Shown: positions 1 to 64,000 of the stretch, in pieces | Position numbering within the stretch: position 1 is the stretch's first letter | How the letters are laid out: each line of letters opens with the position of its first letter | From: Synergistaceae bacterium | GTDB lineage: Bacteria > Synergistota > Synergistia > Synergistales > Aminobacteriaceae | Assembly (NCBI GenBank): GCA_017450125.1 | Contig: JAFSWZ010000034.1 | Location: 62,001-126,000 of the forward strand | Length of the DNA stretch: 64,000 nt | Direction: 5' to 3' | Translations under genes and position numbers: made by a program | The notes under the pieces: model-generated | The model's database searches: none | What the model saw: only the letters and a program-made list of their open reading frames with translations | Told to the model about the DNA's origin: nothing

Positions 1-167
1 CTCACAAGCTGGGCTCGCGAAACGCTCAGCTTCTCCGCAGTCTCACTTATCGAGTGGAAGGCTACTTCAGGAGAGTTCCCCAGAATGTATTCTGCCACCC
101 TCCTGGTCTTGGCCGGAAACTCGTTGAGGCGGCCGCGTATTTGTTCCTCTAAATGCCGGGCATCCAT
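1..167 (-). CDS. RpiR/MurR-family transcriptional regulator, N-terminal part
   Basis: Only the first 55 or so codons lie in the window; the gene runs off the left edge. The protein starts MDARHLEEQIRGRL and continues with FPAKTRRVAEYIL, then SISETAEKLSVSRAQLV. This matches the N-terminal helix-turn-helix (HTH_6) of RpiR-type regulators, which usually carry a C-terminal SIS sugar-phosphate-binding domain (outside the window). It lies 7 bases downstream of the OB-fold gene on the same strand, so the two are probably cotranscribed. The family often controls sugar-phosphate or amino-sugar catabolism; the target here is unknown. Confidence 0.75.
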   Translation of the reverse strand, partial: MDARHLEEQIRGRLNEFPAKTRRVAEYILGNSPEVAFHSISETAEKLSVSRAQLV

Positions 168-174
168 AGTTATA

Positions 175-741
175 TCACTGTCCTATCTTTACGCACCTTA
201 CGTAATTAACTCCGCTTCCCCTCGATGAACGCAGCGTGCCTTCAACGTGAACGGGGTCTTTGTCCTTGAGTGTGGCGAGAATCTCCTTCTGCTCGTCGTC
301 GTAAACGCGCACAACGATGAAGTCTATTCCTGTCTCCGGGTTGTCCTGCCGCACAGCAAAGCGTATGTACCTGCCTGTTCCGTTCTCGCCTTCTGCCTTT
401 GCCTTGACGAAATGTACATTTCCCGAAAGTTCTGCGGAGTTCTCGGGGACTGCAGGAAGTTCGCTTAACGGTTCTGCTTCGAGGACGGACAGGTAGAGCT
501 CGCCGCTGCCCTTCGAGGAACTCAGGATGCCTTTTACGCGCACGGGAGCGTTCTCGGGGAGCTCTGAGAGCTTGGCCTGCAGTTCTTTCGGGAACGCGCG
601 GGCGTTCAGGAAATCCTTGCGGGTTGTGCAGTCAGTCCAAGTGCTCTCGTGGCGGATCGAGAAGGGAAAGTACTTGCTGTCCTTCTTGCGGCTCAGATGA
701 TGCACCAGGCCGGTAATTGTTACTGTGTTGATGATGTTCAA
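175..741 (-). CDS. Tandem OB-fold (SSB-like) protein
   Basis: The 188-residue protein is built of two similar halves, about residues 1-92 and 100-188. Each has the beta-strand pattern of a single-strand-binding OB fold: a first strand with TGLVHHL or SGNVHFV, a central FPFSIR or IRFAVR, and a closing strand with the shared motif GxLxSSxGSG. The start is a TTG preceded by GAGGTG at suitable spacing; no ATG fits. It lacks the acidic C-terminal tip typical of housekeeping SSB. It may bind single-stranded nucleic acid, but that is inferred from fold pattern only. It sits directly upstream of the RpiR-type gene. Confidence 0.6.
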   Translation of the reverse strand: MNIINTVTITGLVHHLSRKKDSKYFPFSIRHESTWTDCTTRKDFLNARAFPKELQAKLSELPENAPVRVKGILSSSKGSGELYLSVLEAEPLSELPAVPENSAELSGNVHFVKAKAEGENGTGRYIRFAVRQDNPETGIDFIVVRVYDDEQKEILATLKDKDPVHVEGTLRSSRGSGVNYVRCVKIGQ

Positions 742-876
742 CGGGTATCACCTCTGTAGTGTAATAGATAAAATCTACACCGGCTATTCTACAACTGAGA
801 TTGAGGGGCTGCTACGTGTTAAGCACAGAAAGTTTCGGCGGCTGTGCTACAATTCCAAGACATATGAGGTGATTTG

Positions 877-2036
877 ATGGTGAACAGTTCGGACAAGAAG
901 CTCAAGGTGCTGCTGTTTATGGCGGCGTATTCGTTTTTCACGATAATTAAGCTGGCACGGCATTTTGTTACGAGTGCCAGACATGCGGCACAAGGTATGG
1001 GAACGTTTCTGCAAGATTCTGCTGAAGGAGTCATGATGTCTAGGATCTCGCGTGTAAGCGTAATCTTCCTGGCTATGGTGTGCTGTGTGCTCGTGCTGGC
1101 GATGGGCAGGAAGAAATTTGAGTGGGGACGGGCGGCAAGCTCCTTCGTGTACGGGATTACTCTGTAGGGAGCATATATCACGCACTTCAACGGCCTCGAG
1201 TTTCTTGACGGGCTGTCGGGTATCTTCATGGCTCACGGAAGGTACAGGGAAGCGTTCGGCTTGGGGCACTACAACACGGTCGGCAGGTTGTGCCTGTATT
1301 ATTTCATCTTTACCGCGTTGTACCGCACCACGCTGTCAGAACGTCAAAGTCAGCACAGTAATTTACGTAAGGGGGGGGGGGGGCAAGAAAGTTCAAGCCT
1401 AACGCTCTGTATGTATACCTGATTGTTATTTCTCCCGCAATATTTCTGATGCTTCTCTCGTCCGCTTCCCGGACCTCACTCTCTGCCCTCATACTCTTCT
1501 ACTTGGTCTACACCTCACTGAACGTCTATTCACGCTCTGGATTCCACACAAAGGCTATGATGATTGTAGCTGTAATGTTCGCATTGGCAGCCTCTGTATT
1601 AGTGTGGGACTGGATGGAAGTGTGGGACACGTTCTGGTACAACAGGGGCATGAATTACACAGCCACCCTGCCTATACTTACGCAGAAAAGCTCATGGATA
1701 GCCGGACTTGGCTTCAACTTCCACGAGCACGTTGCTGACATAATCGGCACTACAATGCTGGACAGCTTCTACCTCTGCATTCTGCTCGAGGCGGGAATAG
1801 TGGGGTTCATCCTGCTGATAGGGAATATACTGCTCTTCACGAAGAGGTATTTTTCTGACATCAGGCACATGACCAAGTTCCACAAACAACTGGGCGGCCT
1901 GCTTGCCGTCATGCTGTATTACGCCGTCTTTGAGAGTGTGCTCCTTAACGGCGGACCGTTCGACCTCCTCAACTGGTGTTCGCTCATTACCGTACTGAAC
2001 GACAGGCAGGTCTCAAGAAAGTCTTTGCTCTCATGA
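877..2036 (+). pseudogene. O-antigen ligase/polymerase-like membrane protein, interrupted
   Basis: Read through, this is one gene of about 386 codons with many hydrophobic segments, fitting the Wzy/WaaL class that polymerises or ligates O-antigen in the inner membrane. ATG 877 follows an AGGTG ribosome site. The frame carries a TAG at 1165-1167 and continues in the same frame (GAYITHFNGLEF, then FGLGHYNTVGRL) to a run of 13 G at 1371-1383. After it the protein resumes in another frame (ARKFKPNALYVYLIVISPA, then LLSSASRTSLSAL) and ends at 2036. One extra G, or two fewer, would rejoin the halves, but the TAG would remain. It is either a decaying gene or a contingency gene with an added nonsense mutation. 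The ligase/polymerase call rests on topology and the GHYN and SSASRTS regions only. Confidence 0.6.
1371..1383 (+). repeat. Homopolymeric G tract (13 G) inside ligase/polymerase-like gene
   Basis: Thirteen consecutive G residues follow TTACGTAA, with CAAGAAAG after. The tract sits exactly where the reading frame of the membrane protein switches. Fourteen or eleven G would restore a continuous frame across the tract. Only one other run of eight or more G was found in the window (31626-31636), also in a glycan-related gene. Confidence 0.9.
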
Positions 2037-2062
2037 ATACCCATGAACTCGGGCTAAAGCTG

Positions 2063-2090
2063 TTGCATAATTCATAAACGCTGATATAAT
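2063..2090 (+). promoter_or_regulatory. Sigma-70 type promoter of the HU gene
   Basis: TTGCAT (2063-2068) and TATAAT (2085-2090) are separated by 16 bases. A TG two bases before the -10 box makes it an extended -10 (TGATATAAT). It lies about 30 bases before the HU start codon. Confidence 0.7.
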
Positions 2091-2121
2091 GCAGGAAAAT
2101 TCCAGCTAAGAGGTGCAAATT

Positions 2122-2412
2122 ATGACCAAAGCAGAACTTATTGACGCAATCACCGCGAAACTCGCAATGCGCAAGAAAGATGTCGCGCCCGTAGTAGATG
2201 AAGTGTTCGCGGAGATTCAGGGAGCACTCGGCAAGGGCGACAAGTGCACGTTCGTGGGCTTCGGCGTGTTCGAGGTGAGGGAGAGAGCCGAGAGAGAGGG
2301 TCGCAACCCTCAGGATCCCAGCAAGAAGGTCATCATCCCGGCCAAGAAGGTACCCGTCTTCAGGCCCGGCAAAGACCTTAAGGACGCAGTGGTGAACGTA
2401 AAACTTCACTAG
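2122..2412 (+). CDS. hup: HU family DNA-binding protein
   Basis: A 96-residue histone-like protein beginning MTKAELIDAITAKL. The DNA-binding beta-arm region reads GRNPQDPSKKVIIPAKKVP and is preceded by FVGFGVFEVRERAER, both signatures of HU. HU dimers bind and bend DNA and shape the nucleoid. The ATG at 2122 has AAGAGGTG upstream; a GTG at 2113 is in frame but lies inside that ribosome site. The gene stands alone between its own extended -10 promoter and a strong hairpin terminator. Confidence 0.95.
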   Translation: MTKAELIDAITAKLAMRKKDVAPVVDEVFAEIQGALGKGDKCTFVGFGVFEVRERAEREGRNPQDPSKKVIIPAKKVPVFRPGKDLKDAVVNVKLH

Positions 2413-2439
2413 GCACGCAGATTTCATTCTGACCTAGAG

Positions 2440-2474
2440 GCGGCTTCTGAGCGATTCAGACCAGCCGCTTTTTT
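2440..2474 (+). terminator. Rho-independent terminator after HU
   Basis: GCGGCT at 2440-2445 pairs with AGCCGC at 2463-2468, with an inner TCTGA/TCAGA pairing, followed by six T. Confidence 0.85.
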
Positions 2475-2505
2475 GTGTACATTCACGAAAGGATTGTTGC
2501 TATTC

Positions 2506-3387
2506 ATGTTAGAGTTCCGTAAATTCTCATGGCACGACAAAGATACCTACACTCCCTACTTTCAGGCTTCACCCGTTCATTACGCAGAATACTCCTTCTT
2601 CACGCTGTGGGCATGGCTTCACTCTTACCCCCTCGAAATCTCCTGCGGCGAAAATTTATGCTGGCTCAGATCCGGCGGCCCATTGCCGGGAATCTTCGGC
2701 CCGGTCGGAAACTGGAATGCTGTAACTGACTGGGGCAAAGAGTTATCATGTTTTGAGCCCGGCGACTTGGTCTACGAAGTTCCCGGAGGAATCAGGGACA
2801 TCCTCGATGGCAGGGAAGGACTCCGCTTCACAGAGGACAGAGACCAGTACGAATACCTCTACTCGGTGAAAGACTTAGTGGAGCTGAAGGGCAAAACCTA
2901 CAGGCAGAAGCGCAACAGAGTCCGCGCGTTCCTCGACGGCTACGAATGGGACTACGAGGAACTTACTCCGGCAGTGTTCAGCGAGGTGATGGACTTTCAG
3001 GAGAGATGGAGGGTAAGGCGTGAAAGCACGATGACTCCCGACGAGGCAGAATCACTCGACGGAGAGGACGAGGCGATAAGCAACGCATTCAGCAAGTGGG
3101 ATGAGTTCCAGCTCTGCGGGGGGCTTCTGCGTGTTGACGGGCAGATAATCGCCTACACTATCGCGGAGGAACTTGACCCAGAGAATCTCGACATACATTT
3201 TGAGAAGGCGTTTGGCGAGTACGCGGGGAGCTATCAGGCCATAAACTACATGTTCCTGAAGAATCACGGCGCAAAGTACAAGTTCGTGAACCGCGAGGAA
3301 GACATGGGAGAACCCGGCCTGCGTGAAGCGAAGGAGTCATATCATCCGACAATTATGCTGGAGAAGTACCAGATGGAAATCTTGTAG
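2506..3387 (+). CDS. DUF2156 protein (phosphatidylglycerol lysyltransferase C-terminal-like)
   Basis: About 293 residues, starting MLEFRKFSWHDKDTYTPYF. It has the double acetyltransferase-like (GNAT) fold pattern of the DUF2156/LPG_synthase_C family: an N-terminal substrate half, a RQKRNRVRAFL segment, and a C-terminal half with FEKAFGEYAGSYQAINYMF and KFVNREEDMGEPGLREAK. Family members include the aminoacyl-transfer domain of MprF, but soluble stand-alone forms like this one have no settled substrate. There is no membrane segment. In-frame TTG codons upstream (2494, 2497) sit closer to a GAAAGGA site, so the start is uncertain by a few residues. Confidence 0.8.
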   Translation: MLEFRKFSWHDKDTYTPYFQASPVHYAEYSFFTLWAWLHSYPLEISCGENLCWLRSGGPLPGIFGPVGNWNAVTDWGKELSCFEPGDLVYEVPGGIRDILDGREGLRFTEDRDQYEYLYSVKDLVELKGKTYRQKRNRVRAFLDGYEWDYEELTPAVFSEVMDFQERWRVRRESTMTPDEAESLDGEDEAISNAFSKWDEFQLCGGLLRVDGQIIAYTIAEELDPENLDIHFEKAFGEYAGSYQAINYMFLKNHGAKYKFVNREEDMGEPGLREAKESYHPTIMLEKYQMEIL

Positions 3388-3405
3388 GACGGGTGAACTT
3401 ATCGC

Positions 3406-5280
3406 ATGATATTCATAGTTATCGGTGTAATCGTAGCTGTCGCGGTTGGGGCATTCCTGCGGCAGCAATCCAGACAGTCAGCGCAGACCACTCCGACTGA
3501 GGAGTCTCATCCTCCGTTCGGGCAGATAGACATTCCTGCGGTTGAGGTCTCTGATGAAGATGAAGGCTACACGCTCACGGCCAAGCCCGTAACCTCGCCG
3601 GAGCTTGCGTCGGGAGCAACGTACTCATCACACGCACCTGCTGGGGAAGAGTCGCCTTACGGACGTTCCAGCGAGCCGAGAAAGCAGGCACAGCCCGCCG
3701 CGAATCTTCTCAGGTGGTGCGGGAGGACGGGCATCATCCAGCTCGAGAACTTCGCCGTTCCCAACCCCGTAGCGTACTGGTCGAACGGAGACCCCGCAAC
3801 TCAGGAGCCCTCGTGCATTGACGTAACGCTTCCAGTGCTCTTCCCGCAGCCCGGCGAACAGTTACCGGCGGAAGGTGCTGCATCGTACGCGGAGATGTCG
3901 CCTATGCAGAGAGGAATCTATCTCACGTGGCTTTCCGGCGCGCGCATACAGCCCCCGTTGCACATGTGCTACCCTGCGCTGTGGCTTTACGGCATCGAGA
4001 GACGTACAATCGTCGACAAACTAGACCTGCCGATGTGTATAAGCGAGTCGTTCAGGCTTCTTCCGTTACTGCGGTGGGACGCGCTCAAGGACAAGCTGAT
4101 AACGTTCATCACATGGCTCGCGGTCAAGGTGTGGCTTCCTGATGAAGACCTGCTGGGCTTCTGCAGAAGACTTAACTCCGTGCCTGAAGGACTGCTCGAC
4201 ATCCTAATGAACTCCTACGCAAACTCAATGCTTCCCCTTCCGTCAGCAGTTGCCTTCACGATAATACGAACTTCCGCAAAACTTCACAGGGAGGATGAAC
4301 CAGTAATCCCCCATTCCGACGAAGACTTAAAGACTTTCACGCCGATCTACAAGGACTTGTGCAACGGCGGACTTGTGCTGATAAAGCCTGAAGAGATGCT
4401 CAGGCTCAACTACACTCCCTCCAACCCGTCAATAGAGCTCAGCGACAAGGACAAAGAGCCGGTAGAGATTCCCGACTTCTTCAGCAACCTTGCGCCGTTC
4501 AAGCCGCTTGTTGATGCGTGGGAAGTTTTCCTGACGGCCAAGAAGCAGGAACAGCCCGTGCCGGACTTGTCCGACATTGCGGAACGCCCGGACTTCGAGG
4601 GATTCATCAAGAGCCTGCGCCCTGAAGGCAGCGACATTCCGTTAATCACGAACCTTGAGGCACTCGGAAAACTTATGAAGTTCGACACGTCTCCGGGCAC
4701 GAAGCTGAGCGGCAAGGAGAGAAAGTCTGTCGTGGACACCGCGCAGGTTGAGGGCTGGCAGATTGTGCCGGACTTAGGGGTCTCGGGGAGAAACTACAAC
4801 TGGCAGGACAGAATACTCTTCCTCGAACTTGCGCCGGGTACTCTTCTGCCTCACAGCTACCGTGTCGCGTCGTTTATGCTGGAGTTCATATGCGCGTCGA
4901 TTGCGGCGGATGAAGACAGAGTGTTTGAGCCCCTCCGGCAGAGGATGAATGAATTTTTCCCGCTGAGCGAGGACGACAACATACGGCTTGAGGCACAGAA
5001 GCCGCTGAACCTTCCGACGCAATACGGGCCGGAGTTCTACGGGGAGTTTCTGTGTTCGTGGCTGTCCGAGAAGGAGCGCAAGGCCGTGCGGAATCTCGCG
5101 CTTGATGCCGTGAGCCTGCTGACCGGCTACGGCGGAAATCCTGAGGTCAACTCGATACTGTGCGAGGTTCTCGGCCTTCGGGAGGACGAGGAGATTCCCG
5201 AAAAAGACCTGAAGAAGTCCCCGAAGGACAAGGGAGCAGAAGTCATGAAGATGATGGCGTTACTGTTCAAGAACGGATAA
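3406..5280 (+). CDS. TerB-N domain membrane-anchored protein
   Basis: The 624-residue protein opens with one membrane segment (IFIVIGVIVAVAVGAFL), then a Pro/Ser-rich linker to about residue 95, then a TerB-N-like domain. Its marks are NPVAYWSNGDP, PSCIDVTLPV, MSPMQRGIYLTWLSGAR and LWLYGIERR. The long C-terminal part (about 330-624) fits the alpha-helical TerB/TerB-C region usually found with TerB-N. TerB modules occur in tellurite-resistance and stress or defence contexts; the biochemical role is unknown. The gene follows the DUF2156 gene by 18 bases, and its last 21 bases overlap the convergent glycosyltransferase gene. Confidence 0.75.
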   Translation: MIFIVIGVIVAVAVGAFLRQQSRQSAQTTPTEESHPPFGQIDIPAVEVSDEDEGYTLTAKPVTSPELASGATYSSHAPAGEESPYGRSSEPRKQAQPAANLLRWCGRTGIIQLENFAVPNPVAYWSNGDPATQEPSCIDVTLPVLFPQPGEQLPAEGAASYAEMSPMQRGIYLTWLSGARIQPPLHMCYPALWLYGIERRTIVDKLDLPMCISESFRLLPLLRWDALKDKLITFITWLAVKVWLPDEDLLGFCRRLNSVPEGLLDILMNSYANSMLPLPSAVAFTIIRTSAKLHREDEPVIPHSDEDLKTFTPIYKDLCNGGLVLIKPEEMLRLNYTPSNPSIELSDKDKEPVEIPDFFSNLAPFKPLVDAWEVFLTAKKQEQPVPDLSDIAERPDFEGFIKSLRPEGSDIPLITNLEALGKLMKFDTSPGTKLSGKERKSVVDTAQVEGWQIVPDLGVSGRNYNWQDRILFLELAPGTLLPHSYRVASFMLEFICASIAADEDRVFEPLRQRMNEFFPLSEDDNIRLEAQKPLNLPTQYGPEFYGEFLCSWLSEKERKAVRNLALDAVSLLTGYGGNPEVNSILCEVLGLREDEEIPEKDLKKSPKDKGAEVMKMMALLFKNG

Positions 5281-6255
5281 GCAGAATTTCTCTACACGGC
5301 AGGCCATCTCCTGAACCGTGATAATTTTCTCAGGGTTGAGGGGGCTTGCCGTTCCTTCCTCGAAGAATCTTCGTATAGCCTCGCGCCACGCCGACACATC
5401 CCCGTCCGGCACTAACTCACCTTCCGCAAAGTCCCGCAGTGCCTCAAGGTCAGACGCAATCACCGGCAGTCCGATGCTCAACGCTTCCAGCACCACAAGC
5501 CCCATCCCCTCGCTGTGCGACGGAAACAGCAGGCACGACGAGAACGCCATAAACTCCTCCGCGTCGTCGTTGCTCACCGCCCCGTGAAACCTCACACGCT
5601 CGCCGATGCCCAAGCTCTCCGCGAGCTCCTCTAGCTCAGCGTGCTGAGACCCTTCACCTAGAACGTCCAAGCTCCACGCGTAACCTTTGAGCTCCGAGAG
5701 TGCACGTAATGCGTCGTCGAGCCCCTTAAGCCGCGTCAAGCGTCCGACAAACAGCAGGCGATTCCTCGCCGAGCCCCTGTGTCGGAACTTCGGGGGAGTT
5801 ATGCCGTTGGGTATTGTGATAACGTTCTGCGGAAGGTAACCCGCGAGGTCATGGCGGACGGCTTCGGAGACGCAGATTACACCGTCAGCATGTCGCAGGG
5901 GCAGGAGGCCGGGATTGTGGGAGTAGAACGCGTGAGCAGTCATCAGCCACTTCGAGCCCGTCAGCCTTGCCGCAAGCCACGCCGCCCACGCAGGAACGCG
6001 CGAGTGTGCGTGAATCACGTCGAACCGGCCAAGACGCGACAGCCGAAATGCACAGTACAGAACCACAAGCGGATTCTTCCGCCACAACGGAAGGTGAATG
6101 CTTCTGATGCCTTCGGGGAGCTCTCGTTCAAGATGCCCGCCCGATGATGCCAGAGTTATATCATGCCCGCGCTTTGAGAGTTCGCGGATAAGGTTCAGCA
6201 CGTGAAATTCTGCCCCTCCCTCGTCGAAGCCAGGCACAACGTAGAGTATCCTCAT
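5260..6255 (-). CDS. Glycosyltransferase family 4, LPS core type
   Basis: The 331-residue GT-B fold enzyme opens MRILYVVPGFDEGGAEFHVL. The N-terminal domain has FDVIHAHSRVPAW. The sugar-nucleotide domain has LLFVGRLTRLKGLDDALRA, and FPSHSEGMGLVVLEALSIG contains the acidic EGxGLVxLEA loop of GT4 enzymes. It probably adds a sugar to the LPS core or another surface glycan from a nucleotide-sugar donor at the cytoplasmic face. It is the last gene of the Kdo operon, overlapping the ELM1-like gene by 4 bases. Its 3' end overlaps the convergent TerB-N gene by 21 bases. Confidence 0.88.
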   Translation of the reverse strand: MRILYVVPGFDEGGAEFHVLNLIRELSKRGHDITLASSGGHLERELPEGIRSIHLPLWRKNPLVVLYCAFRLSRLGRFDVIHAHSRVPAWAAWLAARLTGSKWLMTAHAFYSHNPGLLPLRHADGVICVSEAVRHDLAGYLPQNVITIPNGITPPKFRHRGSARNRLLFVGRLTRLKGLDDALRALSELKGYAWSLDVLGEGSQHAELEELAESLGIGERVRFHGAVSNDDAEEFMAFSSCLLFPSHSEGMGLVVLEALSIGLPVIASDLEALRDFAEGELVPDGDVSAWREAIRRFFEEGTASPLNPEKIITVQEMACRVEKFCLSVLEQ

Positions 6256-7319
6256 GGCATCTCAAGTATCCATTCTGCCGCTCTCTTGGCCTCGTTGAAG
6301 TCCTGTCCGTGCTTCTGCTCCGGCTCTGAGAGGAAGTTTACGTAGTCAGGATGCTGTCCCAAGTCAACGATGAGATTCCTGCTCTTCATCACCTCGAACA
6401 TGTCGTCAAACCTCTTCGGCCCTCCGCCGAACATCTGCTTCATGAACTTCTTGCGTCTCGGAACTCTCAGCAGTCCCACCCTGAAGCCCGCAGTTACCGC
6501 CTCAGACACCATCGATACAGAGTCTTCCGTAACCAGCACGTGAGTAGCCTTGCCCATCATCGCGGTCAGTGCGTTCACGCGCGGCTTCTTGGAGAGTATC
6601 AGCATGTAGCCCAGCGATGCATCGTTGATGAACATCTTCTCTATCGTGTCGTCGAGAGCTTTTCCCGAACGTCTTGAAGTCGTCAGCAGAATCTTTATGC
6701 CGTCAATGTAGCGCAGAGGCCCGAGCGTGTCTTCTGCCCAGATGGAATCGGGATTGTAGTTGTTGTCGCTGCCTCCGACGAGAACCGCAACTATCTTCTT
6801 GCCGCCGAACTCACGCCCCGCGAAGAAGTTAGAGCCTATGAGCTCAAGCTCTGAAGGGTAAATGTGATTCGGTGCTCCTAACGTAGTGAGAACGTGCTTG
6901 TCTTTAAGGTCATGCTTGTCGTGGCTGGGGATTATCGCGTAGTCGAAGGGTTTTGTGCTGAGAACTGAGGGGGTCATCACAACCGCTGACTTGCTGCCGG
7001 TAGCTTTTGCGCTCGCCAGGCAGAACGGTGCTGCGGAACTTCCGGCGGAGATGAACAGCGTACGCGGTGCTGTCCGGCCGATGTTGAGGCCTGCGGCGTA
7101 AAGCCAGTTCTGTGCGTAGGAAGCATCATAAACTGTGAGCCCGTGTACAAAGATCTTCAGCTTGAACAGCCAGTCGAGCCCCGTAAGGTGCGGGACGTTT
7201 ATCGGCTGGTGAAGCTCTCCGCCTCCAAGACGCACGAGCCATTCTGCGATACCTAATGACTGGTGATAGTGCCCGCGTATTCCGTCGCTGATTAACACAA
7301 TGTGGTCAAATTTCGGCAT
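6252..7319 (-). CDS. ELM1/GtrOC1 family (DUF1022) putative nucleoside-diphosphate-sugar glycosyltransferase
   Basis: 355 residues with a two-domain GT-B-like layout. The N-terminal half has IVLISDGIRGHYHQSLGIAE and FISAGSSAAPFCLASAKATG. The C-terminal half has VAVLVGGSDNNY, ILLTTSRRSGKALDD and VLVTEDSVSMVSEAVTAG, the last two being characteristic of the mitochondrial-fission ELM1/DUF1022 family. Bacterial members usually lie in LPS core clusters and are presumed glycosyltransferases. It overlaps kdsB by 14 bases and the GT4 gene by 4 bases, so it is translated in the Kdo/LPS operon. Acceptor and donor cannot be read from the sequence. Confidence 0.75.
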   Translation of the reverse strand: MPKFDHIVLISDGIRGHYHQSLGIAEWLVRLGGGELHQPINVPHLTGLDWLFKLKIFVHGLTVYDASYAQNWLYAAGLNIGRTAPRTLFISAGSSAAPFCLASAKATGSKSAVVMTPSVLSTKPFDYAIIPSHDKHDLKDKHVLTTLGAPNHIYPSELELIGSNFFAGREFGGKKIVAVLVGGSDNNYNPDSIWAEDTLGPLRYIDGIKILLTTSRRSGKALDDTIEKMFINDASLGYMLILSKKPRVNALTAMMGKATHVLVTEDSVSMVSEAVTAGFRVGLLRVPRRKKFMKQMFGGGPKRFDDMFEVMKSRNLIVDLGQHPDYVNFLSEPEQKHGQDFNEAKRAAEWILEMP

Positions 7320-8025
7320 TCATCAACGCCCTCACTCTCTCCAAATCTTCCGGCGTGTCCACACCTATGCTCTCTTCCCTGCACTCCGTAACCTTTACCT
7401 TTATACTGTAACCGTGCTCCAAAATCTTAAGCTGTTCCAACGATTCAGCATCACTCAGCGGAGTCGGGGGAAGTGATACGTACTTCTTCAGGAAATCTAT
7501 TCTGTAGCCGTAGATCCCTATGTGCTGGTAGTACGGCAGGTTTGATGCGTTGCGCTTGTAGGGGATTGCTGAGCGCGAGAAGTACAGCGTGAACCCGTAC
7601 TGAGACATTACGACTTTGACGGTGTTAGGGTTGTCGATATCGCCGGTGAGTTCACGGCACAGCGTCGAGCAGTGCGCCCCCCCTAAAAGCTCCGTAACCT
7701 CGTCAATCATTCGCGGATTCAGCAGGGGTTCATCTCCCTGAATGTTTATCACTCCGCCAACGTCATAACCTCTTGCGGCCTGTTCGCATCTTGCCGTTCC
7801 GTTGGGGAGGTCTGAATCCGTCATGACTGCCTTTCCACCGAAAGACTCGACGCAGTCATAGATTCTCTTGTCATCTGTCGCAACAAGCACATCATAGAGA
7901 TTTTCTGCGAGTTTCGCGCGCTCGTAAACGTGCTGTATCATCGGTTTTCCGCAGATGTCAGCGAGCGGTTTGCCGGGAAATCTTGTTGATGACCAGCGGG
8001 CCGGTATTATTCCGATAACCTTCAT
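7306..8025 (-). CDS. kdsB: 3-deoxy-manno-octulosonate cytidylyltransferase (CMP-Kdo synthetase)
   Basis: The 239-residue protein has the family's usual length. It starts KVIGIIPARWSSTRFPGKPL, the nucleotide-binding loop of KdsB, followed by VLVATDDKRI, VINIQGDEPLL and IGIYGYR. It activates Kdo with CTP to CMP-Kdo for transfer to lipid A. It overlaps kdsD by 4 bases and the ELM1-like gene by 14, which points to coupled translation. All key motifs are present. Confidence 0.96.
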   Translation of the reverse strand: MKVIGIIPARWSSTRFPGKPLADICGKPMIQHVYERAKLAENLYDVLVATDDKRIYDCVESFGGKAVMTDSDLPNGTARCEQAARGYDVGGVINIQGDEPLLNPRMIDEVTELLGGAHCSTLCRELTGDIDNPNTVKVVMSQYGFTLYFSRSAIPYKRNASNLPYYQHIGIYGYRIDFLKKYVSLPPTPLSDAESLEQLKILEHGYSIKVKVTECREESIGVDTPEDLERVRALMNAEI

Positions 8026-8999
8026 GCTATACCTTCTCTCAGAAGTTCGTGAATGTGTACAATTCCTGCAGGTTTGCCGTCCTCTACGGCTATCAGTACG
8101 CTGATTTCGTTGTTCTCCATCACTCTAACTGCTTCGGCGGCCAGCGCGTCGGGTGAAATTGTCTTGGGAGTCTTCGTCATTGCGTCCTGTATCAGCGCGT
8201 CGAACGCTCCAGCTCCCAGCCTCTCCATGAGCCGCCGCAAATCACCGTCCGTAAATATACCCGTTAATCTGCCCTCTATGTCAACAACGCACACAGCACC
8301 ATAGCCCTTGCCGGTAATGACAAACAATGCATCCCGAACGCTCACGCCTTCGTGCACGACTGGGAGGCTGTCTCCTGTGCCCATAACGTCGCGGACACGG
8401 GTAAGGAGCTTCCGGCCAAGTGCACCGCCAGGGTGGAACAGCGCGAAATCCTCACGTTTCAGCCCGCGCAGAAGCGTAACCATCACCGCCAGAGCATCGC
8501 CGATAACCAGTTCAAGCGTCGTGCTGCTCATCGGTGCGAGCTGGAGAGGGTCTCCCTCAGACTCGACGTGCGCATCAAGAACTATGTCGCTGTGTTCGGC
8601 AAGGGGTGAGGACATTGCGCCGGTTATGGCAATCATCTTTGCGCCGAGCCTCCTGAAGTGCGGGAGAAGTGCGGTCATCTCTGGTGAAGCTCCGCTGTTG
8701 CTGATGAGCAGTCCGACATCCTCGCGCCGAACCATGCCTAAATCACCGTGCGAGGCTTCTGCGGCGTGAAGGAAGAACGACGGAGTACCCAGAGAAGCGA
8801 GCGTCGCAGAGATTTTCCGTCCCACGAGGCCGGATTTCCCCAGCCCAACAACCACAACGCGCCCCCTGCATCCGTAGATTAACCGCGCGGCCTTCACGAT
8901 GTCGGGAGTCAGGCGCTCAGAGGCCGATAGTATCTCGTCTGCCTCCGTCTTCATGAGCGTACGTGCGGCTTCAAGTAATTTGCTGTCAGTGCGGGGCAA
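8022..8999 (-). CDS. kdsD: D-arabinose-5-phosphate isomerase (KpsF/GutQ family)
   Basis: 325 residues: a SIS isomerase domain at about 35-170 (VVVVGLGKSGLVGRKISATL, FFLHAAEASHGDLGMV, LISNSGASPEM) followed by two CBS domains at about 205-325 (GAVCVVDIEGRLTGIFTDGD; ISVLIAVEDGKPAGIVHIHE). It converts ribulose 5-phosphate to arabinose 5-phosphate, the first committed step to Kdo. It abuts the aspartokinase-like gene with no gap and overlaps kdsB by 4 bases. Placement beside kdsA and kdsB favours the Kdo role over glucitol-type GutQ. Confidence 0.95.
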   Translation of the reverse strand: MPRTDSKLLEAARTLMKTEADEILSASERLTPDIVKAARLIYGCRGRVVVVGLGKSGLVGRKISATLASLGTPSFFLHAAEASHGDLGMVRREDVGLLISNSGASPEMTALLPHFRRLGAKMIAITGAMSSPLAEHSDIVLDAHVESEGDPLQLAPMSSTTLELVIGDALAVMVTLLRGLKREDFALFHPGGALGRKLLTRVRDVMGTGDSLPVVHEGVSVRDALFVITGKGYGAVCVVDIEGRLTGIFTDGDLRRLMERLGAGAFDALIQDAMTKTPKTISPDALAAEAVRVMENNEISVLIAVEDGKPAGIVHIHELLREGIA

Positions 9000-10343
9000 T
9001 CAGTCCCAGTCCTCCTTATTGCGGATTACCAGATTATACAGTGCTCTTATTGCCTGGTTGTAATCCTCGTCAGCAACCCCAATGATAATATTCATGTCGT
9101 CCGCTCCCTGCTCTACCATCTTCACCTTGATGCCGACACATGCAAGCGCGTCGAATATCTTGCTGAAGATTCCTTTGGCAGTACCCATTCTTTCGCCGAT
9201 TATGGCAATCAATGACAGCCCTTTTTCCACAGTTATGCTGTCGGGGCTGACCATGCCCTTAATGTCGTTGAGAATCTGTGCACGCCGGAGGTCAAAGATC
9301 GGGTCTTTCAGAATGAGCGACATCTTATGAATACCGGTGAGGTAATGCTGGCAGGCTATGCGGTGCTTCGCGAATATCCCGAAGAGTTTTTCTCCGAAAC
9401 CGTAAATCTTGTTCATGCCGTACTTGCTGATGTGGAGCGTCGTGAAGTTGCTGTGTCCGGCTATACATGCCGCAATGTTGCGCGAGATATTCTCGGGGAG
9501 CTTCGGCGTGATGAGCATTACGCTTTCTTCAGGGTTGTGGGTGCTGCAGATCTTCATAGGGATACCAGCTTCATTGAGCATGAACGACACGTTGTCCTTC
9601 ACTATCTCTATTCCGACGTAGGTCATCTCTACGGCTTCCATGTAGGTTACGTTCCTGACTATCTCCGAATCGGGAATCACCTCAGGGTCAGCACTGTAGA
9701 CCTTTGCGTCCTCGCTCCACTTCTCGAACAAGTCGGCTTTTGCGGCACAGGCTATCAGTGCTCCGGCAGTGTCGCAGTCCCCGCGCGTGAAGGTCTTTAT
9801 CTTCCCGTCAGGTCTCGTACCGTAGAAGCTGGGGATGACTGCGTGGTCAAAGCCGCTCAGGATTTCTCCTGCCGTGCTGAAAGTCTTTTCTGTGTCGGGA
9901 GTGCCGTCCCTGCTGAAGAAGATCAGCTTTGACGCATCGATGAACTCCCAGCCCAGAAACGCCGCGAGAATTTTTGCGATGATGTATTCTCCTCTGCTGC
10001 CGATGAAGTCTAAATCCATTCCGAGCAGAAGATTTTTCTTCAGCTCAAGTATCTCTGCCTCAACGTCGAAATTCATTCCGAGCCCGCTCACTATCTCTTT
10101 GTAGCGGTCAGAGATTTTGCCCAGCATCACGGAATAATCTTCATTGTTCCTGACGGACGCGTGGCACATGTAGAGCATGTCAGTTATGCCGACTTCATCA
10201 AGCGTTGCACCCGGCGCGGACACAACAAGATAACGCCGTGCAGGGTCAGCCTTGATTATCTCGAGCGTCTTCTTGACTTCCTCAGAATTTGCCGCTGCGT
10301 TTCCTCCGAACCTCGAAACAATTAACTTATTCATCATTTTCAC
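9000..10343 (-). CDS. Aspartokinase-like protein with altered active-site motifs
   Basis: 447 residues with the amino-acid-kinase fold (about 1-280) and a C-terminal ACT-type regulatory part (about 300-447, including LSLIAIIGERMGTAKGIFSK). It resembles the long aspartokinases seen in anaerobes (YMEAVEMTYVGIEIVKD, AGIPMKICSTHNPEE). Two conserved motifs depart from the norm: the N-terminal KFGG is RFGG (residues 11-14), and the usual RGGSD is RGDCD (187-191). It could be an active variant for aspartate or another acid, or a regulatory paralogue. It overlaps kdsA by 17 bases and abuts kdsD, an odd place for an amino-acid biosynthesis enzyme. Confidence 0.7.
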   Translation of the reverse strand: MKMMNKLIVSRFGGNAAANSEEVKKTLEIIKADPARRYLVVSAPGATLDEVGITDMLYMCHASVRNNEDYSVMLGKISDRYKEIVSGLGMNFDVEAEILELKKNLLLGMDLDFIGSRGEYIIAKILAAFLGWEFIDASKLIFFSRDGTPDTEKTFSTAGEILSGFDHAVIPSFYGTRPDGKIKTFTRGDCDTAGALIACAAKADLFEKWSEDAKVYSADPEVIPDSEIVRNVTYMEAVEMTYVGIEIVKDNVSFMLNEAGIPMKICSTHNPEESVMLITPKLPENISRNIAACIAGHSNFTTLHISKYGMNKIYGFGEKLFGIFAKHRIACQHYLTGIHKMSLILKDPIFDLRRAQILNDIKGMVSPDSITVEKGLSLIAIIGERMGTAKGIFSKIFDALACVGIKVKMVEQGADDMNIIIGVADEDYNQAIRALYNLVIRNKEDWD

Positions 10344-11181
10344 CGCCTTCCGTCAAACTAAAACTCTGCTGTACGTTGTGAACCGCCAGCACTTGGTCAA
10401 GGAACTCACCCATAAGGTTTAGGGGTATCATGTTGGGGCCGTCGCTGAGTGCTTCTTTGGGGTTAGGGTGAGTTTCCGCGAAAACTGCATCAATCCCCAC
10501 ACCTGCCGCCGCCCGTGCGAGAGGGAACGCCAGCCGGTAATCTCCCCCGCTCATTCCGCCGAGACCTCCGGGCTGCTGTGCGCTGTGGGTTGCGTCGAAC
10601 ATCACGGGGTAACCGAGTGCACGCATCTTCACTAGGCCTGTCATGTCGACAACGAGCCTGTGATAACCCATGAACGTACCGCGCTCGCAGAAAATCACCT
10701 TGTCGTTGCCGGACTCCCTGCACTTGGCCGCGACGTACTGCATGTCTTCAGGGGCAAGGAACTGTGCCTTCTTGATGTTGATGATGCGTCCTGTCTTTGC
10801 CGCAGCAGTGAGAAGGTCTGTCTGTCTGCACAGGAAGGCCGGAATTTGTATTATGTCGGCGACTTCACCGGCAGGGGCAGCCTGATGTGATTCGTGAATG
10901 TCCGTCAGGATTGGCACTCCGACGGCGGTCTTAATCTCTGCTAGCTGCTCGAGCCCCTTCTCGAGGCCCGGCCCTCTCCATGCGTGGACGGAAGTACGGT
11001 TAGCTTTGTCGAATGAAGCCTTGAACACGTAGAGCAAGCCGCGTTCTTCACACAGTCTCTTCATGAACTTTGCGACTCTGAGGCCAAGTTCAGGGCTTTC
11101 AAGCGAACAGGGCCCCGCTATTACTGCGAGGCTCCCGTTACCGATAAACTTACCGTCCAGAAAATATGTCCTTACGCTCAC
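10327..11181 (-). CDS. kdsA: 3-deoxy-8-phosphooctulonate synthase (Kdo-8-P synthase)
   Basis: 284 residues, the expected length. Motifs include LAVIAGPCSLESPELGLRVA, FKASFDKANRTS, VPILTDIHE, IIQIPAFLCRQTDLL and MFDATHSAQQPGG. It condenses arabinose 5-phosphate with phosphoenolpyruvate in the cytoplasm. It starts 3 bases after the aldolase gene and overlaps the aspartokinase-like gene. The dedicated phosphatase gene kdsC is not in this window, so that step must be encoded elsewhere or done by another phosphatase. Confidence 0.96.
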   Translation of the reverse strand: MSVRTYFLDGKFIGNGSLAVIAGPCSLESPELGLRVAKFMKRLCEERGLLYVFKASFDKANRTSVHAWRGPGLEKGLEQLAEIKTAVGVPILTDIHESHQAAPAGEVADIIQIPAFLCRQTDLLTAAAKTGRIINIKKAQFLAPEDMQYVAAKCRESGNDKVIFCERGTFMGYHRLVVDMTGLVKMRALGYPVMFDATHSAQQPGGLGGMSGGDYRLAFPLARAAAGVGIDAVFAETHPNPKEALSDGPNMIPLNLMGEFLDQVLAVHNVQQSFSLTEGGENDE

Positions 11182-11184
11182 GGT

Positions 11185-12048
11185 TTACGCTTTGCCGTCC
11201 GAACCGAACAGGCGGATCTTTGCGCGTACGGTCTCCTTGATGGCCTCAACGCCGGGTGCGAGGAGCTTGCGCGGGTCATAGCCTTTGCCCTGCTTGTCCT
11301 TGCCCGCTTCGACGTATGCTCTTGTTGCCGCCGCGAATGCCAGCTGGCACTCCGTGTTGACGTTGACCTTCGACACTCCGAGAGTGATAGCCTTCTTGAC
11401 CATCTCATCGGGGATGCCTGAGCCGCCATGAAGAACGAGGGGCATAATTCCCGTCTTCTCCTGCACTGCCGCGAGAGTCTCGAAGGATAAGCCCTTCCAG
11501 TTCGCGGGGTATACTCCGTGAATGTTGCCGATGCCTGCCGCCAGCATGTCAACGCCGAGATCTGCGATGCGCTTGCACTCGTCGGGGTCTGCACACTCGC
11601 CCATTCCTACGACTCCGTCTTCCTCGCCGCCGATTGCTCCGACTTCCGCTTCAATCGTCATGCCGAGCATGTGTGCCGCGTGGGTCAGCTCTACGGTCTT
11701 TGCGACGTTCTCGTCAATGGGGAAATGCGAGCCGTCGAACATGATTGACGTGAAGCCGGCCTTGATGCACTTGTACGCGCCTTCGTACGTTCCGTGATCG
11801 AGGTGCGTGCAGACGGGTACGGTGATGCCGAGTGAAGCGTCCATCGCCTCAACCATTGCCTGAACGGTGCGGAAACCGCCCATGTACTTGCCTGCGCCTT
11901 CGGACACGCCGAGAATTACGGGAGACCTGAGCTCTTCGGCGACCTGAAGAACTGCCTTAGTCCACTCGAGGTTGTTGATGTTGAACTGGCCGACTGCGTA
12001 GTGTCCTGCCTTTGCGGCGGTGAGCATCTCTTTTGCGTTTACTAACAT
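11185..12048 (-). CDS. fba: Class II fructose-1,6-bisphosphate aldolase
   Basis: 287 residues of the zinc-dependent class II family. The pattern is AVGQFNINNLEWTKAVLQVA, CTHLDHGTYEGAYKCIKAG with the catalytic Asp and zinc-binding His, MFDGSHFPIDENV, GMTIEAEVGAIGGEEDG, and LVLHGGSGIPDEMVKKAI near the C-terminus. It cleaves fructose 1,6-bisphosphate to triose phosphates. It heads the Kdo operon, 3 bases from kdsA, which links sugar-phosphate flow with Kdo precursor supply. The gene is divergent from alr. Confidence 0.94.
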   Translation of the reverse strand: MLVNAKEMLTAAKAGHYAVGQFNINNLEWTKAVLQVAEELRSPVILGVSEGAGKYMGGFRTVQAMVEAMDASLGITVPVCTHLDHGTYEGAYKCIKAGFTSIMFDGSHFPIDENVAKTVELTHAAHMLGMTIEAEVGAIGGEEDGVVGMGECADPDECKRIADLGVDMLAAGIGNIHGVYPANWKGLSFETLAAVQEKTGIMPLVLHGGSGIPDEMVKKAITLGVSKVNVNTECQLAFAAATRAYVEAGKDKQGKGYDPRKLLAPGVEAIKETVRAKIRLFGSDGKA

Positions 12049-12134
12049 GTGAGATTTACCCTCCTGAATTAATTTATGTGGATTGGCTTATAATATCACG
12101 AAATCATTATCACGCTATGAGGAGAATTATTAGT

Positions 12135-13295
12135 ATGACAGACCTTGAGCTTGCTACATCCCGAACATGGGCAGAGATTAACCTTGACGACCTCGCACAC
12201 AACTACACAACATTACGCAGCATACTCACTCCTTCCGCAAAATTCCTCGCCGTCGTAAAAGCCAACGCCTACGGGCACGGAGCAGTACCCTGCGCGCGGA
12301 AACTTCAGGAGTGCGGAGCAGACTTTCTCGCCGTCGCAACAGTCCCTGAAGGCGCGGAACTCAGGCAGAACGGCCTCACACTGCCCATTCTGTGTCTTGG
12401 CCAAGCCTCCCCTAACATGGCTTCCCTTATGTGCGAATACGGCATCACTCAGGCAGTCGGAGACCTCGAGAACGCACGTGCACTCTCAGATTACGCGGAG
12501 GCGAATCGCAGGAAGATTCGTGTTCACGTGAAGATAGATACAGGGATGAGCAGGACGGGCTTCTGGTGGCCGGACGACAAAGAAAGCAAGGAGGACACCG
12601 CCCGCGATATAGAGGAGCTGTGCAGTTTGCCGGGCATCGAGGCAGAAGGGCTCTTCACACACTTTGCTGTTGCCGATGACGACAAAGACTTCACACACCT
12701 TCAGCTTAACCGTCTTCTTGAAGCAAGGCGATACCTCGCGAAAATCGGCCGGACTTTCAGCATCACTCACGCGGCGGCGAGTGTCGGAACTCTTGATTAC
12801 CCTGAAGCTCATCTCGACATGGGACGCTTCGGGCTTGTGCTGTACGGTTACGCGTCAACAGAGACCGGCAACAAGGGCAGCACTCTCGGCCTCCGTCCCG
12901 TAATGACCCTGAAGAGCAGGATAACTGCAGTGCGCAGACTTCCCGCCGGGACAACGATAAGCTACGGGCGGACGCACACCCTCAAGAGGGATTCTGTGAT
13001 TGCTGTGCTCCCGATAGGCTACGCTGACGGACTTCACCGCGTTCTGTCCAACAAGTTCAGCGTGAAGGTTCACGGTGCGCTTTGCCCGAACGTAGGACGT
13101 GTCTGCATGGACATGACGATGATTGACGTTACGGACATTGACGGCGTTAAGGCGGGTGATGTAGCTGTGGTGTGGGACGAGGAGCTGATTACTGCCGCCG
13201 CAAAGAACGCAGGCACAATAATTCACGAGATGGTGTGCAGTCCGTCGCTGAGAGTGCCGCGCGTGTACGTCGAGGACGGGAAGCTGAGGGCATAG
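12135..13295 (+). CDS. alr: Alanine racemase
   Basis: 386 residues from ATG 12135, which has AGGAG upstream; longer in-frame starts lack a ribosome site. The protein opens with SRTWAEINLDDLAHNY, then carries the PLP-lysine motif AVVKANAYGHGA. KIDTGMSRTGF and THFAVADDD follow, and in the C-terminal domain PIGYADGLHR and VGRVCMDMTMIDVT. It makes D-alanine for peptidoglycan. It is followed by manA after only 4 bases. Confidence 0.96.
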   Translation: MTDLELATSRTWAEINLDDLAHNYTTLRSILTPSAKFLAVVKANAYGHGAVPCARKLQECGADFLAVATVPEGAELRQNGLTLPILCLGQASPNMASLMCEYGITQAVGDLENARALSDYAEANRRKIRVHVKIDTGMSRTGFWWPDDKESKEDTARDIEELCSLPGIEAEGLFTHFAVADDDKDFTHLQLNRLLEARRYLAKIGRTFSITHAAASVGTLDYPEAHLDMGRFGLVLYGYASTETGNKGSTLGLRPVMTLKSRITAVRRLPAGTTISYGRTHTLKRDSVIAVLPIGYADGLHRVLSNKFSVKVHGALCPNVGRVCMDMTMIDVTDIDGVKAGDVAVVWDEELITAAAKNAGTIIHEMVCSPSLRVPRVYVEDGKLRA

Positions 13296-13299
13296 GGAC

Positions 13300-14235
13300 A
13301 TGCTGCCGTTCCGACTGTCTCCGGCGTACAAGAATTACCTCTGGGGTGGAACGAGGCTGCTCGAGGAGTGGGCCAAGACTTCGGGCACTGAGACACTCGC
13401 CGAGAGCTGGGAGCTCGCTTCGCATCCCGACGGGGACAGCGTAGTTCTTGACGGCGAAATGAAGGGATTGACGCTCTCTGAGGCAGTGAGGCAGCATCCC
13501 GCGATAGTCTCGCCAGCCTTCACGCCGCACGATACCTTTCCGCTGATGGTCAAGCTTATCGACGCACAGAAGCCCCTCTCAGTTCAGGTGCACCCGTTCA
13601 ACGACTACGCACGCAGGGTGGAGAACAGCAAGGGCAAGACTGAGGCATGGTACATTCTGGATCATGACGATGGAGCGTACATCTATCTTGGCTTCCGGAA
13701 GAGCGTATCACGCTGGGAGTTCGAGCAGGCCATCATTAACGGCACAGCAACTGACCTTCTGCGGAAAGTTTACGTGAAGACGGGAGACCTGTACTTCATT
13801 CCTGCAGGGACAATCCACGCCATAGGTGCAGGGATACTTCTCGCCGAGATTCAGGAGAACAGCAACATCACCTACAGAGTTTACGATTACGGGCGGTTAG
13901 GGGCTGACGGGAAGCCTCGAGAGCTCCACATCGCGAAGGCACTCGACGTAACCAACACCTTCCCGCTGAACATCATTCCTCCGGGTCGTAACGGCAACGT
14001 CATCGTTGACTGCAACAAGTTTCGTGTCGAGAAGGTTAGAGCTCCGTACGAGGGGCGGGCTGGCGGAAGGTTCAGGTTCGTGCTGTGCATTGACGGCGTG
14101 GGTGAGTTTGCGTGCGGAGGGTTCGCGTGCGGGCTTAGGAAGGGCGGGAATATCTACGTGCCCGGCGACTGTGAGGAGAGTTTCCGGCTTGAGGGAGACT
14201 GCGTGTGCCTGATAACAAAAACGCCCCTCCTGTGA
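13300..14235 (+). CDS. manA: Mannose-6-phosphate isomerase, class I
   Basis: 311 residues, the short form of type I phosphomannose isomerase. Marks are FRLSPAYKNYLWGG near the start, PLMVKLIDAQKPLSVQVHP with zinc-binding residues, KTEAWYILD, and YFIPAGTIHAIGAGILLAEI. It interconverts fructose 6-phosphate and mannose 6-phosphate and feeds GDP-mannose or surface-sugar synthesis. It starts right after alr and probably shares its promoter. Its 3' end overlaps the hairpin that terminates the rubrerythrin transcript from the other strand. Confidence 0.92.
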   Translation: MLPFRLSPAYKNYLWGGTRLLEEWAKTSGTETLAESWELASHPDGDSVVLDGEMKGLTLSEAVRQHPAIVSPAFTPHDTFPLMVKLIDAQKPLSVQVHPFNDYARRVENSKGKTEAWYILDHDDGAYIYLGFRKSVSRWEFEQAIINGTATDLLRKVYVKTGDLYFIPAGTIHAIGAGILLAEIQENSNITYRVYDYGRLGADGKPRELHIAKALDVTNTFPLNIIPPGRNGNVIVDCNKFRVEKVRAPYEGRAGGRFRFVLCIDGVGEFACGGFACGLRKGGNIYVPGDCEESFRLEGDCVCLITKTPLL

Positions 14236-14250
14236 GCGTACAGGAAGGGC
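14214..14250 (-). terminator. Terminator of the rubrerythrin transcript
   Basis: CCCCTCCTGT (14224-14233) pairs with ACAGGAAGGG (14240-14249) with one mismatch. On the minus strand it is followed by a run of T (14216-14220). It lies inside the last codons of manA. Confidence 0.7.
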
Positions 14251-14262
14251 AGATGTTGTCGC

Positions 14263-14802
14263 CTAGTAGTTCTCTGCGCGAATCTCGAAGTACGAGCCCG
14301 GGTGCGCACACACGGGACACACCGCCGGAGCTTTCGTCCCGACAACGATGTGCCCGCAGTTCCTGCACTCCCACACCTTCACTTCACTGCGCGCAAATAC
14401 TTCCTGCGCCTCTACGTTCTTCAACAGTGCGCGGTAACGCTCCTCGTGGTGCTTCTCGATTGCCGCTACCATCCTGAACTTCGCCGCCAGTGCCTTGAAG
14501 CCCTCTTCCTCCGCAGTCTTCGCGAAGCCCTCGTACATGTCGGTCCACTCGTAGTTCTCGCCGTCAGCCGCCGCCGCCAAGTTCTCCGCAGTCGTGCCGA
14601 TGCCGTCCAGTTCTCCGAACCAGATCTCCGCGTGTTCCTTCTCGTTCGCCGCCGTCTGAAGGAATATCGCCGCTATCTGCTCGAAGCCTTCCTTCTTGGC
14701 TACTGACGCAAAGTACGTGTACTTGTTGCGCGCCTGCGACTCTCCTGCAAATGCCGCCTGCAGGTTCTTCTCGGTCTGAGTTCCTGCATACTTGTTCGCC
14801 AT
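14263..14802 (-). CDS. Rubrerythrin
   Basis: 179 residues from ATG 14802, which follows a GAGGAGGG ribosome site; an upstream in-frame extension has no such support. The ferritin-like diiron domain shows [31 protein letters not shown] and [11 protein letters not shown]. The C-terminal rubredoxin-like domain has CRNCG and CPVC. It reduces hydrogen peroxide in anaerobes using rubredoxin or ferredoxin electrons in the cytoplasm. It lies downstream of the hydrogenase-like gene on the same strand. Confidence 0.96.
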
Positions 14803-14860
14803 ATTGTTTTGCCCTCCTCTGATTTGGTGCAATGAAGTTATCCGCGTATTATACCATGCA

Positions 14861-16381
14861 TTATTCTTCGAGCTCAGGAAGTATCTTCTCGAACTCGCTC
14901 TCGTACGCGTGAGCCTTCTTGCTGATGCGGCGGATCTTCGCGACTTCACCAGCCGCCTGCGTGATAAGTTCGACAGTCCCTGCACCTCCGACGCAGCCTC
15001 CCGGACACGCCATGCCCTCGAGAAGGTAGCCGTTGCGTTTCCCGGCCTTCGCCATGAGAAGCATCTTGCGGCAGTCGTTGAGGCCTTCGGCACGCTCGGT
15101 GAGGACTTCGCGGTCAGGGTGAAGCTGCTTGATGCAGTTCACGACAGCTTCAGCTACTCCGCCACTCACCGCAAAGCCTCTTCCGTCAGCACTCGCCGTG
15201 TCGGGAAGCTCCATCTTCTCGAGGTAGTCGAAGTCAACTTCTTTGGCCTCGAACATCCCCAGCACTTCCTCGAACGTCAGCACAAAGTCAACATCACTGC
15301 GTACGCTCCGTCTGCTGGCTTCGAGCTTCTTGGCCGCGCACGGTCCGATGAAGGCTACCTTACAGCCGGGATGCTCCTTCTTGATGAGCCGTCCAGTCAA
15401 GACCATCGGAGTCAGTGCCATGCTGATGCACTCGGCGTACTGCGGGAACTCCCTCTTTGCCATGACCGACCACGCAGGACAGCACGACGTGCCCATAAAC
15501 GGAATCTTCTCGGGAACTTCCTTCACGAAGTCTTCTGCCTCCTGCAGTGTGCACAGGTCAGCACCGACCGCAACTTCTACGACATCGTGGAAGCCCAGCT
15601 CACGGAAAGCAGCCCGCATCTTCTCTGGTGTCAGGGTCTTGCCGAACTGTCCGGCGATGGCGGGGGCTATTGCGGCGTAGACGGGAACATCACTGCGTAT
15701 TGCCTGTATGCACTGGAAGATCTGCGCTTTGTCGGCGATTGCTCCGAACGGGCAGTTAGCGAGGCACATTCCGCAGGAGACGCACTTGTCCTGGTCAATG
15801 TCGGCACGTCCGAACTCGTCGGTAACGATTGCTTTTACCCCGCAGGCAACGGCGCAAGGTCTCTGCATTCGGAGGATGACTCCGTACTGGCAGACGGTCA
15901 TGCACTTTCCGCACTTGATGCACTTGTCGTAGTTGATGTGCGCCTGTCCGTGCTCAAAGTAGATTGCGTCTTTCGGGCAGACCTGAGAGCATGGACGTGC
16001 GAGGCAGCCCTGACACTGGTCAGTGATGACTACTTTGTTGTCGGGGCAGGAATGGCACGCGAACTTGATGATGTTGATTAGCGGCGGCTGGTAGTACTTC
16101 TCGGGGTGGACGCACTCTTCTGCGCCAGTTGAGACTGGTGCGTGTTCTGAGGCTTTACGCAGGGGAAGCCCCATTGCGAGCCTCATGCGTTCGCGGACGA
16201 TTGCGCGTTCAAGGAAGACGCTTTCTCTGTAGCGGGAGACTTCTCCGGGAATCACTCGGTAGGGGATCTGCTCCATCTCGGAGAGGTCGCCTTCCTTGTA
16301 GTTGTAGGAGAGGCGGGCGACTTCGGCGAAGATTGCGCGGCGGATGTCGTTGATTGACGTGTGGATACCTCTCATGCCCAT
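14861..16381 (-). CDS. [FeFe]-hydrogenase-like iron-sulfur protein (monomeric, group B-like)
   Basis: 506 residues. An N-terminal region is followed by several Cys clusters for 4Fe-4S centres ([22 protein letters not shown]) and an H-cluster domain. The three H-cluster signatures are [17 protein letters not shown] and [14 protein letters not shown]. The CCPAW and GPCAAKK forms resemble the less-studied group B or sensory enzymes rather than classic HydA. It would evolve or take up hydrogen with ferredoxin, or sense hydrogen; which is not visible. ATG 16381 has AGGAGGT upstream. No hydEFG maturase genes are in the window. Confidence 0.82.
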
Positions 16382-16493
16382 AGCGATAGTACCTCCTCAA
16401 TAGATTTTGTGTAATGGAATTAGGGGATATTATAATTCACACAATCTATATATGGCTGTGCTATCTTTATGATTATGAAAGGCGGGATGAATC

Positions 16494-17063
16494 ATGAAGA
16501 AAGTTATCGTGTTATTCGCACTGCTCGTGGTCATAGCGGCCGGAGCATGTTCAGCATCAGCCGACACACCTGCACGCGAGGGAATGATCGCCTACTCAGG
16601 CACGGAAGCCTTCACCAAGCTCACGCCTGAGGAACGCCAGGCCTGCACGAGCTGGCTGGTCTACGGCGGCGAGATGAACGACGACTGCAAGAAGGCGACC
16701 ATGAAGCTCATCGCGGAAGCCCCTGAAGCAGTTACGGCGGAACAGCGCAAGGCACTCACTGCGGCGGCCTCAGGAAACACCGTTGCGGCCAAGACACCCG
16801 AAGCCCCCAAGCAGGAAGAGCCCCCAGTCATCAAGAAGGACGACACCGGTGCTAAGATAGCGGCTATAGGGCTGATAGCGATTATGGGACTGGTGATACA
16901 CAACAACATGAAGCGTCATCACAGATCCGAGCCCGTGTACCAGCCTGAACCTCCGAGATCTGCACCCGGCCGCGAACGCGTACCTGCTCCGAGAAACGAC
17001 AGACGGCCTCCACAACCGCCGAGAGTTCCCACGAACCAGCAGCAGAGGCCGCCAAGACGCTAA
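16494..17063 (+). CDS. Small exported membrane protein with Pro/Arg-rich tail
   Basis: 189 residues, not assigned to a known family. A signal peptide (MKKVIVLFALLVVIAAGACS) could be processed as a lipoprotein at the Cys, although the position before Gly-Ala is not an ideal lipobox. A helical region with six or so acidic and basic residues follows, then a second hydrophobic segment (AAIGLIAIMGLVIHNNM, about 122-138). It ends with a Pro/Arg-rich tail rich in PPRxP. It looks anchored in the envelope. It is monocistronic and ends in a strong terminator. Confidence 0.75.
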   Translation: MKKVIVLFALLVVIAAGACSASADTPAREGMIAYSGTEAFTKLTPEERQACTSWLVYGGEMNDDCKKATMKLIAEAPEAVTAEQRKALTAAASGNTVAAKTPEAPKQEEPPVIKKDDTGAKIAAIGLIAIMGLVIHNNMKRHHRSEPVYQPEPPRSAPGRERVPAPRNDRRPPQPPRVPTNQQQRPPRR

Positions 17064-17084
17064 GGGGGAAGCTCCCCCTTTTTT
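17062..17084 (+). terminator. Rho-independent terminator
   Basis: AAGGGGGA pairs with TCCCCCTT across a three-base loop, followed by T to 17084. It overlaps the last codon of the convergent MFS gene. Confidence 0.88.
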
Positions 17085-18268
17085 CATGCCTTGCCCGGAA
17101 CGTCAATGCTTGCCGCGTATGCACTGTTGCACAGCCCGAAGACCGCCGACAGCATGAACAGCGTCTCAATCCCCATTACCTGCCATATCCACCCGCCGAA
17201 CAACGCGATCAATATCGTTATGAGGTGGTTCACTGACACTCCCGTCGAGATTGTTGCCTTCACCTCTTCGGGGTTGTCGGACAAATCCTGAACGTAGACG
17301 TTCGAGGCCATCGACGCAAGAGAGATTACCGCGTCAAGGACGTAGTTCACACAGCACACGATGAATGCCGTCTGCATAGAGAACAGGTGATGCGCAAAGC
17401 CGTAGAAGAAGCACACAACCACAAGTATAATCGTGTCCATGACCATAACAATCTTGTAGCCGAAGCGGTCAATTATCTTCCCGACGAGCGGCGAGCACAC
17501 GAAACATGCTATCGCCGACAGCGCGAACAGTATACTTATCGCCATTGCCCCTGCTCCGTAGAACAGAACCAGAAGGTACGGCCCGAACGTGAAGAATATC
17601 TGCTTCCTTGCTCCGTAGAAGACTTCCAGCATGTAGAACTTGAAGTATTTTCGCCGGAAATAGAACCTGCTCACGGTGTGATCCGGCCTGCTGTGTCCCT
17701 TCAGGTGCAGTGAGAAGATGAAGCCCGCGACGATTATTGCCGACGACACGCAAAACACCGGTCTGTAGAGGTTCATCCTGCTTCCCAGAAACCCGAACAC
17801 GAACGCGACGAGGATATACCCCGCCAACGTCCCGAACTGGTACGCGGAGTTCTGGATGCCGAGTGCCGCTCCTCCGTGCCCGTCCTGCGAGTACTCGAGG
17901 GCTATCGTGCTCCTCATGCCGAACTGCATGTGTTCACCCAGCGAGTAGACGAACACCGCGCATGTAACAAGAAATCTGCTGGGCGGAATAACAGACTGCA
18001 TTAACATTCCGGCAAGCATGATCAACGCTCCGGCCTTGAAGATTTTTTCTGCGCTGAACTCGTACAGCACAGCGAGAACAAACACCAGCATGAAGCCGGG
18101 AAGTTCTCTGAAGAACTCCGATACTCCTCTGTCAAATTGTGTCATGCTGACGATTTCAGCAAGGTAGTTGTCGATGATTGCTTTGTAGAGGCCGTAAGCC
18201 AGTCCGAACGTTACGAGCGAGATGATGAATGCCCTGTACTGTGAATCAGGCTTGAATGCTTGCGTCAT
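17084..18268 (-). CDS. Major facilitator superfamily transporter
   Basis: 394 residues from ATG 18268, preceded by AAGGAGG. About twelve hydrophobic segments are visible, with a basic cytoplasmic loop (HLKGHSRPDHTVSRFYFRRK) near the middle as expected between the two six-helix halves. VGKIIDRFGYKIVMVMD at the start of the second half matches the MFS loop motif. The substrate is unknown. The gene is divergent from the FMN-reductase pair with only 59 bases between start codons, so shared control is likely. Confidence 0.82.
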   Translation of the reverse strand: MTQAFKPDSQYRAFIISLVTFGLAYGLYKAIIDNYLAEIVSMTQFDRGVSEFFRELPGFMLVFVLAVLYEFSAEKIFKAGALIMLAGMLMQSVIPPSRFLVTCAVFVYSLGEHMQFGMRSTIALEYSQDGHGGAALGIQNSAYQFGTLAGYILVAFVFGFLGSRMNLYRPVFCVSSAIIVAGFIFSLHLKGHSRPDHTVSRFYFRRKYFKFYMLEVFYGARKQIFFTFGPYLLVLFYGAGAMAISILFALSAIACFVCSPLVGKIIDRFGYKIVMVMDTIILVVVCFFYGFAHHLFSMQTAFIVCCVNYVLDAVISLASMASNVYVQDLSDNPEEVKATISTGVSVNHLITILIALFGGWIWQVMGIETLFMLSAVFGLCNSAYAASIDVPGKA

Positions 18269-18281
18269 GTTTCCTCCTTGA

Positions 18282-18294
18282 ACGCTGATATAAT
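18282..18294 (+). promoter_or_regulatory. Extended -10 promoter element of the FMN-reductase pair
   Basis: TGATATAAT forms an extended -10 element about 33 bases before the start codon. The 13 bases ACGCTGATATAAT are identical to those of the HU promoter (2078-2090). No clear -35 box is seen. Confidence 0.5.
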
Positions 18295-18327
18295 ATCTTC
18301 TGAGTTTTATCAGGGGGGTAATATACC

Positions 18328-18996
18328 ATGAAGGCACTATTTGTAAACGGGTCGCCGCGAAAGAACTGGAACACCTACAAGATGTTAGCAAGCGCGATGC
18401 GGGGAGCTACGGACGCAGGAGCAGAGTGCGAGCTGGTGAATCTCTATGAGCTTCAGCCGTTCAGAGGGTGCATAAGCTGTTTTGCGTGCAAGGTCAAGAA
18501 CTCGAAGACTAACGGACTGTGTGCGGTGAGGGACAGTTTGAGGCCGGTGCTCGAGAAAGCGTTAGCCAGTGATGTTATTGTTGTGGGAACGCCGGTATAC
18601 TTCAGCCGTGCTACAGGAGTGGCGTATTCATTCCTTGAGCGTCTGATGTTCCCTGTGCTGAGCTATAAGGGTGAAGGTGAAGCGGGGATATTGGGCAAGA
18701 CGATTCAGACGGCCATGATCTACACGATGGGCTATCCCAATGAAGAAGGCATCAAGAAGTTCGGCTACTTCGAGATGTTCAGGGAAAACAGCAGGTTCAT
18801 GGAACAACTGTTCGGGACGTGCGAAACTCTTTACGCGTACAACACATACCAGTTTGCGGACTACTCGCGCTATGATGTCATGGAAGGCATCGAATCAATG
18901 AAGGCCAAGTGGCGCGAGGAACATTTCCCCGAAGACCTCAAGAAGGCGTATGAGCTCGGCAAACGTTTAGCAGAGAAAGCAGGAGGTATAGCATGA
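18328..18996 (+). CDS. Flavodoxin-fold NAD(P)H-dependent FMN reductase-like protein, copy 1
   Basis: 222 residues. It starts MKALFVNGSPRKNWNTYKML, the phosphate-binding loop of the flavodoxin-like NADPH-dependent FMN reductase family, and has GCISCFACK with Cys residues typical of the iron-sulfur-flavoprotein-like branch. SDVIVVGTPVYFSRATG is the flavin-contact region. It overlaps copy 2 by 4 bases (ATGA), so the two are translated together. Probably a cytoplasmic flavin-dependent reductase; the substrate is unknown. A six-G ribosome site lies just upstream. Confidence 0.85.
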   Translation: MKALFVNGSPRKNWNTYKMLASAMRGATDAGAECELVNLYELQPFRGCISCFACKVKNSKTNGLCAVRDSLRPVLEKALASDVIVVGTPVYFSRATGVAYSFLERLMFPVLSYKGEGEAGILGKTIQTAMIYTMGYPNEEGIKKFGYFEMFRENSRFMEQLFGTCETLYAYNTYQFADYSRYDVMEGIESMKAKWREEHFPEDLKKAYELGKRLAEKAGGIA

Positions 18997-19664
18997 AGGC
19001 ATTATTCATCAACGGAAGCCCGCGCAAGAACTGGAACACACACAAGATGCTTGAAGAAGCTATGCATGGTGCGGCAGATGCGGGAGCTGAGTGCGAGCTG
19101 GTTCACCTGTACGATTTGAGCTTCAAGGGCTGCATGTCATGTTTCGCGTGCAAGCTCAAGGGCAGCAAGACTAACGGGCTGTGCGTGATCCGCGACTCGT
19201 TGAGGCCGGTGCTGGAGAAGGCATTAGCGAGTGATGTCATCATCATGGGAAGCCCTGTGTACTTCAGCTATCCTACGGGAATGTTCAGGCTGTTCATCGA
19301 GAGACTGTTATTCCCGATAATGAGCTACAGCATTAACCCCGACGGAACGAGACCGCGCGCGATAGACAGGACGATATACTCCGGCATAATCTACACGATG
19401 AACTGCACGGAGGATTTTGCCCCGAAGGTGCACTACCCCGAACTTCTCGCGCCTAATGCTGATGCCTGCGAAAGGGTGCTGGGGTACTGCGAGACGTTAT
19501 GCGCGTATAACACGTACCAGTTCGCGGACTATTCACGGTATGAGGCTAACATGTTCAGCGAGCCGGACAAAGCAGAATACAGGGAGAAGGTTTTTCCTGA
19601 GGATCTGCGGAAGGCTCACGAGCTCGGGAAGCGTCTTGCGGAGAAGGCTGCAGCACAGAACTGA
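18993..19664 (+). CDS. Flavodoxin-fold NAD(P)H-dependent FMN reductase-like protein, copy 2
   Basis: 223 residues, a close paralogue of the preceding gene: same MKALFINGSPRKNWNTHKML start, GCMSCFACK, RDSLRPVLEKALASDVI, and the tail YNTYQFADYSRYE. The copies differ most in the middle (about 120-170), which may set substrate choice. They may work as a heterodimer. Its last 110 bases overlap the convergent LysR gene, a long overlap. Confidence 0.85.
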   Translation: MKALFINGSPRKNWNTHKMLEEAMHGAADAGAECELVHLYDLSFKGCMSCFACKLKGSKTNGLCVIRDSLRPVLEKALASDVIIMGSPVYFSYPTGMFRLFIERLLFPIMSYSINPDGTRPRAIDRTIYSGIIYTMNCTEDFAPKVHYPELLAPNADACERVLGYCETLCAYNTYQFADYSRYEANMFSEPDKAEYREKVFPEDLRKAHELGKRLAEKAAAQN

Positions 19665-20571
19665 ACACGCCGATGAATGCCCGGACAGCCTTAGAGGTGT
19701 ATTCCCGTCTGGGCAGCACTCCATAAAACGCCCTCTCTGTTACATCAGAATCTATCCTGTAGAACCTCAGTCCATCATCCCCGCGCTGTATCATCCTGTC
19801 GCTGATGAACGCCGCCCCGAAATTCGCGCCGGCCAAGTGATACGATGTCGCAAGCTGTGCAATCTCGAGCTTTATTCGCGGAGTTATGCCCGCCTCCTGA
19901 AAGATAGTCAGCGCACGGTCATGAAGGTTGTTCCCCTCCGACAAGATAACGTACTCCAGCCCGTTCATTGCCTCAGCGGGAATCGCAGGACAGTCCGCCT
20001 GAAGATGCTTCCCCTCTATCACGTCCTCAGCACTCAGTGCGCACGGAAGATTCATCCTTAACGGAGACACCGCCAGCAGTATGTGATCCTTGAACGCCGG
20101 AATATGCTCAAAGTTATTGATTATGTCCTCCCTGCACGAAAACGTGAGGTCAATCAATCGTTCTTCCAGCATCTCCGCAAGTTCCGCCGAGCTGGCTTCG
20201 ACGAGCTCAAGCCTTATGCCGGGATATTCCGCGCTGAAAGTCGCCATAGCTTCAGGAAGAATATACGCGTTGATGTAGTGAGACCCTCCGATGCAGAGGC
20301 TTCCTGCTCTAAGTTCGTGAATGTCGTGAATCTGATTCGTCATGTCCTCTTCGAGAGCAAGCATCTTCTCTACCGCATCAACGTAAATCTTTCCGGCTTC
20401 CGTAAGGCTTACAGGTCTTGTGCTTCTGTCAAACAACGCCATTCCTATCGAGGCTTCGACCTTCTTGACGGCCATGCTCAAAGCAGGCTGTGTGATGTAG
20501 AGGTTTTCCGCCGCCCTCGAAAAACTTCCGGCCTTGTAGATTGCGTAGATGTATTCCAGCTCCTGCTGCAT
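19555..20571 (-). CDS. LysR-family transcriptional regulator
   Basis: 338 residues. The N-terminal winged helix reads YAIYKAGSFSRAAENLYITQ then PALSMAVKKVEASIGMALFD. The effector domain follows (LRAGSLCIGGSHYINAYILP). The C-terminus extends some 35 residues beyond the usual end (AFIGVFSS) into a Pro/Ser-rich tail that overlaps the FMN-reductase gene by 110 bases. It is divergent from the UxaA-type genes and probably controls them through the ATAA-N7-TTAT site between. The inducer is unknown. Confidence 0.9.
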   Translation of the reverse strand: MQQELEYIYAIYKAGSFSRAAENLYITQPALSMAVKKVEASIGMALFDRSTRPVSLTEAGKIYVDAVEKMLALEEDMTNQIHDIHELRAGSLCIGGSHYINAYILPEAMATFSAEYPGIRLELVEASSAELAEMLEERLIDLTFSCREDIINNFEHIPAFKDHILLAVSPLRMNLPCALSAEDVIEGKHLQADCPAIPAEAMNGLEYVILSEGNNLHDRALTIFQEAGITPRIKLEIAQLATSYHLAGANFGAAFISDRMIQRGDDGLRFYRIDSDVTERAFYGVLPRREYTSKAVRAFIGVFSSVLQPSPQDASRAREPSADPQEKPSPCILLCPAR

Positions 20572-20603
20572 TATAACTCTCCCTTATTCCCGCATAATTA
20601 ATG

Positions 20604-20618
20604 ATAATTGGAATTTAT
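20604..20618. promoter_or_regulatory. Putative LysR operator
   Basis: ATAATTGGAATTTAT is an interrupted palindrome, ATAA-N7-TTAT, of the T-N11-A type bound by LysR regulators. It lies between the divergent LysR gene and the UxaA-type operon. Confidence 0.5.
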
Positions 20619-20686
20619 GCACGGACAATATTAACATAAGCTCATCCACAAACAAACCAGACAACAAAACTTGAGGGGGTCAACTC

Positions 20687-21004
20687 ATGAAGATTAACGC
20701 GCTCCTTATCGATGACATTGACAACGTAGTTACGTGCGTTGCTGATGTTCCGGCGGGGTCGGAAGTGTGCTACAGGAAGGGTGATGAACTTCTGAGCCTC
20801 AGAGCTGAGGAGGACATTCCTTACTGCCACAAGATAGCACTGAAGGATTTTGCGGAGGGCGACGAGGTCATCAAGTACGGCGAGTCTCTTGGCCGGACTA
20901 CGGAAGCAGTGAAGACGGGGCACAGGCTGTGGGATAAGAACATGCGGAGTGTTCCGAGAGATTACGACAGCGAGTTTGTCGAGATAACAGGAGGTAACGG
21001 CTAA
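20687..21004 (+). CDS. UxaA-family small subunit (SAF domain)
   Basis: 105 residues forming a SAF domain like the N-terminal part of altronate/galactarate dehydratase or the small subunit of sulfolactate sulfo-lyase. Marks are DNVVTCVADVPAG, EDIPYCHKIALKDFAEGDEV and YGESLGRTTEAVKTGHRLWD. Family members act as a metal-dependent lyase with the large subunit. Its stop overlaps the next ATG by one base. The substrate cannot be read from sequence. Confidence 0.85.
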   Translation: MKINALLIDDIDNVVTCVADVPAGSEVCYRKGDELLSLRAEEDIPYCHKIALKDFAEGDEVIKYGESLGRTTEAVKTGHRLWDKNMRSVPRDYDSEFVEITGGNG

Positions 21005-22164
21005 TGCAGTTCTGGGGGTACAAGAGAAGCGAGGGCAGGGCAGGAATCAGGAATCACATTCTTATTCTTCCGACGTGCGTCTGTGGTTCGGAGTCAGCCC
21101 GCATAGTCGCCAGCCAGGTGCGCGGTGCGGTCAACATCGTCTTCAACACGGGATGCTCTGACGTTCAAGCGAATACCGACATGAGCCAGAAGGTACTCAC
21201 GGGCTTTGCGTGCAACCCCAACGTGTGGGGAGTGGTGATTATCGGTCTGGGCTGCGAGACCGTAGGGCACAAACAGCTGCGCGAGAAGATTCAGGCCATG
21301 ACGAAGAAGCCGGTTGTGTCGTTCGGGATTCAGGAGGAAGGCGGAACGCTCAAGACGATAGAGAAGGCTGTACGTGCGGCGCGTGAGATGGCGGCTCAGG
21401 CAGGACTTCAGCAGAAGGAACTGTGCGACATCTCGGAGCTTCTGCTGGGGATTGAGTGCGGGGGCAGCGATGCAACGAGCGGACTTGCCAGCAATCCTGC
21501 AGTGGGTGAACTTAGTGATCTGCTTGTGGACATGGGAGCATCAACAATGATGAGCGAGTCCATCGAGTGGATAGGCGGCGAGCATGTCCTTGCGAAACGT
21601 GCGGCAACCCCTGAGATTCACAACCAGATTATACAGGTCTGCAAGGATTACGAGGCTCATCTTCTGGCGGCGGGTCAGGACTGCAGAGCAGGACAGCCCA
21701 CACCCGGCAACAAGGCAGGCGGACTCTCGACGCTCGACGAGAAGAGTCTCGGATGCATCCGCAAGGGCGGGACTCGTCCCATCGTTGAGGTCCTCGAACA
21801 GGCGGCACGTCCCACGAAGCGCGGAGCTGTTGTGATGGACACGGCGGGTTTCGACATCTCGTCAATCACCTCAATGGTTGCTGGAGGGTGCAACGCAGTA
21901 ATCTTCACGACCGGCAGAGGAACTCCGACGGGCAACGCGATAGTTCCCGTGCTGAAGGTTACAGCGAACGCGAGGACGTATCAGGCGATGGAGGACAACA
22001 TGGACGTAGACCTGAGCGCAATAATCTCCGGCGAGAAGACATACAAGGAGATGGGGCGTGAGCTTGTCGACGTAATTCACGAGGTCTGCAACGGCAGGCT
22101 GACGAAGGCAGAGGCATACGGTTTCAGTGATATAGCAGTAGATCACGTGTGCAGGTTCGTATAG
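21004..22164 (+). CDS. UxaA-family large subunit (altronate dehydratase / sulfolactate lyase type)
   Basis: 386 residues matching the catalytic C-terminal part of UxaA/GarD: WGYKRSEGRAGIRNHILILP, NTGCSDVQANTD, GLGCETVGHKQL, GIECGGSDATSGLASNPAVG and FTTGRGTPTGNAIVPVLKV. The family removes water or sulfite from hydroxy-acids such as altronate, galactarate, or sulfolactate. The split into two genes and the neighbouring C4-dicarboxylate-type symporter favour a small anionic substrate. No other hexuronate genes are nearby. Confidence 0.85.
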   Translation: MQFWGYKRSEGRAGIRNHILILPTCVCGSESARIVASQVRGAVNIVFNTGCSDVQANTDMSQKVLTGFACNPNVWGVVIIGLGCETVGHKQLREKIQAMTKKPVVSFGIQEEGGTLKTIEKAVRAAREMAAQAGLQQKELCDISELLLGIECGGSDATSGLASNPAVGELSDLLVDMGASTMMSESIEWIGGEHVLAKRAATPEIHNQIIQVCKDYEAHLLAAGQDCRAGQPTPGNKAGGLSTLDEKSLGCIRKGGTRPIVEVLEQAARPTKRGAVVMDTAGFDISSITSMVAGGCNAVIFTTGRGTPTGNAIVPVLKVTANARTYQAMEDNMDVDLSAIISGEKTYKEMGRELVDVIHEVCNGRLTKAEAYGFSDIAVDHVCRFV

Positions 22165-22180
22165 AGGAGGAATAAGAATT

Positions 22181-23398
22181 ATGGGATATATCTTCAAGCC
22201 GTGGCGCAATTGGAGTTTGTTCACAAGAATAATGATAGGGTTTGTTCTGGGTATAGTTGTCGGACTGTTCTGGGGGCCGGGTGCAAAAGCTCTTAACCCT
22301 CTCGGGACAATCTTGACCCGTCTGCTCACAATGGTAGTTGCTCCGCTGGTGCTGTGCCTTCTTGTGTGCGCGGCAGCAGATGTCGGCGACGGAAAGAAGC
22401 TCGGACGAATGGGCATCAAGACCGTTGTATGCTTCCTGCTCAGCACGGCAATAGCAATCGTGTTAGGCCTCGTAACCTCGAACATTATCGGTGTCGGAAC
22501 GGGAGTAACTATCCAGCAGACGACACAGGCAGTTTCCAAAGCAAAAGAAGTATCGATGCTGGACACCCTGATTAACATTATCCCCAACAACCCCTTTGAG
22601 GCACTCTCGAAGCAGAACCTTCTGCAGATAATATTCTTCGCGCTGATACTGGGCTTCTCGCTGATGAAGATCGGCGAACCGGCCAAGCCCCTGCTCGACA
22701 TGTTCAGGGCGGGACAGGAAGCCATGAAGGAGATCACCAACATAGTGCTTGAGTTCACGCCTTACGGGGTGTTCGGACTTATGGCTAACGTAGTCGGGAG
22801 CAACGGCCCGGAGATTCTGATACCGTACATCAAGGCGATTGCGGCAATGTACATCGCGGGTGCAATCTATGTAATCATTGTTCAGGCAGGAATCATGGTC
22901 GGAGTAATCGGCAGGGTCAACCCCTTCAAGTTCCTTAAGACGATGAAGGAAGCTATGGCGTTCGTGTTCGCGACATGCTCGAGCGTTGCTACGATACCGC
23001 TGAACCTCGAATGCACGAAGAGGCTGGGAGTTGACGACGAGACTGCTAACTTCGTGATACCTTTCGGGGCAGTGATGAACATGAACGGCACGGCAATCTA
23101 TGAGGCGGTTGCGGTAGTGTTCACGGCACAGATTTTCGGGATTGAGCTTGGCTTCACTCAGCAGGTTATGATTATGCTCACGGCTACTCTTGCTTCAATC
23201 GGGACGGCAGGTATCCCGGGCTCAGGACTCGTGATGCTTACGATAGTGCTTTCTTCGGTGAATCTTCCGATGGAGGCTATAGGTCTTCTCGCAGGGATTG
23301 ACCGCATCCTCAACATGGGACGCGTTATCCCGAACATTGTCGGTGATGCTGCAAGTGCGGTGATAGTCTCGCGTACAGAAGGAACGTTCAAGGATTAA
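22181..23398 (+). CDS. Dicarboxylate/amino acid:cation symporter (SDF/DAACS family)
   Basis: 405 residues with the SDF architecture: TM helices from RIMIGFVLGIVVGLFWGPGA onward. The first re-entrant loop is a Ser-rich CSSVATIPLNLEC, and the NMNGTAIYEAVAVVF segment is the cation/substrate-binding TM7 NMDGT-like motif. GTAGIPGSGLVMLTIVL is the second re-entrant loop. It imports an anionic acid with Na+ or H+. It is 16 bases after the UxaA-type large subunit and likely brings in its substrate. GAGGAGG lies just before ATG. Confidence 0.92.
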   Translation: MGYIFKPWRNWSLFTRIMIGFVLGIVVGLFWGPGAKALNPLGTILTRLLTMVVAPLVLCLLVCAAADVGDGKKLGRMGIKTVVCFLLSTAIAIVLGLVTSNIIGVGTGVTIQQTTQAVSKAKEVSMLDTLINIIPNNPFEALSKQNLLQIIFFALILGFSLMKIGEPAKPLLDMFRAGQEAMKEITNIVLEFTPYGVFGLMANVVGSNGPEILIPYIKAIAAMYIAGAIYVIIVQAGIMVGVIGRVNPFKFLKTMKEAMAFVFATCSSVATIPLNLECTKRLGVDDETANFVIPFGAVMNMNGTAIYEAVAVVFTAQIFGIELGFTQQVMIMLTATLASIGTAGIPGSGLVMLTIVLSSVNLPMEAIGLLAGIDRILNMGRVIPNIVGDAASAVIVSRTEGTFKD

Positions 23399-23403
23399 GC
23401 ACA

Positions 23404-23446
23404 GAAAAAAAATTATCCCCCCTCGATGCTGAAGGGGGATTTTGTT
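23404..23446. terminator. Bidirectional hairpin terminator
   Basis: ATCCCCC (23415-23421) pairs with GGGGGAT (23434-23440). A T-rich run follows on the plus strand, and on the minus strand the flanking A run gives T. It ends both the symporter operon and the convergent Synergist-CTERM gene. Confidence 0.8.
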
Positions 23447-23454
23447 CTGCGTTA

Positions 23455-25221
23455 TTACCTGCCGGACTTCCTGAATGCCATAACTCCGAGAAGTAGCAGG
23501 CTCATAATTCCCAGACCTGATTCACAGCCGCCGCCGCCTTCTGATTCTCCAGCGTCATTATTATTGTTGGGGGCTGGAGGCGTTGGGTTGTCGTTGGTGT
23601 TGTTATTGCCGTTAGTGTCTCCATCGTTGCTGTTACCGTCGTTATCTCCGTTGTTGCTGTCGCCGTCTGTGTCGGTGTTGTCAGGGACATTAGGAGTTGT
23701 GCTCTTCGCCTGAACCTTAAGCGTAAACTCTTTCGTTGCTGGTGCGCCGGATGCCGGGCTTGCCTTGACGGTGAAGGTGTAGTCTCCTGCAGTTTTCGGT
23801 GTGCCCGAGATTGTGCCTGTATTTCTGTCGAGGCTCAGGCCTTCGGGAAGGGTTGTGCTGTTGGTGAGCGACCACACGACCGCAGAGCTGGAGTCAGTCG
23901 TGAGGGTTGCGGAGTAGGGTGATTCTGCTGTAGCGTCTGGGAGTGAAAATGTTGTGATGGAGATGCTTGCGCCGACCTTGATACAGCCTTCCTCGCTGGG
24001 GACACCCTGAGCGTTGTTGCCGATGCCGTGTTCTGCGGAGGAGTAGCGGTTGTTGCTGATGGTGTAGGATGCCGCGTCGAGTTTGCCGACGACTCCGCCC
24101 ATGTTGGGAACGTCGCCCGAGATTGTGGCGTAGGACTGGTTGTTGCGGACGGTGGAGGCGTTCATGAGGCCGACTATGCCGCCGATGCCTTCTGCCGTTG
24201 TGTCGCCGGAGACGGTAACGAGAGAGGATACATCACAGCTTTCGAGGAGTGTTGACTCGCCGATACGTCCTGCGATTCCGCCTGATGCGTAACGGCCTGC
24301 TATAATACTCATTGCGTTTGTATTGGCTACGATATTGTTGCTCTGGAGATTGCCGCTCTGCATGTAACCTACAATACCGCCTGCGTACTGACTGCTTGCT
24401 ACTGTTCCTGAAAACGTACAGTCCTTTATTGCCTCGAAGTTCGCAATATTGGCATAGCCAACTATTCCTCCCGCGTAGGCTGGCTGTATACCTGACGCAT
24501 AATTACGAGAATACGCATATATGCCCTCTGAAGCTGCTGTAACAGTACAATTTTCCACAGTACCGCCTGTCATGTTAGCTACAATCCCACCAGCATATCC
24601 AGGTTGATCTGAATTACCTGCGATGCCGCTTTTTATTACACCGTTAAACGTGCAGTTACTCACTAGACCGTTGGACATATTTCTCACTATACCGCCTGCG
24701 TATGTACGAATATCACCGTACCACAGATAGTATCTGCTCTCGATCGTTCCTGTGAAATCACAATTCTCAACAGAAGCTGAAGTATTTAGAGTATCAACGA
24801 CTCCAGCAGCATATCTCCCGTTAGAAGTTCCGCTTACTGTAAGGCTTCGTACAGCAAATCCCTCTGATGTGGAAACTGTCCCAAATAGTCCGGCAACATT
24901 GCTTCCCCTGTCTATATTGATATGAATCGATTTTCCGTTGCCGTCAAAGTGTCCAGTGAACGGGTGCTCTTCTGTTCCAATAGGCTCCCAGTCAGTGATA
25001 GACGATATATTCAGATTCTGAGTCAGCTTGTAGTACATATCTCCCGACTCCGTACCCGCATTCACCCTGTCCCGCAACGCAACCAGATCCGCGTTCGTGT
25101 CAATCACATACGGATCCGCCGCAGTCCCGGAATGCCCCTCGTTGTAGTACTCGGCAGACGCACAAGACGCAAGCCCGAGCACCGCAACAGCCATCAGTAC
25201 CACACGCGCAAAGTTCTTCAT
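23455..25221 (-). CDS. Synergist-CTERM-like cell-surface protein with GLUG-type repeats and Ig-like domain
   Basis: 588 residues. A signal peptide (MKNFARVVLMAVAVLGLASC) is followed by a long repetitive beta region (about 60-400) of GLUG-like repeats marked by YAGGIVGYM, YAGGIVANM, MGGVVGKL and NCTFNG. Next comes one putative Ig domain (about 410-495; LPEGLSLDRNTGTISGTP). A low-complexity Asn/Asp/Pro linker precedes a C-terminal tail of GGGGCESG, a hydrophobic helix LGIMSLLLLGVMAF, and a basic end RKSGR. That tail fits the Synergist-CTERM sorting signal, whose conserved Cys follows a Gly run. Likely surface-exposed; the ligand is unknown. The middle of the gene is visibly richer in A/T. Confidence 0.82.
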   Translation of the reverse strand: MKNFARVVLMAVAVLGLASCASAEYYNEGHSGTAADPYVIDTNADLVALRDRVNAGTESGDMYYKLTQNLNISSITDWEPIGTEEHPFTGHFDGNGKSIHINIDRGSNVAGLFGTVSTSEGFAVRSLTVSGTSNGRYAAGVVDTLNTSASVENCDFTGTIESRYYLWYGDIRTYAGGIVRNMSNGLVSNCTFNGVIKSGIAGNSDQPGYAGGIVANMTGGTVENCTVTAASEGIYAYSRNYASGIQPAYAGGIVGYANIANFEAIKDCTFSGTVASSQYAGGIVGYMQSGNLQSNNIVANTNAMSIIAGRYASGGIAGRIGESTLLESCDVSSLVTVSGDTTAEGIGGIVGLMNASTVRNNQSYATISGDVPNMGGVVGKLDAASYTISNNRYSSAEHGIGNNAQGVPSEEGCIKVGASISITTFSLPDATAESPYSATLTTDSSSAVVWSLTNSTTLPEGLSLDRNTGTISGTPKTAGDYTFTVKASPASGAPATKEFTLKVQAKSTTPNVPDNTDTDGDSNNGDNDGNSNDGDTNGNNNTNDNPTPPAPNNNNDAGESEGGGGCESGLGIMSLLLLGVMAFRKSGR

Positions 25222-25398
25222 GGTATACCTCCTGAAAAATTAAGAGTAAACAAGAATACACATGATTGCCCCCGCCTGCCTTATGGTATAATTGCAACAT
25301 AAAGCAAGGAAGACTAGAAGCCGCAAACTTCTAATCGTGTGTTCGAAAACTGGTGAAGCAATTATAACACACCTTGCTTCTTTTCTCGTCTTCTTGTT

Positions 25399-26778
25399 TT
25401 ACGCTGTCCTGAACGACGCGCGCACCTCCGTACCCTTGCTCGGTGAAGATACTATGCTCAGGTTTCCGCCCATGAGGCTCATCCTCTCGGTCATGCTCGC
25501 AAGCCCTCTGTGTCCCTCCACCCTCAAGGTCTCGGGGTTGATGTTCCCAGCGTCAAAACCCGTCCCGTTGTCGGAGATGTTCATTATCACAACGTCTTCG
25601 TTCTTGCGCAGGTACACGTCAACTTCATCCGCTCCGCCGTGCCGTACCGCATTAGACACAGCCTCCTGAATTATCCTCAGGATTGAGAGTATGCGTTCAT
25701 TGTCGATGTCGAGTTCTCTTATTCCGTCGTCGAAGTCCGCAATCACCGAAATATCATAGACCTGCGACAGCCTCTCTACCAGCTCCGTAACAGCCTCCGC
25801 AAACCCCAAGTCCATCCACGGGGGAGCAAGTTCATCACACAGCGAACGGAGTTCACGCACGACACTTTTCGCGATGATTTCCGCGCGCTTTATCCGTGCT
25901 CCTGTGGAGTCCTCGTCGTCAATCGCCATGTGAATCTGTTGCAGCAACGCCGTAATGTCCTGAAGCGGCCCGTCGTGAATCTCACGTGCCATGTCCATAC
26001 GTTCCTGCTCCTGCGCGCGCACAACGTCTTTCACGTAGCTGTTCCTGAGAGCATCACGCTCGATTGCCGCCTGAGATGAGCGTACAAGCGCATTATGTAC
26101 ACGCTCAATCTCCATGATCGCGCCTTCCGCGAGCTCGTCGGGTACGTCCTTCCCGAGCGTCATGTTGTCGATCTCCGCAACGAGGGACTGAAGCGGAATC
26201 ACCAGCCTGCTCCAGAGAATCCTTATCGCCGCGAAACTTGCCAGCGTGATAATCATTATCAGCACGGGCCACAGCCTTACGACGCTCACGAGTCCGCCGA
26301 GAAGGTTAGTCCACGAGACAGCCGCGATGACGTAGCCTCCGCTCGGCCTCTTCACGGGGTAGACTGCGAGCGTGTAATGTGCTCCCTGCTTGTCGTCAAT
26401 CTTTATGGCTTTGCCGATGGGAAGGTCAGGCTTCCAGATTGTGGCGATGTTCATTGCGCCGGGCGAAGCCAGAATCACTTTGCCGTTGTGGTCAGTCAGG
26501 GCAACCCAGCCCGGAATCGACGGCCCCCACGAGAAGAACGGATACCGCGTGAAATCACTCAGCATCTGGAACGTCCACGAGTCCGAATCACTGCTGAGGT
26601 GATAGCTCATGCTTTCGGCCAAGTCCTGAACGTAGGAGCTCACGGCGGCTTCCATCGCGCTCTCCTGATTGACCATTCCGGCGACAGCGACAATGACAAC
26701 TGCGGCGGAAGGAAGTATCAGAGCGCAAAGCAAAAAGGCCAGGAAGTGAGATCTTGGCCTTGTGAAGAAATCAAGCAT
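25399..26778 (-). CDS. Sensor histidine kinase, NarX/DegS (HisKA_3) type
   Basis: 459 residues. Layout: a first membrane helix (about 13-33), an extracytoplasmic sensing part (35-165), a second helix (about 168-190), a HAMP-like linker, then the HisKA_3 phosphoacceptor helix AREIHDGPLQDITALLQQI. The HATPase domain shows IIQEAVSNAVRHG and ISDNGTGFD, and ends near HRGLASMTERMSLMGGNLSI. It phosphorylates the response regulator encoded 8 bases upstream. The signal is unknown. Confidence 0.93.
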   Translation of the reverse strand: MLDFFTRPRSHFLAFLLCALILPSAAVVIVAVAGMVNQESAMEAAVSSYVQDLAESMSYHLSSDSDSWTFQMLSDFTRYPFFSWGPSIPGWVALTDHNGKVILASPGAMNIATIWKPDLPIGKAIKIDDKQGAHYTLAVYPVKRPSGGYVIAAVSWTNLLGGLVSVVRLWPVLIMIITLASFAAIRILWSRLVIPLQSLVAEIDNMTLGKDVPDELAEGAIMEIERVHNALVRSSQAAIERDALRNSYVKDVVRAQEQERMDMAREIHDGPLQDITALLQQIHMAIDDEDSTGARIKRAEIIAKSVVRELRSLCDELAPPWMDLGFAEAVTELVERLSQVYDISVIADFDDGIRELDIDNERILSILRIIQEAVSNAVRHGGADEVDVYLRKNEDVVIMNISDNGTGFDAGNINPETLRVEGHRGLASMTERMSLMGGNLSIVSSPSKGTEVRASFRTA

Positions 26779-26785
26779 AAAGCTC

Positions 26786-27427
26786 TTAGTCGTCCTCTAA
26801 GAGTTCCTCGAGGGTAACGACTCCGTACTTGAGGGCTAACAGTAATGCTTCGGTCTTGTTCCGGCTTCCCAGCTTGTCGTATATCGAGGCAAGATGAGTC
26901 TGTACGGTGCGCTCGCTGATGAATAACTTTTTGGCGACTTCCTTGCTGGAGAGCCCCTTTGCGGCCAGAAGCAGCACTTCACGTTCCCTCACGGATAACT
27001 GCTCGGGGATAAAGTCCTGCTCGCCCATCACTGAGGCGACTTCCGGGTCAAGGTACAGTCCGCCCTTCGCGACAGTGTTAATCGCCGTAGTGAGTTCCTT
27101 CGGGCTCACGGTCTTAAGGACGAAGCCGCGTGCTCCTGCCCTGAGGGAAGCTATGACGTACTGCTGGGCATCGTACGATGTGAGCATCAGCACGGCAGTC
27201 GGGAGTCCCTCGTTCTTGACCTTCTGCGCTACAGTAACGCCGTCAAGGCCGGGCATTCTGATGTCCAGAAGGGCAACGTCAGGCTTGAGCTCCTGCAGGA
27301 GTTCCCACGCTCTTATTCCGTCCTCAGCATCAGCGACAAGCTCAAAGGTAGGTTCGCGCCTCACAAATTCACCGATGCCCGAGCGGGTCAGAGGGTGGTC
27401 ATCGGCGAGCAAAATTCTTACAGCCAT
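26786..27427 (-). CDS. NarL/LuxR-family response regulator
   Basis: 213 residues. The receiver domain has ILLADDHPLTRSG, phospho-acceptor Asp in DVALLDIRMPGLDG, and TSYD/K residues. The DNA-binding HTH is LSVREREVLLLAAKG and ISERTVQTHLASIYDKLG. It is the partner of the adjacent histidine kinase. It sits between the HD gene (27-base gap) and the kinase, in one transcript. Its target genes cannot be seen. Confidence 0.94.
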   Translation of the reverse strand: MAVRILLADDHPLTRSGIGEFVRREPTFELVADAEDGIRAWELLQELKPDVALLDIRMPGLDGVTVAQKVKNEGLPTAVLMLTSYDAQQYVIASLRAGARGFVLKTVSPKELTTAINTVAKGGLYLDPEVASVMGEQDFIPEQLSVREREVLLLAAKGLSSKEVAKKLFISERTVQTHLASIYDKLGSRNKTEALLLALKYGVVTLEELLEDD

Positions 27428-27454
27428 ATCACTACATCATCTCCTGAAAAGTTA

Positions 27455-28021
27455 TCACATGCCTATCTGTTTCTCGACAGGCCTTAATGCCAATATTGTC
27501 TCATTAATCACGTCATCAAGGGGCATGTTCATTCTCTCCGCGCCCTGCTTGATGATGTCTCTGTTCACTCCGCGCGCAAAAGCCTTGTCCTTCCACTTCT
27601 TCTTGACGGACTTGACTTCGAGGTCTGCGAGGGACTTCGAGGGTCTCACGAGCCCGGCAGTGATGATTAAGCCGGTGAGCTCGTCGATGGTGAACAATGT
27701 GCGCTCGAGGCTGTTCGAGGGCTCGATGTCGGTGCAGATCCCGAAGCCGTGAGACTGTACGGCGTGAATTATGCTCTCGTCGACTCCGGCTTCCCTGAGC
27801 ATTTCGGGGGCTAAGTGGCAGTGCTGCTCGGGGGTAGCGGCGGTCTGTTCCCAGTCTATGTCGTGAAGAAGTCCGACGACTCCCCATAGTTCGGGGTCTT
27901 CGTGGTAGAGTCCTGCGAAGTGGCGCATTGTGGCTTCAACAGCCTGTGCGTGGTGAATATGGGACTCTTCCTTATTGTACTTGCGCAGAAGGTCTAATGC
28001 CTGCTCTCTTGTCGGTATCAA
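27455..28021 (-). CDS. HD-domain phosphohydrolase-like protein
   Basis: 188 residues from a TTG start (28021) with GGAGA seven bases before it; the longer open frame upstream has no ribosome site. The His/Asp metal motif is spread over IHHAQAVEATMRHFA, VGLLHDIDWE (HD pair) and HAVQSHGFG, followed by FTIDELTGLIITAGL. Small proteins of this type are common in anaerobes and are presumed metal-dependent phosphohydrolases; the substrate is unknown. First gene of the transcript with the two-component pair, divergent from cbiK. Confidence 0.85.
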   Translation of the reverse strand: MIPTREQALDLLRKYNKEESHIHHAQAVEATMRHFAGLYHEDPELWGVVGLLHDIDWEQTAATPEQHCHLAPEMLREAGVDESIIHAVQSHGFGICTDIEPSNSLERTLFTIDELTGLIITAGLVRPSKSLADLEVKSVKKKWKDKAFARGVNRDIIKQGAERMNMPLDDVINETILALRPVEKQIGM

Positions 28022-28116
28022 TTTTCGTGTCTCCAATGGAATTTTTCCAGTATTATATATTATTTCGCGCAGTGTATAATCTCTTACATATAAACTTTTC
28101 AGGAGGTTATCTCTCA

Positions 28117-28992
28117 ATGCACAAACTTTTAGCCGCAGTATCGCTCGTTCTTCTTCTGCTGTCCGGCGTTTCCGCTGCTGAGGAGAGCAAATCCGCAGTC
28201 CTCGTCGTGTCGTTCGGCACGTCAATGCCCGAAGCACGGCAGGCCATCACCGCACTCACAGACGAAGCCCGCCGGGAGTTCCCCAGCTTTGACGTACGGC
28301 TGGCTTTCACGTCGAACATAATCCACCGCAAAGTTGCCCGCGAGTCCGGCGAACTCATCCCTAACCCTGTACAGGCACTAGCACAGCTCAACGACGAGGG
28401 ATTCAGTGAAGTGTACGTTATGCCGACGCACATGATTCCAGGAGAGGAGTACGACGAGATCGCGAACGTCGTCGATGCTTTCGGCTCGCTCTACGGCAAA
28501 TACGGTTTCGAGACGCTGGCACTTGGCCGCCCGTTCCTCGACGGAGTTGACGACTGCGAAGGAATGGCTGATGTCCTGCTCGAACGCTTCAAGGCTCAGC
28601 TTGAGGACAAGGACACCGCAATAATCCTCATGGGGCACGGAACGCCAGAGCATTTCGCCAACGCAATGTACTCACAGCTCCAGCTTGCTCTGGACACGAA
28701 GGCCTACGGACGGTTCTTCTTGGGGACTGTCGAGGCAGCTCCGAAAATTGAGGACGTAATCACGAGGCTGAAGAGGCATCCCGAAGTGAAGAAGCTCGTA
28801 CTGAGTCCGTTAATGATTGTTGCCGGAGACCACGCACATAATGACTTGGCCGGAGAGGACGACGATGAGTCGTGGCTTAACGTCCTGAAAGCTGAGGGCT
28901 ACACGGAAATCAGCACGTACCTTGTGGGGTTGGGCGAGGATAAGAACATACAGCGTGAGTTCGTGAGAAGGATTCATGAACTGATGGAGTAA
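28117..28992 (+). CDS. cbiK: Sirohydrochlorin cobaltochelatase, periplasmic form
   Basis: 291 residues with a signal peptide (MHKLLAAVSLVLLLLSGVSA). The CbiK chelatase fold follows: SAVLVVSFGTSMPEARQAIT, EVYVMPTHMIPGEEYDEI, ILMGHGTPEHFANAMY with a metal-site His near residue 174, and VAGDHAHNDLAGEDDDES with further His near 239. CbiK inserts cobalt into sirohydrochlorin; exported homologues are known in Desulfovibrio, where transport or metal handling is suspected instead of B12 synthesis. ATG 28117 follows AGGAGG. No other cobalamin genes are nearby. Confidence 0.9.
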   Translation: MHKLLAAVSLVLLLLSGVSAAEESKSAVLVVSFGTSMPEARQAITALTDEARREFPSFDVRLAFTSNIIHRKVARESGELIPNPVQALAQLNDEGFSEVYVMPTHMIPGEEYDEIANVVDAFGSLYGKYGFETLALGRPFLDGVDDCEGMADVLLERFKAQLEDKDTAIILMGHGTPEHFANAMYSQLQLALDTKAYGRFFLGTVEAAPKIEDVITRLKRHPEVKKLVLSPLMIVAGDHAHNDLAGEDDDESWLNVLKAEGYTEISTYLVGLGEDKNIQREFVRRIHELME

Positions 28993-29076
28993 AACACACA
29001 AGGGAGGGCAGAGCAGAAATGTAACGTCCTCCTTGTGATATACTTGTGCAAAATCCATAAAAGGAGGCTTGACAAA

Positions 29077-30689
29077 ATGGAATTTATCCCCATAATTGAC
29101 ACGACACGACCGTTGTTGCTGTCTCTGATGGCGAAGATAACTACCTAGATGCCCTCAACACCGCTTCAGGGAAGTATATTTACTTCACCAGCAGCAAGTC
29201 CATCCTCGAACCACAAGCAATAGAGATCCTACAATCCCTCTCCGAACAGAATAACCTCGACGTACTGTGCTTCAACTCCGGGCTGTTGTACGGGAAAGAC
29301 CGCACAGAGATTCCCGACTTCTGGCTGGCCGTCGGCATGTACCCTGACGTTCTGCCGGGCCAAGAACTTCTCGGGCAGTTACTCAGCAACAACGACTACA
29401 AAGCACTCTTGCCGTTGTACTTCTACAGGACAGACTTCCTCAGGCAGAACAGACAGGCCTTCAGGGATGGAGAACCCTTCACGTCCGAAGCTCTGCGCAA
29501 AGCTGAACGCGCAATGCACATCCCCGCCGTGCTGTGTTACTGCAGGGTGCGGAAGGGAATGCTCCTGCGTTACGGGCGGAATTACCTGCTGTACCGTCAT
29601 CCCGTGCTCAAAGAAGCTCTGAGGAACTGCTACAAACCGCTGAAGAGAGCTGTACGCCGACTGCACCCAAAACTCGACGACGAATGCAGAAGCATAATCA
29701 GCACCCTCAAGGACACAAACAAGCCGGGCATCAGCCGCATTATCACTCTCAACGTTCCCAGATACGGCAACAGAGGCGACATCGCCATAGCACTTGCAGA
29801 GCGTAGGCTCTTCAACGAACACTGCAGAGACCGCCTCCTCATAGAATTGCCGTTCGACCTGTGCGATGATTATCCGCATCTCATAATTCCTCACATCAAC
29901 AGCAGGGATATTCTCATGACTGTAGGCGGAGGCTGGTACGGCAGCTTCTGGAGAAACGCAGAGATGACAGCTCTGAATATCCTCCGGCACTTCCCTAATA
30001 ACAGGGTAATCATAATGCCGCAGACGATTTATTACTTCGACAGTGCGCAGGGTAGGAAGGAGCTTGCCGATGACAGAAAGTCTTTCGCGAGGTTCAAGGA
30101 TCTTCACGTATTTGTGCGGGACAGAAAGTCCTTTGAGATGATACATAGCACAAATCTTTTCCCGAATGCACAGAGTGTTGACCTCGTGCCGGACATGGCC
30201 TGCTCTATGGACTTCACGAACCTTGCTCCCGAAAAACGTGAGGGCGTGCTGGTGTGCCTTCGCCCCGACGTTGAGCAGGTACTCACTAACCATGAACGCA
30301 ACACGCTCTGTGTCCGTCTGCTCCGCGAGTTCGGGCACGTCGGGTTCTTCTCGACGAATCCTGTCCGCAGTACGGTCATGCTCAGCGAGTGGGAGAAAGT
30401 GCTGGATGAGACACTGCGAATGATCGCAGGTGCTGAGCTCGTCATCACTGACAGGCTTCACGGAATGCTTTTCGCGGCAATCACCGGGACTCCGTGCGTG
30501 GCGTTCGACAACAAGACCGGGAAGGTGCACAGCGTCCACGAGTGGATTTCCGGCTGTGAGTATGTCCAAGTGTGCAGGTCAGCTGAGGAGTTCGACGGTG
30601 CGGTGAAGAAAGCCCTCTCCTCTCCGCGAAAGTGGGACAACTCGGAGCTTCTGCCGTATTTCAACAAAATACTATCACTCATCTCATAG
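29077..30689 (+). CDS. Degenerate GT2 / polysaccharide pyruvyl transferase fusion, frame shifted near its start
   Basis: The long reading frame is open from about 29111 to 30689; the first ATG in it is 29286. Upstream, ATG 29077 with AAAGGAGG starts MEFIPIIDT in another frame, and removing one GACAC unit at 29098-29110 joins the two cleanly (then TVVAVSDGEDNYLDAL). The N-terminal part resembles a GT2 glycosyltransferase (ALNTASGKYIYF), but the metal-binding DxD position reads SSKS, and the usual first donor-binding strands are missing. From about residue 190 on it is a pyruvyl transferase (NRGDIAIALAERRLF, VGGGWYGSFWRN, VITDRLHGMLFAAITGTPCV). It likely decorates a surface glycan with pyruvate ketals. 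As sequenced it is off, or uses an internal start. Confidence 0.75.
29098..29110 (+). repeat. GACAC tandem duplication shifting the frame
   Basis: GACAC GACAC GAC. One unit fewer puts ATG 29077 in frame with the pyruvyl-transferase gene; the present two units do not. Confidence 0.8.
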
Positions 30690-30698
30690 GAGGAACAA

Positions 30699-31739
30699 AT
30701 GGACAAGATAAAGAAGGCACTGATGTTCACCATTCCTACATCAATCTGCAATTTCCGCTGCCAGTACTGCTACATAGCACAGAGGCCGATACACTATCAG
30801 GGAAAGCAGGCAAAGATGCAGTATTCTCCCGAGCAAGTTGCGTACGCGTGTCGCCCCGAGAGGCTCGGAGGCCTGGCGTTCATGAATTTCTGCGGAGACG
30901 GCGAAACTCTGCTGTCGAAGGATATTGACCTGTACGTCAGGGCACTCGTCGAGCAGGGGCATTATGGAGAGATAGTTACGAACTGCACAATAACGCCGAT
31001 GATCGACAAGATATTATCATGGCCTGCAGAGCTCAGGGCGCGTACGGAGTTCAAGTGCTCGTTCCACTACCTAGAGCTGAAGAAACGCGGGATGCTGGAT
31101 ACTTTCGTGAAGAACGTGCATCACATCTGGGACGCGGGCTCTTCGGCAAACATCGAGCTCACTGAACATGACGAACTTGTGCCGTACATTGACGAGGTCA
31201 AGGAGTTCTCGATGAAGCACTTCGGGGCACTGCCGCAGGTAACTATTGCGAGAGACGACGTGAGCGGCGGCATCGACTACCTCACCAAGCTCCCGATGGA
31301 CGAATACGAGAGGATATGGAGCACCTTCGACTCTAACTTCTGGGAATACAAGAAAAGCGTCTTCGGTGTGAAGCAGACTGATTTCTGCTACTCTGGCTTA
31401 TGGTCGGCGTTTATCTTTCTTGACTCGGGAGTCGCACGTACCTGCTACGGCGGCTATTTTCTCGAAAATGTCTTCGAGCACCCGGAGCGTCCTTTTCCTG
31501 CCAGACCGACGGTTAAATGCGTCCTTCCGCACTGCTATAACGCACACGCCTTCCTGACGCTAGGCTGCATACCCGGCGCAACTCCTGTAGGTTACGGCGA
31601 CATACGCAACCGTAAATGTACGTATGGGGGGGGGGGCATGATTGGCTTCAGCCCGGACTGCTTAGCTTCTTCAACACCAAACTTGAGGACAGCAACGAAC
31701 GTTTTACTCCCGAGCAGGAAAAGCGTCTGCAGGCAGTAA
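30699..31739 (+). CDS. Radical SAM protein of a surface-glycan operon, out of frame at a G tract
   Basis: 346 residues as read. The start MDKIKKALMFTIPTSICNF precedes the iron-sulfur motif CNFRCQYCYIAQ, and LAFMNFCGDGETLLS is the SAM-contact region. A second Cys-rich region (CYGGYFLENVF, CVLPHCYNAH) points to extra clusters. At 31626-31636 a run of 11 G sits between CTY and the expected C-terminus. As read, the protein ends in an unrelated 25-residue tail. In the +1 frame the protein continues HDWLQPGLLSFFNTKLEDSN to a TGA at 31823-31825 that overlaps the next gene's GTG. Twelve or nine G would restore this. The substrate is unknown. Confidence 0.8.
   Translation: MDKIKKALMFTIPTSICNFRCQYCYIAQRPIHYQGKQAKMQYSPEQVAYACRPERLGGLAFMNFCGDGETLLSKDIDLYVRALVEQGHYGEIVTNCTITPMIDKILSWPAELRARTEFKCSFHYLELKKRGMLDTFVKNVHHIWDAGSSANIELTEHDELVPYIDEVKEFSMKHFGALPQVTIARDDVSGGIDYLTKLPMDEYERIWSTFDSNFWEYKKSVFGVKQTDFCYSGLWSAFIFLDSGVARTCYGGYFLENVFEHPERPFPARPTVKCVLPHCYNAHAFLTLGCIPGATPVGYGDIRNRKCTYGGGGMIGFSPDCLASSTPNLRTATNVLLPSRKSVCRQ
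31626..31636 (+). repeat. Homopolymeric G tract (11 G) in the radical SAM gene
   Basis: Eleven G follow TACGTAT, with CATG after. The tract separates the main frame from a plausible native C-terminus in the +1 frame, whose stop overlaps the next start codon. Confidence 0.9.
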
Positions 31740-31821
31740 ACTCCGTGAAGATGATTTACCTGAAGCTCAGACGGCAAGCCGGAAGGGTGAAGAGGTTTCT
31801 TCAGAGGCTGGTGGTCAAGCA

Positions 31822-32481
31822 GTGAGCATTATAGCCAGATTACTCAGCAAGATTGTTTACAGGTTCAACGGTGTGATTGATGTGGAGAAGACCGAACGCT
31901 ACAAGTTCCAGCTTGACGTATTCAGGGCTTCTCCGCGTGATGACGATGTTATAGTCATGCTCGGGGACAGCCTCACGGAGAACACGCCGTTCAACGAGCT
32001 TCTGCATTTCCGTTTCCGCGTGAAGAACAGGGGAATCTCCAGCGACAACACATGCGGAGTCCTTGCGCGCATAGACGAAGCCGCAAACAACCTGCCCGAA
32101 AAGATGTTCATTCTTCTGGGCACAAACGACATCGGCAACGGAATACCCTTAAGCGAGAGCATGTCGAACTACAGGGAGATAATCCGCCGCGTTAGAGCGC
32201 TTTCACCGCGCACAAAAATCTACGTTCAGTCAGTGCTTCCCGTTGACCACAAGAAGCTGGAGGACAACGTACGCTGCAGACGCAGAACACGTGAGGCTAT
32301 TGCGGCCTTCAACACTGCGCTTGAGGAGCTTGCGCGCGATACGGGCTGTGAGTTTCTGGATACACACAAAATCTTCAATGCAGGGGACGGCGAGATGGAT
32401 GCAACATGCACAGCTGACGGACTTCACCTCAACGGCACAGGAATGCTGAGATGGTGCGGCTTCCTTGAACAGTACATGTGA
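31822..32481 (+). CDS. SGNH/GDSL-family hydrolase
   Basis: 219 residues from GTG 31822, which overlaps the TGA of the +1-frame radical SAM C-terminus. Catalytic blocks are VIVMLGDSLTENTPFNELL with the nucleophile Ser, NRGISSDNTC (Gly block), ILLGTNDIGNG (Asn block) and CTADGLHLNG (Asp/His block). It is probably an esterase or O-acetylesterase acting on a surface glycan; no signal peptide is evident, but the N-terminus is basic and hydrophobic. Third gene of the glycan operon. Confidence 0.88.
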   Translation: MSIIARLLSKIVYRFNGVIDVEKTERYKFQLDVFRASPRDDDVIVMLGDSLTENTPFNELLHFRFRVKNRGISSDNTCGVLARIDEAANNLPEKMFILLGTNDIGNGIPLSESMSNYREIIRRVRALSPRTKIYVQSVLPVDHKKLEDNVRCRRRTREAIAAFNTALEELARDTGCEFLDTHKIFNAGDGEMDATCTADGLHLNGTGMLRWCGFLEQYM

Positions 32482-32483
32482 AA

Positions 32484-32519
32484 AACGATCCCCCTTGCCG
32501 TAAGGGGGATTCGTGTTTC
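32484..32519. terminator. Bidirectional terminator between SGNH gene and glgB
   Basis: ATCCCCCTT (32488-32496) pairs with AAGGGGGAT (32502-32510). T-rich tails occur on both strands, the stronger one for glgB on the minus strand. Confidence 0.85.
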
Positions 32520-32523
32520 TGCG

Positions 32524-34464
32524 TTACTCCTGCTCTGTCTCTTCCTTCGTGCTGAAGTGGAACATCACTATTCCCAGCGGCGGGAGTGTCAGCATCAGTG
32601 AATAAGGCATATTGCTGCAGCCTACCATTTCCGCTTCCATGCCTCCGCAGTTCCCGAGACCGCCTCCGCCGTACTTTGTCGCGTCGCTGTTCAGAATCTC
32701 CTTCCAGAAGCCCGAACGCGGAACTCCCACACGATACCCGTAACGCGGTACAGGCGTGAAGTTCGCGGCACAGAGTATGTACTCATCATCGCTCCTGCCC
32801 TTCCTCAGCCACACAATGATGCTCTGCTGCCAGTCCGAACAGTCAACCCACCTGAACCCTTCAGGCGTGAAGTCCAGCTCATAGAACGGAGGATATTTCT
32901 TGTACGCGGTGTTGAGGTCGCGCACCCAGTCCTGAATCCCCCTGAAGTCGTCCTTCTGCAGGAGATGCCACTCAAGCGCGGAGTCGTGATTCCACTCGAG
33001 ACCCTGCGCAAACTCTCCGCCCATGAAGAGCAGCTTCTTGCCGGGATGCGCCCACATGTAGCCGTAGAGCAGACGGAGATTCGCCCTCTTCTGCCACCAG
33101 TCGCCGGACATCTTGTTGATGAGGCTTCCCTTGCCGTGAACAACCTCATCATGTGAGAGCGGAAGCATGAAGTTCTCGCTGAACGCATACCAGATGCTGA
33201 ACGTCAGCTGGTTCTGGTGATAGCTCCTGTAGATCGGCTCAAGGCTCATGTAGTCGAGCGTGTCATGCATCCAGCCCATGTTCCACTTCATGCCGAAGCC
33301 GAGTCCTCCGAGAAACACCGGGCGCGTAACCATCGGCCAGTCTGTGGACTCCTCCGCAACTGTCTGGATTGTCCCGAACCTGCCGAACAATTCACTGTTC
33401 ATGTCGCGAAGTAAGGAGATTGCTTCAAGGTTCTCACGGCCTCCGTAAATGTTGGGCACCCACTCGCCGTTCTTGCGGGAATAATCCAGATAGAGCATCG
33501 ATGCCACTGCGTCAATCCTCAGCCCGTCCGCGTGGAACTGGTCAACCCAGAACGCCGCGCTGGAGATGAGGTAGCTGCGTACTTCGTTGCGTCCGTAGTT
33601 GAAGATGTAGCTTCCCCAGTCAGGATGGTAGCCTTTGCGGGGGTCTTCGTGCTCGTAGAGTGCTGTTCCGTCGTAACGTGCAAGCCCGAAGTCGTCCGTC
33701 GGGAAGTGGCTGGGAACAAAGTCGAGGAGCACAGCAATGCCCTTCTTGTGGAGGGAGTCGATGAGGTACATCAAGTCTTCGGGAGTGCCGTATCTTGCCG
33801 TCGGAGCAAAGTAACCGAGCGTCTGATAGCCCCACGAACCGTAGAACGGATGCTCCATCAGCGGCAGGAACTCTACGGCGTTGAAGCCCATGTCCTCGCA
33901 GTAGCCGGGCAGTTCTTCGGCCATCTCGCGATAGGACAGCGACAGTCCGTCGTCCCAGTGCCTGCGCCAGCTTCCCATGTGAACCTCATACACGCTCAGA
34001 GGTGCAGAAAGGTTCATTCTTTCGCCGCGCTTGGAGAGCCATTCATTGTCGCCCCACTCATATTCAGGCCAGTGAACGATTGATGATGTTCTCGGAGGAA
34101 GCTCGAACGCCCGCGAAAACGGATCCATCTTCTCCTTGACTTCACCGTGAGAGTTGCGGATGTGGAACTTGTACAGCTCCCACTTCTGAATGCCGGGCAC
34201 AAAGCCTTCCCAGATTCCAGAACCGTCCCAGCGTGCCGCTAAAGGATGTGCTTCGGGATTCCAGCCGTTGAAGTTTCCGACTACGCTGACTGCCTGAGCG
34301 TTCGGAGCCCACACGCTGAAGGCTACTCCCTCTGTGTTGTCGGCGGGATCCGTGAACTTCTGCGCTCCCATCTTCTCGTAAAGGTGGTAGTGAGTTCCCT
34401 GCTTGAACAGGAATATATCATAGTCGCTTAATGGTGATACGCCATGACGTACTGAACCGGCCAT
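32524..34464 (-). CDS. glgB: 1,4-alpha-glucan branching enzyme
   Basis: 646 residues, typical for GlgB. The N-terminal CBM48 domain is about 10-135 (GVAFSVWAPNAQAVSVVGNF). The GH13 barrel shows EFLPLMEHPFYGSWGYQTLG, nucleophile Asp in HADGLRIDAVASMLYLDY, acid Glu in TVAEESTDWP, and the third acid in LPLSHDEVVHGKGSL. A C-terminal beta domain follows. It makes alpha-1,6 branches in glycogen or a similar glucan. No other glycogen genes are nearby. Confidence 0.97.
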   Translation of the reverse strand: MAGSVRHGVSPLSDYDIFLFKQGTHYHLYEKMGAQKFTDPADNTEGVAFSVWAPNAQAVSVVGNFNGWNPEAHPLAARWDGSGIWEGFVPGIQKWELYKFHIRNSHGEVKEKMDPFSRAFELPPRTSSIVHWPEYEWGDNEWLSKRGERMNLSAPLSVYEVHMGSWRRHWDDGLSLSYREMAEELPGYCEDMGFNAVEFLPLMEHPFYGSWGYQTLGYFAPTARYGTPEDLMYLIDSLHKKGIAVLLDFVPSHFPTDDFGLARYDGTALYEHEDPRKGYHPDWGSYIFNYGRNEVRSYLISSAAFWVDQFHADGLRIDAVASMLYLDYSRKNGEWVPNIYGGRENLEAISLLRDMNSELFGRFGTIQTVAEESTDWPMVTRPVFLGGLGFGMKWNMGWMHDTLDYMSLEPIYRSYHQNQLTFSIWYAFSENFMLPLSHDEVVHGKGSLINKMSGDWWQKRANLRLLYGYMWAHPGKKLLFMGGEFAQGLEWNHDSALEWHLLQKDDFRGIQDWVRDLNTAYKKYPPFYELDFTPEGFRWVDCSDWQQSIIVWLRKGRSDDEYILCAANFTPVPRYGYRVGVPRSGFWKEILNSDATKYGGGGLGNCGGMEAEMVGCSNMPYSLMLTLPPLGIVMFHFSTKEETEQE

Positions 34465-34543
34465 AAATTAATCTGCCTCCTTGTGAAAAATTGTGATTTG
34501 ATTGGGTGGGTAAATTTTACCGTATTTATCACGCCTTATTCAA

Positions 34544-35650
34544 TCACCTTTCTACTTGCTTGGAGGCTTCCTCGAGTGCGCGGGCTATAACTTCGTCCAT
34601 GTTGTAATACCTGTACTCGCCTAATCTTCCCCCGAAGATGACTCCTTCCTCGCGCGAAGCAAGCTCCTTGTAGCGTTCGTAGAGTGCCTGATTCTTTGCG
34701 TCGTTGACGGGGTAATACGGTTCGTCGCCCTGCTTCCACGTGCTGCTGTACTCCCTCGTTATGACCGTGCCCCTGCATTCGCTGAACGTGAAGTGCTTGT
34801 GCTCGATTATGCGCGTGTAGGGAGTTTCTGCGTCCGTGAAGTTCATGATGGCGATTCCCTGATAGTTGTCGATGTCGGGGAGTGTCTCTGTCTCGAACCG
34901 AAGGCTTCTGTACTCGAGAGTTCCGAGCGAAAACCCGAAATACTCATCTACCGGCCCGGTGTAGACCACACGTCCGGCCAAGTTTCTGAGTTCATCCCTG
35001 TGCTCGAGGTAATCCGTCCCAAGCCTGACTTCGATTCCGTCAAGCAGACGCTCGAACATTGCCGTATAACCGTCTGACGGGATTCCCTGATACGGGTCGT
35101 TGAAGTAGTTGTTGTCGTACCTGAACCTCACGGGAAGCCTCCTGATGATGAACGCAGGAAGTTCCGTGCACGGCCTGCCCCACTGCTTCTGCGTGTAGCC
35201 CTTGATCAGGCGTTCGTAGATGTCCCGCCCGACAAGGCTTATTGCCTGCTCCTCGAGGTTGGAGGGTTCGCGGCCTGAGAGTTCTGCGCGCTGGCGGGCG
35301 ATTTCTGCCTGTGCTTCGGCAGGAGTTATCACGCCCCACATCTGGTGAAACGTGTTCATGTTGAAGGGAAGGTTGTAGAGCTGCCCCTTGTAGTTCGCGA
35401 CCGGCTCTGTGCGGAAATGGTTGAACTCCGTGAAACGCGAGGCGTAATCCCAGACAGCTTTTCGCGCCGTGTGGAAGATGTGAGGGCCGTACTCGTGAAC
35501 CTGAATCTCTCCGGCACTGCGGGTGTATGCGTTTCCGCCGATGTGGCTTCGCTTGTCGATTACGAGGCACCTGCGGCCTGCGTCCGTCATCTGACGTGCG
35601 AAGACCGCGCCGAAGAATCCTGCCCCTACGATGAGATAGTCATACTTCAA
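34544..35650 (-). CDS. glf: UDP-galactopyranose mutase
   Basis: 368 residues, the usual size. The FAD-binding start YDYLIVGAGFFGAVFARQM precedes VIDKRSHIGGNAYT, NLPFNMNTFHQMWGV, ETLPDIDNYQGIA, and the C-terminal Arg/Tyr active-site region YEYPVNDAKN-like YYPVNDAKNQALYE. It makes UDP-galactofuranose for surface polysaccharides. It lies one base after the sugar phosphotransferase stop, so both are in one transcript. Confidence 0.96.
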   Translation of the reverse strand: MKYDYLIVGAGFFGAVFARQMTDAGRRCLVIDKRSHIGGNAYTRSAGEIQVHEYGPHIFHTARKAVWDYASRFTEFNHFRTEPVANYKGQLYNLPFNMNTFHQMWGVITPAEAQAEIARQRAELSGREPSNLEEQAISLVGRDIYERLIKGYTQKQWGRPCTELPAFIIRRLPVRFRYDNNYFNDPYQGIPSDGYTAMFERLLDGIEVRLGTDYLEHRDELRNLAGRVVYTGPVDEYFGFSLGTLEYRSLRFETETLPDIDNYQGIAIMNFTDAETPYTRIIEHKHFTFSECRGTVITREYSSTWKQGDEPYYPVNDAKNQALYERYKELASREEGVIFGGRLGEYRYYNMDEVIARALEEASKQVER

Positions 35651-35651
35651 A

Positions 35652-36407
35652 TCAATATGCTCCTTCTCCCCTGAATACTACGGGAATAGTCTTCAAGATA
35701 AGTTTGATGTCTTCAAGTATGCTCATATTCTCGATATAGTCAAGATCCATTTCTATCCACTGCGCCCATTTCACGTCCGCCCTGCCGCTCACCTGCCAGT
35801 AACACGTCAAGCCCGGCGTAACCAGCCATCGCTGTTTGTCGTAGTCGTCTATGCTGTCTGTGCCGACGGTCATGATTGCGCGCGGCCCTACAACAGACAT
35901 ATCGCCCACAAAGATATTCCAGAGCTGGGGGAGTTCATCGATGCTCCACTTCCTGATGAAGTGTCCTACACGTGTGATTCGGGGGTCATTCTTGATCTTG
36001 AAGGCGTGGCCGGTCATCTCGGAGTCTTTCAGCAGTTCGTTAATCATTGCTTCGGCGTTCACTCTCATTGAACGGAACTTGTGCATACGGAAATTTCTCA
36101 TGTCTTTTCCCCAGCGGTCGGCGGAGTAGAACACCGGCCCTCCGTCCTCGAGCTTTATCGCAATTGCCGTAGCAATGAACACCGGCGACAGCACCACGAG
36201 CGCGAGCCCCGACGACAGGATGTCAAACAGCCTCTTCAGCGCAAGATAGAGCCTGCTCTTCCGCGCGAGCACTGCCCTCATGTTGTAGCGGTAATCCTTC
36301 CTCAGCGAGGTATCTGTTTCTCCTGAGGGGCCTTCTGCGGCAAATGCTGCCTTTGCTCTGAAGACGCTAAAAAACTTACGGACTAAGGATGGAAGGTTAT
36401 TCATCAT
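35652..36407 (-). CDS. Undecaprenyl-phosphate sugar phosphotransferase (WbaP/WcaJ family, catalytic core)
   Basis: 251 residues from ATG 36407, four bases after GGAGG; a second ATG follows at once. One membrane segment (LFDILSSGLALVVLSPVFIA) precedes the catalytic domain: DGGPVFYSADRWGKDMRNF, MHKFRSMRVNAEAM, DPRITRVGHFIRKWSIDELP, WNIFVGDMSVVGPRAI and PGLTCYWQVSGR. It transfers a sugar 1-phosphate to undecaprenyl phosphate and starts polysaccharide synthesis. It lacks the N-terminal multi-helix part of WcaJ. The open frame extends upstream through a 7-base repeat array, but the promoter lies there, so that part is leader. Confidence 0.9.
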   Translation of the reverse strand: MMNNLPSLVRKFFSVFRAKAAFAAEGPSGETDTSLRKDYRYNMRAVLARKSRLYLALKRLFDILSSGLALVVLSPVFIATAIAIKLEDGGPVFYSADRWGKDMRNFRMHKFRSMRVNAEAMINELLKDSEMTGHAFKIKNDPRITRVGHFIRKWSIDELPQLWNIFVGDMSVVGPRAIMTVGTDSIDDYDKQRWLVTPGLTCYWQVSGRADVKWAQWIEMDLDYIENMSILEDIKLILKTIPVVFRGEGAY

Positions 36408-36450
36408 GCTTCCTCCTGCTTGAGAGGAGAAGTGAGGACATAGAGAAGGC

Positions 36451-36500
36451 GACACGCGACACGCGACACGCGACACGCGACACGCGACACGCGACACGCG
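36451..36500 (-). repeat. Heptanucleotide tandem repeat (GACACGC, about 7 copies) in the leader of the sugar phosphotransferase
   Basis: Seven full copies plus one base of GACACGC (GCGTGTC on the coding strand) run directly after the -10 box of a strong promoter, 44 bases upstream of the start codon. Copies are exact. A change in copy number alters the initial transcribed region and leader length. Confidence 0.95.
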
Positions 36501-36529
36501 ATTATACATAGGTGATGCCATTGCGTCAA
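36501..36529 (-). promoter_or_regulatory. Near-consensus sigma-70 promoter of the sugar phosphotransferase-glf transcript
   Basis: On the minus strand TTGACG (36529-36524) and TATAAT (36506-36501) are 17 bases apart. The start site would fall inside the heptanucleotide array. Confidence 0.85.
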
Positions 36530-36676
36530 GCTCCTTTGCACAAAAGATTTTGTTAGTTGTTGGGGTATTATAGCATTGAGGGTACAGGCCGTGAAAATTT
36601 AGGGTATAATCAACTTCACGAACAATACACATAAAATCTCACACACTTATTATCTTTCGGAGGAGGAAATTTATTG

Positions 36677-38524
36677 ATGCGCATAAAACTCTCGCACATA
36701 CTCCTAATCTCATTCACGCTGCTTTTCACGGCACAAGCCTTCGCCGCCTCACCCAGAATCATCATGAACGGCGATGCCCACGTCGGAGAACAGGCAGTGC
36801 TAGCCGTCGATGCGTCCGGCATAGCGTCGGGCGGGTCAGTTGAGTGGTCAGTAAGTCCGACAACCGGGCAGAACCCCGACAGAATCTCCCTCAGAGCCGG
36901 AGGCCGCGAATGTGCCTTCACCCCGCTCGACACTCACCCCGTCAAGGTCGTAGCGTCATTCATCGACAGGGACGGAAACGTGATGTCCAGCACAGAAAGC
37001 CTCGTAACGCCCAAAGAGTTCCTGATTAACATCGCTGTAGTCGTCGAGAGGCCTTTAACCCTCTGGGACTCCTCTAAGCGTTCGAACTACGTGCTGAGCC
37101 CGGAAATCCTCATGGCTGACACTCCCATACGCGTGCGGGCATCACTCACCCCTGCCTTCAAGGGACAGCACAGCTTCAAGTGGGACGGAGACGCTGCTAC
37201 TGCACTGATGAGCCAAGACAAGGACGACATCTTCATCAGGCGCGGGGCAGTCGGCGAGAGTGAAATCTCCGTTACGGCCTTCAACGCGAACGGAGTCCGT
37301 CTCGGCAGCGGAGAAAGCAGGGTGAACATAACCCTTCCTGTGTCGACCTATGAGGAGTCAGCCAGCGAGCGCGAAGCATGGCAGAACTGGCAGAGAGCCC
37401 AAGCACTATGGGAGAGCAAGAATTACGCAGAGGCAGTCGAACTTGCGCAGAGAGCTTCAGCATTGTCGCCTAGAGACACGGAGATTGCGGAGGGACTGCG
37501 GGCAATAACGACGAACTATGCACGTTTCACGAAGGCACAGAAGCTCAGGGAGGACGCGGAGAACTTGGAGTCGCGGGGACTTCTTGATGATGCGCTGAAG
37601 AATTTGCGGGCGGCGCAGGTTATCTGGCCGGTAGACTCAGGAGCAGAGGAGATAGCGGAAGCCGAGCAGAAGGTCAACGAGCAGAGACTCCTGCAGCAGC
37701 GCGCGAACTGGCTGCGCGACACTGCCAGCGCATACGACAACGAGAACATGTACGAGGACGCTCTGGACTACTACGCGCGGAGCATTGCTGTTGTGTCGAG
37801 CGATGCAGTAACCGACAGGATGAACAAGATACGCAACCGCCTGACCCTTATTGCGGACGCGGACAGGTACGCCGGAGAGGGCAACACGTTAGAGCGCGAG
37901 GGGAAACTTCAGGAAGCTCTTAACCGTTACGGAGCAAGCATAATGAGCAACCCTGATGCAACGTTACGCCAGCACATCGAGGAGCTCCAGAGCGTAATCT
38001 CGAGGCGTGAACGTCAGGCCAACGCACTTTACCGCGAGGGACAGGACCTGCAGAGGCGCAACCAGAATCAGGAAGCCCTGAAGCGTTACACTGAGAGCGT
38101 GAACGTCTGGGACAACGACAACGCCAGCCAGCGTATCCGCCAGCTCAGCCGGAGCGTGAGGCTTGCACCGGGGACAGTTATTCGCGGGCCGGAAGACTTC
38201 GGGATAGGGACGAGGCTCGATGCGCAGAAGATGATTCAGGCCGCCGACGAACTGTACGCACAGGGAAATCTCACGGAGGCCGCCGCACTCTACAGAAAGG
38301 CACAGAGCATAGCACCTTCCGATGAGATGAAGAACTGGGTTGCACGTCTCGATGCCCTCATCAAGGAACGCGACGCAGTAGAAGCCGCCAACAAGCAGAT
38401 AGCGGAAGCCAATGCACTCTACAAGGCCGGAAAGGTCAAGGAAGCACTTGAACTTTACCGCGATAGCCTGAAGACGCACAAGAACGCAGAAATAGAAGCA
38501 TTCATCAGAAGGCAGGGGAATTAG
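36677..38524 (+). CDS. Secreted TPR-repeat protein
   Basis: 615 residues. A signal peptide (MRIKLSHILLISFTLLFTAQ, cleavage near AFA) is followed by a beta-rich, Ig-like region (about 25-220) and then many tetratricopeptide-like repeats (about 235-610). Examples are ALWESKNYAEAVELAQRASA, EREGKLQEALNRYGASI and ELYAQGNLTEAAALYRKAQS. TPRs usually scaffold protein complexes; a periplasmic or surface role is inferred. ATG 36677 follows AGGAGGAAA. The next gene (ParA) begins one base after its stop. Confidence 0.82.
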   Translation: MRIKLSHILLISFTLLFTAQAFAASPRIIMNGDAHVGEQAVLAVDASGIASGGSVEWSVSPTTGQNPDRISLRAGGRECAFTPLDTHPVKVVASFIDRDGNVMSSTESLVTPKEFLINIAVVVERPLTLWDSSKRSNYVLSPEILMADTPIRVRASLTPAFKGQHSFKWDGDAATALMSQDKDDIFIRRGAVGESEISVTAFNANGVRLGSGESRVNITLPVSTYEESASEREAWQNWQRAQALWESKNYAEAVELAQRASALSPRDTEIAEGLRAITTNYARFTKAQKLREDAENLESRGLLDDALKNLRAAQVIWPVDSGAEEIAEAEQKVNEQRLLQQRANWLRDTASAYDNENMYEDALDYYARSIAVVSSDAVTDRMNKIRNRLTLIADADRYAGEGNTLEREGKLQEALNRYGASIMSNPDATLRQHIEELQSVISRRERQANALYREGQDLQRRNQNQEALKRYTESVNVWDNDNASQRIRQLSRSVRLAPGTVIRGPEDFGIGTRLDAQKMIQAADELYAQGNLTEAAALYRKAQSIAPSDEMKNWVARLDALIKERDAVEAANKQIAEANALYKAGKVKEALELYRDSLKTHKNAEIEAFIRRQGN

Positions 38525-38525
38525 C

Positions 38526-39824
38526 GTGATAATCATAGGATTCTGCAACCTCAAAGGCGGAGTAGGGAAGACTACTGCCTGCCAGAACATAGCAGCAGCC
38601 CTCGCGAAAATGGGAAAACGTGTCGCAGTTGTCGACATGGATCCGCAGAGCAACCTGAGCGCGGGGTTCGGGGTTACGCCTTCGGAGACTGAAGCTCAGG
38701 TGTTCGACCTCTTGAGCGGCGGGGCATCGTGGGATGACATAGTCTGCCGCAAAGAAGGCGTGGACATTATCCCGAGCTGCCTAAACCTCGCGATGGCGGA
38801 ACTCAACGACGCAAGCCCGGTGAACAGCAACACGGCACTTCGCGACGCGCTGAAACAGGTTGACCCGGACAGGTATGATTTTATTCTGCTGGACAGCCCT
38901 CCTCAGCTGGGAGTCTTCACGCGCAACGTTCTGTGTGCCAGCGACAAAATCATTGTGCCGATGGACGGAGGGTTCTACAGCCTGTTCGGCCTGCGCCTGC
39001 TGAATGGTGCAATGCCTGTTTTCCGCGAAAGGCTTAATCCGGGACTCGAGATTGCGGGCATCCTTATGACGAACTACAACCCCAGACTGTACATCACCAA
39101 GCAGGTTTTCGAGGAAGTCGGAAAAACGTTCGGGGATGTTCTGTTCAGGAACTGCATACGGCAGAACGTGAGCCTTGTTGAAGCGTCGAGTATGGGGATG
39201 TCAATCTTCGAATACGCGCCGAAGTCTAAGGGGGCGGAATGCTACAGGGATGTTACGCGTGAACTTCTAGACAAGCTGGGAGGTCATCACGTGCCATCAG
39301 AGGTGAAGTACGAACCGGTCATGATCGCACGGACTCCTGTTCCCGAGCCGATGCCCGAGCCCGAACCGGAACCTGAGGCGGTGAGCTTGGCCGAACCTCC
39401 CGCTGAGCCTGAACCTGTCCCTGAGCCCGAGCCTGTTGCTGCTCCAGAGCCTGAGCCGGTGAAGCCCGAACCTCCTGCACCTCCCGCGCCGCCGAAGCCG
39501 ACTGTTGTGTACCCTGAACGCCGTACGCTTGGGGAGTACGAGGAGAGCATAAAGCAGTCCGTCCTAGCGATGCTGCCCGAGAAACGGCGTATGACGTGGG
39601 AGCAGATACTGAACTCCGTGCAGGACATTTCGCGCGACGAGATAGATGCACGGAGACTGCGGGAAGACTTCGAGGAGTGCGACAGGGAACGCTACAAGTT
39701 CTACGTTCTCAACGACGAGAAGGACTCTTTCTGGCCGGTTGTGTACCCTGACCAGATAATAGACCCGATGAGGTGCGTCATGAAGTTCGACGAGTATGAA
39801 GGTTCTGCTGAAGTGTATATATAG
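38526..39824 (+). CDS. ParA-family ATPase with C-terminal extension
   Basis: 432 residues from a GTG start. The deviant Walker A motif is FCNLKGGVGKTTACQNIAAA, then VVDMDPQSNLSAGFG and FILLDSPPQLGVFTRNVL. The ParA domain ends near residue 260. A Pro/Glu linker of PEPEPEP repeats (about 270-340) and a charged C-terminal domain (about 345-432; RRMTWEQILNSV, WPVVYPDQIID) follow; the last is unassigned. No parB or parS-like site is beside it, so it is an orphan that may position a complex, for example the TPR envelope protein encoded just upstream. Confidence 0.85.
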   Translation: MIIIGFCNLKGGVGKTTACQNIAAALAKMGKRVAVVDMDPQSNLSAGFGVTPSETEAQVFDLLSGGASWDDIVCRKEGVDIIPSCLNLAMAELNDASPVNSNTALRDALKQVDPDRYDFILLDSPPQLGVFTRNVLCASDKIIVPMDGGFYSLFGLRLLNGAMPVFRERLNPGLEIAGILMTNYNPRLYITKQVFEEVGKTFGDVLFRNCIRQNVSLVEASSMGMSIFEYAPKSKGAECYRDVTRELLDKLGGHHVPSEVKYEPVMIARTPVPEPMPEPEPEPEAVSLAEPPAEPEPVPEPEPVAAPEPEPVKPEPPAPPAPPKPTVVYPERRTLGEYEESIKQSVLAMLPEKRRMTWEQILNSVQDISRDEIDARRLREDFEECDRERYKFYVLNDEKDSFWPVVYPDQIIDPMRCVMKFDEYEGSAEVYI

Positions 39825-39890
39825 CCTGATGAACAAGTGCCCTCTGGAGGATTCTTCAGGGGGCTGATATTGGACAGGAGAGCGGGTATT

Positions 39891-41039
39891 ATGGCAATTG
39901 TGATGTGTGTCGTGGCGGTAATAATAATTGCTATAGCAAACTTACGGAATAGTGTTAACGATCTCGGCAAAAGGAATACTCAGCTGACAAAAGCTAATAC
40001 TCAACTAAAACACGACCTTAATGCTATGCAGGAAGAAAACTTAAAACTTACTCAGTTTTTGGAGGCGTTACGGGCAGAGAATGATACTCTCAGAAAATCT
40101 CTCTCCGAAGCTCCTCTAGGCTTCCCGTCCTTGCTGGAAGCTCTCAGGCAATATGACTTTCAGCATGACAGACATCTGGCATACTGGCTGAAGACTAAAT
40201 CTCACCCTGCATACACTGCCGCAGAAGTAGTCAGAATCGAAACCAAAAAACGCCGTGATGCTGAATCTGTTCTACGCAGGACAAGGTTGCTGCTGGAATA
40301 CTACTTCAGCATTTTCCCGGATGTTCAAGAGTTCAGCGAAGCTTCTGCAGAACAATCCGCTGTTCAGACGGAAGCATCATCCCCAGACAATAGCGTGGAC
40401 ACTGCCAGATATTACTTAAGCAGTGAGGAGTATTCCAAACTGTCAATCACCCAGCGAAACCAACTGGCTCTGGACAGATTTTGGTCCGCAAGAAAGTCAA
40501 GACACCTCATAGGCAGACTTTACGAGCAATATATAGGCTGGCTCTATGAACATGACGGCTGGCTGGTAGAATATTTCGGAATCAGTGAAGGTTTCTCCGA
40601 CTTGGGACGCGATCTCATCTGCCACAAAGACAACACAACACTGATAGTCCAGTGCAAAAACTGGTCAAAATCCAAGCGTATCTATGAGAAGCACATTTTC
40701 CAGCTGTTCGGCACAACGTACGAATACATGAAGAATAATCCGTTCGAGGAAGTACACGGAGTATTCTTTACATCAACACAGTTATCCGGATTGGCCCGGT
40801 CATTCGCTGGAGAGTTTCACATAGAGCTGCATGAAGAGTTTGAACTAAAACGCTTTCCGATAATCAAGTGCAACATAGGGCGTGAAGGAGAGAAAATCTA
40901 TCACCTGCCGTTCGACCAGCAGTATTACACCACGAGAATCAAGCCTAAAGACGGAGATTTGTACTGCTCAACTGTAGCTGAAGCAGAGTCTCTAGGCTTC
41001 CGCAGAGCATACCGCTGGCACGGCAGCAGGGAAGATTAA
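39891..41039 (+). CDS. Membrane-anchored Mrr-type restriction endonuclease-like protein
   Basis: 382 residues from ATG 39891 with AGGAG ten bases before; an in-frame GTG at 39837 lacks such a site. Order: a membrane helix (AIVMCVVAVIIIAIANL), a coiled coil (about 20-75), a helical middle, then a PD-(D/E)XK nuclease core of the Mrr/REase type at about 210-330. Catalytic candidates are Glu in LYEQYIGWLYEHDGW, Asp in GRDLICHKDN and the Gln/Lys pair in VQCKNW. A C-terminal tail (DLYCSTVAEAESLGFRRAYR) resembles Ada-type zinc-domain ends. The gene is richer in A/T than its neighbours, suggesting transfer. It may be a defence gene. Confidence 0.72.
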   Translation: MAIVMCVVAVIIIAIANLRNSVNDLGKRNTQLTKANTQLKHDLNAMQEENLKLTQFLEALRAENDTLRKSLSEAPLGFPSLLEALRQYDFQHDRHLAYWLKTKSHPAYTAAEVVRIETKKRRDAESVLRRTRLLLEYYFSIFPDVQEFSEASAEQSAVQTEASSPDNSVDTARYYLSSEEYSKLSITQRNQLALDRFWSARKSRHLIGRLYEQYIGWLYEHDGWLVEYFGISEGFSDLGRDLICHKDNTTLIVQCKNWSKSKRIYEKHIFQLFGTTYEYMKNNPFEEVHGVFFTSTQLSGLARSFAGEFHIELHEEFELKRFPIIKCNIGREGEKIYHLPFDQQYYTTRIKPKDGDLYCSTVAEAESLGFRRAYRWHGSRED

Positions 41040-41042
41040 GGC

Positions 41043-41582
41043 TTACCTCTTCCAAGTAAAACTGTCGGGAAAGAACACTGCAAGCCTCTGCACAATCAGT
41101 CCTGCGCACAGGCTCTTCACGATGTCGCCGGGAAGGGGCATAAGCACAAAGTACATCAGCAGTGTCTTAGCTCCGAGCTCGTTGCCTAGATAGTATTTCG
41201 ACATCACATAGTAGTACGGAATCCCGAACGCATAAATCACCGCAATTCCAGCAAGCGCACCCAGAAACCACGTCCGCCAGCACGGTCTGAACTTCTCCGC
41301 CACGTACCCCGCAAGCCACGCGCCCGGAATGAACCCGACAATGTAGCCGAACGTCGGATTAAGCACCGAGCCCGTGAACACAGGAAGTCCGATAAGCCCC
41401 GCCGCAACGTACACGCACACAGCCACAGCCCCGAACTTTGCACCGAGCACAAGCCCAGACAGAACCACAAACAGCGTCTGCAGGGTCAAGGGCAGAAGCG
41501 GAGTCGGAATCTTGATGTGCGTTCCTATGGCGATAAGTGCCGCGAAAAGTGCACAGAGCGTCAGTTGTCTTGTAGTAGTCAT
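41043..41582 (-). CDS. bioY: Biotin transporter BioY (ECF S component)
   Basis: 179 residues with six hydrophobic segments. It has LCALFAALIAIGTHIKIPTP, PLTLQTLFVVLSGLVLGAK and GAVAVCVYVAAGLIGLPVFT, all typical BioY regions. It binds biotin at the membrane; most bacterial BioY works with an EcfAT energising unit, which is not in this window. It overlaps the birA stop by one base and shares the BirA-controlled transcript. Confidence 0.95.
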   Translation of the reverse strand: MTTTRQLTLCALFAALIAIGTHIKIPTPLLPLTLQTLFVVLSGLVLGAKFGAVAVCVYVAAGLIGLPVFTGSVLNPTFGYIVGFIPGAWLAGYVAEKFRPCWRTWFLGALAGIAVIYAFGIPYYYVMSKYYLGNELGAKTLLMYFVLMPLPGDIVKSLCAGLIVQRLAVFFPDSFTWKR

Positions 41583-42559
41583 TAATTCATCTCCTCTGGT
41601 CTCACCATGAAGACTTCTCCGCTCCTCAACGTCTCGAGTTTTCCGGCATAGTTCAGAATCACTAACCCTCCGGCATCATCAATCCCCTCAACGCAGCCCG
41701 TGCACTTGGCCTCACCCTTCATGAACGTTATGTGCTTCCCGATGAGGATTGAGCGTTCACGGTAGGCATTGATGAGGGACGGAGCTTCGAGGTTCTCCGC
41801 AAAGTCCATGATGTAATCAGCGACACGTGCGCAGAGTTCGTCCCTCCCGAAAGACGGAGCTTCGCTGTCGAAGATTGAGCCCGCTGTCTCGACGGAAAAC
41901 TTGTGCGCTGAAACGTTGATGCCTATTCCAGTAACAACGCTGTCTATCTCTCCGTTCTCGAAGTTCGTAACAGCTTCCGTGAGTATGCCGGTTATCTTCC
42001 TGCCCCTGAAGAATATATCGTTGACCCACTTTATCCCGAGTTTTCCGCGAGCTTCAGGGTAAAGGTCCTCTACAGCAAGGCACACAGCCACCGCGTCAGC
42101 AATCGTAATCATCTGGAAGTGTTCAGCATCAACGTCAGGCTTCAGGATAAGCGTCATGTACAGACCTGTTCCTGCAGGAGACTCGAACGTATGCCCGTGC
42201 CTCCCTCTTCCGGCTGTCTGTCGGTCTGCCGCAACAAGAGTCCCGTGTTCTGCTCCGGCCATTGCGAGCTTCTTTGCGTAGTTGTTCGTGGAATCGACTT
42301 CCGCGAGACAGATTACACGGCTTATGCGCGAACCCTCCTTCAGGTTCAGCAGGATACCTGACTCCGTGAGTGCGCCGCTTTGGGTTACCAGCTTATAGCC
42401 CTTGTTCGTTACGGCCTCGATGACGTGCCCGTCCTTGCGCAGCGAGTCTATAGCCTTCCACACGGCGGCTCTCGTAACTCCGAACGTCTCGGCAATAGAT
42501 TCGCCAGACACAAATTCTCCCCTCTTGTCATTGAGGAGGCGTAATAGTTTAGTCTTCAT
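41582..42559 (-). CDS. birA: Biotin-protein ligase and bio repressor BirA
   Basis: 325 residues from ATG 42559. The N-terminal winged helix (about 1-65: VSGESIAETFGVTRAAVWKA) makes it the repressor type. The ligase domain carries STNNYAKKL, DRQTAGRGRHGHTF, the Lys motif KLGIKWVNDIFFRGRKITGI, and GIGINV. The C-terminal SH3-like domain ends the protein. It attaches biotin to carboxylases and represses biotin genes. It is first in the birA-bioY transcript, and a BirA operator overlaps its promoter, so it represses itself. Confidence 0.96.
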   Translation of the reverse strand: MKTKLLRLLNDKRGEFVSGESIAETFGVTRAAVWKAIDSLRKDGHVIEAVTNKGYKLVTQSGALTESGILLNLKEGSRISRVICLAEVDSTNNYAKKLAMAGAEHGTLVAADRQTAGRGRHGHTFESPAGTGLYMTLILKPDVDAEHFQMITIADAVAVCLAVEDLYPEARGKLGIKWVNDIFFRGRKITGILTEAVTNFENGEIDSVVTGIGINVSAHKFSVETAGSIFDSEAPSFGRDELCARVADYIMDFAENLEAPSLINAYRERSILIGKHITFMKGEAKCTGCVEGIDDAGGLVILNYAGKLETLRSGEVFMVRPEEMN

Positions 42560-42569
42560 GATGCGGATA

Positions 42570-42599
42570 GTTATAGCACATCGAACCCGAAACTGTAAA
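42570..42599 (-). promoter_or_regulatory. Promoter of birA-bioY
   Basis: On the minus strand TTTACA (42599-42594) and TATAAC (42575-42570) are 18 bases apart. The -35 box lies within one half of the BirA operator. Confidence 0.6.
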
Positions 42600-42624
42600 C
42601 CATAAATTTTTCTGCGGTTGACAA
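42593..42624. promoter_or_regulatory. BirA operator
   Basis: TGTAAACC (42594-42601), 14 bases, and GGTTGACA (42616-42623) match the BirA operator pattern TTGTAAACC-N14-GGTTTACAA. It overlaps the birA promoter, so biotin-loaded BirA should repress birA-bioY. The XRE gene on the other side starts 84 bases away. Confidence 0.85.
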
Positions 42625-42635
42625 TGATATACAGC

Positions 42636-42665
42636 TTGCACAAAGATTGCAGTTACGGTTATAAT
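42636..42665 (+). promoter_or_regulatory. Promoter of the XRE regulator gene
   Basis: TTGCAC (42636-42641) and TATAAT (42660-42665) are 18 bases apart, about 43 bases before the XRE start codon. Confidence 0.55.
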
Positions 42666-42707
42666 CTGGCTATCCCGTATCTTTTATGTTAAGGAGTGTT
42701 CAGAAAT

Positions 42708-43100
42708 ATGGCACTTGCTGCTAATCTGCGAATGCTGAGGAAGAAAGCAGGCCTCACACAGATTGAGCTTGCGGAAAAAGTCGGCGTGTCTATCGCTACG
42801 TTACGGCGTTGGGAGTCCGGCGAGACAGCACCCAACGGAACGCGCATCATCGAGCTAGCGAACCTGCTGAAAGTTTCGCCCGACGAGATAATCAACGACG
42901 CAGAGAACTATCAGATGAGCAAAGCTGCCCTGCTTTACCCTGTACATGAAGCCAGCAACGGAATGCTGGTATTTGAGGGGGAAGGCACAAGGATAGAGCT
43001 TCCCCCGACAGAACAAGGTTACGAACTCTTCCGTCAGCTCATCCAGAACCTGATGGAGCGGAAGAAGGAACTTCGCGAGCAGATTCAGGAGAAGTCTTAG
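42708..43100 (+). CDS. XRE-family helix-turn-helix regulator
   Basis: 130 residues from ATG 42708 with AAGGAG upstream. The N-terminal HTH is LRMLRKKAGLTQIELAEKVG and SIATLRRWESGETAPNGTRI; the rest (about 70-130) is charged and partly helical, without a known effector domain. It could control the flanking genes, but no target can be seen. Its last 4 bases overlap the convergent DUF533 gene. Confidence 0.88.
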   Translation: MALAANLRMLRKKAGLTQIELAEKVGVSIATLRRWESGETAPNGTRIIELANLLKVSPDEIINDAENYQMSKAALLYPVHEASNGMLVFEGEGTRIELPPTEQGYELFRQLIQNLMERKKELREQIQEKS

Positions 43101-43831
43101 CAGGCGTAATCCTGAGATGTCCCGTTTGCGAGCTGCTCGATGTTGCTCATCACCTGAGTGCTGAGACCCATAGCTTTGCCGAGTTTGGCGAGGTACTTGC
43201 GCTCTGCGTCGGTATCAACGTTAATCGCCATAAGAGAAGCCGAGTAGACTTCTGCGGCGAGTTCGGGACGGCCTTTGACTGCAGCGACAATCTTTGTGGT
43301 CTCCATAGGCCCCTGAAGCTTCTGGATGACGTAATTCATTCCGTCCTGACCGAGACCGTTCTTCTTGAGGCTGCTGGTTATGCGCTGGAACTCGTCAGCG
43401 TCAACCTGTCCATCTGCTTTTGCCGCGTCAATCATTGCCGTGATGATTATCTCCGCGTCGTTGGCCTGCTGCTGGGGCGTGGTCTGAACGTAGGGCTGTG
43501 CACTTGCTGATGAAGCAGAGGCCGAGCTTCCGCCCATTGAACCCCTGAGAGCCTTGTAGGCCATCATTCCGAGAAGCCCCATCATTCCGCCGCCGAGTGT
43601 GTTTGCGGTTGTGCTCTCAGAGCCGCCCATAAGTGCACCGAGAAGCGCACCGATTCCGCCTGCCGCGAGGTTGTCCCCGCCGACTTTGTTCTTGACGGTC
43701 TGTCCTGCGCCCATCAGCGAGCTGAGGATGTCCTGAATGCCGCCGCCCGCGTTGGACATTCTGGAGGAGGCTGTGCGTGAGGATGACATGTTGCCCTGAA
43801 CCATAGAGCCGAGAAGACTCATGAAATCCAT
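43097..43831 (-). CDS. DUF533/TerB-like protein
   Basis: 244 residues. A Gly/Ser/Met-rich N-terminal half with a hydrophobic stretch (LGGGMMGLLGMMAYKALRG) is followed by a TerB-like helical domain: AEIIITAMIDAAKADGQVDA, ITSSLKKNGLG, VYSASLMAINVDTDAERKYL. This is the pattern of the YebE/DUF533 inner-membrane family. Function unknown. It is a single gene between the XRE and ankyrin genes. Confidence 0.85.
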   Translation of the reverse strand: MDFMSLLGSMVQGNMSSSRTASSRMSNAGGGIQDILSSLMGAGQTVKNKVGGDNLAAGGIGALLGALMGGSESTTANTLGGGMMGLLGMMAYKALRGSMGGSSASASSASAQPYVQTTPQQQANDAEIIITAMIDAAKADGQVDADEFQRITSSLKKNGLGQDGMNYVIQKLQGPMETTKIVAAVKGRPELAAEVYSASLMAINVDTDAERKYLAKLGKAMGLSTQVMSNIEQLANGTSQDYAC

Positions 43832-43900
43832 AGAAAAATTACTCCCTTCATGTTTAGTGAATGATGGAATGATTGTAGCATGTTCGTGAAAATTTACGGC

Positions 43901-45664
43901 TTACATAACAATTCTGTAGACATCGTTATGTGCCCAATAACCTTCGTCGTCCTCATACCTTGTATAATCTCTAGGATATTTTCCTTCGTTATCCTTAGCG
44001 TATTTGTTCGCCCCGCGCCTCATGAGAATATCTGCTCTTTCTACATCCCCTGCTCCGGCTGCCAAATGCAATGGTGTCCTGCCGGCATTATCCCTAGCGT
44101 TTATGTCTGCGCCGTGCCTCAAGAGCAGCTCCATGGTGTCCACGTTACTAGGCCTGAACAAGGGGGTACGTCCGAAATTATCCTTAGCGTTGACATCTGC
44201 ACCATACTTCAGCAGAAGTTCTACTGTCTTTGTGAGTGGGAGATACCGCGTTTCATACACAATTACGTGCAAAGGTGTCTCGCCGTCATTGTTTCTGGCG
44301 TGGACATCTGCACCGTTTATCAATAAAACTTCTGCTGTCTCTGCGTTTCGAGCAAAATGCAAGGGTGTATTTCCCTGTTCGCTCCTAGCATTGATATTAG
44401 CACCATTCCTCAGAGCCTCTTCAACTGCTTTGACATCGTCCGACCTGCAGAGTTTCAGGAAATCGGCATCACTCATCGCAGTACGCGGGAGAAGTGCCGC
44501 AACACTTTTATGACCCTTAGCCTGTGCAATGTCAAAAGCCGTCTTGCCTTGATCGTCCCTAGCATCGGCCTTAGCACCGTGACTCAGGAGCACTTCCGCA
44601 GCGTCTGCGTGGCCGTTCAATGCCGCCCGCATTAAAGCTGTCTCGCCTTCATCGTCTCTGGCGTTGACATTAGCACCGTGCCTCAGAGCCTCTTCTACTG
44701 CTTCCGCATCGCCGCTCTGACACAGCTCCAGAAACTCCTCATCACTCATCGCCGGACGCGCAGGCCTCGCAGGTGATGCACTCTGTCTCCTCTGTGCCCT
44801 CGAACCTTCAGCACCGTGCTTCAGCAGAACCTTCGCAGTCTCACGGTGTCCTCCGGCCTTCGCCATCCGCAAGGGCGTGTCCCCGTCGGACGTCTCCGCG
44901 TTGACATCAGCCCCGTACCTCAGCAGCATCTCCGCAATCTCCGCGTATCCGTAGAACGCCGCCACGTGAAGCGGTGTCTTGCCGTACTCGTCCTGAGAGC
45001 TCGCGTCCGCACCGTGCTTCAGCAGAACCTCCGCAACCTCCGCGTACCCCTTGCTCACCGCAAAACCCAGTGCCGTAGCACCGATAAAGTCCTTAGCGTC
45101 AACCTCTGCACCATACTTCAAGAGTACTTCGGCAACATCAGGGTTTCCGCTGTTTGCCGACTCGTGAAGTGCCGTCGAGCCGAACTCGTCGCAAGCGTTT
45201 GCATCTGCGCCGTTCTTCAGAGCTTCTTCGACCGCCCTAGCATCCCCCGAACTGCACAGCTCCAAGAACTCATCATCACTCATCGCTTCCACGACTACGG
45301 GTGCTGAACTCACCTCGAGGCCGAGAACGCCCGCTATCATGTTCACGAACTTCACAGCTACGTCCTCAGGAATGTAGTTGTCCGTCAGCTTGCTCTTCTC
45401 CGCGAAAATCCTCCGCCGTAGCTCATCTCCTGACGTACCGGCCTGTTTGAGCTTCACCAACGCCTTCATAATGCCTTCACGCGACATCATGTTCAGCATC
45501 GAGTAATCCCCTTTGTGCGACGAGGGGCTGAAGAAGTCAGGCAGAAGGCTCATGATGTCTTCCTTGCCAGCTGTTTTCCCCTGTCCCGCGAGAATCTCTA
45601 TCCCGAATTTGCCGGTGAGATACCGTAACACGCTCTCCAGATCATCCTTGTCGAAGTCCTGCAA
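43901..45664 (-). CDS. Ankyrin-repeat protein
   Basis: 587 residues from TTG 45664, which follows AGGAGGT; the open frame reaches ATG 45739 without a ribosome site. A short N-terminal helical part (about 1-130) is followed by about a dozen ankyrin repeats with NARDDEGETALMRAALNGHA and AEVLLKHGAD type units. Three blocks each restart with FLELC, AVEEAL and GA(D/N)xNA, so the array grew by block duplication. Blocks are joined by a short Ala/Pro/Arg linker. No signal peptide is seen, so it is probably cytoplasmic; partners are unknown. Confidence 0.85.
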   Translation of the reverse strand: MQDFDKDDLESVLRYLTGKFGIEILAGQGKTAGKEDIMSLLPDFFSPSSHKGDYSMLNMMSREGIMKALVKLKQAGTSGDELRRRIFAEKSKLTDNYIPEDVAVKFVNMIAGVLGLEVSSAPVVVEAMSDDEFLELCSSGDARAVEEALKNGADANACDEFGSTALHESANSGNPDVAEVLLKYGAEVDAKDFIGATALGFAVSKGYAEVAEVLLKHGADASSQDEYGKTPLHVAAFYGYAEIAEMLLRYGADVNAETSDGDTPLRMAKAGGHRETAKVLLKHGAEGSRAQRRQSASPARPARPAMSDEEFLELCQSGDAEAVEEALRHGANVNARDDEGETALMRAALNGHADAAEVLLSHGAKADARDDQGKTAFDIAQAKGHKSVAALLPRTAMSDADFLKLCRSDDVKAVEEALRNGANINARSEQGNTPLHFARNAETAEVLLINGADVHARNNDGETPLHVIVYETRYLPLTKTVELLLKYGADVNAKDNFGRTPLFRPSNVDTMELLLRHGADINARDNAGRTPLHLAAGAGDVERADILMRRGANKYAKDNEGKYPRDYTRYEDDEGYWAHNDVYRIVM

Positions 45665-45763
45665 TTCTGTTACCTCCTGAACGTTGAGACTGCACACGAT
45701 TATATCAGCCGTTTGTGATACAATCAGCGCATCCAACATTTATTCTTTCAGGGAGGTATTCTC

Positions 45764-46753
45764 GTGAAAAAGTTAGTGTGTGCAGTTCTCGCAGCTGTAC
45801 TGGTGCTCAGCTGTGCGGCGTTCGCATCCGCAGAGTGGAAGTTCGAGCGCAAAATCTCCATCGTCTGCCCTTGGGGTGTCGGCGGCGGTGCTGACTCTAC
45901 CCTCCGGCCTATGGCTAACCTTCTGAAGCCCATTCTCGGCCAAGAAGTCGAAGTAATGAACGTTACCGGCGGAAACGGCGTTACTGCAGTCGAGTACGTC
46001 TACAAGCAGCCCGCAGACGGCTATACGTTCATGCTCGGGACGCAGAGCCTGTTCATGCAGGACATTCAGGGCACAACGTCAATGAACTTCAAGGAAGAGT
46101 TCATTCCTGTAGCGCGCCTCGTACACGCAATCAACGTCATCACCGCGTCAAAGAAGGCAATGGACAGGAAGGGCTACAAGACGTTCTCCGAGATGAGGGA
46201 GTACGTAACCAAGAATCCCTTTGAGGTCAGCGTAGGAATGCTCACGAGCACGGGGCTTGACGGTGCGTCGCTGAAGCAGGCTCTCGAAGGCCTCGACATT
46301 CTGGACGTGTCCTATCCTTCCGGCAGTGAGATGAACTCTGCGCTTGTCGGCGGGCACATTGACATCATGGTAACCGGCACGGACGAAATAGAGGGTCTCA
46401 TTGCGGCCGGTGATGTCGTTCCTCTTCTGACGCTCGCGGAAAACAGGATGAAGCGTTATCCCGACGTAGAATGCTCCGTAGAGCTGGGCATAAACTCAGT
46501 ACTTGGCCCGGCAAGAGGAATCTTCGCGAAGAAGGGCACTCCTCAGGAAGCCATTGATGCACTTGTTGCGGCAATCGAGCAGGCCTCTAAAGACCCGCAG
46601 TGGCAGGCGTTCCTCGTTCAGGGATGCTACGACGAGAGGCCGGGTTTCGCAGGACCTGCAGAGTACGCGGCGGACTGCGAGACAGACTATAAGCTCCTCA
46701 GCGATTACCTGAAGGCTGAAGGCGTAATGAAGAAAGATTACTACGCGAAATAG
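45764..46753 (+). CDS. tctC: Tripartite tricarboxylate transporter receptor TctC
   Basis: 329 residues from GTG 45764 with GGGAGG upstream. A signal peptide (MKKLVCAVLAAVLVLSCAAF, then ASA) leads into the periplasmic binding fold of the TTT family: ISIVCPWGVGGGADSTLRP, EVEVMNVTGGNGVTAVEYVY, PADGYTFMLGTQS, and GPARGIFAKKGTPQEAIDAL. It captures a tricarboxylate, likely citrate given the citrate-lyase genes downstream, and hands it to TctAB. A hairpin after it may keep its level above that of TctBA. Confidence 0.92.
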   Translation: MKKLVCAVLAAVLVLSCAAFASAEWKFERKISIVCPWGVGGGADSTLRPMANLLKPILGQEVEVMNVTGGNGVTAVEYVYKQPADGYTFMLGTQSLFMQDIQGTTSMNFKEEFIPVARLVHAINVITASKKAMDRKGYKTFSEMREYVTKNPFEVSVGMLTSTGLDGASLKQALEGLDILDVSYPSGSEMNSALVGGHIDIMVTGTDEIEGLIAAGDVVPLLTLAENRMKRYPDVECSVELGINSVLGPARGIFAKKGTPQEAIDALVAAIEQASKDPQWQAFLVQGCYDERPGFAGPAEYAADCETDYKLLSDYLKAEGVMKKDYYAK

Positions 46754-46765
46754 TATGAAGTGAAA

Positions 46766-46800
46766 CTGCGGGGTGTGTAGTCATGCCCCGTTTTTTTCTG
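46766..46800 (+). terminator. Hairpin with T run between tctC and tctB, possible attenuator
   Basis: CGGGG (46769-46773) pairs with CCCCG (46786-46790) and seven T follow. Placed inside the transporter operon, it could lower expression of the membrane subunits. Confidence 0.7.
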
Positions 46801-46817
46801 CAAAGGAGAAATCTACA

Positions 46818-47348
46818 GTGTTCGAATTAATCTGCAACATTCTTCTGTGGTTAGGGCTTCTGTACGCGTACTTCTTCAACGTGCTCGAAGCTCCCATTCC
46901 CGACAGGACAGCAAGGAATCCCTACACCTTAAAGCCCGACATCTGGCCTAAGGCAATAATCATCCTCCTGCTGGTCTGCATCGCAATCAACATCTTCAAC
47001 ATCATCCGCAAGAACAAGGGCAACCCTGATTTCACGTTCGCATCAATGTTCGACATCAGAGTCAGACGCTGGCTCGGCATCGTCCTCATTGTCGCCGCAA
47101 GTTTCGTCCTTGAACCCTTCGGCTACATGCTGACGTGCTTCCTCGTGCTGTTCCTCTACGGCCTTCTTCTCGGACAGACGCACGTGATAAGGCTGTTCGT
47201 GTTCTCCGTAGTGATTACGTTCGTGCTCTACATCGTGTTCAGCGTGTTATTGGCGGTCAACCTTCCGCGCGGTACAATCCCGGAACTGCGGAACTTCTCG
47301 CTGTACATTGAGAGCCTCGTCTCTGCGGCCAAGTCCGCGATAATGTAG
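46818..47348 (+). CDS. tctB: Tripartite tricarboxylate transporter small membrane subunit TctB
   Basis: 176 residues from GTG 46818, seven bases after AAAGGAGA. Four hydrophobic segments are seen (LLWLGLLYAYFFNV; AIIILLLVCIAINIF; WLGIVLIVAASFVL; VFSVVITFVLYIVF), the TctB pattern. WPKAIIILLLVC and LEPFGYMLTCFLVLF are typical. It forms the membrane unit with TctA. The length fits the family. Confidence 0.88.
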   Translation: MFELICNILLWLGLLYAYFFNVLEAPIPDRTARNPYTLKPDIWPKAIIILLLVCIAINIFNIIRKNKGNPDFTFASMFDIRVRRWLGIVLIVAASFVLEPFGYMLTCFLVLFLYGLLLGQTHVIRLFVFSVVITFVLYIVFSVLLAVNLPRGTIPELRNFSLYIESLVSAAKSAIM

Positions 47349-47362
47349 GAGGTGCATGAATC

Positions 47363-48856
47363 ATGTCAACATGGGAATTATTCACTAACGGTTTCAGCGT
47401 GCTCATGGATCCCTACACGTTCTTGATGGTCGTGTTCGCCATCGTTGTGGGCACGATCTTCGGGGCACTTCCCGGCGTGAGCGCGACAATGGCTGTAGCA
47501 CTCGGACTGCCCTTCACCTACTCGATGCAGCCGATACCCGCGATCGTGTTTCTCGTTGCTGTGTACTGCTCGTCGATAACGGGCGGGAGCATCACTGCAA
47601 TACTCTTCAAGATTCCCGGCGTTCCTTCGAGCGCGCCTACAACGTTTGACGGCTACCCGATGGCACAGCGCGGAGAAGCGGGCAAGGCACTCGGCATAGC
47701 GTTAGGTTCTTCCGCAATCGGAGGCCTCGTGTCTGCTCTGGCAATGCTCACGCTCTCTCCCCAGCTCACACAGGCGGCACTGTCCTTCAGCCCGTCAGAC
47801 ATTTTCGCGATTACGTTTATGGGACTGTCGATTCTTACGTGCCTCGACAGCAAAAACATTCTCCGTACGCTGATTTCAGGACTGCTCGGATTGCTTCTCG
47901 CGTGCGTAGGCCAAGACCCGATGTACGCTGTCCAGCGTCTTACTTTCGGGAGCGGCGAGCTCATCGCGGGGCTGGAGATGATTCCTGTCCTGATAGGAAT
48001 ATTCGCGGTTACGGAAGTCCTCAAACAAACGAAGGTAGCGGACAGACTTTCGGCGGACAAAGGAACTGCGAGCGTCAACACCAAGATGCCTTCTTGGCGC
48101 GAATGGTGGGGCATAAAGTGGCTGTTAGCTCGGTGCTCAATCATCGGTACAATCATCGGCATTCTTCCCGGAGCAGGCGCAACAATCGCATCATTCCTGT
48201 GCTACTCGACTGAGACGAAGCTCTCGAAGCACCCTGAGAAGTTCGGGACGGGCATCATCGACGGAGTAGCTGCCTCCGAGACGGCGAACAATGCCGCAAC
48301 GGGCGGAGCAATGGTGCCGCTTCTGTCTCTGGGTATTCCGGGAGGGAACGCCGCCGCAGTCATGATGAGCGCGCTCGTGTTGAAGGGCGTACAGCTCGGG
48401 CCTCTGCTCCTCGTCAATCAGCCGCAGTACCTCAGCGCAACATTCGCATCAATGGTCGTAACCAATATCCTCATGGTCATTGTGGCAATCGGAATCGCTA
48501 AGGTGTTCGCGCAGATTCTCGCCGTGCCGTATTCGTATCTCGGCCCGATAATCATAATGCTCGCGATAATCGGTTCTTACGCAACGAACATGAGCATAGC
48601 TGACGTAAAGATTATGGCGATTGCGGGAGTTCTTGGTCTGGTGATTTCTGCCTGCCACTTCAACAGTGCGGCACTGATTCTGGGTCTGGTGCTCGGTGTA
48701 ATCTGCGAGGGTAATTTTTCACGGGCGTACACGATTTCGCGCGCCAACCTCGTGAACATGTTTGCGCGTCCTGTCGCCGGGACGTTAATGGTAGTGAGTA
48801 TCGTGCTTCTGGTCTGGCCGATAGTTTCGGGGCTGTTCAAGAAGAAAGAAGGCTAG
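47363..48856 (+). CDS. tctA: Tripartite tricarboxylate transporter large membrane subunit TctA
   Basis: 497 residues with about eleven hydrophobic segments. Signature regions are GTIFGALPGVSATMAVAL, VYCSSITGGSITAILFKIPG, SAPTTFDGYPMAQRGEAGKAL, and GIIDGVAASETANNAATGGA with LLSLGIPGGNAAAVMM. It is the channel-forming subunit for cation-driven tricarboxylate uptake. It begins 15 bases after tctB with AGGAGG. A terminator follows, so citDEF has its own promoter or reads through. Confidence 0.95.
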   Translation: MSTWELFTNGFSVLMDPYTFLMVVFAIVVGTIFGALPGVSATMAVALGLPFTYSMQPIPAIVFLVAVYCSSITGGSITAILFKIPGVPSSAPTTFDGYPMAQRGEAGKALGIALGSSAIGGLVSALAMLTLSPQLTQAALSFSPSDIFAITFMGLSILTCLDSKNILRTLISGLLGLLLACVGQDPMYAVQRLTFGSGELIAGLEMIPVLIGIFAVTEVLKQTKVADRLSADKGTASVNTKMPSWREWWGIKWLLARCSIIGTIIGILPGAGATIASFLCYSTETKLSKHPEKFGTGIIDGVAASETANNAATGGAMVPLLSLGIPGGNAAAVMMSALVLKGVQLGPLLLVNQPQYLSATFASMVVTNILMVIVAIGIAKVFAQILAVPYSYLGPIIIMLAIIGSYATNMSIADVKIMAIAGVLGLVISACHFNSAALILGLVLGVICEGNFSRAYTISRANLVNMFARPVAGTLMVVSIVLLVWPIVSGLFKKKEG

Positions 48857-48865
48857 CATTAACGG

Positions 48866-48902
48866 TGTGCCTCTCCTGAAGATTCGGGGGAGGCATTTTT
48901 AC
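48866..48902 (+). terminator. Rho-independent terminator after tctA
   Basis: TGCCTCTCC (48868-48876) pairs with GGGGGAGGCA (48886-48895) with one wobble, then five T. Confidence 0.8.
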
Positions 48903-49021
48903 GGCACAATACGCGTATTCCCATTTCAACGGGCTGTGATAAAATTTCAGTCAATCCATACCATAACATTCAACAGATATTCACACGTGCACCACAAATT
49001 TTGCAGGAGGTGTTTGTTCAC

Positions 49022-49330
49022 ATGGAGTTAAAAGCGGTGGGAACTGCCGGAACTCTGGAGTCAAGCGACGTAATGATTACGCTTGAACCCACGACGAGCG
49101 GCGGTATCGATTTGTCGCTTGAGAGCTCTGTACTCAACCAGTACGGCCGCCAGATCAAGGCACAGGTGCTGGCTTCGCTCGAAAGGCTCGGCGTGAAGAA
49201 CGCAAAAGTTATCGTCAACGATCACGGTGCTCTTGACTGCACCATCAAAGCCCGCGTTGAGTGCGCATTCTACAGGGGATGCGGCATCGACATGGACGGC
49301 AAGTTCGACTGGGGAGGAGTGATCCGCTAA
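49022..49330 (+). CDS. citD: Citrate lyase acyl carrier protein (gamma subunit)
   Basis: 102 residues, the family's usual size, from ATG 49022 preceded by GCAGGAGG. The start GTAGTLESSDVMITLEP holds the Ser that carries the phosphoribosyl-dephospho-CoA group. CTIKARVECAFYRG lies near the end. It carries the acetyl or citryl group between CitF and CitE. Its stop overlaps the citE ATG. Confidence 0.95.
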   Translation: MELKAVGTAGTLESSDVMITLEPTTSGGIDLSLESSVLNQYGRQIKAQVLASLERLGVKNAKVIVNDHGALDCTIKARVECAFYRGCGIDMDGKFDWGGVIR

Positions 49331-50247
49331 TGAGTATACCGAGACCAAAGCCGGAGAGATTCCGTCTCCGCAGAACAATGATGTTCATGAACGCCCAGAA
49401 GCCCGGCCTCATCAAGGATGCGTACATTTACGGCGCAGACAGCATCATGCTCGACCTTGAAGACGCTGTAGCAGAGAACCAGAAGGACAGCGCGCGCTTC
49501 TCCCTCTACCATGCTCTGAAAGAAATCGATTACGGTGATACAGAAGTCATCGTGAGAATCAACGGCCTTGACACTCCGCACTGGAGGGAAGACATCAGGG
49601 TATGCGTTGCCGGCGGAGCAGACGGAATCCGTATCGCGAAGACCGAATCGGCAAAGGATGTCCAGATTGTTGACGAGGCAGTTACCGAAGCAGAGAAAGA
49701 ATTTGGCGTTGAAGTAGGACGTACGCTCCTCATGGCGGCACTCGAGAGCCCGAAGGGAGTCCTTAACGCCGTAGAGATCTGCGCGGCCTCCCCGAGACTG
49801 TTCGGCGTGGCACTTTCCGGCGGAGACTACAGGAAGTGTATGCAGGTCAAAGTCATTCCCGGCGGAATCGAGATGCTGTTTGCACGCGGCTTCATGCTCA
49901 ACGCGGCAAGAGCGGCAGGCATCCAGTGCTTCGATACGGTGTTCACGAACCTGAACGATGACGAGGGCTTCAGGGCAGAGGTTAAGCAGAATGTGGAGAT
50001 GGGCTTTGACGGAAAGTCGCTCATCAACCCGAAGCAGATACCGATAGTCCACGAGATGCTTGCTCCGACGCAGAAGGAGATAGCGGAGGCCGAGAAGATA
50101 GTCCGTGCATTCCGTGAACAGGCGGACAAGGGAGTCGGAGTCTTCACGCTCGACAACGGCAAGATGATAGACATAGCCTTTGTGCCCGGCGCAGAACGCG
50201 TAATCCGGCTCGCGAAGGCCAGCGGAATTTACGAGGGGGATCTTTAA
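49330..50247 (+). CDS. citE: Citrate (pro-3S)-lyase beta subunit
   Basis: 305 residues from ATG 49330, sharing bases with the citD stop (TAATG). HpcH/HpaI aldolase fold: LRRTMMFMNAQKPGLIKDAY, DSIMLDLEDAVAENQKDSAR, EVIVRINGLDT, LLMAALESPKGVLNAVEI and GKSLINPKQIPIVHEML. It cleaves citryl-ACP to oxaloacetate and acetyl-ACP. Acidic residues in DLEDAV and in ALESP bind magnesium. Confidence 0.94.
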   Translation: MSIPRPKPERFRLRRTMMFMNAQKPGLIKDAYIYGADSIMLDLEDAVAENQKDSARFSLYHALKEIDYGDTEVIVRINGLDTPHWREDIRVCVAGGADGIRIAKTESAKDVQIVDEAVTEAEKEFGVEVGRTLLMAALESPKGVLNAVEICAASPRLFGVALSGGDYRKCMQVKVIPGGIEMLFARGFMLNAARAAGIQCFDTVFTNLNDDEGFRAEVKQNVEMGFDGKSLINPKQIPIVHEMLAPTQKEIAEAEKIVRAFREQADKGVGVFTLDNGKMIDIAFVPGAERVIRLAKASGIYEGDL

Positions 50248-50249
50248 TC

Positions 50250-51821
50250 ATGAAGAACGCAGTAGGCAGAGAGATACCCGAAGAAGCATTAGCAGTACAG
50301 CTCCGTAACGGCAGGAAGTATGAGCCGTATCAGGGCAAGGGTTACAGGGACGGAAAGTACATCAAGAAGGCCGGCCCTACGAGCAAGATTTACGAGAACC
50401 CTCAGGAGAGCAAGCTCCTTCCGTCGATCCGTGATGCAGTTATTGCTTGCGGAATCAGGGACGGAATGACAGTATCCTTCCACCACCATTTCAGGAACGG
50501 TGATTACATCGTCAACATGGTCATGAAGGAGATTGTAGAGCTGGGCATCAAGGACATCACGATAGCGGCATCAAGTCTCGGAGACGCTCACGACCCGATA
50601 GCCGAATACATCGAGCAGGGAATCGTAACGGGCATCCAGACATCAGGAATACGCGGAAAGATGGGCGATGTCGTTTCTCACGGCAAGCTGAAGACACCGG
50701 CAATCCTGCGCTCGCACGGCGGACGTGTCAGGGCAATCGAGGAAGGCGACGTACACATTGATGTAGCGTTCATCGGTGCACCGACCTCCGACGAATACGG
50801 CAACGCACGCGCGCTCGGCGGAAAGGGAGACTGCGGAGTCCTCTCCTATGCAGTGCCCGACTCAGAGTACGCGGATAAAGTCGTAGTCATCACTGATACG
50901 CTCGTTCCTTACCCGAACTTCCCGCCCAGCATTCACGGCGTAAATGTTGATTACGTTGTGAAGGTCGACGAGATCGGCAACCCGAAGAAGATTGCTTCTG
51001 CGGCGGCACGCATGACCCAGAACCCCAGAGACCTCATGATGGCCGAGAACACCGCAAAAGTTATCGCGGCATGTCCGTGGTTCAAGGAGGGCTTCAGCTT
51101 CCAGACAGGCGCAGGCGGTCCCTCACTCGCTGTGAACAGATTCCTTGAGCCCTTCATGGACGAGCGCGGAATCAAAATGGCGTGGGCAATCGGCGGAATC
51201 ACTTCGGCAATCTGCGAGCTCCAGCGCAAGGGCAAAGTAGGGAAGATTATCGACGTTCAGGACTTCGACACCGGCGCAATCGAGGACATCAGGACGAACC
51301 CCAACCACTTCGAGATGACAGCCAGCGAGTACGCGAACCCCGCGAACAAGGGAGCGTTCGTGAACAAGCTGGACTTCGTGGTCTTGGCCGCGCTCGAGGT
51401 TGATATTGACTTCAACGTCAACGTTATCACGGGCTCTGACGGAGTACTCAGGGGAGCACCGGGCGGACACCCCGACACTGCGGAAGGCGCGAAGTGCTGC
51501 GTAATCGTTACCCCGCTCACGAGGGGCAGGATGGCGACGATCTGCGAGCATGTTGTTACGGTAACGACACCGGGCGACTGCGTTGATGTTGTGGTTACGG
51601 ATTACGGCATTGCGGTCAACCCTGCACGCAAGGACATCATCGAGGCACTCGACAAAGCCGGAATCAAGCACGTACCCATCAAGGAACTTCAGGAGAAAGC
51701 GTATTCGCTCGTCGGAAAGCCTGACGACCTGCAGTGGAAGGATAAGGTAGTGGCGATTCTTGAGGCGCGCGACGGAACGATACTTGACGTTGTGCGGGAG
51801 ATAAAGCCTTACGAGGTCTAA
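50250..51821 (+). CDS. citF: Citrate lyase alpha subunit (citrate CoA-transferase)
   Basis: 523 residues, the expected size, starting 3 bases after citE. Marks include NAVGREIPEEALAVQLRNGR, VSFHHHFRNGDYIVNMVM, GVLSYAVPDSEYADKVVVIT, SFQTGAGGPSLAVNRFL and AWAIGGITSAICELQ. It exchanges the acetyl group for citrate on the carrier protein. The full lyase cleaves citrate to acetate and oxaloacetate in the cytoplasm. The ligase (citC) and prosthetic-group genes (citX, citG) are not in the window. Confidence 0.96.
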   Translation: MKNAVGREIPEEALAVQLRNGRKYEPYQGKGYRDGKYIKKAGPTSKIYENPQESKLLPSIRDAVIACGIRDGMTVSFHHHFRNGDYIVNMVMKEIVELGIKDITIAASSLGDAHDPIAEYIEQGIVTGIQTSGIRGKMGDVVSHGKLKTPAILRSHGGRVRAIEEGDVHIDVAFIGAPTSDEYGNARALGGKGDCGVLSYAVPDSEYADKVVVITDTLVPYPNFPPSIHGVNVDYVVKVDEIGNPKKIASAAARMTQNPRDLMMAENTAKVIAACPWFKEGFSFQTGAGGPSLAVNRFLEPFMDERGIKMAWAIGGITSAICELQRKGKVGKIIDVQDFDTGAIEDIRTNPNHFEMTASEYANPANKGAFVNKLDFVVLAALEVDIDFNVNVITGSDGVLRGAPGGHPDTAEGAKCCVIVTPLTRGRMATICEHVVTVTTPGDCVDVVVTDYGIAVNPARKDIIEALDKAGIKHVPIKELQEKAYSLVGKPDDLQWKDKVVAILEARDGTILDVVREIKPYEV

Positions 51822-51832
51822 GAAGAGTTGTT

Positions 51833-51862
51833 ATCCCTCCTGAAACATGGAGGGAATTTCTT
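51833..51862 (+). terminator. Rho-independent terminator after citF
   Basis: ATCCCTCC pairs with GGAGGGAAT across TGAAACAT, followed by TTTCTTT. Confidence 0.75.
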
Positions 51863-51925
51863 TGCGCTGTCATTAGAGGCCATAAATCGCAAAGATAATC
51901 AACCGTAAGCATTATCAGGACAAAT

Positions 51926-51972
51926 CAGCTCCGTGAAACTATAATCACTCACAAATTTTTCACGAGGAGCTG
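51926..51972. promoter_or_regulatory. Inverted repeat around the promoter of the RND operon
   Basis: CAGCTCCGTGAAA (51926-51938) and TTTCACGAGGAGCTG (51958-51972) are complementary apart from a two-base bulge. TATAAT (51940-51945) lies between the arms, and the right arm contains the AGGAG ribosome site of the adaptor gene. It may be an operator for a local repressor or form a structure that masks the ribosome site. Confidence 0.6.
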
Positions 51973-51977
51973 ACTTC

Positions 51978-53132
51978 ATGAAACACGTCATAAAAATTGT
52001 AATCGGCATTCTCATAATTGCCGGAATATACTACGGCCTTAACACTTTCCGAGAGAACAGCACTCCCGAACCAGAACCCGAAATCGTCCGACCGGTCAGA
52101 ACTGTAACACTGAGCGGAGGAGCGGGGTCATTCAGGCGCAGATACTTCGGGACAGTTCAGGGCGGCAGACGCGCAGATTTGTCGTTCAGGGTCTCGGGAA
52201 CGCTCAGGAGGATTTACGTCGACAAGGGAGCATCAGTGAGAAGAGGTACTCTTCTTGCGACGCTTGACCCGCGGGACTTCAACACGAACATCAAGCAGGC
52301 ACAGAGCGCGCTCTCTCAGGCACAGGCTCAGCACGAGAACGCAAAAGCAGACTTCAAGCGTTATGAGAATCTCTACAAGCAGAAGGTTATAGCCCGCGCA
52401 CAGTACGACAGCTACAAGACACAGCTTGACGTAGCGCAGTCCGCAGTGAACTCCGCACAAGCGAACCTCAAGAGTGCACGTGATGCCCTCAAGGATACGG
52501 AGCTCCGCGCACCGTTCGACGGAATAATAGCCGACAGGAAGGCCGAGAACTTTCAGGACATTACGGCGAAGGAGACAATCTTCAGCCTTCAGGACTTGAG
52601 CAGCCTAGAGATTGTGTTCAACATTCCCGACAACGATATACTTCTTGCGCCGATACCCAGAGTTAGGAGCATTGACGACCTCCGCAGAAACTCTAACCTG
52701 TTCACGATGAATGCACGTTTTGACGCGATACCGGATCGAGTTTTCCCGCTCGCACTGAAGGAGATTGCGACACAGGCAACGGCCGCGAACACGTACCCTG
52801 TTACCGCGACAATGTCCCAGCAGAAAGACATACGTATCCTGCCGGGAATGGCCGTAACGGTTGAGGTGGCGTTTGCGGGCGAAGATGATGCTGTTGAGGA
52901 GAGAGACAGCTACCTTGTGCCGTCGACAGCAATTCTCAGCGAGGGAGGAAGTAATTACGTGTGGAGGTTCGCAGTCGGCCAAGTGTCGCGCGTACCCGTG
53001 AACGTCGGACAGATGCACAATGACGGCACAATAGAGATTGAGGGGAAGACGCTCAGCAATGGTGATGTCATCGTTACGGCAGGCGTATACTTCCTTCACG
53101 AAGGCCAGCGCGTGAGGCTTCAGGAGGATTAG
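51978..53132 (+). CDS. RND efflux periplasmic adaptor (membrane fusion protein)
   Basis: 384 residues. An N-terminal helix (VIKIVIGILIIAGIYYGL) anchors or exports it. A biotinyl-lipoyl-like domain (GGRRADLSFRVSGTLRRIYV, ending LRAPFDGIIADRKAENFQD) is split by a coiled-coil hairpin (about 95-165) rich in Ala/Gln. A beta-barrel and membrane-proximal domain follow. It bridges the RND pump to an outer-membrane channel; no TolC-type gene is in the window. It ends 3 bases before the pump gene. Confidence 0.9.
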   Translation: MKHVIKIVIGILIIAGIYYGLNTFRENSTPEPEPEIVRPVRTVTLSGGAGSFRRRYFGTVQGGRRADLSFRVSGTLRRIYVDKGASVRRGTLLATLDPRDFNTNIKQAQSALSQAQAQHENAKADFKRYENLYKQKVIARAQYDSYKTQLDVAQSAVNSAQANLKSARDALKDTELRAPFDGIIADRKAENFQDITAKETIFSLQDLSSLEIVFNIPDNDILLAPIPRVRSIDDLRRNSNLFTMNARFDAIPDRVFPLALKEIATQATAANTYPVTATMSQQKDIRILPGMAVTVEVAFAGEDDAVEERDSYLVPSTAILSEGGSNYVWRFAVGQVSRVPVNVGQMHNDGTIEIEGKTLSNGDVIVTAGVYFLHEGQRVRLQED

Positions 53133-53135
53133 CAC

Positions 53136-56100
53136 ATGGACATAGCAAGAGCAAGCATACAGCGTTACCGTGTCGTGATATTCATCTGCCTTCTGACGCT
53201 GGTAGGGGGAGTGATGGCGTACTTCGAGATCGGCAAGCTCGAAGACCCGTCATTCACCATAAAGACCGCCGTAGTCTCCGCTGTGTATCCGGGAGCAAGC
53301 GCGTACGAGGTTGAACAGGAAGTAACCTCGCGCCTTGAAGACGCGATTCAGGCAATGGGTGAGGTCGATGTCATACGTTCGCGTTCAACACCCGGCCTCG
53401 CAATAATCTACGTGGACATCAAGGACGAATACTCCTCAAGCGAGCTTCCGCAGGTGTGGGACAAGCTCCGCCAGAAGGTCAACGACGAGCAGGTCTACAT
53501 GCCTTCAGGAGTAACTGTTCTGGTCAACAACGACTTCGGGGAAGTTTACGGCCAATACTATGCATTAGTAGGGGACGGCTACACGATGAAGGAGCTGTAC
53601 GATTACGCGGACTTCCTCAAGAAAAATCTTGTGCTCGTTAAGGATGTCGCAAGAGTAGAGATTCTCGGAGAGCAGACGGAAGCAATCTATATCGAGTTCT
53701 CAGCCTCCAGAATGTCCGCGCTCGGAATATCCCCAGAAGCAATCTTCGGCGTGCTCAACCAGCAGAACACTTTATCCGAGACCGGCAGCATCACTCTGGG
53801 CAGCAGGTATATACGCGTCTCCCCGACAAGCGCGATATTCTCCGTCGACGACATAGCGGACTTAGTTATAGGCGGAACAGGAGGAAACCTTACGCGCCTC
53901 CGCGATGTTGCGACGGTCAGAAGGGATTACGAAGAACCTCAGAGCTTCAAGCTGAAGTTCAACGGTCGCCCCGCGCTCGCAATAGGCATCTCTACTGTCG
54001 AGGGCGGCAACGTCGTGAACATGGGACGTGCAGTCTCCGCGAGGCTGAAGGAGTTAGAGGCTTTCCGTCCCGTCGGAATTGAGCTGACCCCGATATACAT
54101 GCAGTCCGAACAGGTTATAAAGTCCATCAGCGACTTCATTGTCAACCTTCTCGAATCGCTGGCTATCGTCGTCGGAGTCCTGCTCGTGTTTATGGGGCTG
54201 CGTTCCGGGCTGATTATCGGGCTTGTGCTGCTGATCACTGTGGCCGGAACGTTCATCATCATGAACCAGATGGGAATAACCCTGCAGATTGTCTCTCTCG
54301 CGGCACTGATTATCGCGCTGGGTTCTCTCGTCGACAACGGAATAGTTGTAGCTGAAGGTATGCTCGTAGGCACTGAGCGCGGAATGTCCATTGAAGATGC
54401 GGCCTCTGACTCGGTGAACGGCTCGATATGGGCGATGCTCGGCGGAACATTCATTGCGGTGCTGGCATTCGTACCTGCAGGGCTCTCGGCTACGCAGACA
54501 GGCGAATACCTGCAGAGCCTCTTTCAGGTTGTCGCAATCTCAATGATGCTGAGCTGGTTTGCCGCACTGATTGCCGCTCCTGCACTGGGAAAGGTCATGC
54601 TGAAGCCCTCGAAGCAGGAAGGAGACCCCTACGGCGGGTTCTTGTTCCGTGCGTACAGGGCGTTCCTTGAGCTGTGCCTGCGTAACAGGTTCACGGTTCT
54701 GGCTGTCATCATCGCGGTGTTCGTGTTCTCAATGATGGTGTTCTGGGAGATGCCCACGTCGTTTTTCCCTGACAATGATACTGTGTATTACACCGTCGAC
54801 TTGTATTCGCCCGAAGGTACGTCGCTGAATGCTCAGGAAGAAGTCACGCAGAAACTAGCCGCCCACATACAAGCTCAGCCCGGCGTGAAGAACATAACGC
54901 AGTTCGTGGGAGGAGGCGGCCTGAGGTTCACGTTGACCTACAACCCGCCGGAAGACGACACATCATTTTCACAGCTCCTTGTTGAGACGGAGGACGGGAA
55001 ATTTACGCGCCCATCACTTCTTGACACACAGGCATATATCGATGAATTGCCGGAACTTCAAGGAGTCTGCAAGCTGTTTGCGCGCGGGGGTGATGCTGAA
55101 GAGAAAATCGGCCTTAGAATCTACGGCTCTGACCCTGCGACATTGAGGAGGATTGCTGGGCAGGTCATGGCGATAATGGAGAAAGACCCTGCGAGCCAGT
55201 TCATACGCACGGACTGGCGCGAGCCTGTGGAAGTTATACATCCCGTGCTCTTCAAGGATCAGATGCAAAGTCTCGGCCTGACCCGACCGGCAATCAACCA
55301 GGCGATACTCACGGCAACGACTGGTGCGGCTGTCGGAGCTTTCAGGGACGGGGACAAATCGTTAGCCATACTTGCGGCCTTCACCCCAGAAGAACGCAAC
55401 AGGATAGACGTTCTCTCGTCGCTTCTGGTGTGGGCACCTGCTGCCGGTAAATCCGTCCCGCTGGGTACAGTGTTCTCGAGCCTTGAGACAGCTTTTGAGG
55501 ACAACATAATAATACGCAGGGACAGAAGCAGAATGATAACGGCCAAGAGTGAAGTCAAGTTCGGGATGAATGCTGATGCTATGCTGGAGAGGATTACGCC
55601 GGAGATTGAGGCACTGAAGCTTCCGTTCGGCTATCACGTTGAATGGGGAGGCGAGAAGGAAGAGGACGACGAGGCTATGGATGGCATGGCTGTAGCTTTT
55701 CCTCCGGCGATACTGATAATGTTCATCATCATGATTTTCCTGTTCAACGGATTCCGTCAGACTGTGATAATCTTCCTGTCCCTGCCGCTGATTCTTATAG
55801 GCATTGTTCTGGGCTTGTGGGTTATGGGAATGGACGTGAGCTTCTTGGCGATGGTCGGTCTGTTGTCACTGGTGGGGATGCTGGCCAAGAACTCGATAGT
55901 CCTGCTAGATCAGGTGAGCGCGGATTTTGCGGCCGGACGCGACAAGTATGAAGCCATCGTTGAGGACGGAATATCACGCTTGAGGCCTGTAGCTATGTCT
56001 GCACTCACTACGGTGCTCGGAATGATTCCGCTGGTTTGGGATGTGATGTTCGGGCCGATGGCTGTAACGATTATGGCGGGCTTGACGGTGAGCACGGTGC

Positions 56101-56183
56101 TTACGCTGCTGGTTATTCCTGTTATGACCGCAATAGCGTACAACGTGAAGTGTCCTGAACCTGACGACGAAGAAGACGAGTAA
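53136..56183 (+). CDS. RND-family efflux pump (AcrB/HAE1-like)
   Basis: 1015 residues with twelve membrane helices and two large periplasmic loops. The start MDIARASIQRYRVVIFICLL leads to the porter region (KTAVVSAVYPGASAYEVEQE, VTSRLEDAIQAMGEV), then GSLVDNGIVVAEGML near TM4 with the proton-relay Asp, and SLVGMLAKNSIVLLDQV in TM10. It exports drugs or metabolites by proton exchange, with the adaptor encoded just before. The length is near family norm; substrate class is unknown. A terminator follows. Confidence 0.94.
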   Translation: MDIARASIQRYRVVIFICLLTLVGGVMAYFEIGKLEDPSFTIKTAVVSAVYPGASAYEVEQEVTSRLEDAIQAMGEVDVIRSRSTPGLAIIYVDIKDEYSSSELPQVWDKLRQKVNDEQVYMPSGVTVLVNNDFGEVYGQYYALVGDGYTMKELYDYADFLKKNLVLVKDVARVEILGEQTEAIYIEFSASRMSALGISPEAIFGVLNQQNTLSETGSITLGSRYIRVSPTSAIFSVDDIADLVIGGTGGNLTRLRDVATVRRDYEEPQSFKLKFNGRPALAIGISTVEGGNVVNMGRAVSARLKELEAFRPVGIELTPIYMQSEQVIKSISDFIVNLLESLAIVVGVLLVFMGLRSGLIIGLVLLITVAGTFIIMNQMGITLQIVSLAALIIALGSLVDNGIVVAEGMLVGTERGMSIEDAASDSVNGSIWAMLGGTFIAVLAFVPAGLSATQTGEYLQSLFQVVAISMMLSWFAALIAAPALGKVMLKPSKQEGDPYGGFLFRAYRAFLELCLRNRFTVLAVIIAVFVFSMMVFWEMPTSFFPDNDTVYYTVDLYSPEGTSLNAQEEVTQKLAAHIQAQPGVKNITQFVGGGGLRFTLTYNPPEDDTSFSQLLVETEDGKFTRPSLLDTQAYIDELPELQGVCKLFARGGDAEEKIGLRIYGSDPATLRRIAGQVMAIMEKDPASQFIRTDWREPVEVIHPVLFKDQMQSLGLTRPAINQAILTATTGAAVGAFRDGDKSLAILAAFTPEERNRIDVLSSLLVWAPAAGKSVPLGTVFSSLETAFEDNIIIRRDRSRMITAKSEVKFGMNADAMLERITPEIEALKLPFGYHVEWGGEKEEDDEAMDGMAVAFPPAILIMFIIMIFLFNGFRQTVIIFLSLPLILIGIVLGLWVMGMDVSFLAMVGLLSLVGMLAKNSIVLLDQVSADFAAGRDKYEAIVEDGISRLRPVAMSALTTVLGMIPLVWDVMFGPMAVTIMAGLTVSTVLTLLVIPVMTAIAYNVKCPEPDDEEDE

Positions 56184-56184
56184 C

Positions 56185-56217
56185 AAAAAAGGGGGCTGGT
56201 GTCCCCCTTGCTTTTTG
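56185..56217. terminator. Bidirectional terminator
   Basis: AAGGGGG (56189-56195) pairs with CCCCCTT (56203-56209). T-rich tails occur on both sides, ending the RND operon and the convergent Sel1/CsgG gene. Confidence 0.85.
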
Positions 56218-56231
56218 TCGCAATACTGTGG

Positions 56232-57503
56232 CTAACTGTGAGATATTCTCTCCTTAATCGCTGAGACATGTTTCATAACTGCATCAAGGGCAGCCTGTTC
56301 CAAGAGTCCTCCTGTTTCTTTGCTGTAACCGCCGATAAAGAAGCCCCTGTAATTGGCTGAAGCTCCCTTTGAGGTCTGCTTGTAACTTCCTGTTTGTCTT
56401 GCAGTATAAACTATCTCGCCTGTGGAGCTGTCGACTATCCTGATGTGGATGACCACATATGCAGTCTTGGACTGGGTTGCTATTCCGAGAATAGGGATTA
56501 CGACTCCCGAGCCTTTCTCGTAGTATTTGCAGAACATGATTGACCCCATCATGTGGTACTGGATGCCCTTCATCTTTCCTACACTAGGTGCTGTTGAGGG
56601 GTCTACCAAGCCAGACTGCCCGATATTGACTTCTCGGCCAAGATAATCGTCGAAATGTTCACGTTCCATCAGAGCAAAGAGATGTGTATTGCCCAGTTCG
56701 TCAATCATAAGGTCCGTTATTGCTGAGGCGGTCTTCTTGCCAATATCGCACTTGTCATCAAGCGTACGGACTGCCAATCTTAGCTTAGTGTCTGCGAGGT
56801 GCAGGGGATTGGCTTTTCGTTCCTCGCTCTTGTCCTCGACGTCAAGAACGGCGAGTCGCGGTTTTGGTGGAGTTGCGGGCGTGGGGGGAGTCGTTGCGAC
56901 AGCTGGAGCAGAGGGCTTCTGCTGAGTTTCGAGCCTTGCGAGGGCTTCTTGTGCCTTCTTGTTGCCTTTAGCCGCTGACTGACGGTAATATTCCATCGCC
57001 TTACGCAAATCCCTGCTTGTGTTTATACCGTTCTCGTACATATGACCAAGATTATTCAAGCCATAGTGGTCGCCTCCCTCTGCCGCTTTCGTGTACCAGT
57101 AGAAAGCCTGCTTATAGTCAAACTTCACCCAGAGGCCTTGTTCATAAAACCAGCCAAGCTGATTGAATGACCTAGCAATACCACGCTCTGCTCCCTTTGT
57201 GTAATACTCAAAGGCCTTTCTGTAATCTACCTTGACTCCTAATGCTTCTTGATACATCCACCCGAGATTGTGGAAAGCCCAGCCATAATTCTGAGCGGCA
57301 GCTTTCTCGTACCATTCGCGGGCTTTTCTGTAGTCCTGCGCTACTCCGTCGCCTGTCTGATACATCCGGCCAACCCGAAACTGTGCGTAAATATCTCCGT
57401 TCCTAGCTCGTTTCATCAGAACATTGAAGTCATCGCCGAATGCTGAACACGCCAGAAGCATCACCAGCACCACCGCCGCGAACCGCATCTTCCTCACGCA
57501 CAT
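56232..57503 (-). CDS. Sel1-repeat and CsgG-like domain secreted protein, copy 1
   Basis: 423 residues. After a signal peptide (RFAAVVLVMLLACSAFG) come about five Sel1 repeats (about 28-195; AQFRVGRMYQTGDGVAQDYR, AREWYEKAAAQNYGWAFHNL). A Pro linker and a CsgG-like domain follow (about 215-423; PRLAVLDVEDKSEE, ASAITDLMIDELGNTHLFAL, MGSIMFCKYYEKGSGVVIPI). The CsgG-like part matches periplasmic assembly or lipoprotein families, but no curli genes are present. ATG 57503 has AAGGAG close by. A paralogue lies just upstream. Confidence 0.82.
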   Translation of the reverse strand: MCVRKMRFAAVVLVMLLACSAFGDDFNVLMKRARNGDIYAQFRVGRMYQTGDGVAQDYRKAREWYEKAAAQNYGWAFHNLGWMYQEALGVKVDYRKAFEYYTKGAERGIARSFNQLGWFYEQGLWVKFDYKQAFYWYTKAAEGGDHYGLNNLGHMYENGINTSRDLRKAMEYYRQSAAKGNKKAQEALARLETQQKPSAPAVATTPPTPATPPKPRLAVLDVEDKSEERKANPLHLADTKLRLAVRTLDDKCDIGKKTASAITDLMIDELGNTHLFALMEREHFDDYLGREVNIGQSGLVDPSTAPSVGKMKGIQYHMMGSIMFCKYYEKGSGVVIPILGIATQSKTAYVVIHIRIVDSSTGEIVYTARQTGSYKQTSKGASANYRGFFIGGYSKETGGLLEQAALDAVMKHVSAIKERISHS

Positions 57504-57540
57504 TCACTCCTTCCCGGAATTTCCCGCGCCGCCTGCACCT

Positions 57541-59478
57541 CTACAGATCCAGATTAATGATTGCGGATACGTGCTTCACTACGGCGTTTCGGGTTGCCTC
57601 CTGCAGAAGACCTCCCGCCCTCTTGCTGTACCCTCCGATAAAGAAGCCCTTGTAGGACGCTCCTCCGCCCTTCGAAACCTGCTTGGCTTCGCCGTACTGG
57701 TTGTTGGCGTAGATTATCTCGCCGGTCGAGTTGTCGATTATCATGAGGTCTATGACTACGTAGGCGGTCTTGGCCTCAGTCGCTACCCCGATGATGGGAA
57801 GCACCATCCCAGCACCTTTCTCGGTGTAGTAGTAGAGCGTGATTGACCCCGTCATGGTGTACTGAAGCCCCTTGAGCTTGCCGACAGCAGGAGCAGTCTT
57901 CGCGTCAACAAGGCCGGACTGTCCCATCTTGATCTCTGTGCCGATGTAGTCGTCGAAGCGTTTGCCTCGAAGCATGACGGTGAACTCGTCGGTCTTCATC
58001 AGCTCGGTTATCATCATGTCCGTTATCGCGTCAGCAGGAGCTTTTCCGTCCTCGCTTCTGTCCTCAAACTCACGGACTGCCAGTCTTGGCTTGGGACGCG
58101 AATCGTCATCGGTCTTGGCCTTTTGTGCAGTAGGTGTCGGCTTTGACGGAGTTTTTGTGGGCGCAGGAGCAGGTGCAGGTGTCGGAGTTCTTGCAGGTGC
58201 AGGCGCAGGCTCAGGCGTTCTCACGGGTGCGGGCGCAGGCTCAGGCGTTCTCGCGGGAGGTGCGGGCGGAGTTGGCTCAACCGTAACCTGAGGGGGATTG
58301 CTGGCGTACGTCGGCTTTCCGGGAACATTCCGTGAACCGTCCAGCCTTGCGATAGCTTCTCTCGCATCCTCATTGCCGCGACTTGCGGACTTCCCGTAGT
58401 ATTCGCGTGCCTTGTTGATGTCCGGGTACACTCCTTCTCCGAACTCGTACATCCAGCCGAGACTGAAGAGCGCGTGCTCGTTGTTCCTCGAGGCGGCCTT
58501 CTCGTACCATTCACGAGCCTTGTCGAAGTCCTGCCTCACTCCGTTGCCGAAACGGTAGAGGTCGCCCAGATTGTTCTGTGCCATGTCGTGCTTGCGCATC
58601 GCCGCCTTCTGATACCATTCCGCTGCCTTCGTGTAGTTCTTCTCAGTGCCGTCGCCCTCTGCGTACATGCGCCCGACTTCGAACTGTGCGTTGACATCCC
58701 CGTGCTGTGCCTTGTCCATGACAGCAAAAAAGCCGCTCCCCACACTCTTAGGACTTTTTGATGTCGTAGAAGCGGCTTTCTTCGAAGAGCTAGGTGCAGG
58801 GGTCTTAGGGCGCGCAGGAGCTACGCTTGTGCTTCCCCGCGACGAACCGTAGGGAGGGTTTTGCGGCTGGTAAGCGGCGCGCTGTGGGTTGTTCAGCCTT
58901 GCGATGGCGGCTTTCGCATCCTCGTGACCGCGACTTGCGGCTTTCTCGTAGTATTCTTGCGCCTTAGCAAAATCCTGGCGTACACCTTCTCCGGCTTCGT
59001 ACATCGTGCCAAGATTGTAGAGCGCGTACTGATTGTTCCTCGAGGCAGCTTTTTCGTACCACTCGCGGGCTTTGTCGAAGTCCTGCCTCACTCCGTTGCC
59101 GAAACGGTAGAGGTCGCCCAGATTGTTCTGTGCCATGTCGTGCTTGCGCATCGCCGCTTTCTGATACCATTCCGCCGCCTTCGTGTAATTCTTCTCAGTG
59201 CCGTCGCCCTCAGCGTACATGCGACCGACTTCGAACTGTGCGTTGACATCCCCGTGCTGTGCCTTGTCCAGAACAGCGAAAAATCCGCTCCCCACGCCCT
59301 TAGAGTTCTTTGACGCAAGCGGAGCAGCTTTCTGCCGGGAAACGACAAGAGAAGCCCCGCGCTCTGCCTGAGGGCTGGCAATCCCTGCATTCCCGGCCAT
59401 ATCACCAAACTCAACGCCGAATGCCGCACACGCAAAAAGCACCGGCAACAATGCTGCTGCAAAACATGCCTTCTTCAT
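57541..59478 (-). CDS. Sel1-repeat and CsgG-like domain secreted protein, copy 2, with internal duplication
   Basis: 645 residues. A signal peptide (MKKACFAAALLPVLFACAAF) leads into two blocks of three Sel1 repeats each. The blocks share long identical segments such as AAEWYQKAAMRKHDMAQNNL, and near-identical DNA lies at 58481-58743 and 59033-59295. A Pro/Ala/Arg linker (TPEPAPAPVR units) precedes the CsgG-like domain (about 465-645; ADAITDMMITELMKTDEFTV, YVVIDLMIIDNSTGEIIYAN). It ends like copy 1. Secreted scaffold function is inferred; partners are unknown. Confidence 0.82.
   Translation of the reverse strand: MKKACFAAALLPVLFACAAFGVEFGDMAGNAGIASPQAERGASLVVSRQKAAPLASKNSKGVGSGFFAVLDKAQHGDVNAQFEVGRMYAEGDGTEKNYTKAAEWYQKAAMRKHDMAQNNLGDLYRFGNGVRQDFDKAREWYEKAASRNNQYALYNLGTMYEAGEGVRQDFAKAQEYYEKAASRGHEDAKAAIARLNNPQRAAYQPQNPPYGSSRGSTSVAPARPKTPAPSSSKKAASTTSKSPKSVGSGFFAVMDKAQHGDVNAQFEVGRMYAEGDGTEKNYTKAAEWYQKAAMRKHDMAQNNLGDLYRFGNGVRQDFDKAREWYEKAASRNNEHALFSLGWMYEFGEGVYPDINKAREYYGKSASRGNEDAREAIARLDGSRNVPGKPTYASNPPQVTVEPTPPAPPARTPEPAPAPVRTPEPAPAPARTPTPAPAPAPTKTPSKPTPTAQKAKTDDDSRPKPRLAVREFEDRSEDGKAPADAITDMMITELMKTDEFTVMLRGKRFDDYIGTEIKMGQSGLVDAKTAPAVGKLKGLQYTMTGSITLYYYTEKGAGMVLPIIGVATEAKTAYVVIDLMIIDNSTGEIIYANNQYGEAKQVSKGGGASYKGFFIGGYSKRAGGLLQEATRNAVVKHVSAIINLDL
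58481..58743 (-). repeat. Internal direct repeat, distal copy
   Basis: About 263 bases almost identical to 59033-59295, offset 552 bases, inside the Sel1/CsgG gene. It encodes the same Sel1 block. Confidence 0.85.
59033..59295 (-). repeat. Internal direct repeat, proximal copy
   Basis: Partner of 58481-58743; differences are scattered third-position changes, so the duplication is fairly recent or kept alike by recombination. Confidence 0.85.
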
Positions 59479-59484
59479 AGATCC

Positions 59485-60678
59485 TCACTCCTCCTTATAA
59501 GCTAACCCTCTCGTCCTCACTGCGTCAACAAACAAGTAGTCCTTGTCCCTGACCTCAACTATGTACACGTTGCGTTCCGCAGGACGGTGGAGACCGGGCG
59601 AAATGTCCAGCACCTGATTCCCGAACGGTATCGACTGCACACGGCTCAAGTTCGCGAGGAGCTGTCCTCTGGGCATATTGTCCACAGGCTGGGGCATCAT
59701 GTCAACCGCCCTCTTCAGCCACTCGTACAGCGCAACTGCTTTTCCCGCCGCCGCAGGGTCATGGACGGGCATTGCGCGCGTCCTCCACATCATGCGCTTG
59801 GTCTCGATGAAACCGCCTTGAGTGTTCAGCAGTATGTTCTGGTCGGCGAAGACCATCCCGCGACACGACAGGTACGTCTTGTCCGGCGCAGAACAGTTCC
59901 ACAGCCGCCAGTTTGTACGCAGGCGCATGAAGTTCCGCCATATCTCACGCGCTCCCATGCTCCCCATGAACGAGATAACTACTCCGGCCTCTTCTCCCTC
60001 GAAGCTCTCGATCTCCTCCGACAGCATAAGGTACGTGTCCCTGACGCTCGCATCTGCCCAGTACGGCATCGGCATGAATCCCGCCTTGTCCATGAGGTCA
60101 TAGCAGATTTTCGCCTCGCGCTCCTGATTCACGGTGAAACGGCTGGCAGCTAATGCTATGCGCTTCTGGCGGTTGTAGATTGTTTTCGCGTACTCAGTGA
60201 ACGCCGCTGAACGGTAATCACGGTACAGGTCAAGCGCAAAAACGTTAGATAGCGGACGGCCTCCCCTGTCGATGACTACACTCTCTCCGCCGGAAAGAAT
60301 CAGAGGCACATCACGGCCTGCCATCCGCGCGACCAACACCCTGTCGAGCTCAGGAAGACCGGCAAAGCTCATCACTGCGATTACGTCCCTGCCGTAGTTC
60401 AGCCCGAGCGTCTCGAATGACCTTATGTCGCCGGAAACTTCAGCCCGCAGAAAGTGCACGTCATGCCCGCCTACTCCCGAACTGCTCTCAGAGATTTCGC
60501 GCTCGCACCACGCAAGGGCTGTGCTGATGGATTTTCCGGGCTCGGTGTCCCAGCCGCCTGAAGGGGGAATAACAAGAACGTTCCACACCCAGCTGTGAGA
60601 CTGAGCGCAGAACGCCTCCGTGTTTCCCCAGACTGTCAGGCATAAAACCGCCGCGATAACCGCAAGAAGTTTACGCAT
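59485..60678 (-). CDS. Exported periplasmic-binding-protein-like protein (possibly DUF3798)
   Basis: 397 residues with a signal peptide (MRKLLAVIAAVLCLTVWGNT, cleavage near CAQ). The rest alternates strands and helices like a type 1 periplasmic binding fold: VIAVMSFAGLPELDRVLVAR, DVPLILSGGESVVID, FTEYAKTIYNRQKRIALAAS and GVVISFMGSMGAREIW. It resembles the DUF3798 family of anaerobes, a tentative match. Ligand unknown. It lies between ompH and the Sel1/CsgG genes on the same strand, with 14- and 6-base gaps. Confidence 0.65.
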   Translation of the reverse strand: MRKLLAVIAAVLCLTVWGNTEAFCAQSHSWVWNVLVIPPSGGWDTEPGKSISTALAWCEREISESSSGVGGHDVHFLRAEVSGDIRSFETLGLNYGRDVIAVMSFAGLPELDRVLVARMAGRDVPLILSGGESVVIDRGGRPLSNVFALDLYRDYRSAAFTEYAKTIYNRQKRIALAASRFTVNQEREAKICYDLMDKAGFMPMPYWADASVRDTYLMLSEEIESFEGEEAGVVISFMGSMGAREIWRNFMRLRTNWRLWNCSAPDKTYLSCRGMVFADQNILLNTQGGFIETKRMMWRTRAMPVHDPAAAGKAVALYEWLKRAVDMMPQPVDNMPRGQLLANLSRVQSIPFGNQVLDISPGLHRPAERNVYIVEVRDKDYLFVDAVRTRGLAYKEE

Positions 60679-60692
60679 GACACATAGGAACG

Positions 60693-61151
60693 TTATTTGC
60701 TCTTGGCCAGCTGCTGGATTACGTCCTGTGTGATGTCCTCTCCGCCGATGAGCACTACGAACTTGTCCAGTACCAGCGTCAGTTTCTTGCGCACGGCAAC
60801 TTCACGCACTGCCTGCTCGCAGTCCCTGTATATCGGTGCCATCAGCTTCTGCTCTTCCTGCGCAAGCTCCATCCTCTTGGCCTGCACTGCCTGCGCCTTC
60901 TTGGCCGTGTCGGTCTCTTTGTCGGCGGCGGCTTTGGCCTCGTTCTCCTTCTGGCGGGCAATGTTCGCTAATTCCTGGCGAACCTGGTTAAGGCGCGGAT
61001 GGTTGTTGAGGATTTCTCCTCTGTCTACTATGCCTACTGCGGTGGCTGATGATGCGGCGGCGGGTGCTGCTGCCTTCTTCGCGGCGGCAAATGCTGATGT
61101 TGCGCTGAACAGAACTGATACTGCGAGTACGACTGCTAATACTTTCTTCAT
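60693..61151 (-). CDS. OmpH/Skp-family periplasmic chaperone
   Basis: 152 residues. A signal peptide (MKKVLAVVLAVSVLFSATSA) is followed by GIVDRGEILNNHPRLNQVRQ, then a long charged coiled coil (about 60-115) rich in Lys, Glu, Gln and Ala, and a C-terminal strand with KLTLVLDKFVVLIGG. This is the Skp/OmpH trimer pattern. It escorts outer-membrane proteins through the periplasm, supporting a diderm envelope. It is first of a run of secreted-protein genes. Confidence 0.88.
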   Translation of the reverse strand: MKKVLAVVLAVSVLFSATSAFAAAKKAAAPAAASSATAVGIVDRGEILNNHPRLNQVRQELANIARQKENEAKAAADKETDTAKKAQAVQAKRMELAQEEQKLMAPIYRDCEQAVREVAVRKKLTLVLDKFVVLIGGEDITQDVIQQLAKSK

Positions 61152-61238
61152 AAGAAATGTATTCCTCCCTTATCTTGCGTCAAATGATTCGTGTTGCATT
61201 CTAACATTCACGCTTTGCAAGCAAAAACGTAAAGATTA

Positions 61239-61703
61239 CTAATTAGCCCGTGTGATTATTTTGCGCGCGTCAAGCACCTTCATCAACGGCACTCCGACGA
61301 GCCAGCAAGCTCCTGCTTCCCCGAGACCGACATAGAGGCATGTTGCCATGAGCGGCGCAGAGACGAGCACATGAAGCATTACGCCGATGATGACCATGTT
61401 CGAGACGACAGGCCAGAGCGCGGCAATCCAGATGTTCCCGGACTTCCGCGAGAGAACTGCGGCAATGAGTGTCGCCAGAGACCCGAACACCATGTCCGGC
61501 AGTCCGAACCCTCCGAAGAAGTTCGCGAAGATGCACCCTAAGAACAGTCCCGGTATTGCCTCAGGCAGGCAGAACGGCAGAAGCGTCAGTGCCTCCGAGA
61601 CTCGGAACTGGACGGGGCCGTACGAGATGGGAGCAAGGCTTATCGTCAGAACCGCGTAGAGTGCTCCGATAAGTGCTCCGCGTGAGATTTTTGCTGTGTT
61701 AAT
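61239..61703 (-). CDS. queT: QueT-family transporter with an apparent ATT start
   Basis: 154 residues. The N-terminal part, MNTAKISRGALIGALYAVLT then FRVSEALTLLPF, matches the QueT (DUF988) queuosine-precursor transporter, an ECF S component. The only start that fits the conserved N-terminus is ATT at 61703, nine bases after AAGGAG and 2 bases after the priA stop. ATG 61493 would remove nearly half the protein. Helices include LFLGCIFANFFGGF and VVSNMVIIGVMLHVLVSAPL. It is coupled to priA. Confidence 0.72.
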   Translation of the reverse strand: MNTAKISRGALIGALYAVLTISLAPISYGPVQFRVSEALTLLPFCLPEAIPGLFLGCIFANFFGGFGLPDMVFGSLATLIAAVLSRKSGNIWIAALWPVVSNMVIIGVMLHVLVSAPLMATCLYVGLGEAGACWLVGVPLMKVLDARKIITRAN

Positions 61704-61705
61704 CG

Positions 61706-63397
61706 CTATTCACTCCTTACTGTGATGCTGAGCATTCCTGAATACTGCTCAAGAATTTCTGAGACATCATCGAGCCTGTCGGTGTTCACGTAGAGAGGTT
61801 TGGTCTCGTCTCCCGGATCCATCACGAACAGCCCGTTATCCTCAAGAATGTCTATCAATGTTTCGCGCGCTATTTTACCCCTTGTGTCAATCTCTATCAT
61901 GTATCCGCACGGAGGCATCATGAACTCGTCGCGTTCCCTGAGCTCCTCAGCAAGGAACTTTTCCCAGCCCTGAAGCAGGTATTCAGCCAGCTTGAGCCCA
62001 GTCCGCCGGGCTTGTACGAGAACCTTGCGCGGTGTTCTGCTTCCTGCGTACAATGACCTGTACAACATGCTGAAGACCAAGCGGCGTTTATCGTAATCAT
62101 CACCCCAAAGCTCCAAGTCCAGGTCAACCCACGCAATCAGTGAGACATCGACCTTCTCGACGACATCGAGGCCTGAACGTGTCGCTAGGATCAAGCCCCT
62201 GTTGTGCTTGGCGTTCTTGTCGTAGAGCTTCACCTTCGGGTAGTACCTGCTGACAATCTCAGCGAGTGCCTCAATGCCCGGCCTCCTGCCCCTGAAGAAT
62301 CTGCGCCCGCATTCGCACTTCTCGGGAAGTTCACGGACAGAACCGCACATCGGACACTTCAGGAGCTCTCCTCCGCCGAAGCTCCGCATCACCGAGCCGC
62401 AGCGAACGCACTTCAGGACTGCGCCGCACTTCTCGCAGTAGACTTCACGGGCTGTGCCTGTCCTGCTGAGAATCCATACTACATTATTCCCGTGAAGAAG
62501 TTCTGTGTACGTCCGCCGTATCAGCGAGAACGTCAGCGGTATTTGCCCGTCGATGCCCTGTGCCTCCTCCTTGCGGCTTCTCCAGATGTCAGCAAGAATG
62601 ATGTTCCTGCGATCCGGCTTGACGGTCTGCGATGGATGAGCGCGCATGTAGGTTTTCAGCGACGGCATTCGTCCTCCGAGAATCAGCGTCGCCCCGAGAA
62701 ATGATGCCCTGTGTCCGGCGAGGCTTCGTGCTGAGATTCTGAGGCCGTAAGGAGTGATGTAGTTCGGGCTGTCTTCGTCGTCGACAATGATTTTCTGCGG
62801 GGAAAGCGGCGCGGAAACTGCTCCGGCCGTGCCGACAACAACACGGAACTTCTTTGTGTTCACGGCCTCCCAGTCGGACGAACCCTTCCAGAACAGCACG
62901 TCATCGGCGGCAATGGTGCGGTAGAACCTCTGCGCGGCTTCCCTTGACGAAAAGAGGATGAGTACACGTTCATCACACTTCATCTCTTCCGCATAAAAAT
63001 TAACCCGCTCAGCATCAAACGGGTTAAAGTTGTGCACCTCTCTGAACTGCCCGCGTGTCTCGGCAAGATATGGAGGAGCTTCGACACGTTCTCCCGTCCA
63101 GAAAATTTTGGGGAGCAGGAAGCGCAAGGCAGTATTCATTCCGCACAGGCATACCTTGCCCGCCCACTTGGCCAAGTCCCAGATGTCCGGGTCAGTCATC
63201 AGCCGGTCGTCAATGATGCCTGCCACCGGCTTTATCTCCGCGTCTCCAACGTCCCGCTGTGTTTCACCGAGAACAAACCCCGCGTGAAGACTCCTCTGTA
63301 CCTCGACAATAACCCTCGCGCCTTCGGGAATGTCCGTGTCCGTGCTGTAGGTCAGAGGCGGCAACGCCATTTCCGGCACGGCAACATCAATGAGCAT
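61706..63397 (-). CDS. priA: Primosomal protein N' (PriA), degenerate ATPase form
   Basis: 563 residues, shorter than the usual 700 or so. The N-terminal 3'-end-binding domain begins VAVPEMALPPLTYSTDTDIP. The zinc part keeps eight Cys (321, 324, 330, 333, 348, 351, 361, 363). The helicase part lacks the Walker A loop GxTGSGKT; about 130-160 reads RVLILFSSREAAQRF instead. The usual DEEH reads DDED (206-209). It may restart forks without its own unwinding, as in some bacteria with inactive PriA. It overlaps coaBC by 11 bases. Confidence 0.82.
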   Translation of the reverse strand: MLIDVAVPEMALPPLTYSTDTDIPEGARVIVEVQRSLHAGFVLGETQRDVGDAEIKPVAGIIDDRLMTDPDIWDLAKWAGKVCLCGMNTALRFLLPKIFWTGERVEAPPYLAETRGQFREVHNFNPFDAERVNFYAEEMKCDERVLILFSSREAAQRFYRTIAADDVLFWKGSSDWEAVNTKKFRVVVGTAGAVSAPLSPQKIIVDDEDSPNYITPYGLRISARSLAGHRASFLGATLILGGRMPSLKTYMRAHPSQTVKPDRRNIILADIWRSRKEEAQGIDGQIPLTFSLIRRTYTELLHGNNVVWILSRTGTAREVYCEKCGAVLKCVRCGSVMRSFGGGELLKCPMCGSVRELPEKCECGRRFFRGRRPGIEALAEIVSRYYPKVKLYDKNAKHNRGLILATRSGLDVVEKVDVSLIAWVDLDLELWGDDYDKRRLVFSMLYRSLYAGSRTPRKVLVQARRTGLKLAEYLLQGWEKFLAEELRERDEFMMPPCGYMIEIDTRGKIARETLIDILEDNGLFVMDPGDETKPLYVNTDRLDDVSEILEQYSGMLSITVRSE

Positions 63398-64000
63398 TCA
63401 GCGCGCTCCAGATGTCGAAGGCCGCATCTTCCTTGAGGCCGGAAAAGACCTGCTCGCTGTCATAACTTATCAGGCGCAGAGTGTTTGTGTCCGTCCCGAA
63501 GCCCGAGCCCTCAGCAGTAACGTCATTAGCTAGAATGTAGTCGAGGTTCTTGCGGGCGAGTTTTTCCCGCGCGTGCGCAATAACGTCGTCAGTCTCTGCC
63601 GCGAAACCTATCAGCACCTGTCCTTCACGCTTGAGCCGCCCTGCTTCTGCGGCAATGTCGGGGTTCTGCACGAGCTCGAGCGTCAGGGTGTCCTTGCCCT
63701 CACGCTTGAGCTTCCGCGAGCTGTAGTCCTTAACGCGGTAATCTCCTACTGCGGCGGCCTTCACCACGTAATCAGCCCACGAGAGATTTGCTTTCACCGC
63801 ATCAAGCATCTCGAGAGCCGACGTAACGTGCTCGACCTTCATTCCCCAGCCGTCAAGTTCAACAGGCCCGGCAACAAGTCTCACGTCCGCGCCCCTGTAC
63901 CACGCAGAACGTGCCATCGCAAGCCCCATCTTTCCGCTCGACGGGTTGCTGATGAAACGCACAGGGTCAATGTATTCGTGTGTCGGCCCGGCGGTAACGA
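63387..64000 (-). CDS. coaBC: Phosphopantothenate-cysteine ligase / decarboxylase CoaBC, C-terminal part
   Basis: Only the ligase half lies in the window; the gene continues past 64000. The first visible part is [20 protein letters not shown], then [39 protein letters not shown], and [10 protein letters not shown] with [11 protein letters not shown] and LDYILANDV. This is the CoaB fold of the bifunctional Dfp protein in coenzyme A synthesis. It is directly upstream of priA with an 11-base overlap, a gene pair common in bacteria. Confidence 0.95.

Follow-up and report, generated by a model that had tools for sequence, protein, structure and literature searches.

The window analysed here, a stretch of 64,000 nucleotides of Synergistaceae DNA, carries on its minus strand a gene for a glycan-initiating sugar transferase, with glf, encoding UDP-galactopyranose mutase, as the next gene (Table 1). 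Ahead of the sugar transferase the minus strand reads, in order, AAAGGAG-C-TTGACG-N17-TATAAT, followed by a perfect GCGTGTC repeat 53 bases long (period 7 and 7.6 copies, with a TRF score of 106 and a match of 100%). The initial annotation had recognised the near-consensus promoter, the array lying directly after it and the succession of a glycan-initiating gene and glf, and the sequence and the Pfam matches bear out each of these. It had overlooked an extended -10 element further upstream (TGCTATAAT, P1 in Table 1, the embedded promoter being P2), a Shine-Dalgarno (SD)-like AAAGGAG, and an ATG located between the -35 and the -10, which at the present copy number is in frame with the sugar transferase right through the array. 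Elsewhere in the window the best perfect period-7 repeats reach just 2.1-2.3 copies, against 7.6 here; a trimer of the unit is absent elsewhere in the genome of origin (2.16 Mb searched), and nothing in Rfam matched.

Table 1. Features of the two array loci in the window
Feature	Coordinates	Strand	Basis
P1, extended -10 promoter element TGCTATAAT, upstream of the SD	36567-36575	-	sequence
AAAGGAG, SD-like, for the array reading frame	36531-36537	-	sequence
P2 -35 element TTGACG	36524-36529	-	sequence
ATG, start codon of the array reading frame, within the promoter spacer	36519-36521	-	sequence
P2 -10 element TATAAT, 17 nt from the -35	36501-36506	-	sequence
Heptanucleotide array (GCGTGTC)x7.6, stop-free in three sense frames	36449-36501	-	
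Second SD AGGAGGA, for the sugar transferase	36411-36417	-	sequence
Glycan-initiating sugar transferase (starts ATG 36407/36404)	35652-36407	-	Bac_transf PF02397, E 2e-65
glf, UDP-galactopyranose mutase, next gene	34544-35650	-	PF03275, E 1e-84
Second cassette: TGATATACT, SD AAAGGAGG, TTGACA, ATG 29077, CATAAT, (GACAC)x2.6	29036-29112	+	
Polysaccharide pyruvyl transferase, fused to the second array	29100-30689	+	PF04230

The idea that the array is unique to this locus was rejected, since similar cassettes recur across the genus. A protein search covered 43 species (one genome per species, all draft metagenome assemblies; those relatives that bear a name are MAGs of goat rumen Synergistaceae). 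It identified ten close sugar transferase orthologs, and in seven of them an array of a different unit lies at the equivalent place, right after TTGACA-N17/18-TATAAT (CTGGTCG x7.1, TCATC x4.8, TCACA x5.4 and x5.8, CCACA x4.6 and x7.4, CCACG x4.8). In L019 the array is present and the -10 is degenerate. Scanning the genus with the pattern AAAGG-TTGAC-N-TA...T returned sites in 38 of the 43 genomes, with a maximum of 19 per genome, the reversed control usually giving 0-2, and other genera of the family, judged by counts of the pattern alone, yielded background counts only. An array sits at the -10 in 119 of the 133 distinct genus sites, whereas only one of 62 motif sites on viral contigs has a short repeat, and the linkage of promoter and array is therefore not a matter of chance. 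The viral count also led to the rejection of phage-borne cassettes. The same association emerges when arrays are sought by unit alone (GACCA and CGCACAT), independently of the promoter: TTGACA matches at five or more of six positions at the expected place in all 47 arrays with upstream sequence and perfectly in 39 (shuffles, 0.25), and an SD-like sequence lies upstream of all 47.

The union of these sets comprises 191 distinct cassettes, confined to one gut/rumen genus of the Synergistaceae, with at least 24 read in the genome of origin, two of them in the window. Their anatomy combines an RBS (usually GAAAGGA) with the promoter TTGACA-N16-18-TATAAT, in which a start codon is embedded, and with an array of 5- or 7-nt units at the -10. 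The families linked to them are sugar transferases, MBOAT and other acyltransferases, GT2 and GT4 enzymes, LicD, pyruvyl transferases and methyltransferases. On this sequence evidence it is highly probable that the window array belongs to a phase-variation cassette that is reused in front of glycan genes throughout the genus. Variants of the arrangement include L453, in which (CA)n, the sole period-2 array, occupies the equivalent position behind a weaker promoter, and two neighbouring paralogous glycosyltransferases on L040 that have cassettes of their own, CGAACGC x10 and CGCGACA x14 (3459-3529 and 4711-4809).

Several features of the family point to translation through the arrays. The periods are non-triplet in all 191 cassettes (7 in 106, 5 in 80, 4 in three, and 2 and 8 in one each), and 3, 6 and 9 never occur. 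Among 64 distinct units a sense-strand stop codon is found in one, the other 63 being stop-free in every sense frame; the antisense strand has stops in 16 of the 64, and shuffled units have stops in seven on average, just 11 of 5000 trials giving one such unit or none. An ATG lies in the -35/-10 spacer at 94 of 115 sites (36.7 when shuffled), the remainder offering TTG or GTG. Across the genus, then, a start lies upstream of a repeat that is open in all frames, and since SD and start codon precede the arrays these are not untranslated repeats of the hmw type.

The sequence downstream of the arrays follows one of two plans. At roughly 43 of 96 sites the repeat continues into a long gene, which as a rule has no suitable start beyond the array; in this arrangement (class A) the array is fused to a gene with no other start, encoding a GT2 or GT4 enzyme, an acyltransferase, a pyruvyl transferase or others. 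About half of the loci instead have a leader reading frame after the array and a gene with its own start (class B), and in 43 of 53 of these exactly one frame stops at the start codon of the gene and two stop early. Shuffled class B leaders show this pattern 7.5 times on average and at most 15 times in 500 shuffles. The ON frame ends most often at +4 (ATGA), and also at +1, +7 and +11. One frame is thus ON and two are OFF genus-wide, in those 43 class B leaders and in class A. Pairing of the SD/-35 region with a conserved motif that follows the array was considered and rejected, the hairpins of true pairs averaging -12.1 kcal/mol and those of shuffled pairs -12.2; the motif is better read as the stop codons that close two frames. 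Taken together, the stop-free units, the upstream start, the non-triplet periods and the single frame that reaches the gene argue that the arrays are translational frame switches.

In such a switch, ribosomes would load at the upstream SD, initiate at the ATG that lies between TTGACA and TATAAT, and translate across the stop-free array of 4-, 5- or 7-nt units. Slippage would add or remove a unit and so shift the frame that follows the array. In class A one frame in three would carry the ribosome into the fused gene, and in class B one frame in three would end on the start codon of the gene, where translational coupling would presumably effect the handover; in the remaining two frames a stop shortly past the array would leave the gene OFF, with a probable consequence for the glycan. 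The initial annotation had pointed out that seven is not a multiple of three and that coding use of the open frame upstream, if any, would flip as well; this holds good and proves central to the whole family. About one state in three is expected to be ON, and the present states are compatible with this, 23 of 87 loci being ON (13 of 43 in class B, 10 of 44 in class A) and 64 OFF. Some points sit less comfortably with a frame switch. The upstream P1 is recognisable in only 73 of 115 sites, although shuffles give 2.75, and the choice of start codon is ambiguous at some sites, where it is TTG or GTG, or an ATG 13-16 nt from the SD. Transcripts from P2, if made, lack the start codon of the array, and the frame model has no need of them.

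The window locus itself departs from the pattern of one ON and two OFF frames. In its present frame the leader is fused to the sugar transferase, giving a protein of 289 aa from ATG 36521, and with one unit more or less the leader frame stops 11 or 4 nt past the ATG of the gene. All three frames therefore reach the gene, and a full OFF state is not predicted. In the ortholog L011 two frames stop 54 and 40 nt ahead of the gene, and these early stops have been lost from the window leader. The window protein also lacks an N-terminal membrane region of about 110 residues that is present in most orthologs (L011, L012, L015, L017, L018 and L020). The window locus is therefore probably a locked-on or graded member of the family, not a strict ON/OFF switch. 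Since its leader is open in three frames, the array may here exert the effect on the transcript leader that the initial annotation proposed. To judge from its sequence, the second cassette of the window resembles an ordinary class A switch that is set to OFF: the pyruvyl transferase is at present out of frame with ATG 29077, and the loss of one unit or the gain of two would open it.

A translational switch does not itself account for P2, yet the consensus promoter that adjoins the array is part of the cassette. Indeed, it is the most rigid part, with a spacer s.d. of 0.64 nt, and its -10, counted from the start codon, falls in each of the three frames. One explanation is that P2 raises the mutability of the array and not the expression of the gene, with RNA polymerase at the array edge stalling replication or exposing single strands and so provoking slippage. 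In class A, P2 transcripts would be untranslatable from the cassette start, which fits such a role. A search by upstream -10, SD and TTGAC, with no second -10 required, found that -10 and array go together (both at 42 sites, -10 only at nine, array only at four, neither at eight; Fisher p=0.0016). In addition, the array-less orthologs L013, L014 and L016 retain the upstream TATAAT (P1) and AAAGGA, and the -10 by the former array position is lost or degenerate, although in some cases a single deletion could have taken array and -10 together. This role for P2 is unlikely on balance but deserves attention, and the same modest chance attaches to the broader proposal that the promoter abutting every array is a dedicated hypermutability element within a localised mutator, serving to make the array slip and not to produce mRNA, and present as dozens of modules in the genus.

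A further alternative, rather improbable, concerns class B, in which an OFF-frame leader left untranslated might fold into a terminator hairpin whereas translation in the ON frame would block termination. Terminator-like hairpins are found in 10 of 51 class B leaders (3.2 in shuffles), those of the sugar transferase orthologs L012, L015, L018 and L020 included, but most class B leaders, the window's among them, have none. These four orthologs and L021 share a conserved hairpin of this type, ACGTTCGC...GCGGACGTTTTTT, between array and sugar transferase. Where such hairpins occur, a ribosome translating the ON frame may also keep transcription from terminating.

The initial annotation had favoured transcription, with a start inside the array and copy number altering leader length, structure or start-site spacing; in the fuller form of this model P2 drives the gene and stability may be tuned as well. 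The rigid, near-consensus P2 would suit this, as would the strong SD (AGGAGGA) of the window gene and its lack of an OFF frame, and in hmw1A a repeat of 7-nt units acts in this way (PMC8262952). It leaves unexplained, however, the stop-free sense units, the absence of periods 3, 6 and 9, the start codons in the spacer and the fused genes without a downstream start. As the main mechanism it is not supported by the genus-wide comparison, in which the arrays appear to be translated and in many relatives lie inside coding sequence with no later start, and it is now very unlikely. That the repeats are neutral or an assembly artefact is scarcely credible, even though every genome is a draft metagenome assembly, because the same anatomy with differing units recurs across most of the 43 species and the stop and frame statistics lie far from those of shuffles.

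For the translational switch to operate the arrays must change in copy number, and the support for this is indirect. At 15 of the 133 sites a contig ends less than 70 nt away on the array side, and at none on the other side, a likeness to the contig breaks reported at phase-variable tracts of the SSR type (PMC4235727). Tetranucleotide TTGC arrays of the genome of origin lie on two contigs that break inside the array (L469 1-125 and L478 1-140). The copy-number differences observed lie between species and between paralogs (for example 5.6 against 7.6, in adjacent paralogs), none being seen within a strain or species in this set of one genome per species, and recent near-identical pairs that differ in copy number are few and weak.

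Repeat-driven phase variation is known mostly from a few host-adapted pathogens, and its translational SSR form is exemplified by the tetranucleotides of H. influenzae lic, lgt and mod and by the CTCTT pentamer of Neisseria opa. The cassettes resemble these systems in that surface-glycan genes carry, close to their 5' end, a repeat whose unit is not a multiple of three. They differ in that one standard start cassette is reused at dozens of loci per genome, with 64 different units, mostly of 5 or 7 nt, and an adjoining consensus promoter; half of the loci have a leader frame that ends on the start codon of the gene, and the hosts are uncultured commensal Synergistota. Leader-peptide coupling and attenuation likewise involve a leader frame that overlaps the start codon of the gene (ATGA, TAATG), and in some cases terminators, but in the cassettes the frame is set by a variable array and not by a metabolite or drug. 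Heptameric repeats are known in cyanobacteria. These and the TAACTGA repeats of Beggiatoaceae (PMC4679880) share with the cassettes the large number of heptamer arrays per genome, but consist of one or a few units in intergenic DNA, whereas in the cassettes the unit is free and the position is fixed by the start cassette. The heptanucleotide promoter repeats of H. influenzae hmw1A and hmw2A are untranslated and act by transcript level (PMC8262952); the 7-nt cassettes are similar in lying directly downstream of a predicted promoter and in the change to the 5' leader that this would bring, but their units are stop-free and placed after a start codon. No report of phase variation in Synergistaceae or Synergistota was found among the open-licence papers searched, and the cassette family is apparently undescribed so far.

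An uncultured genus of gut and rumen Synergistota thus seems to place its surface-glycan genes under the control of a standard switch module, present in dozens of copies per genome, in which the sequence of the unit is free and position, frame logic and promoter are fixed. The arrays explain contig breaks in these genomes, and their ON and OFF states can be read from metagenomes. As a natural collection, the cassettes could serve to study the origin and spread of contingency loci and what sets a unit length of 5 or 7, and they also allow the question of whether a promoter beside a repeat affects the rate at which that repeat mutates.
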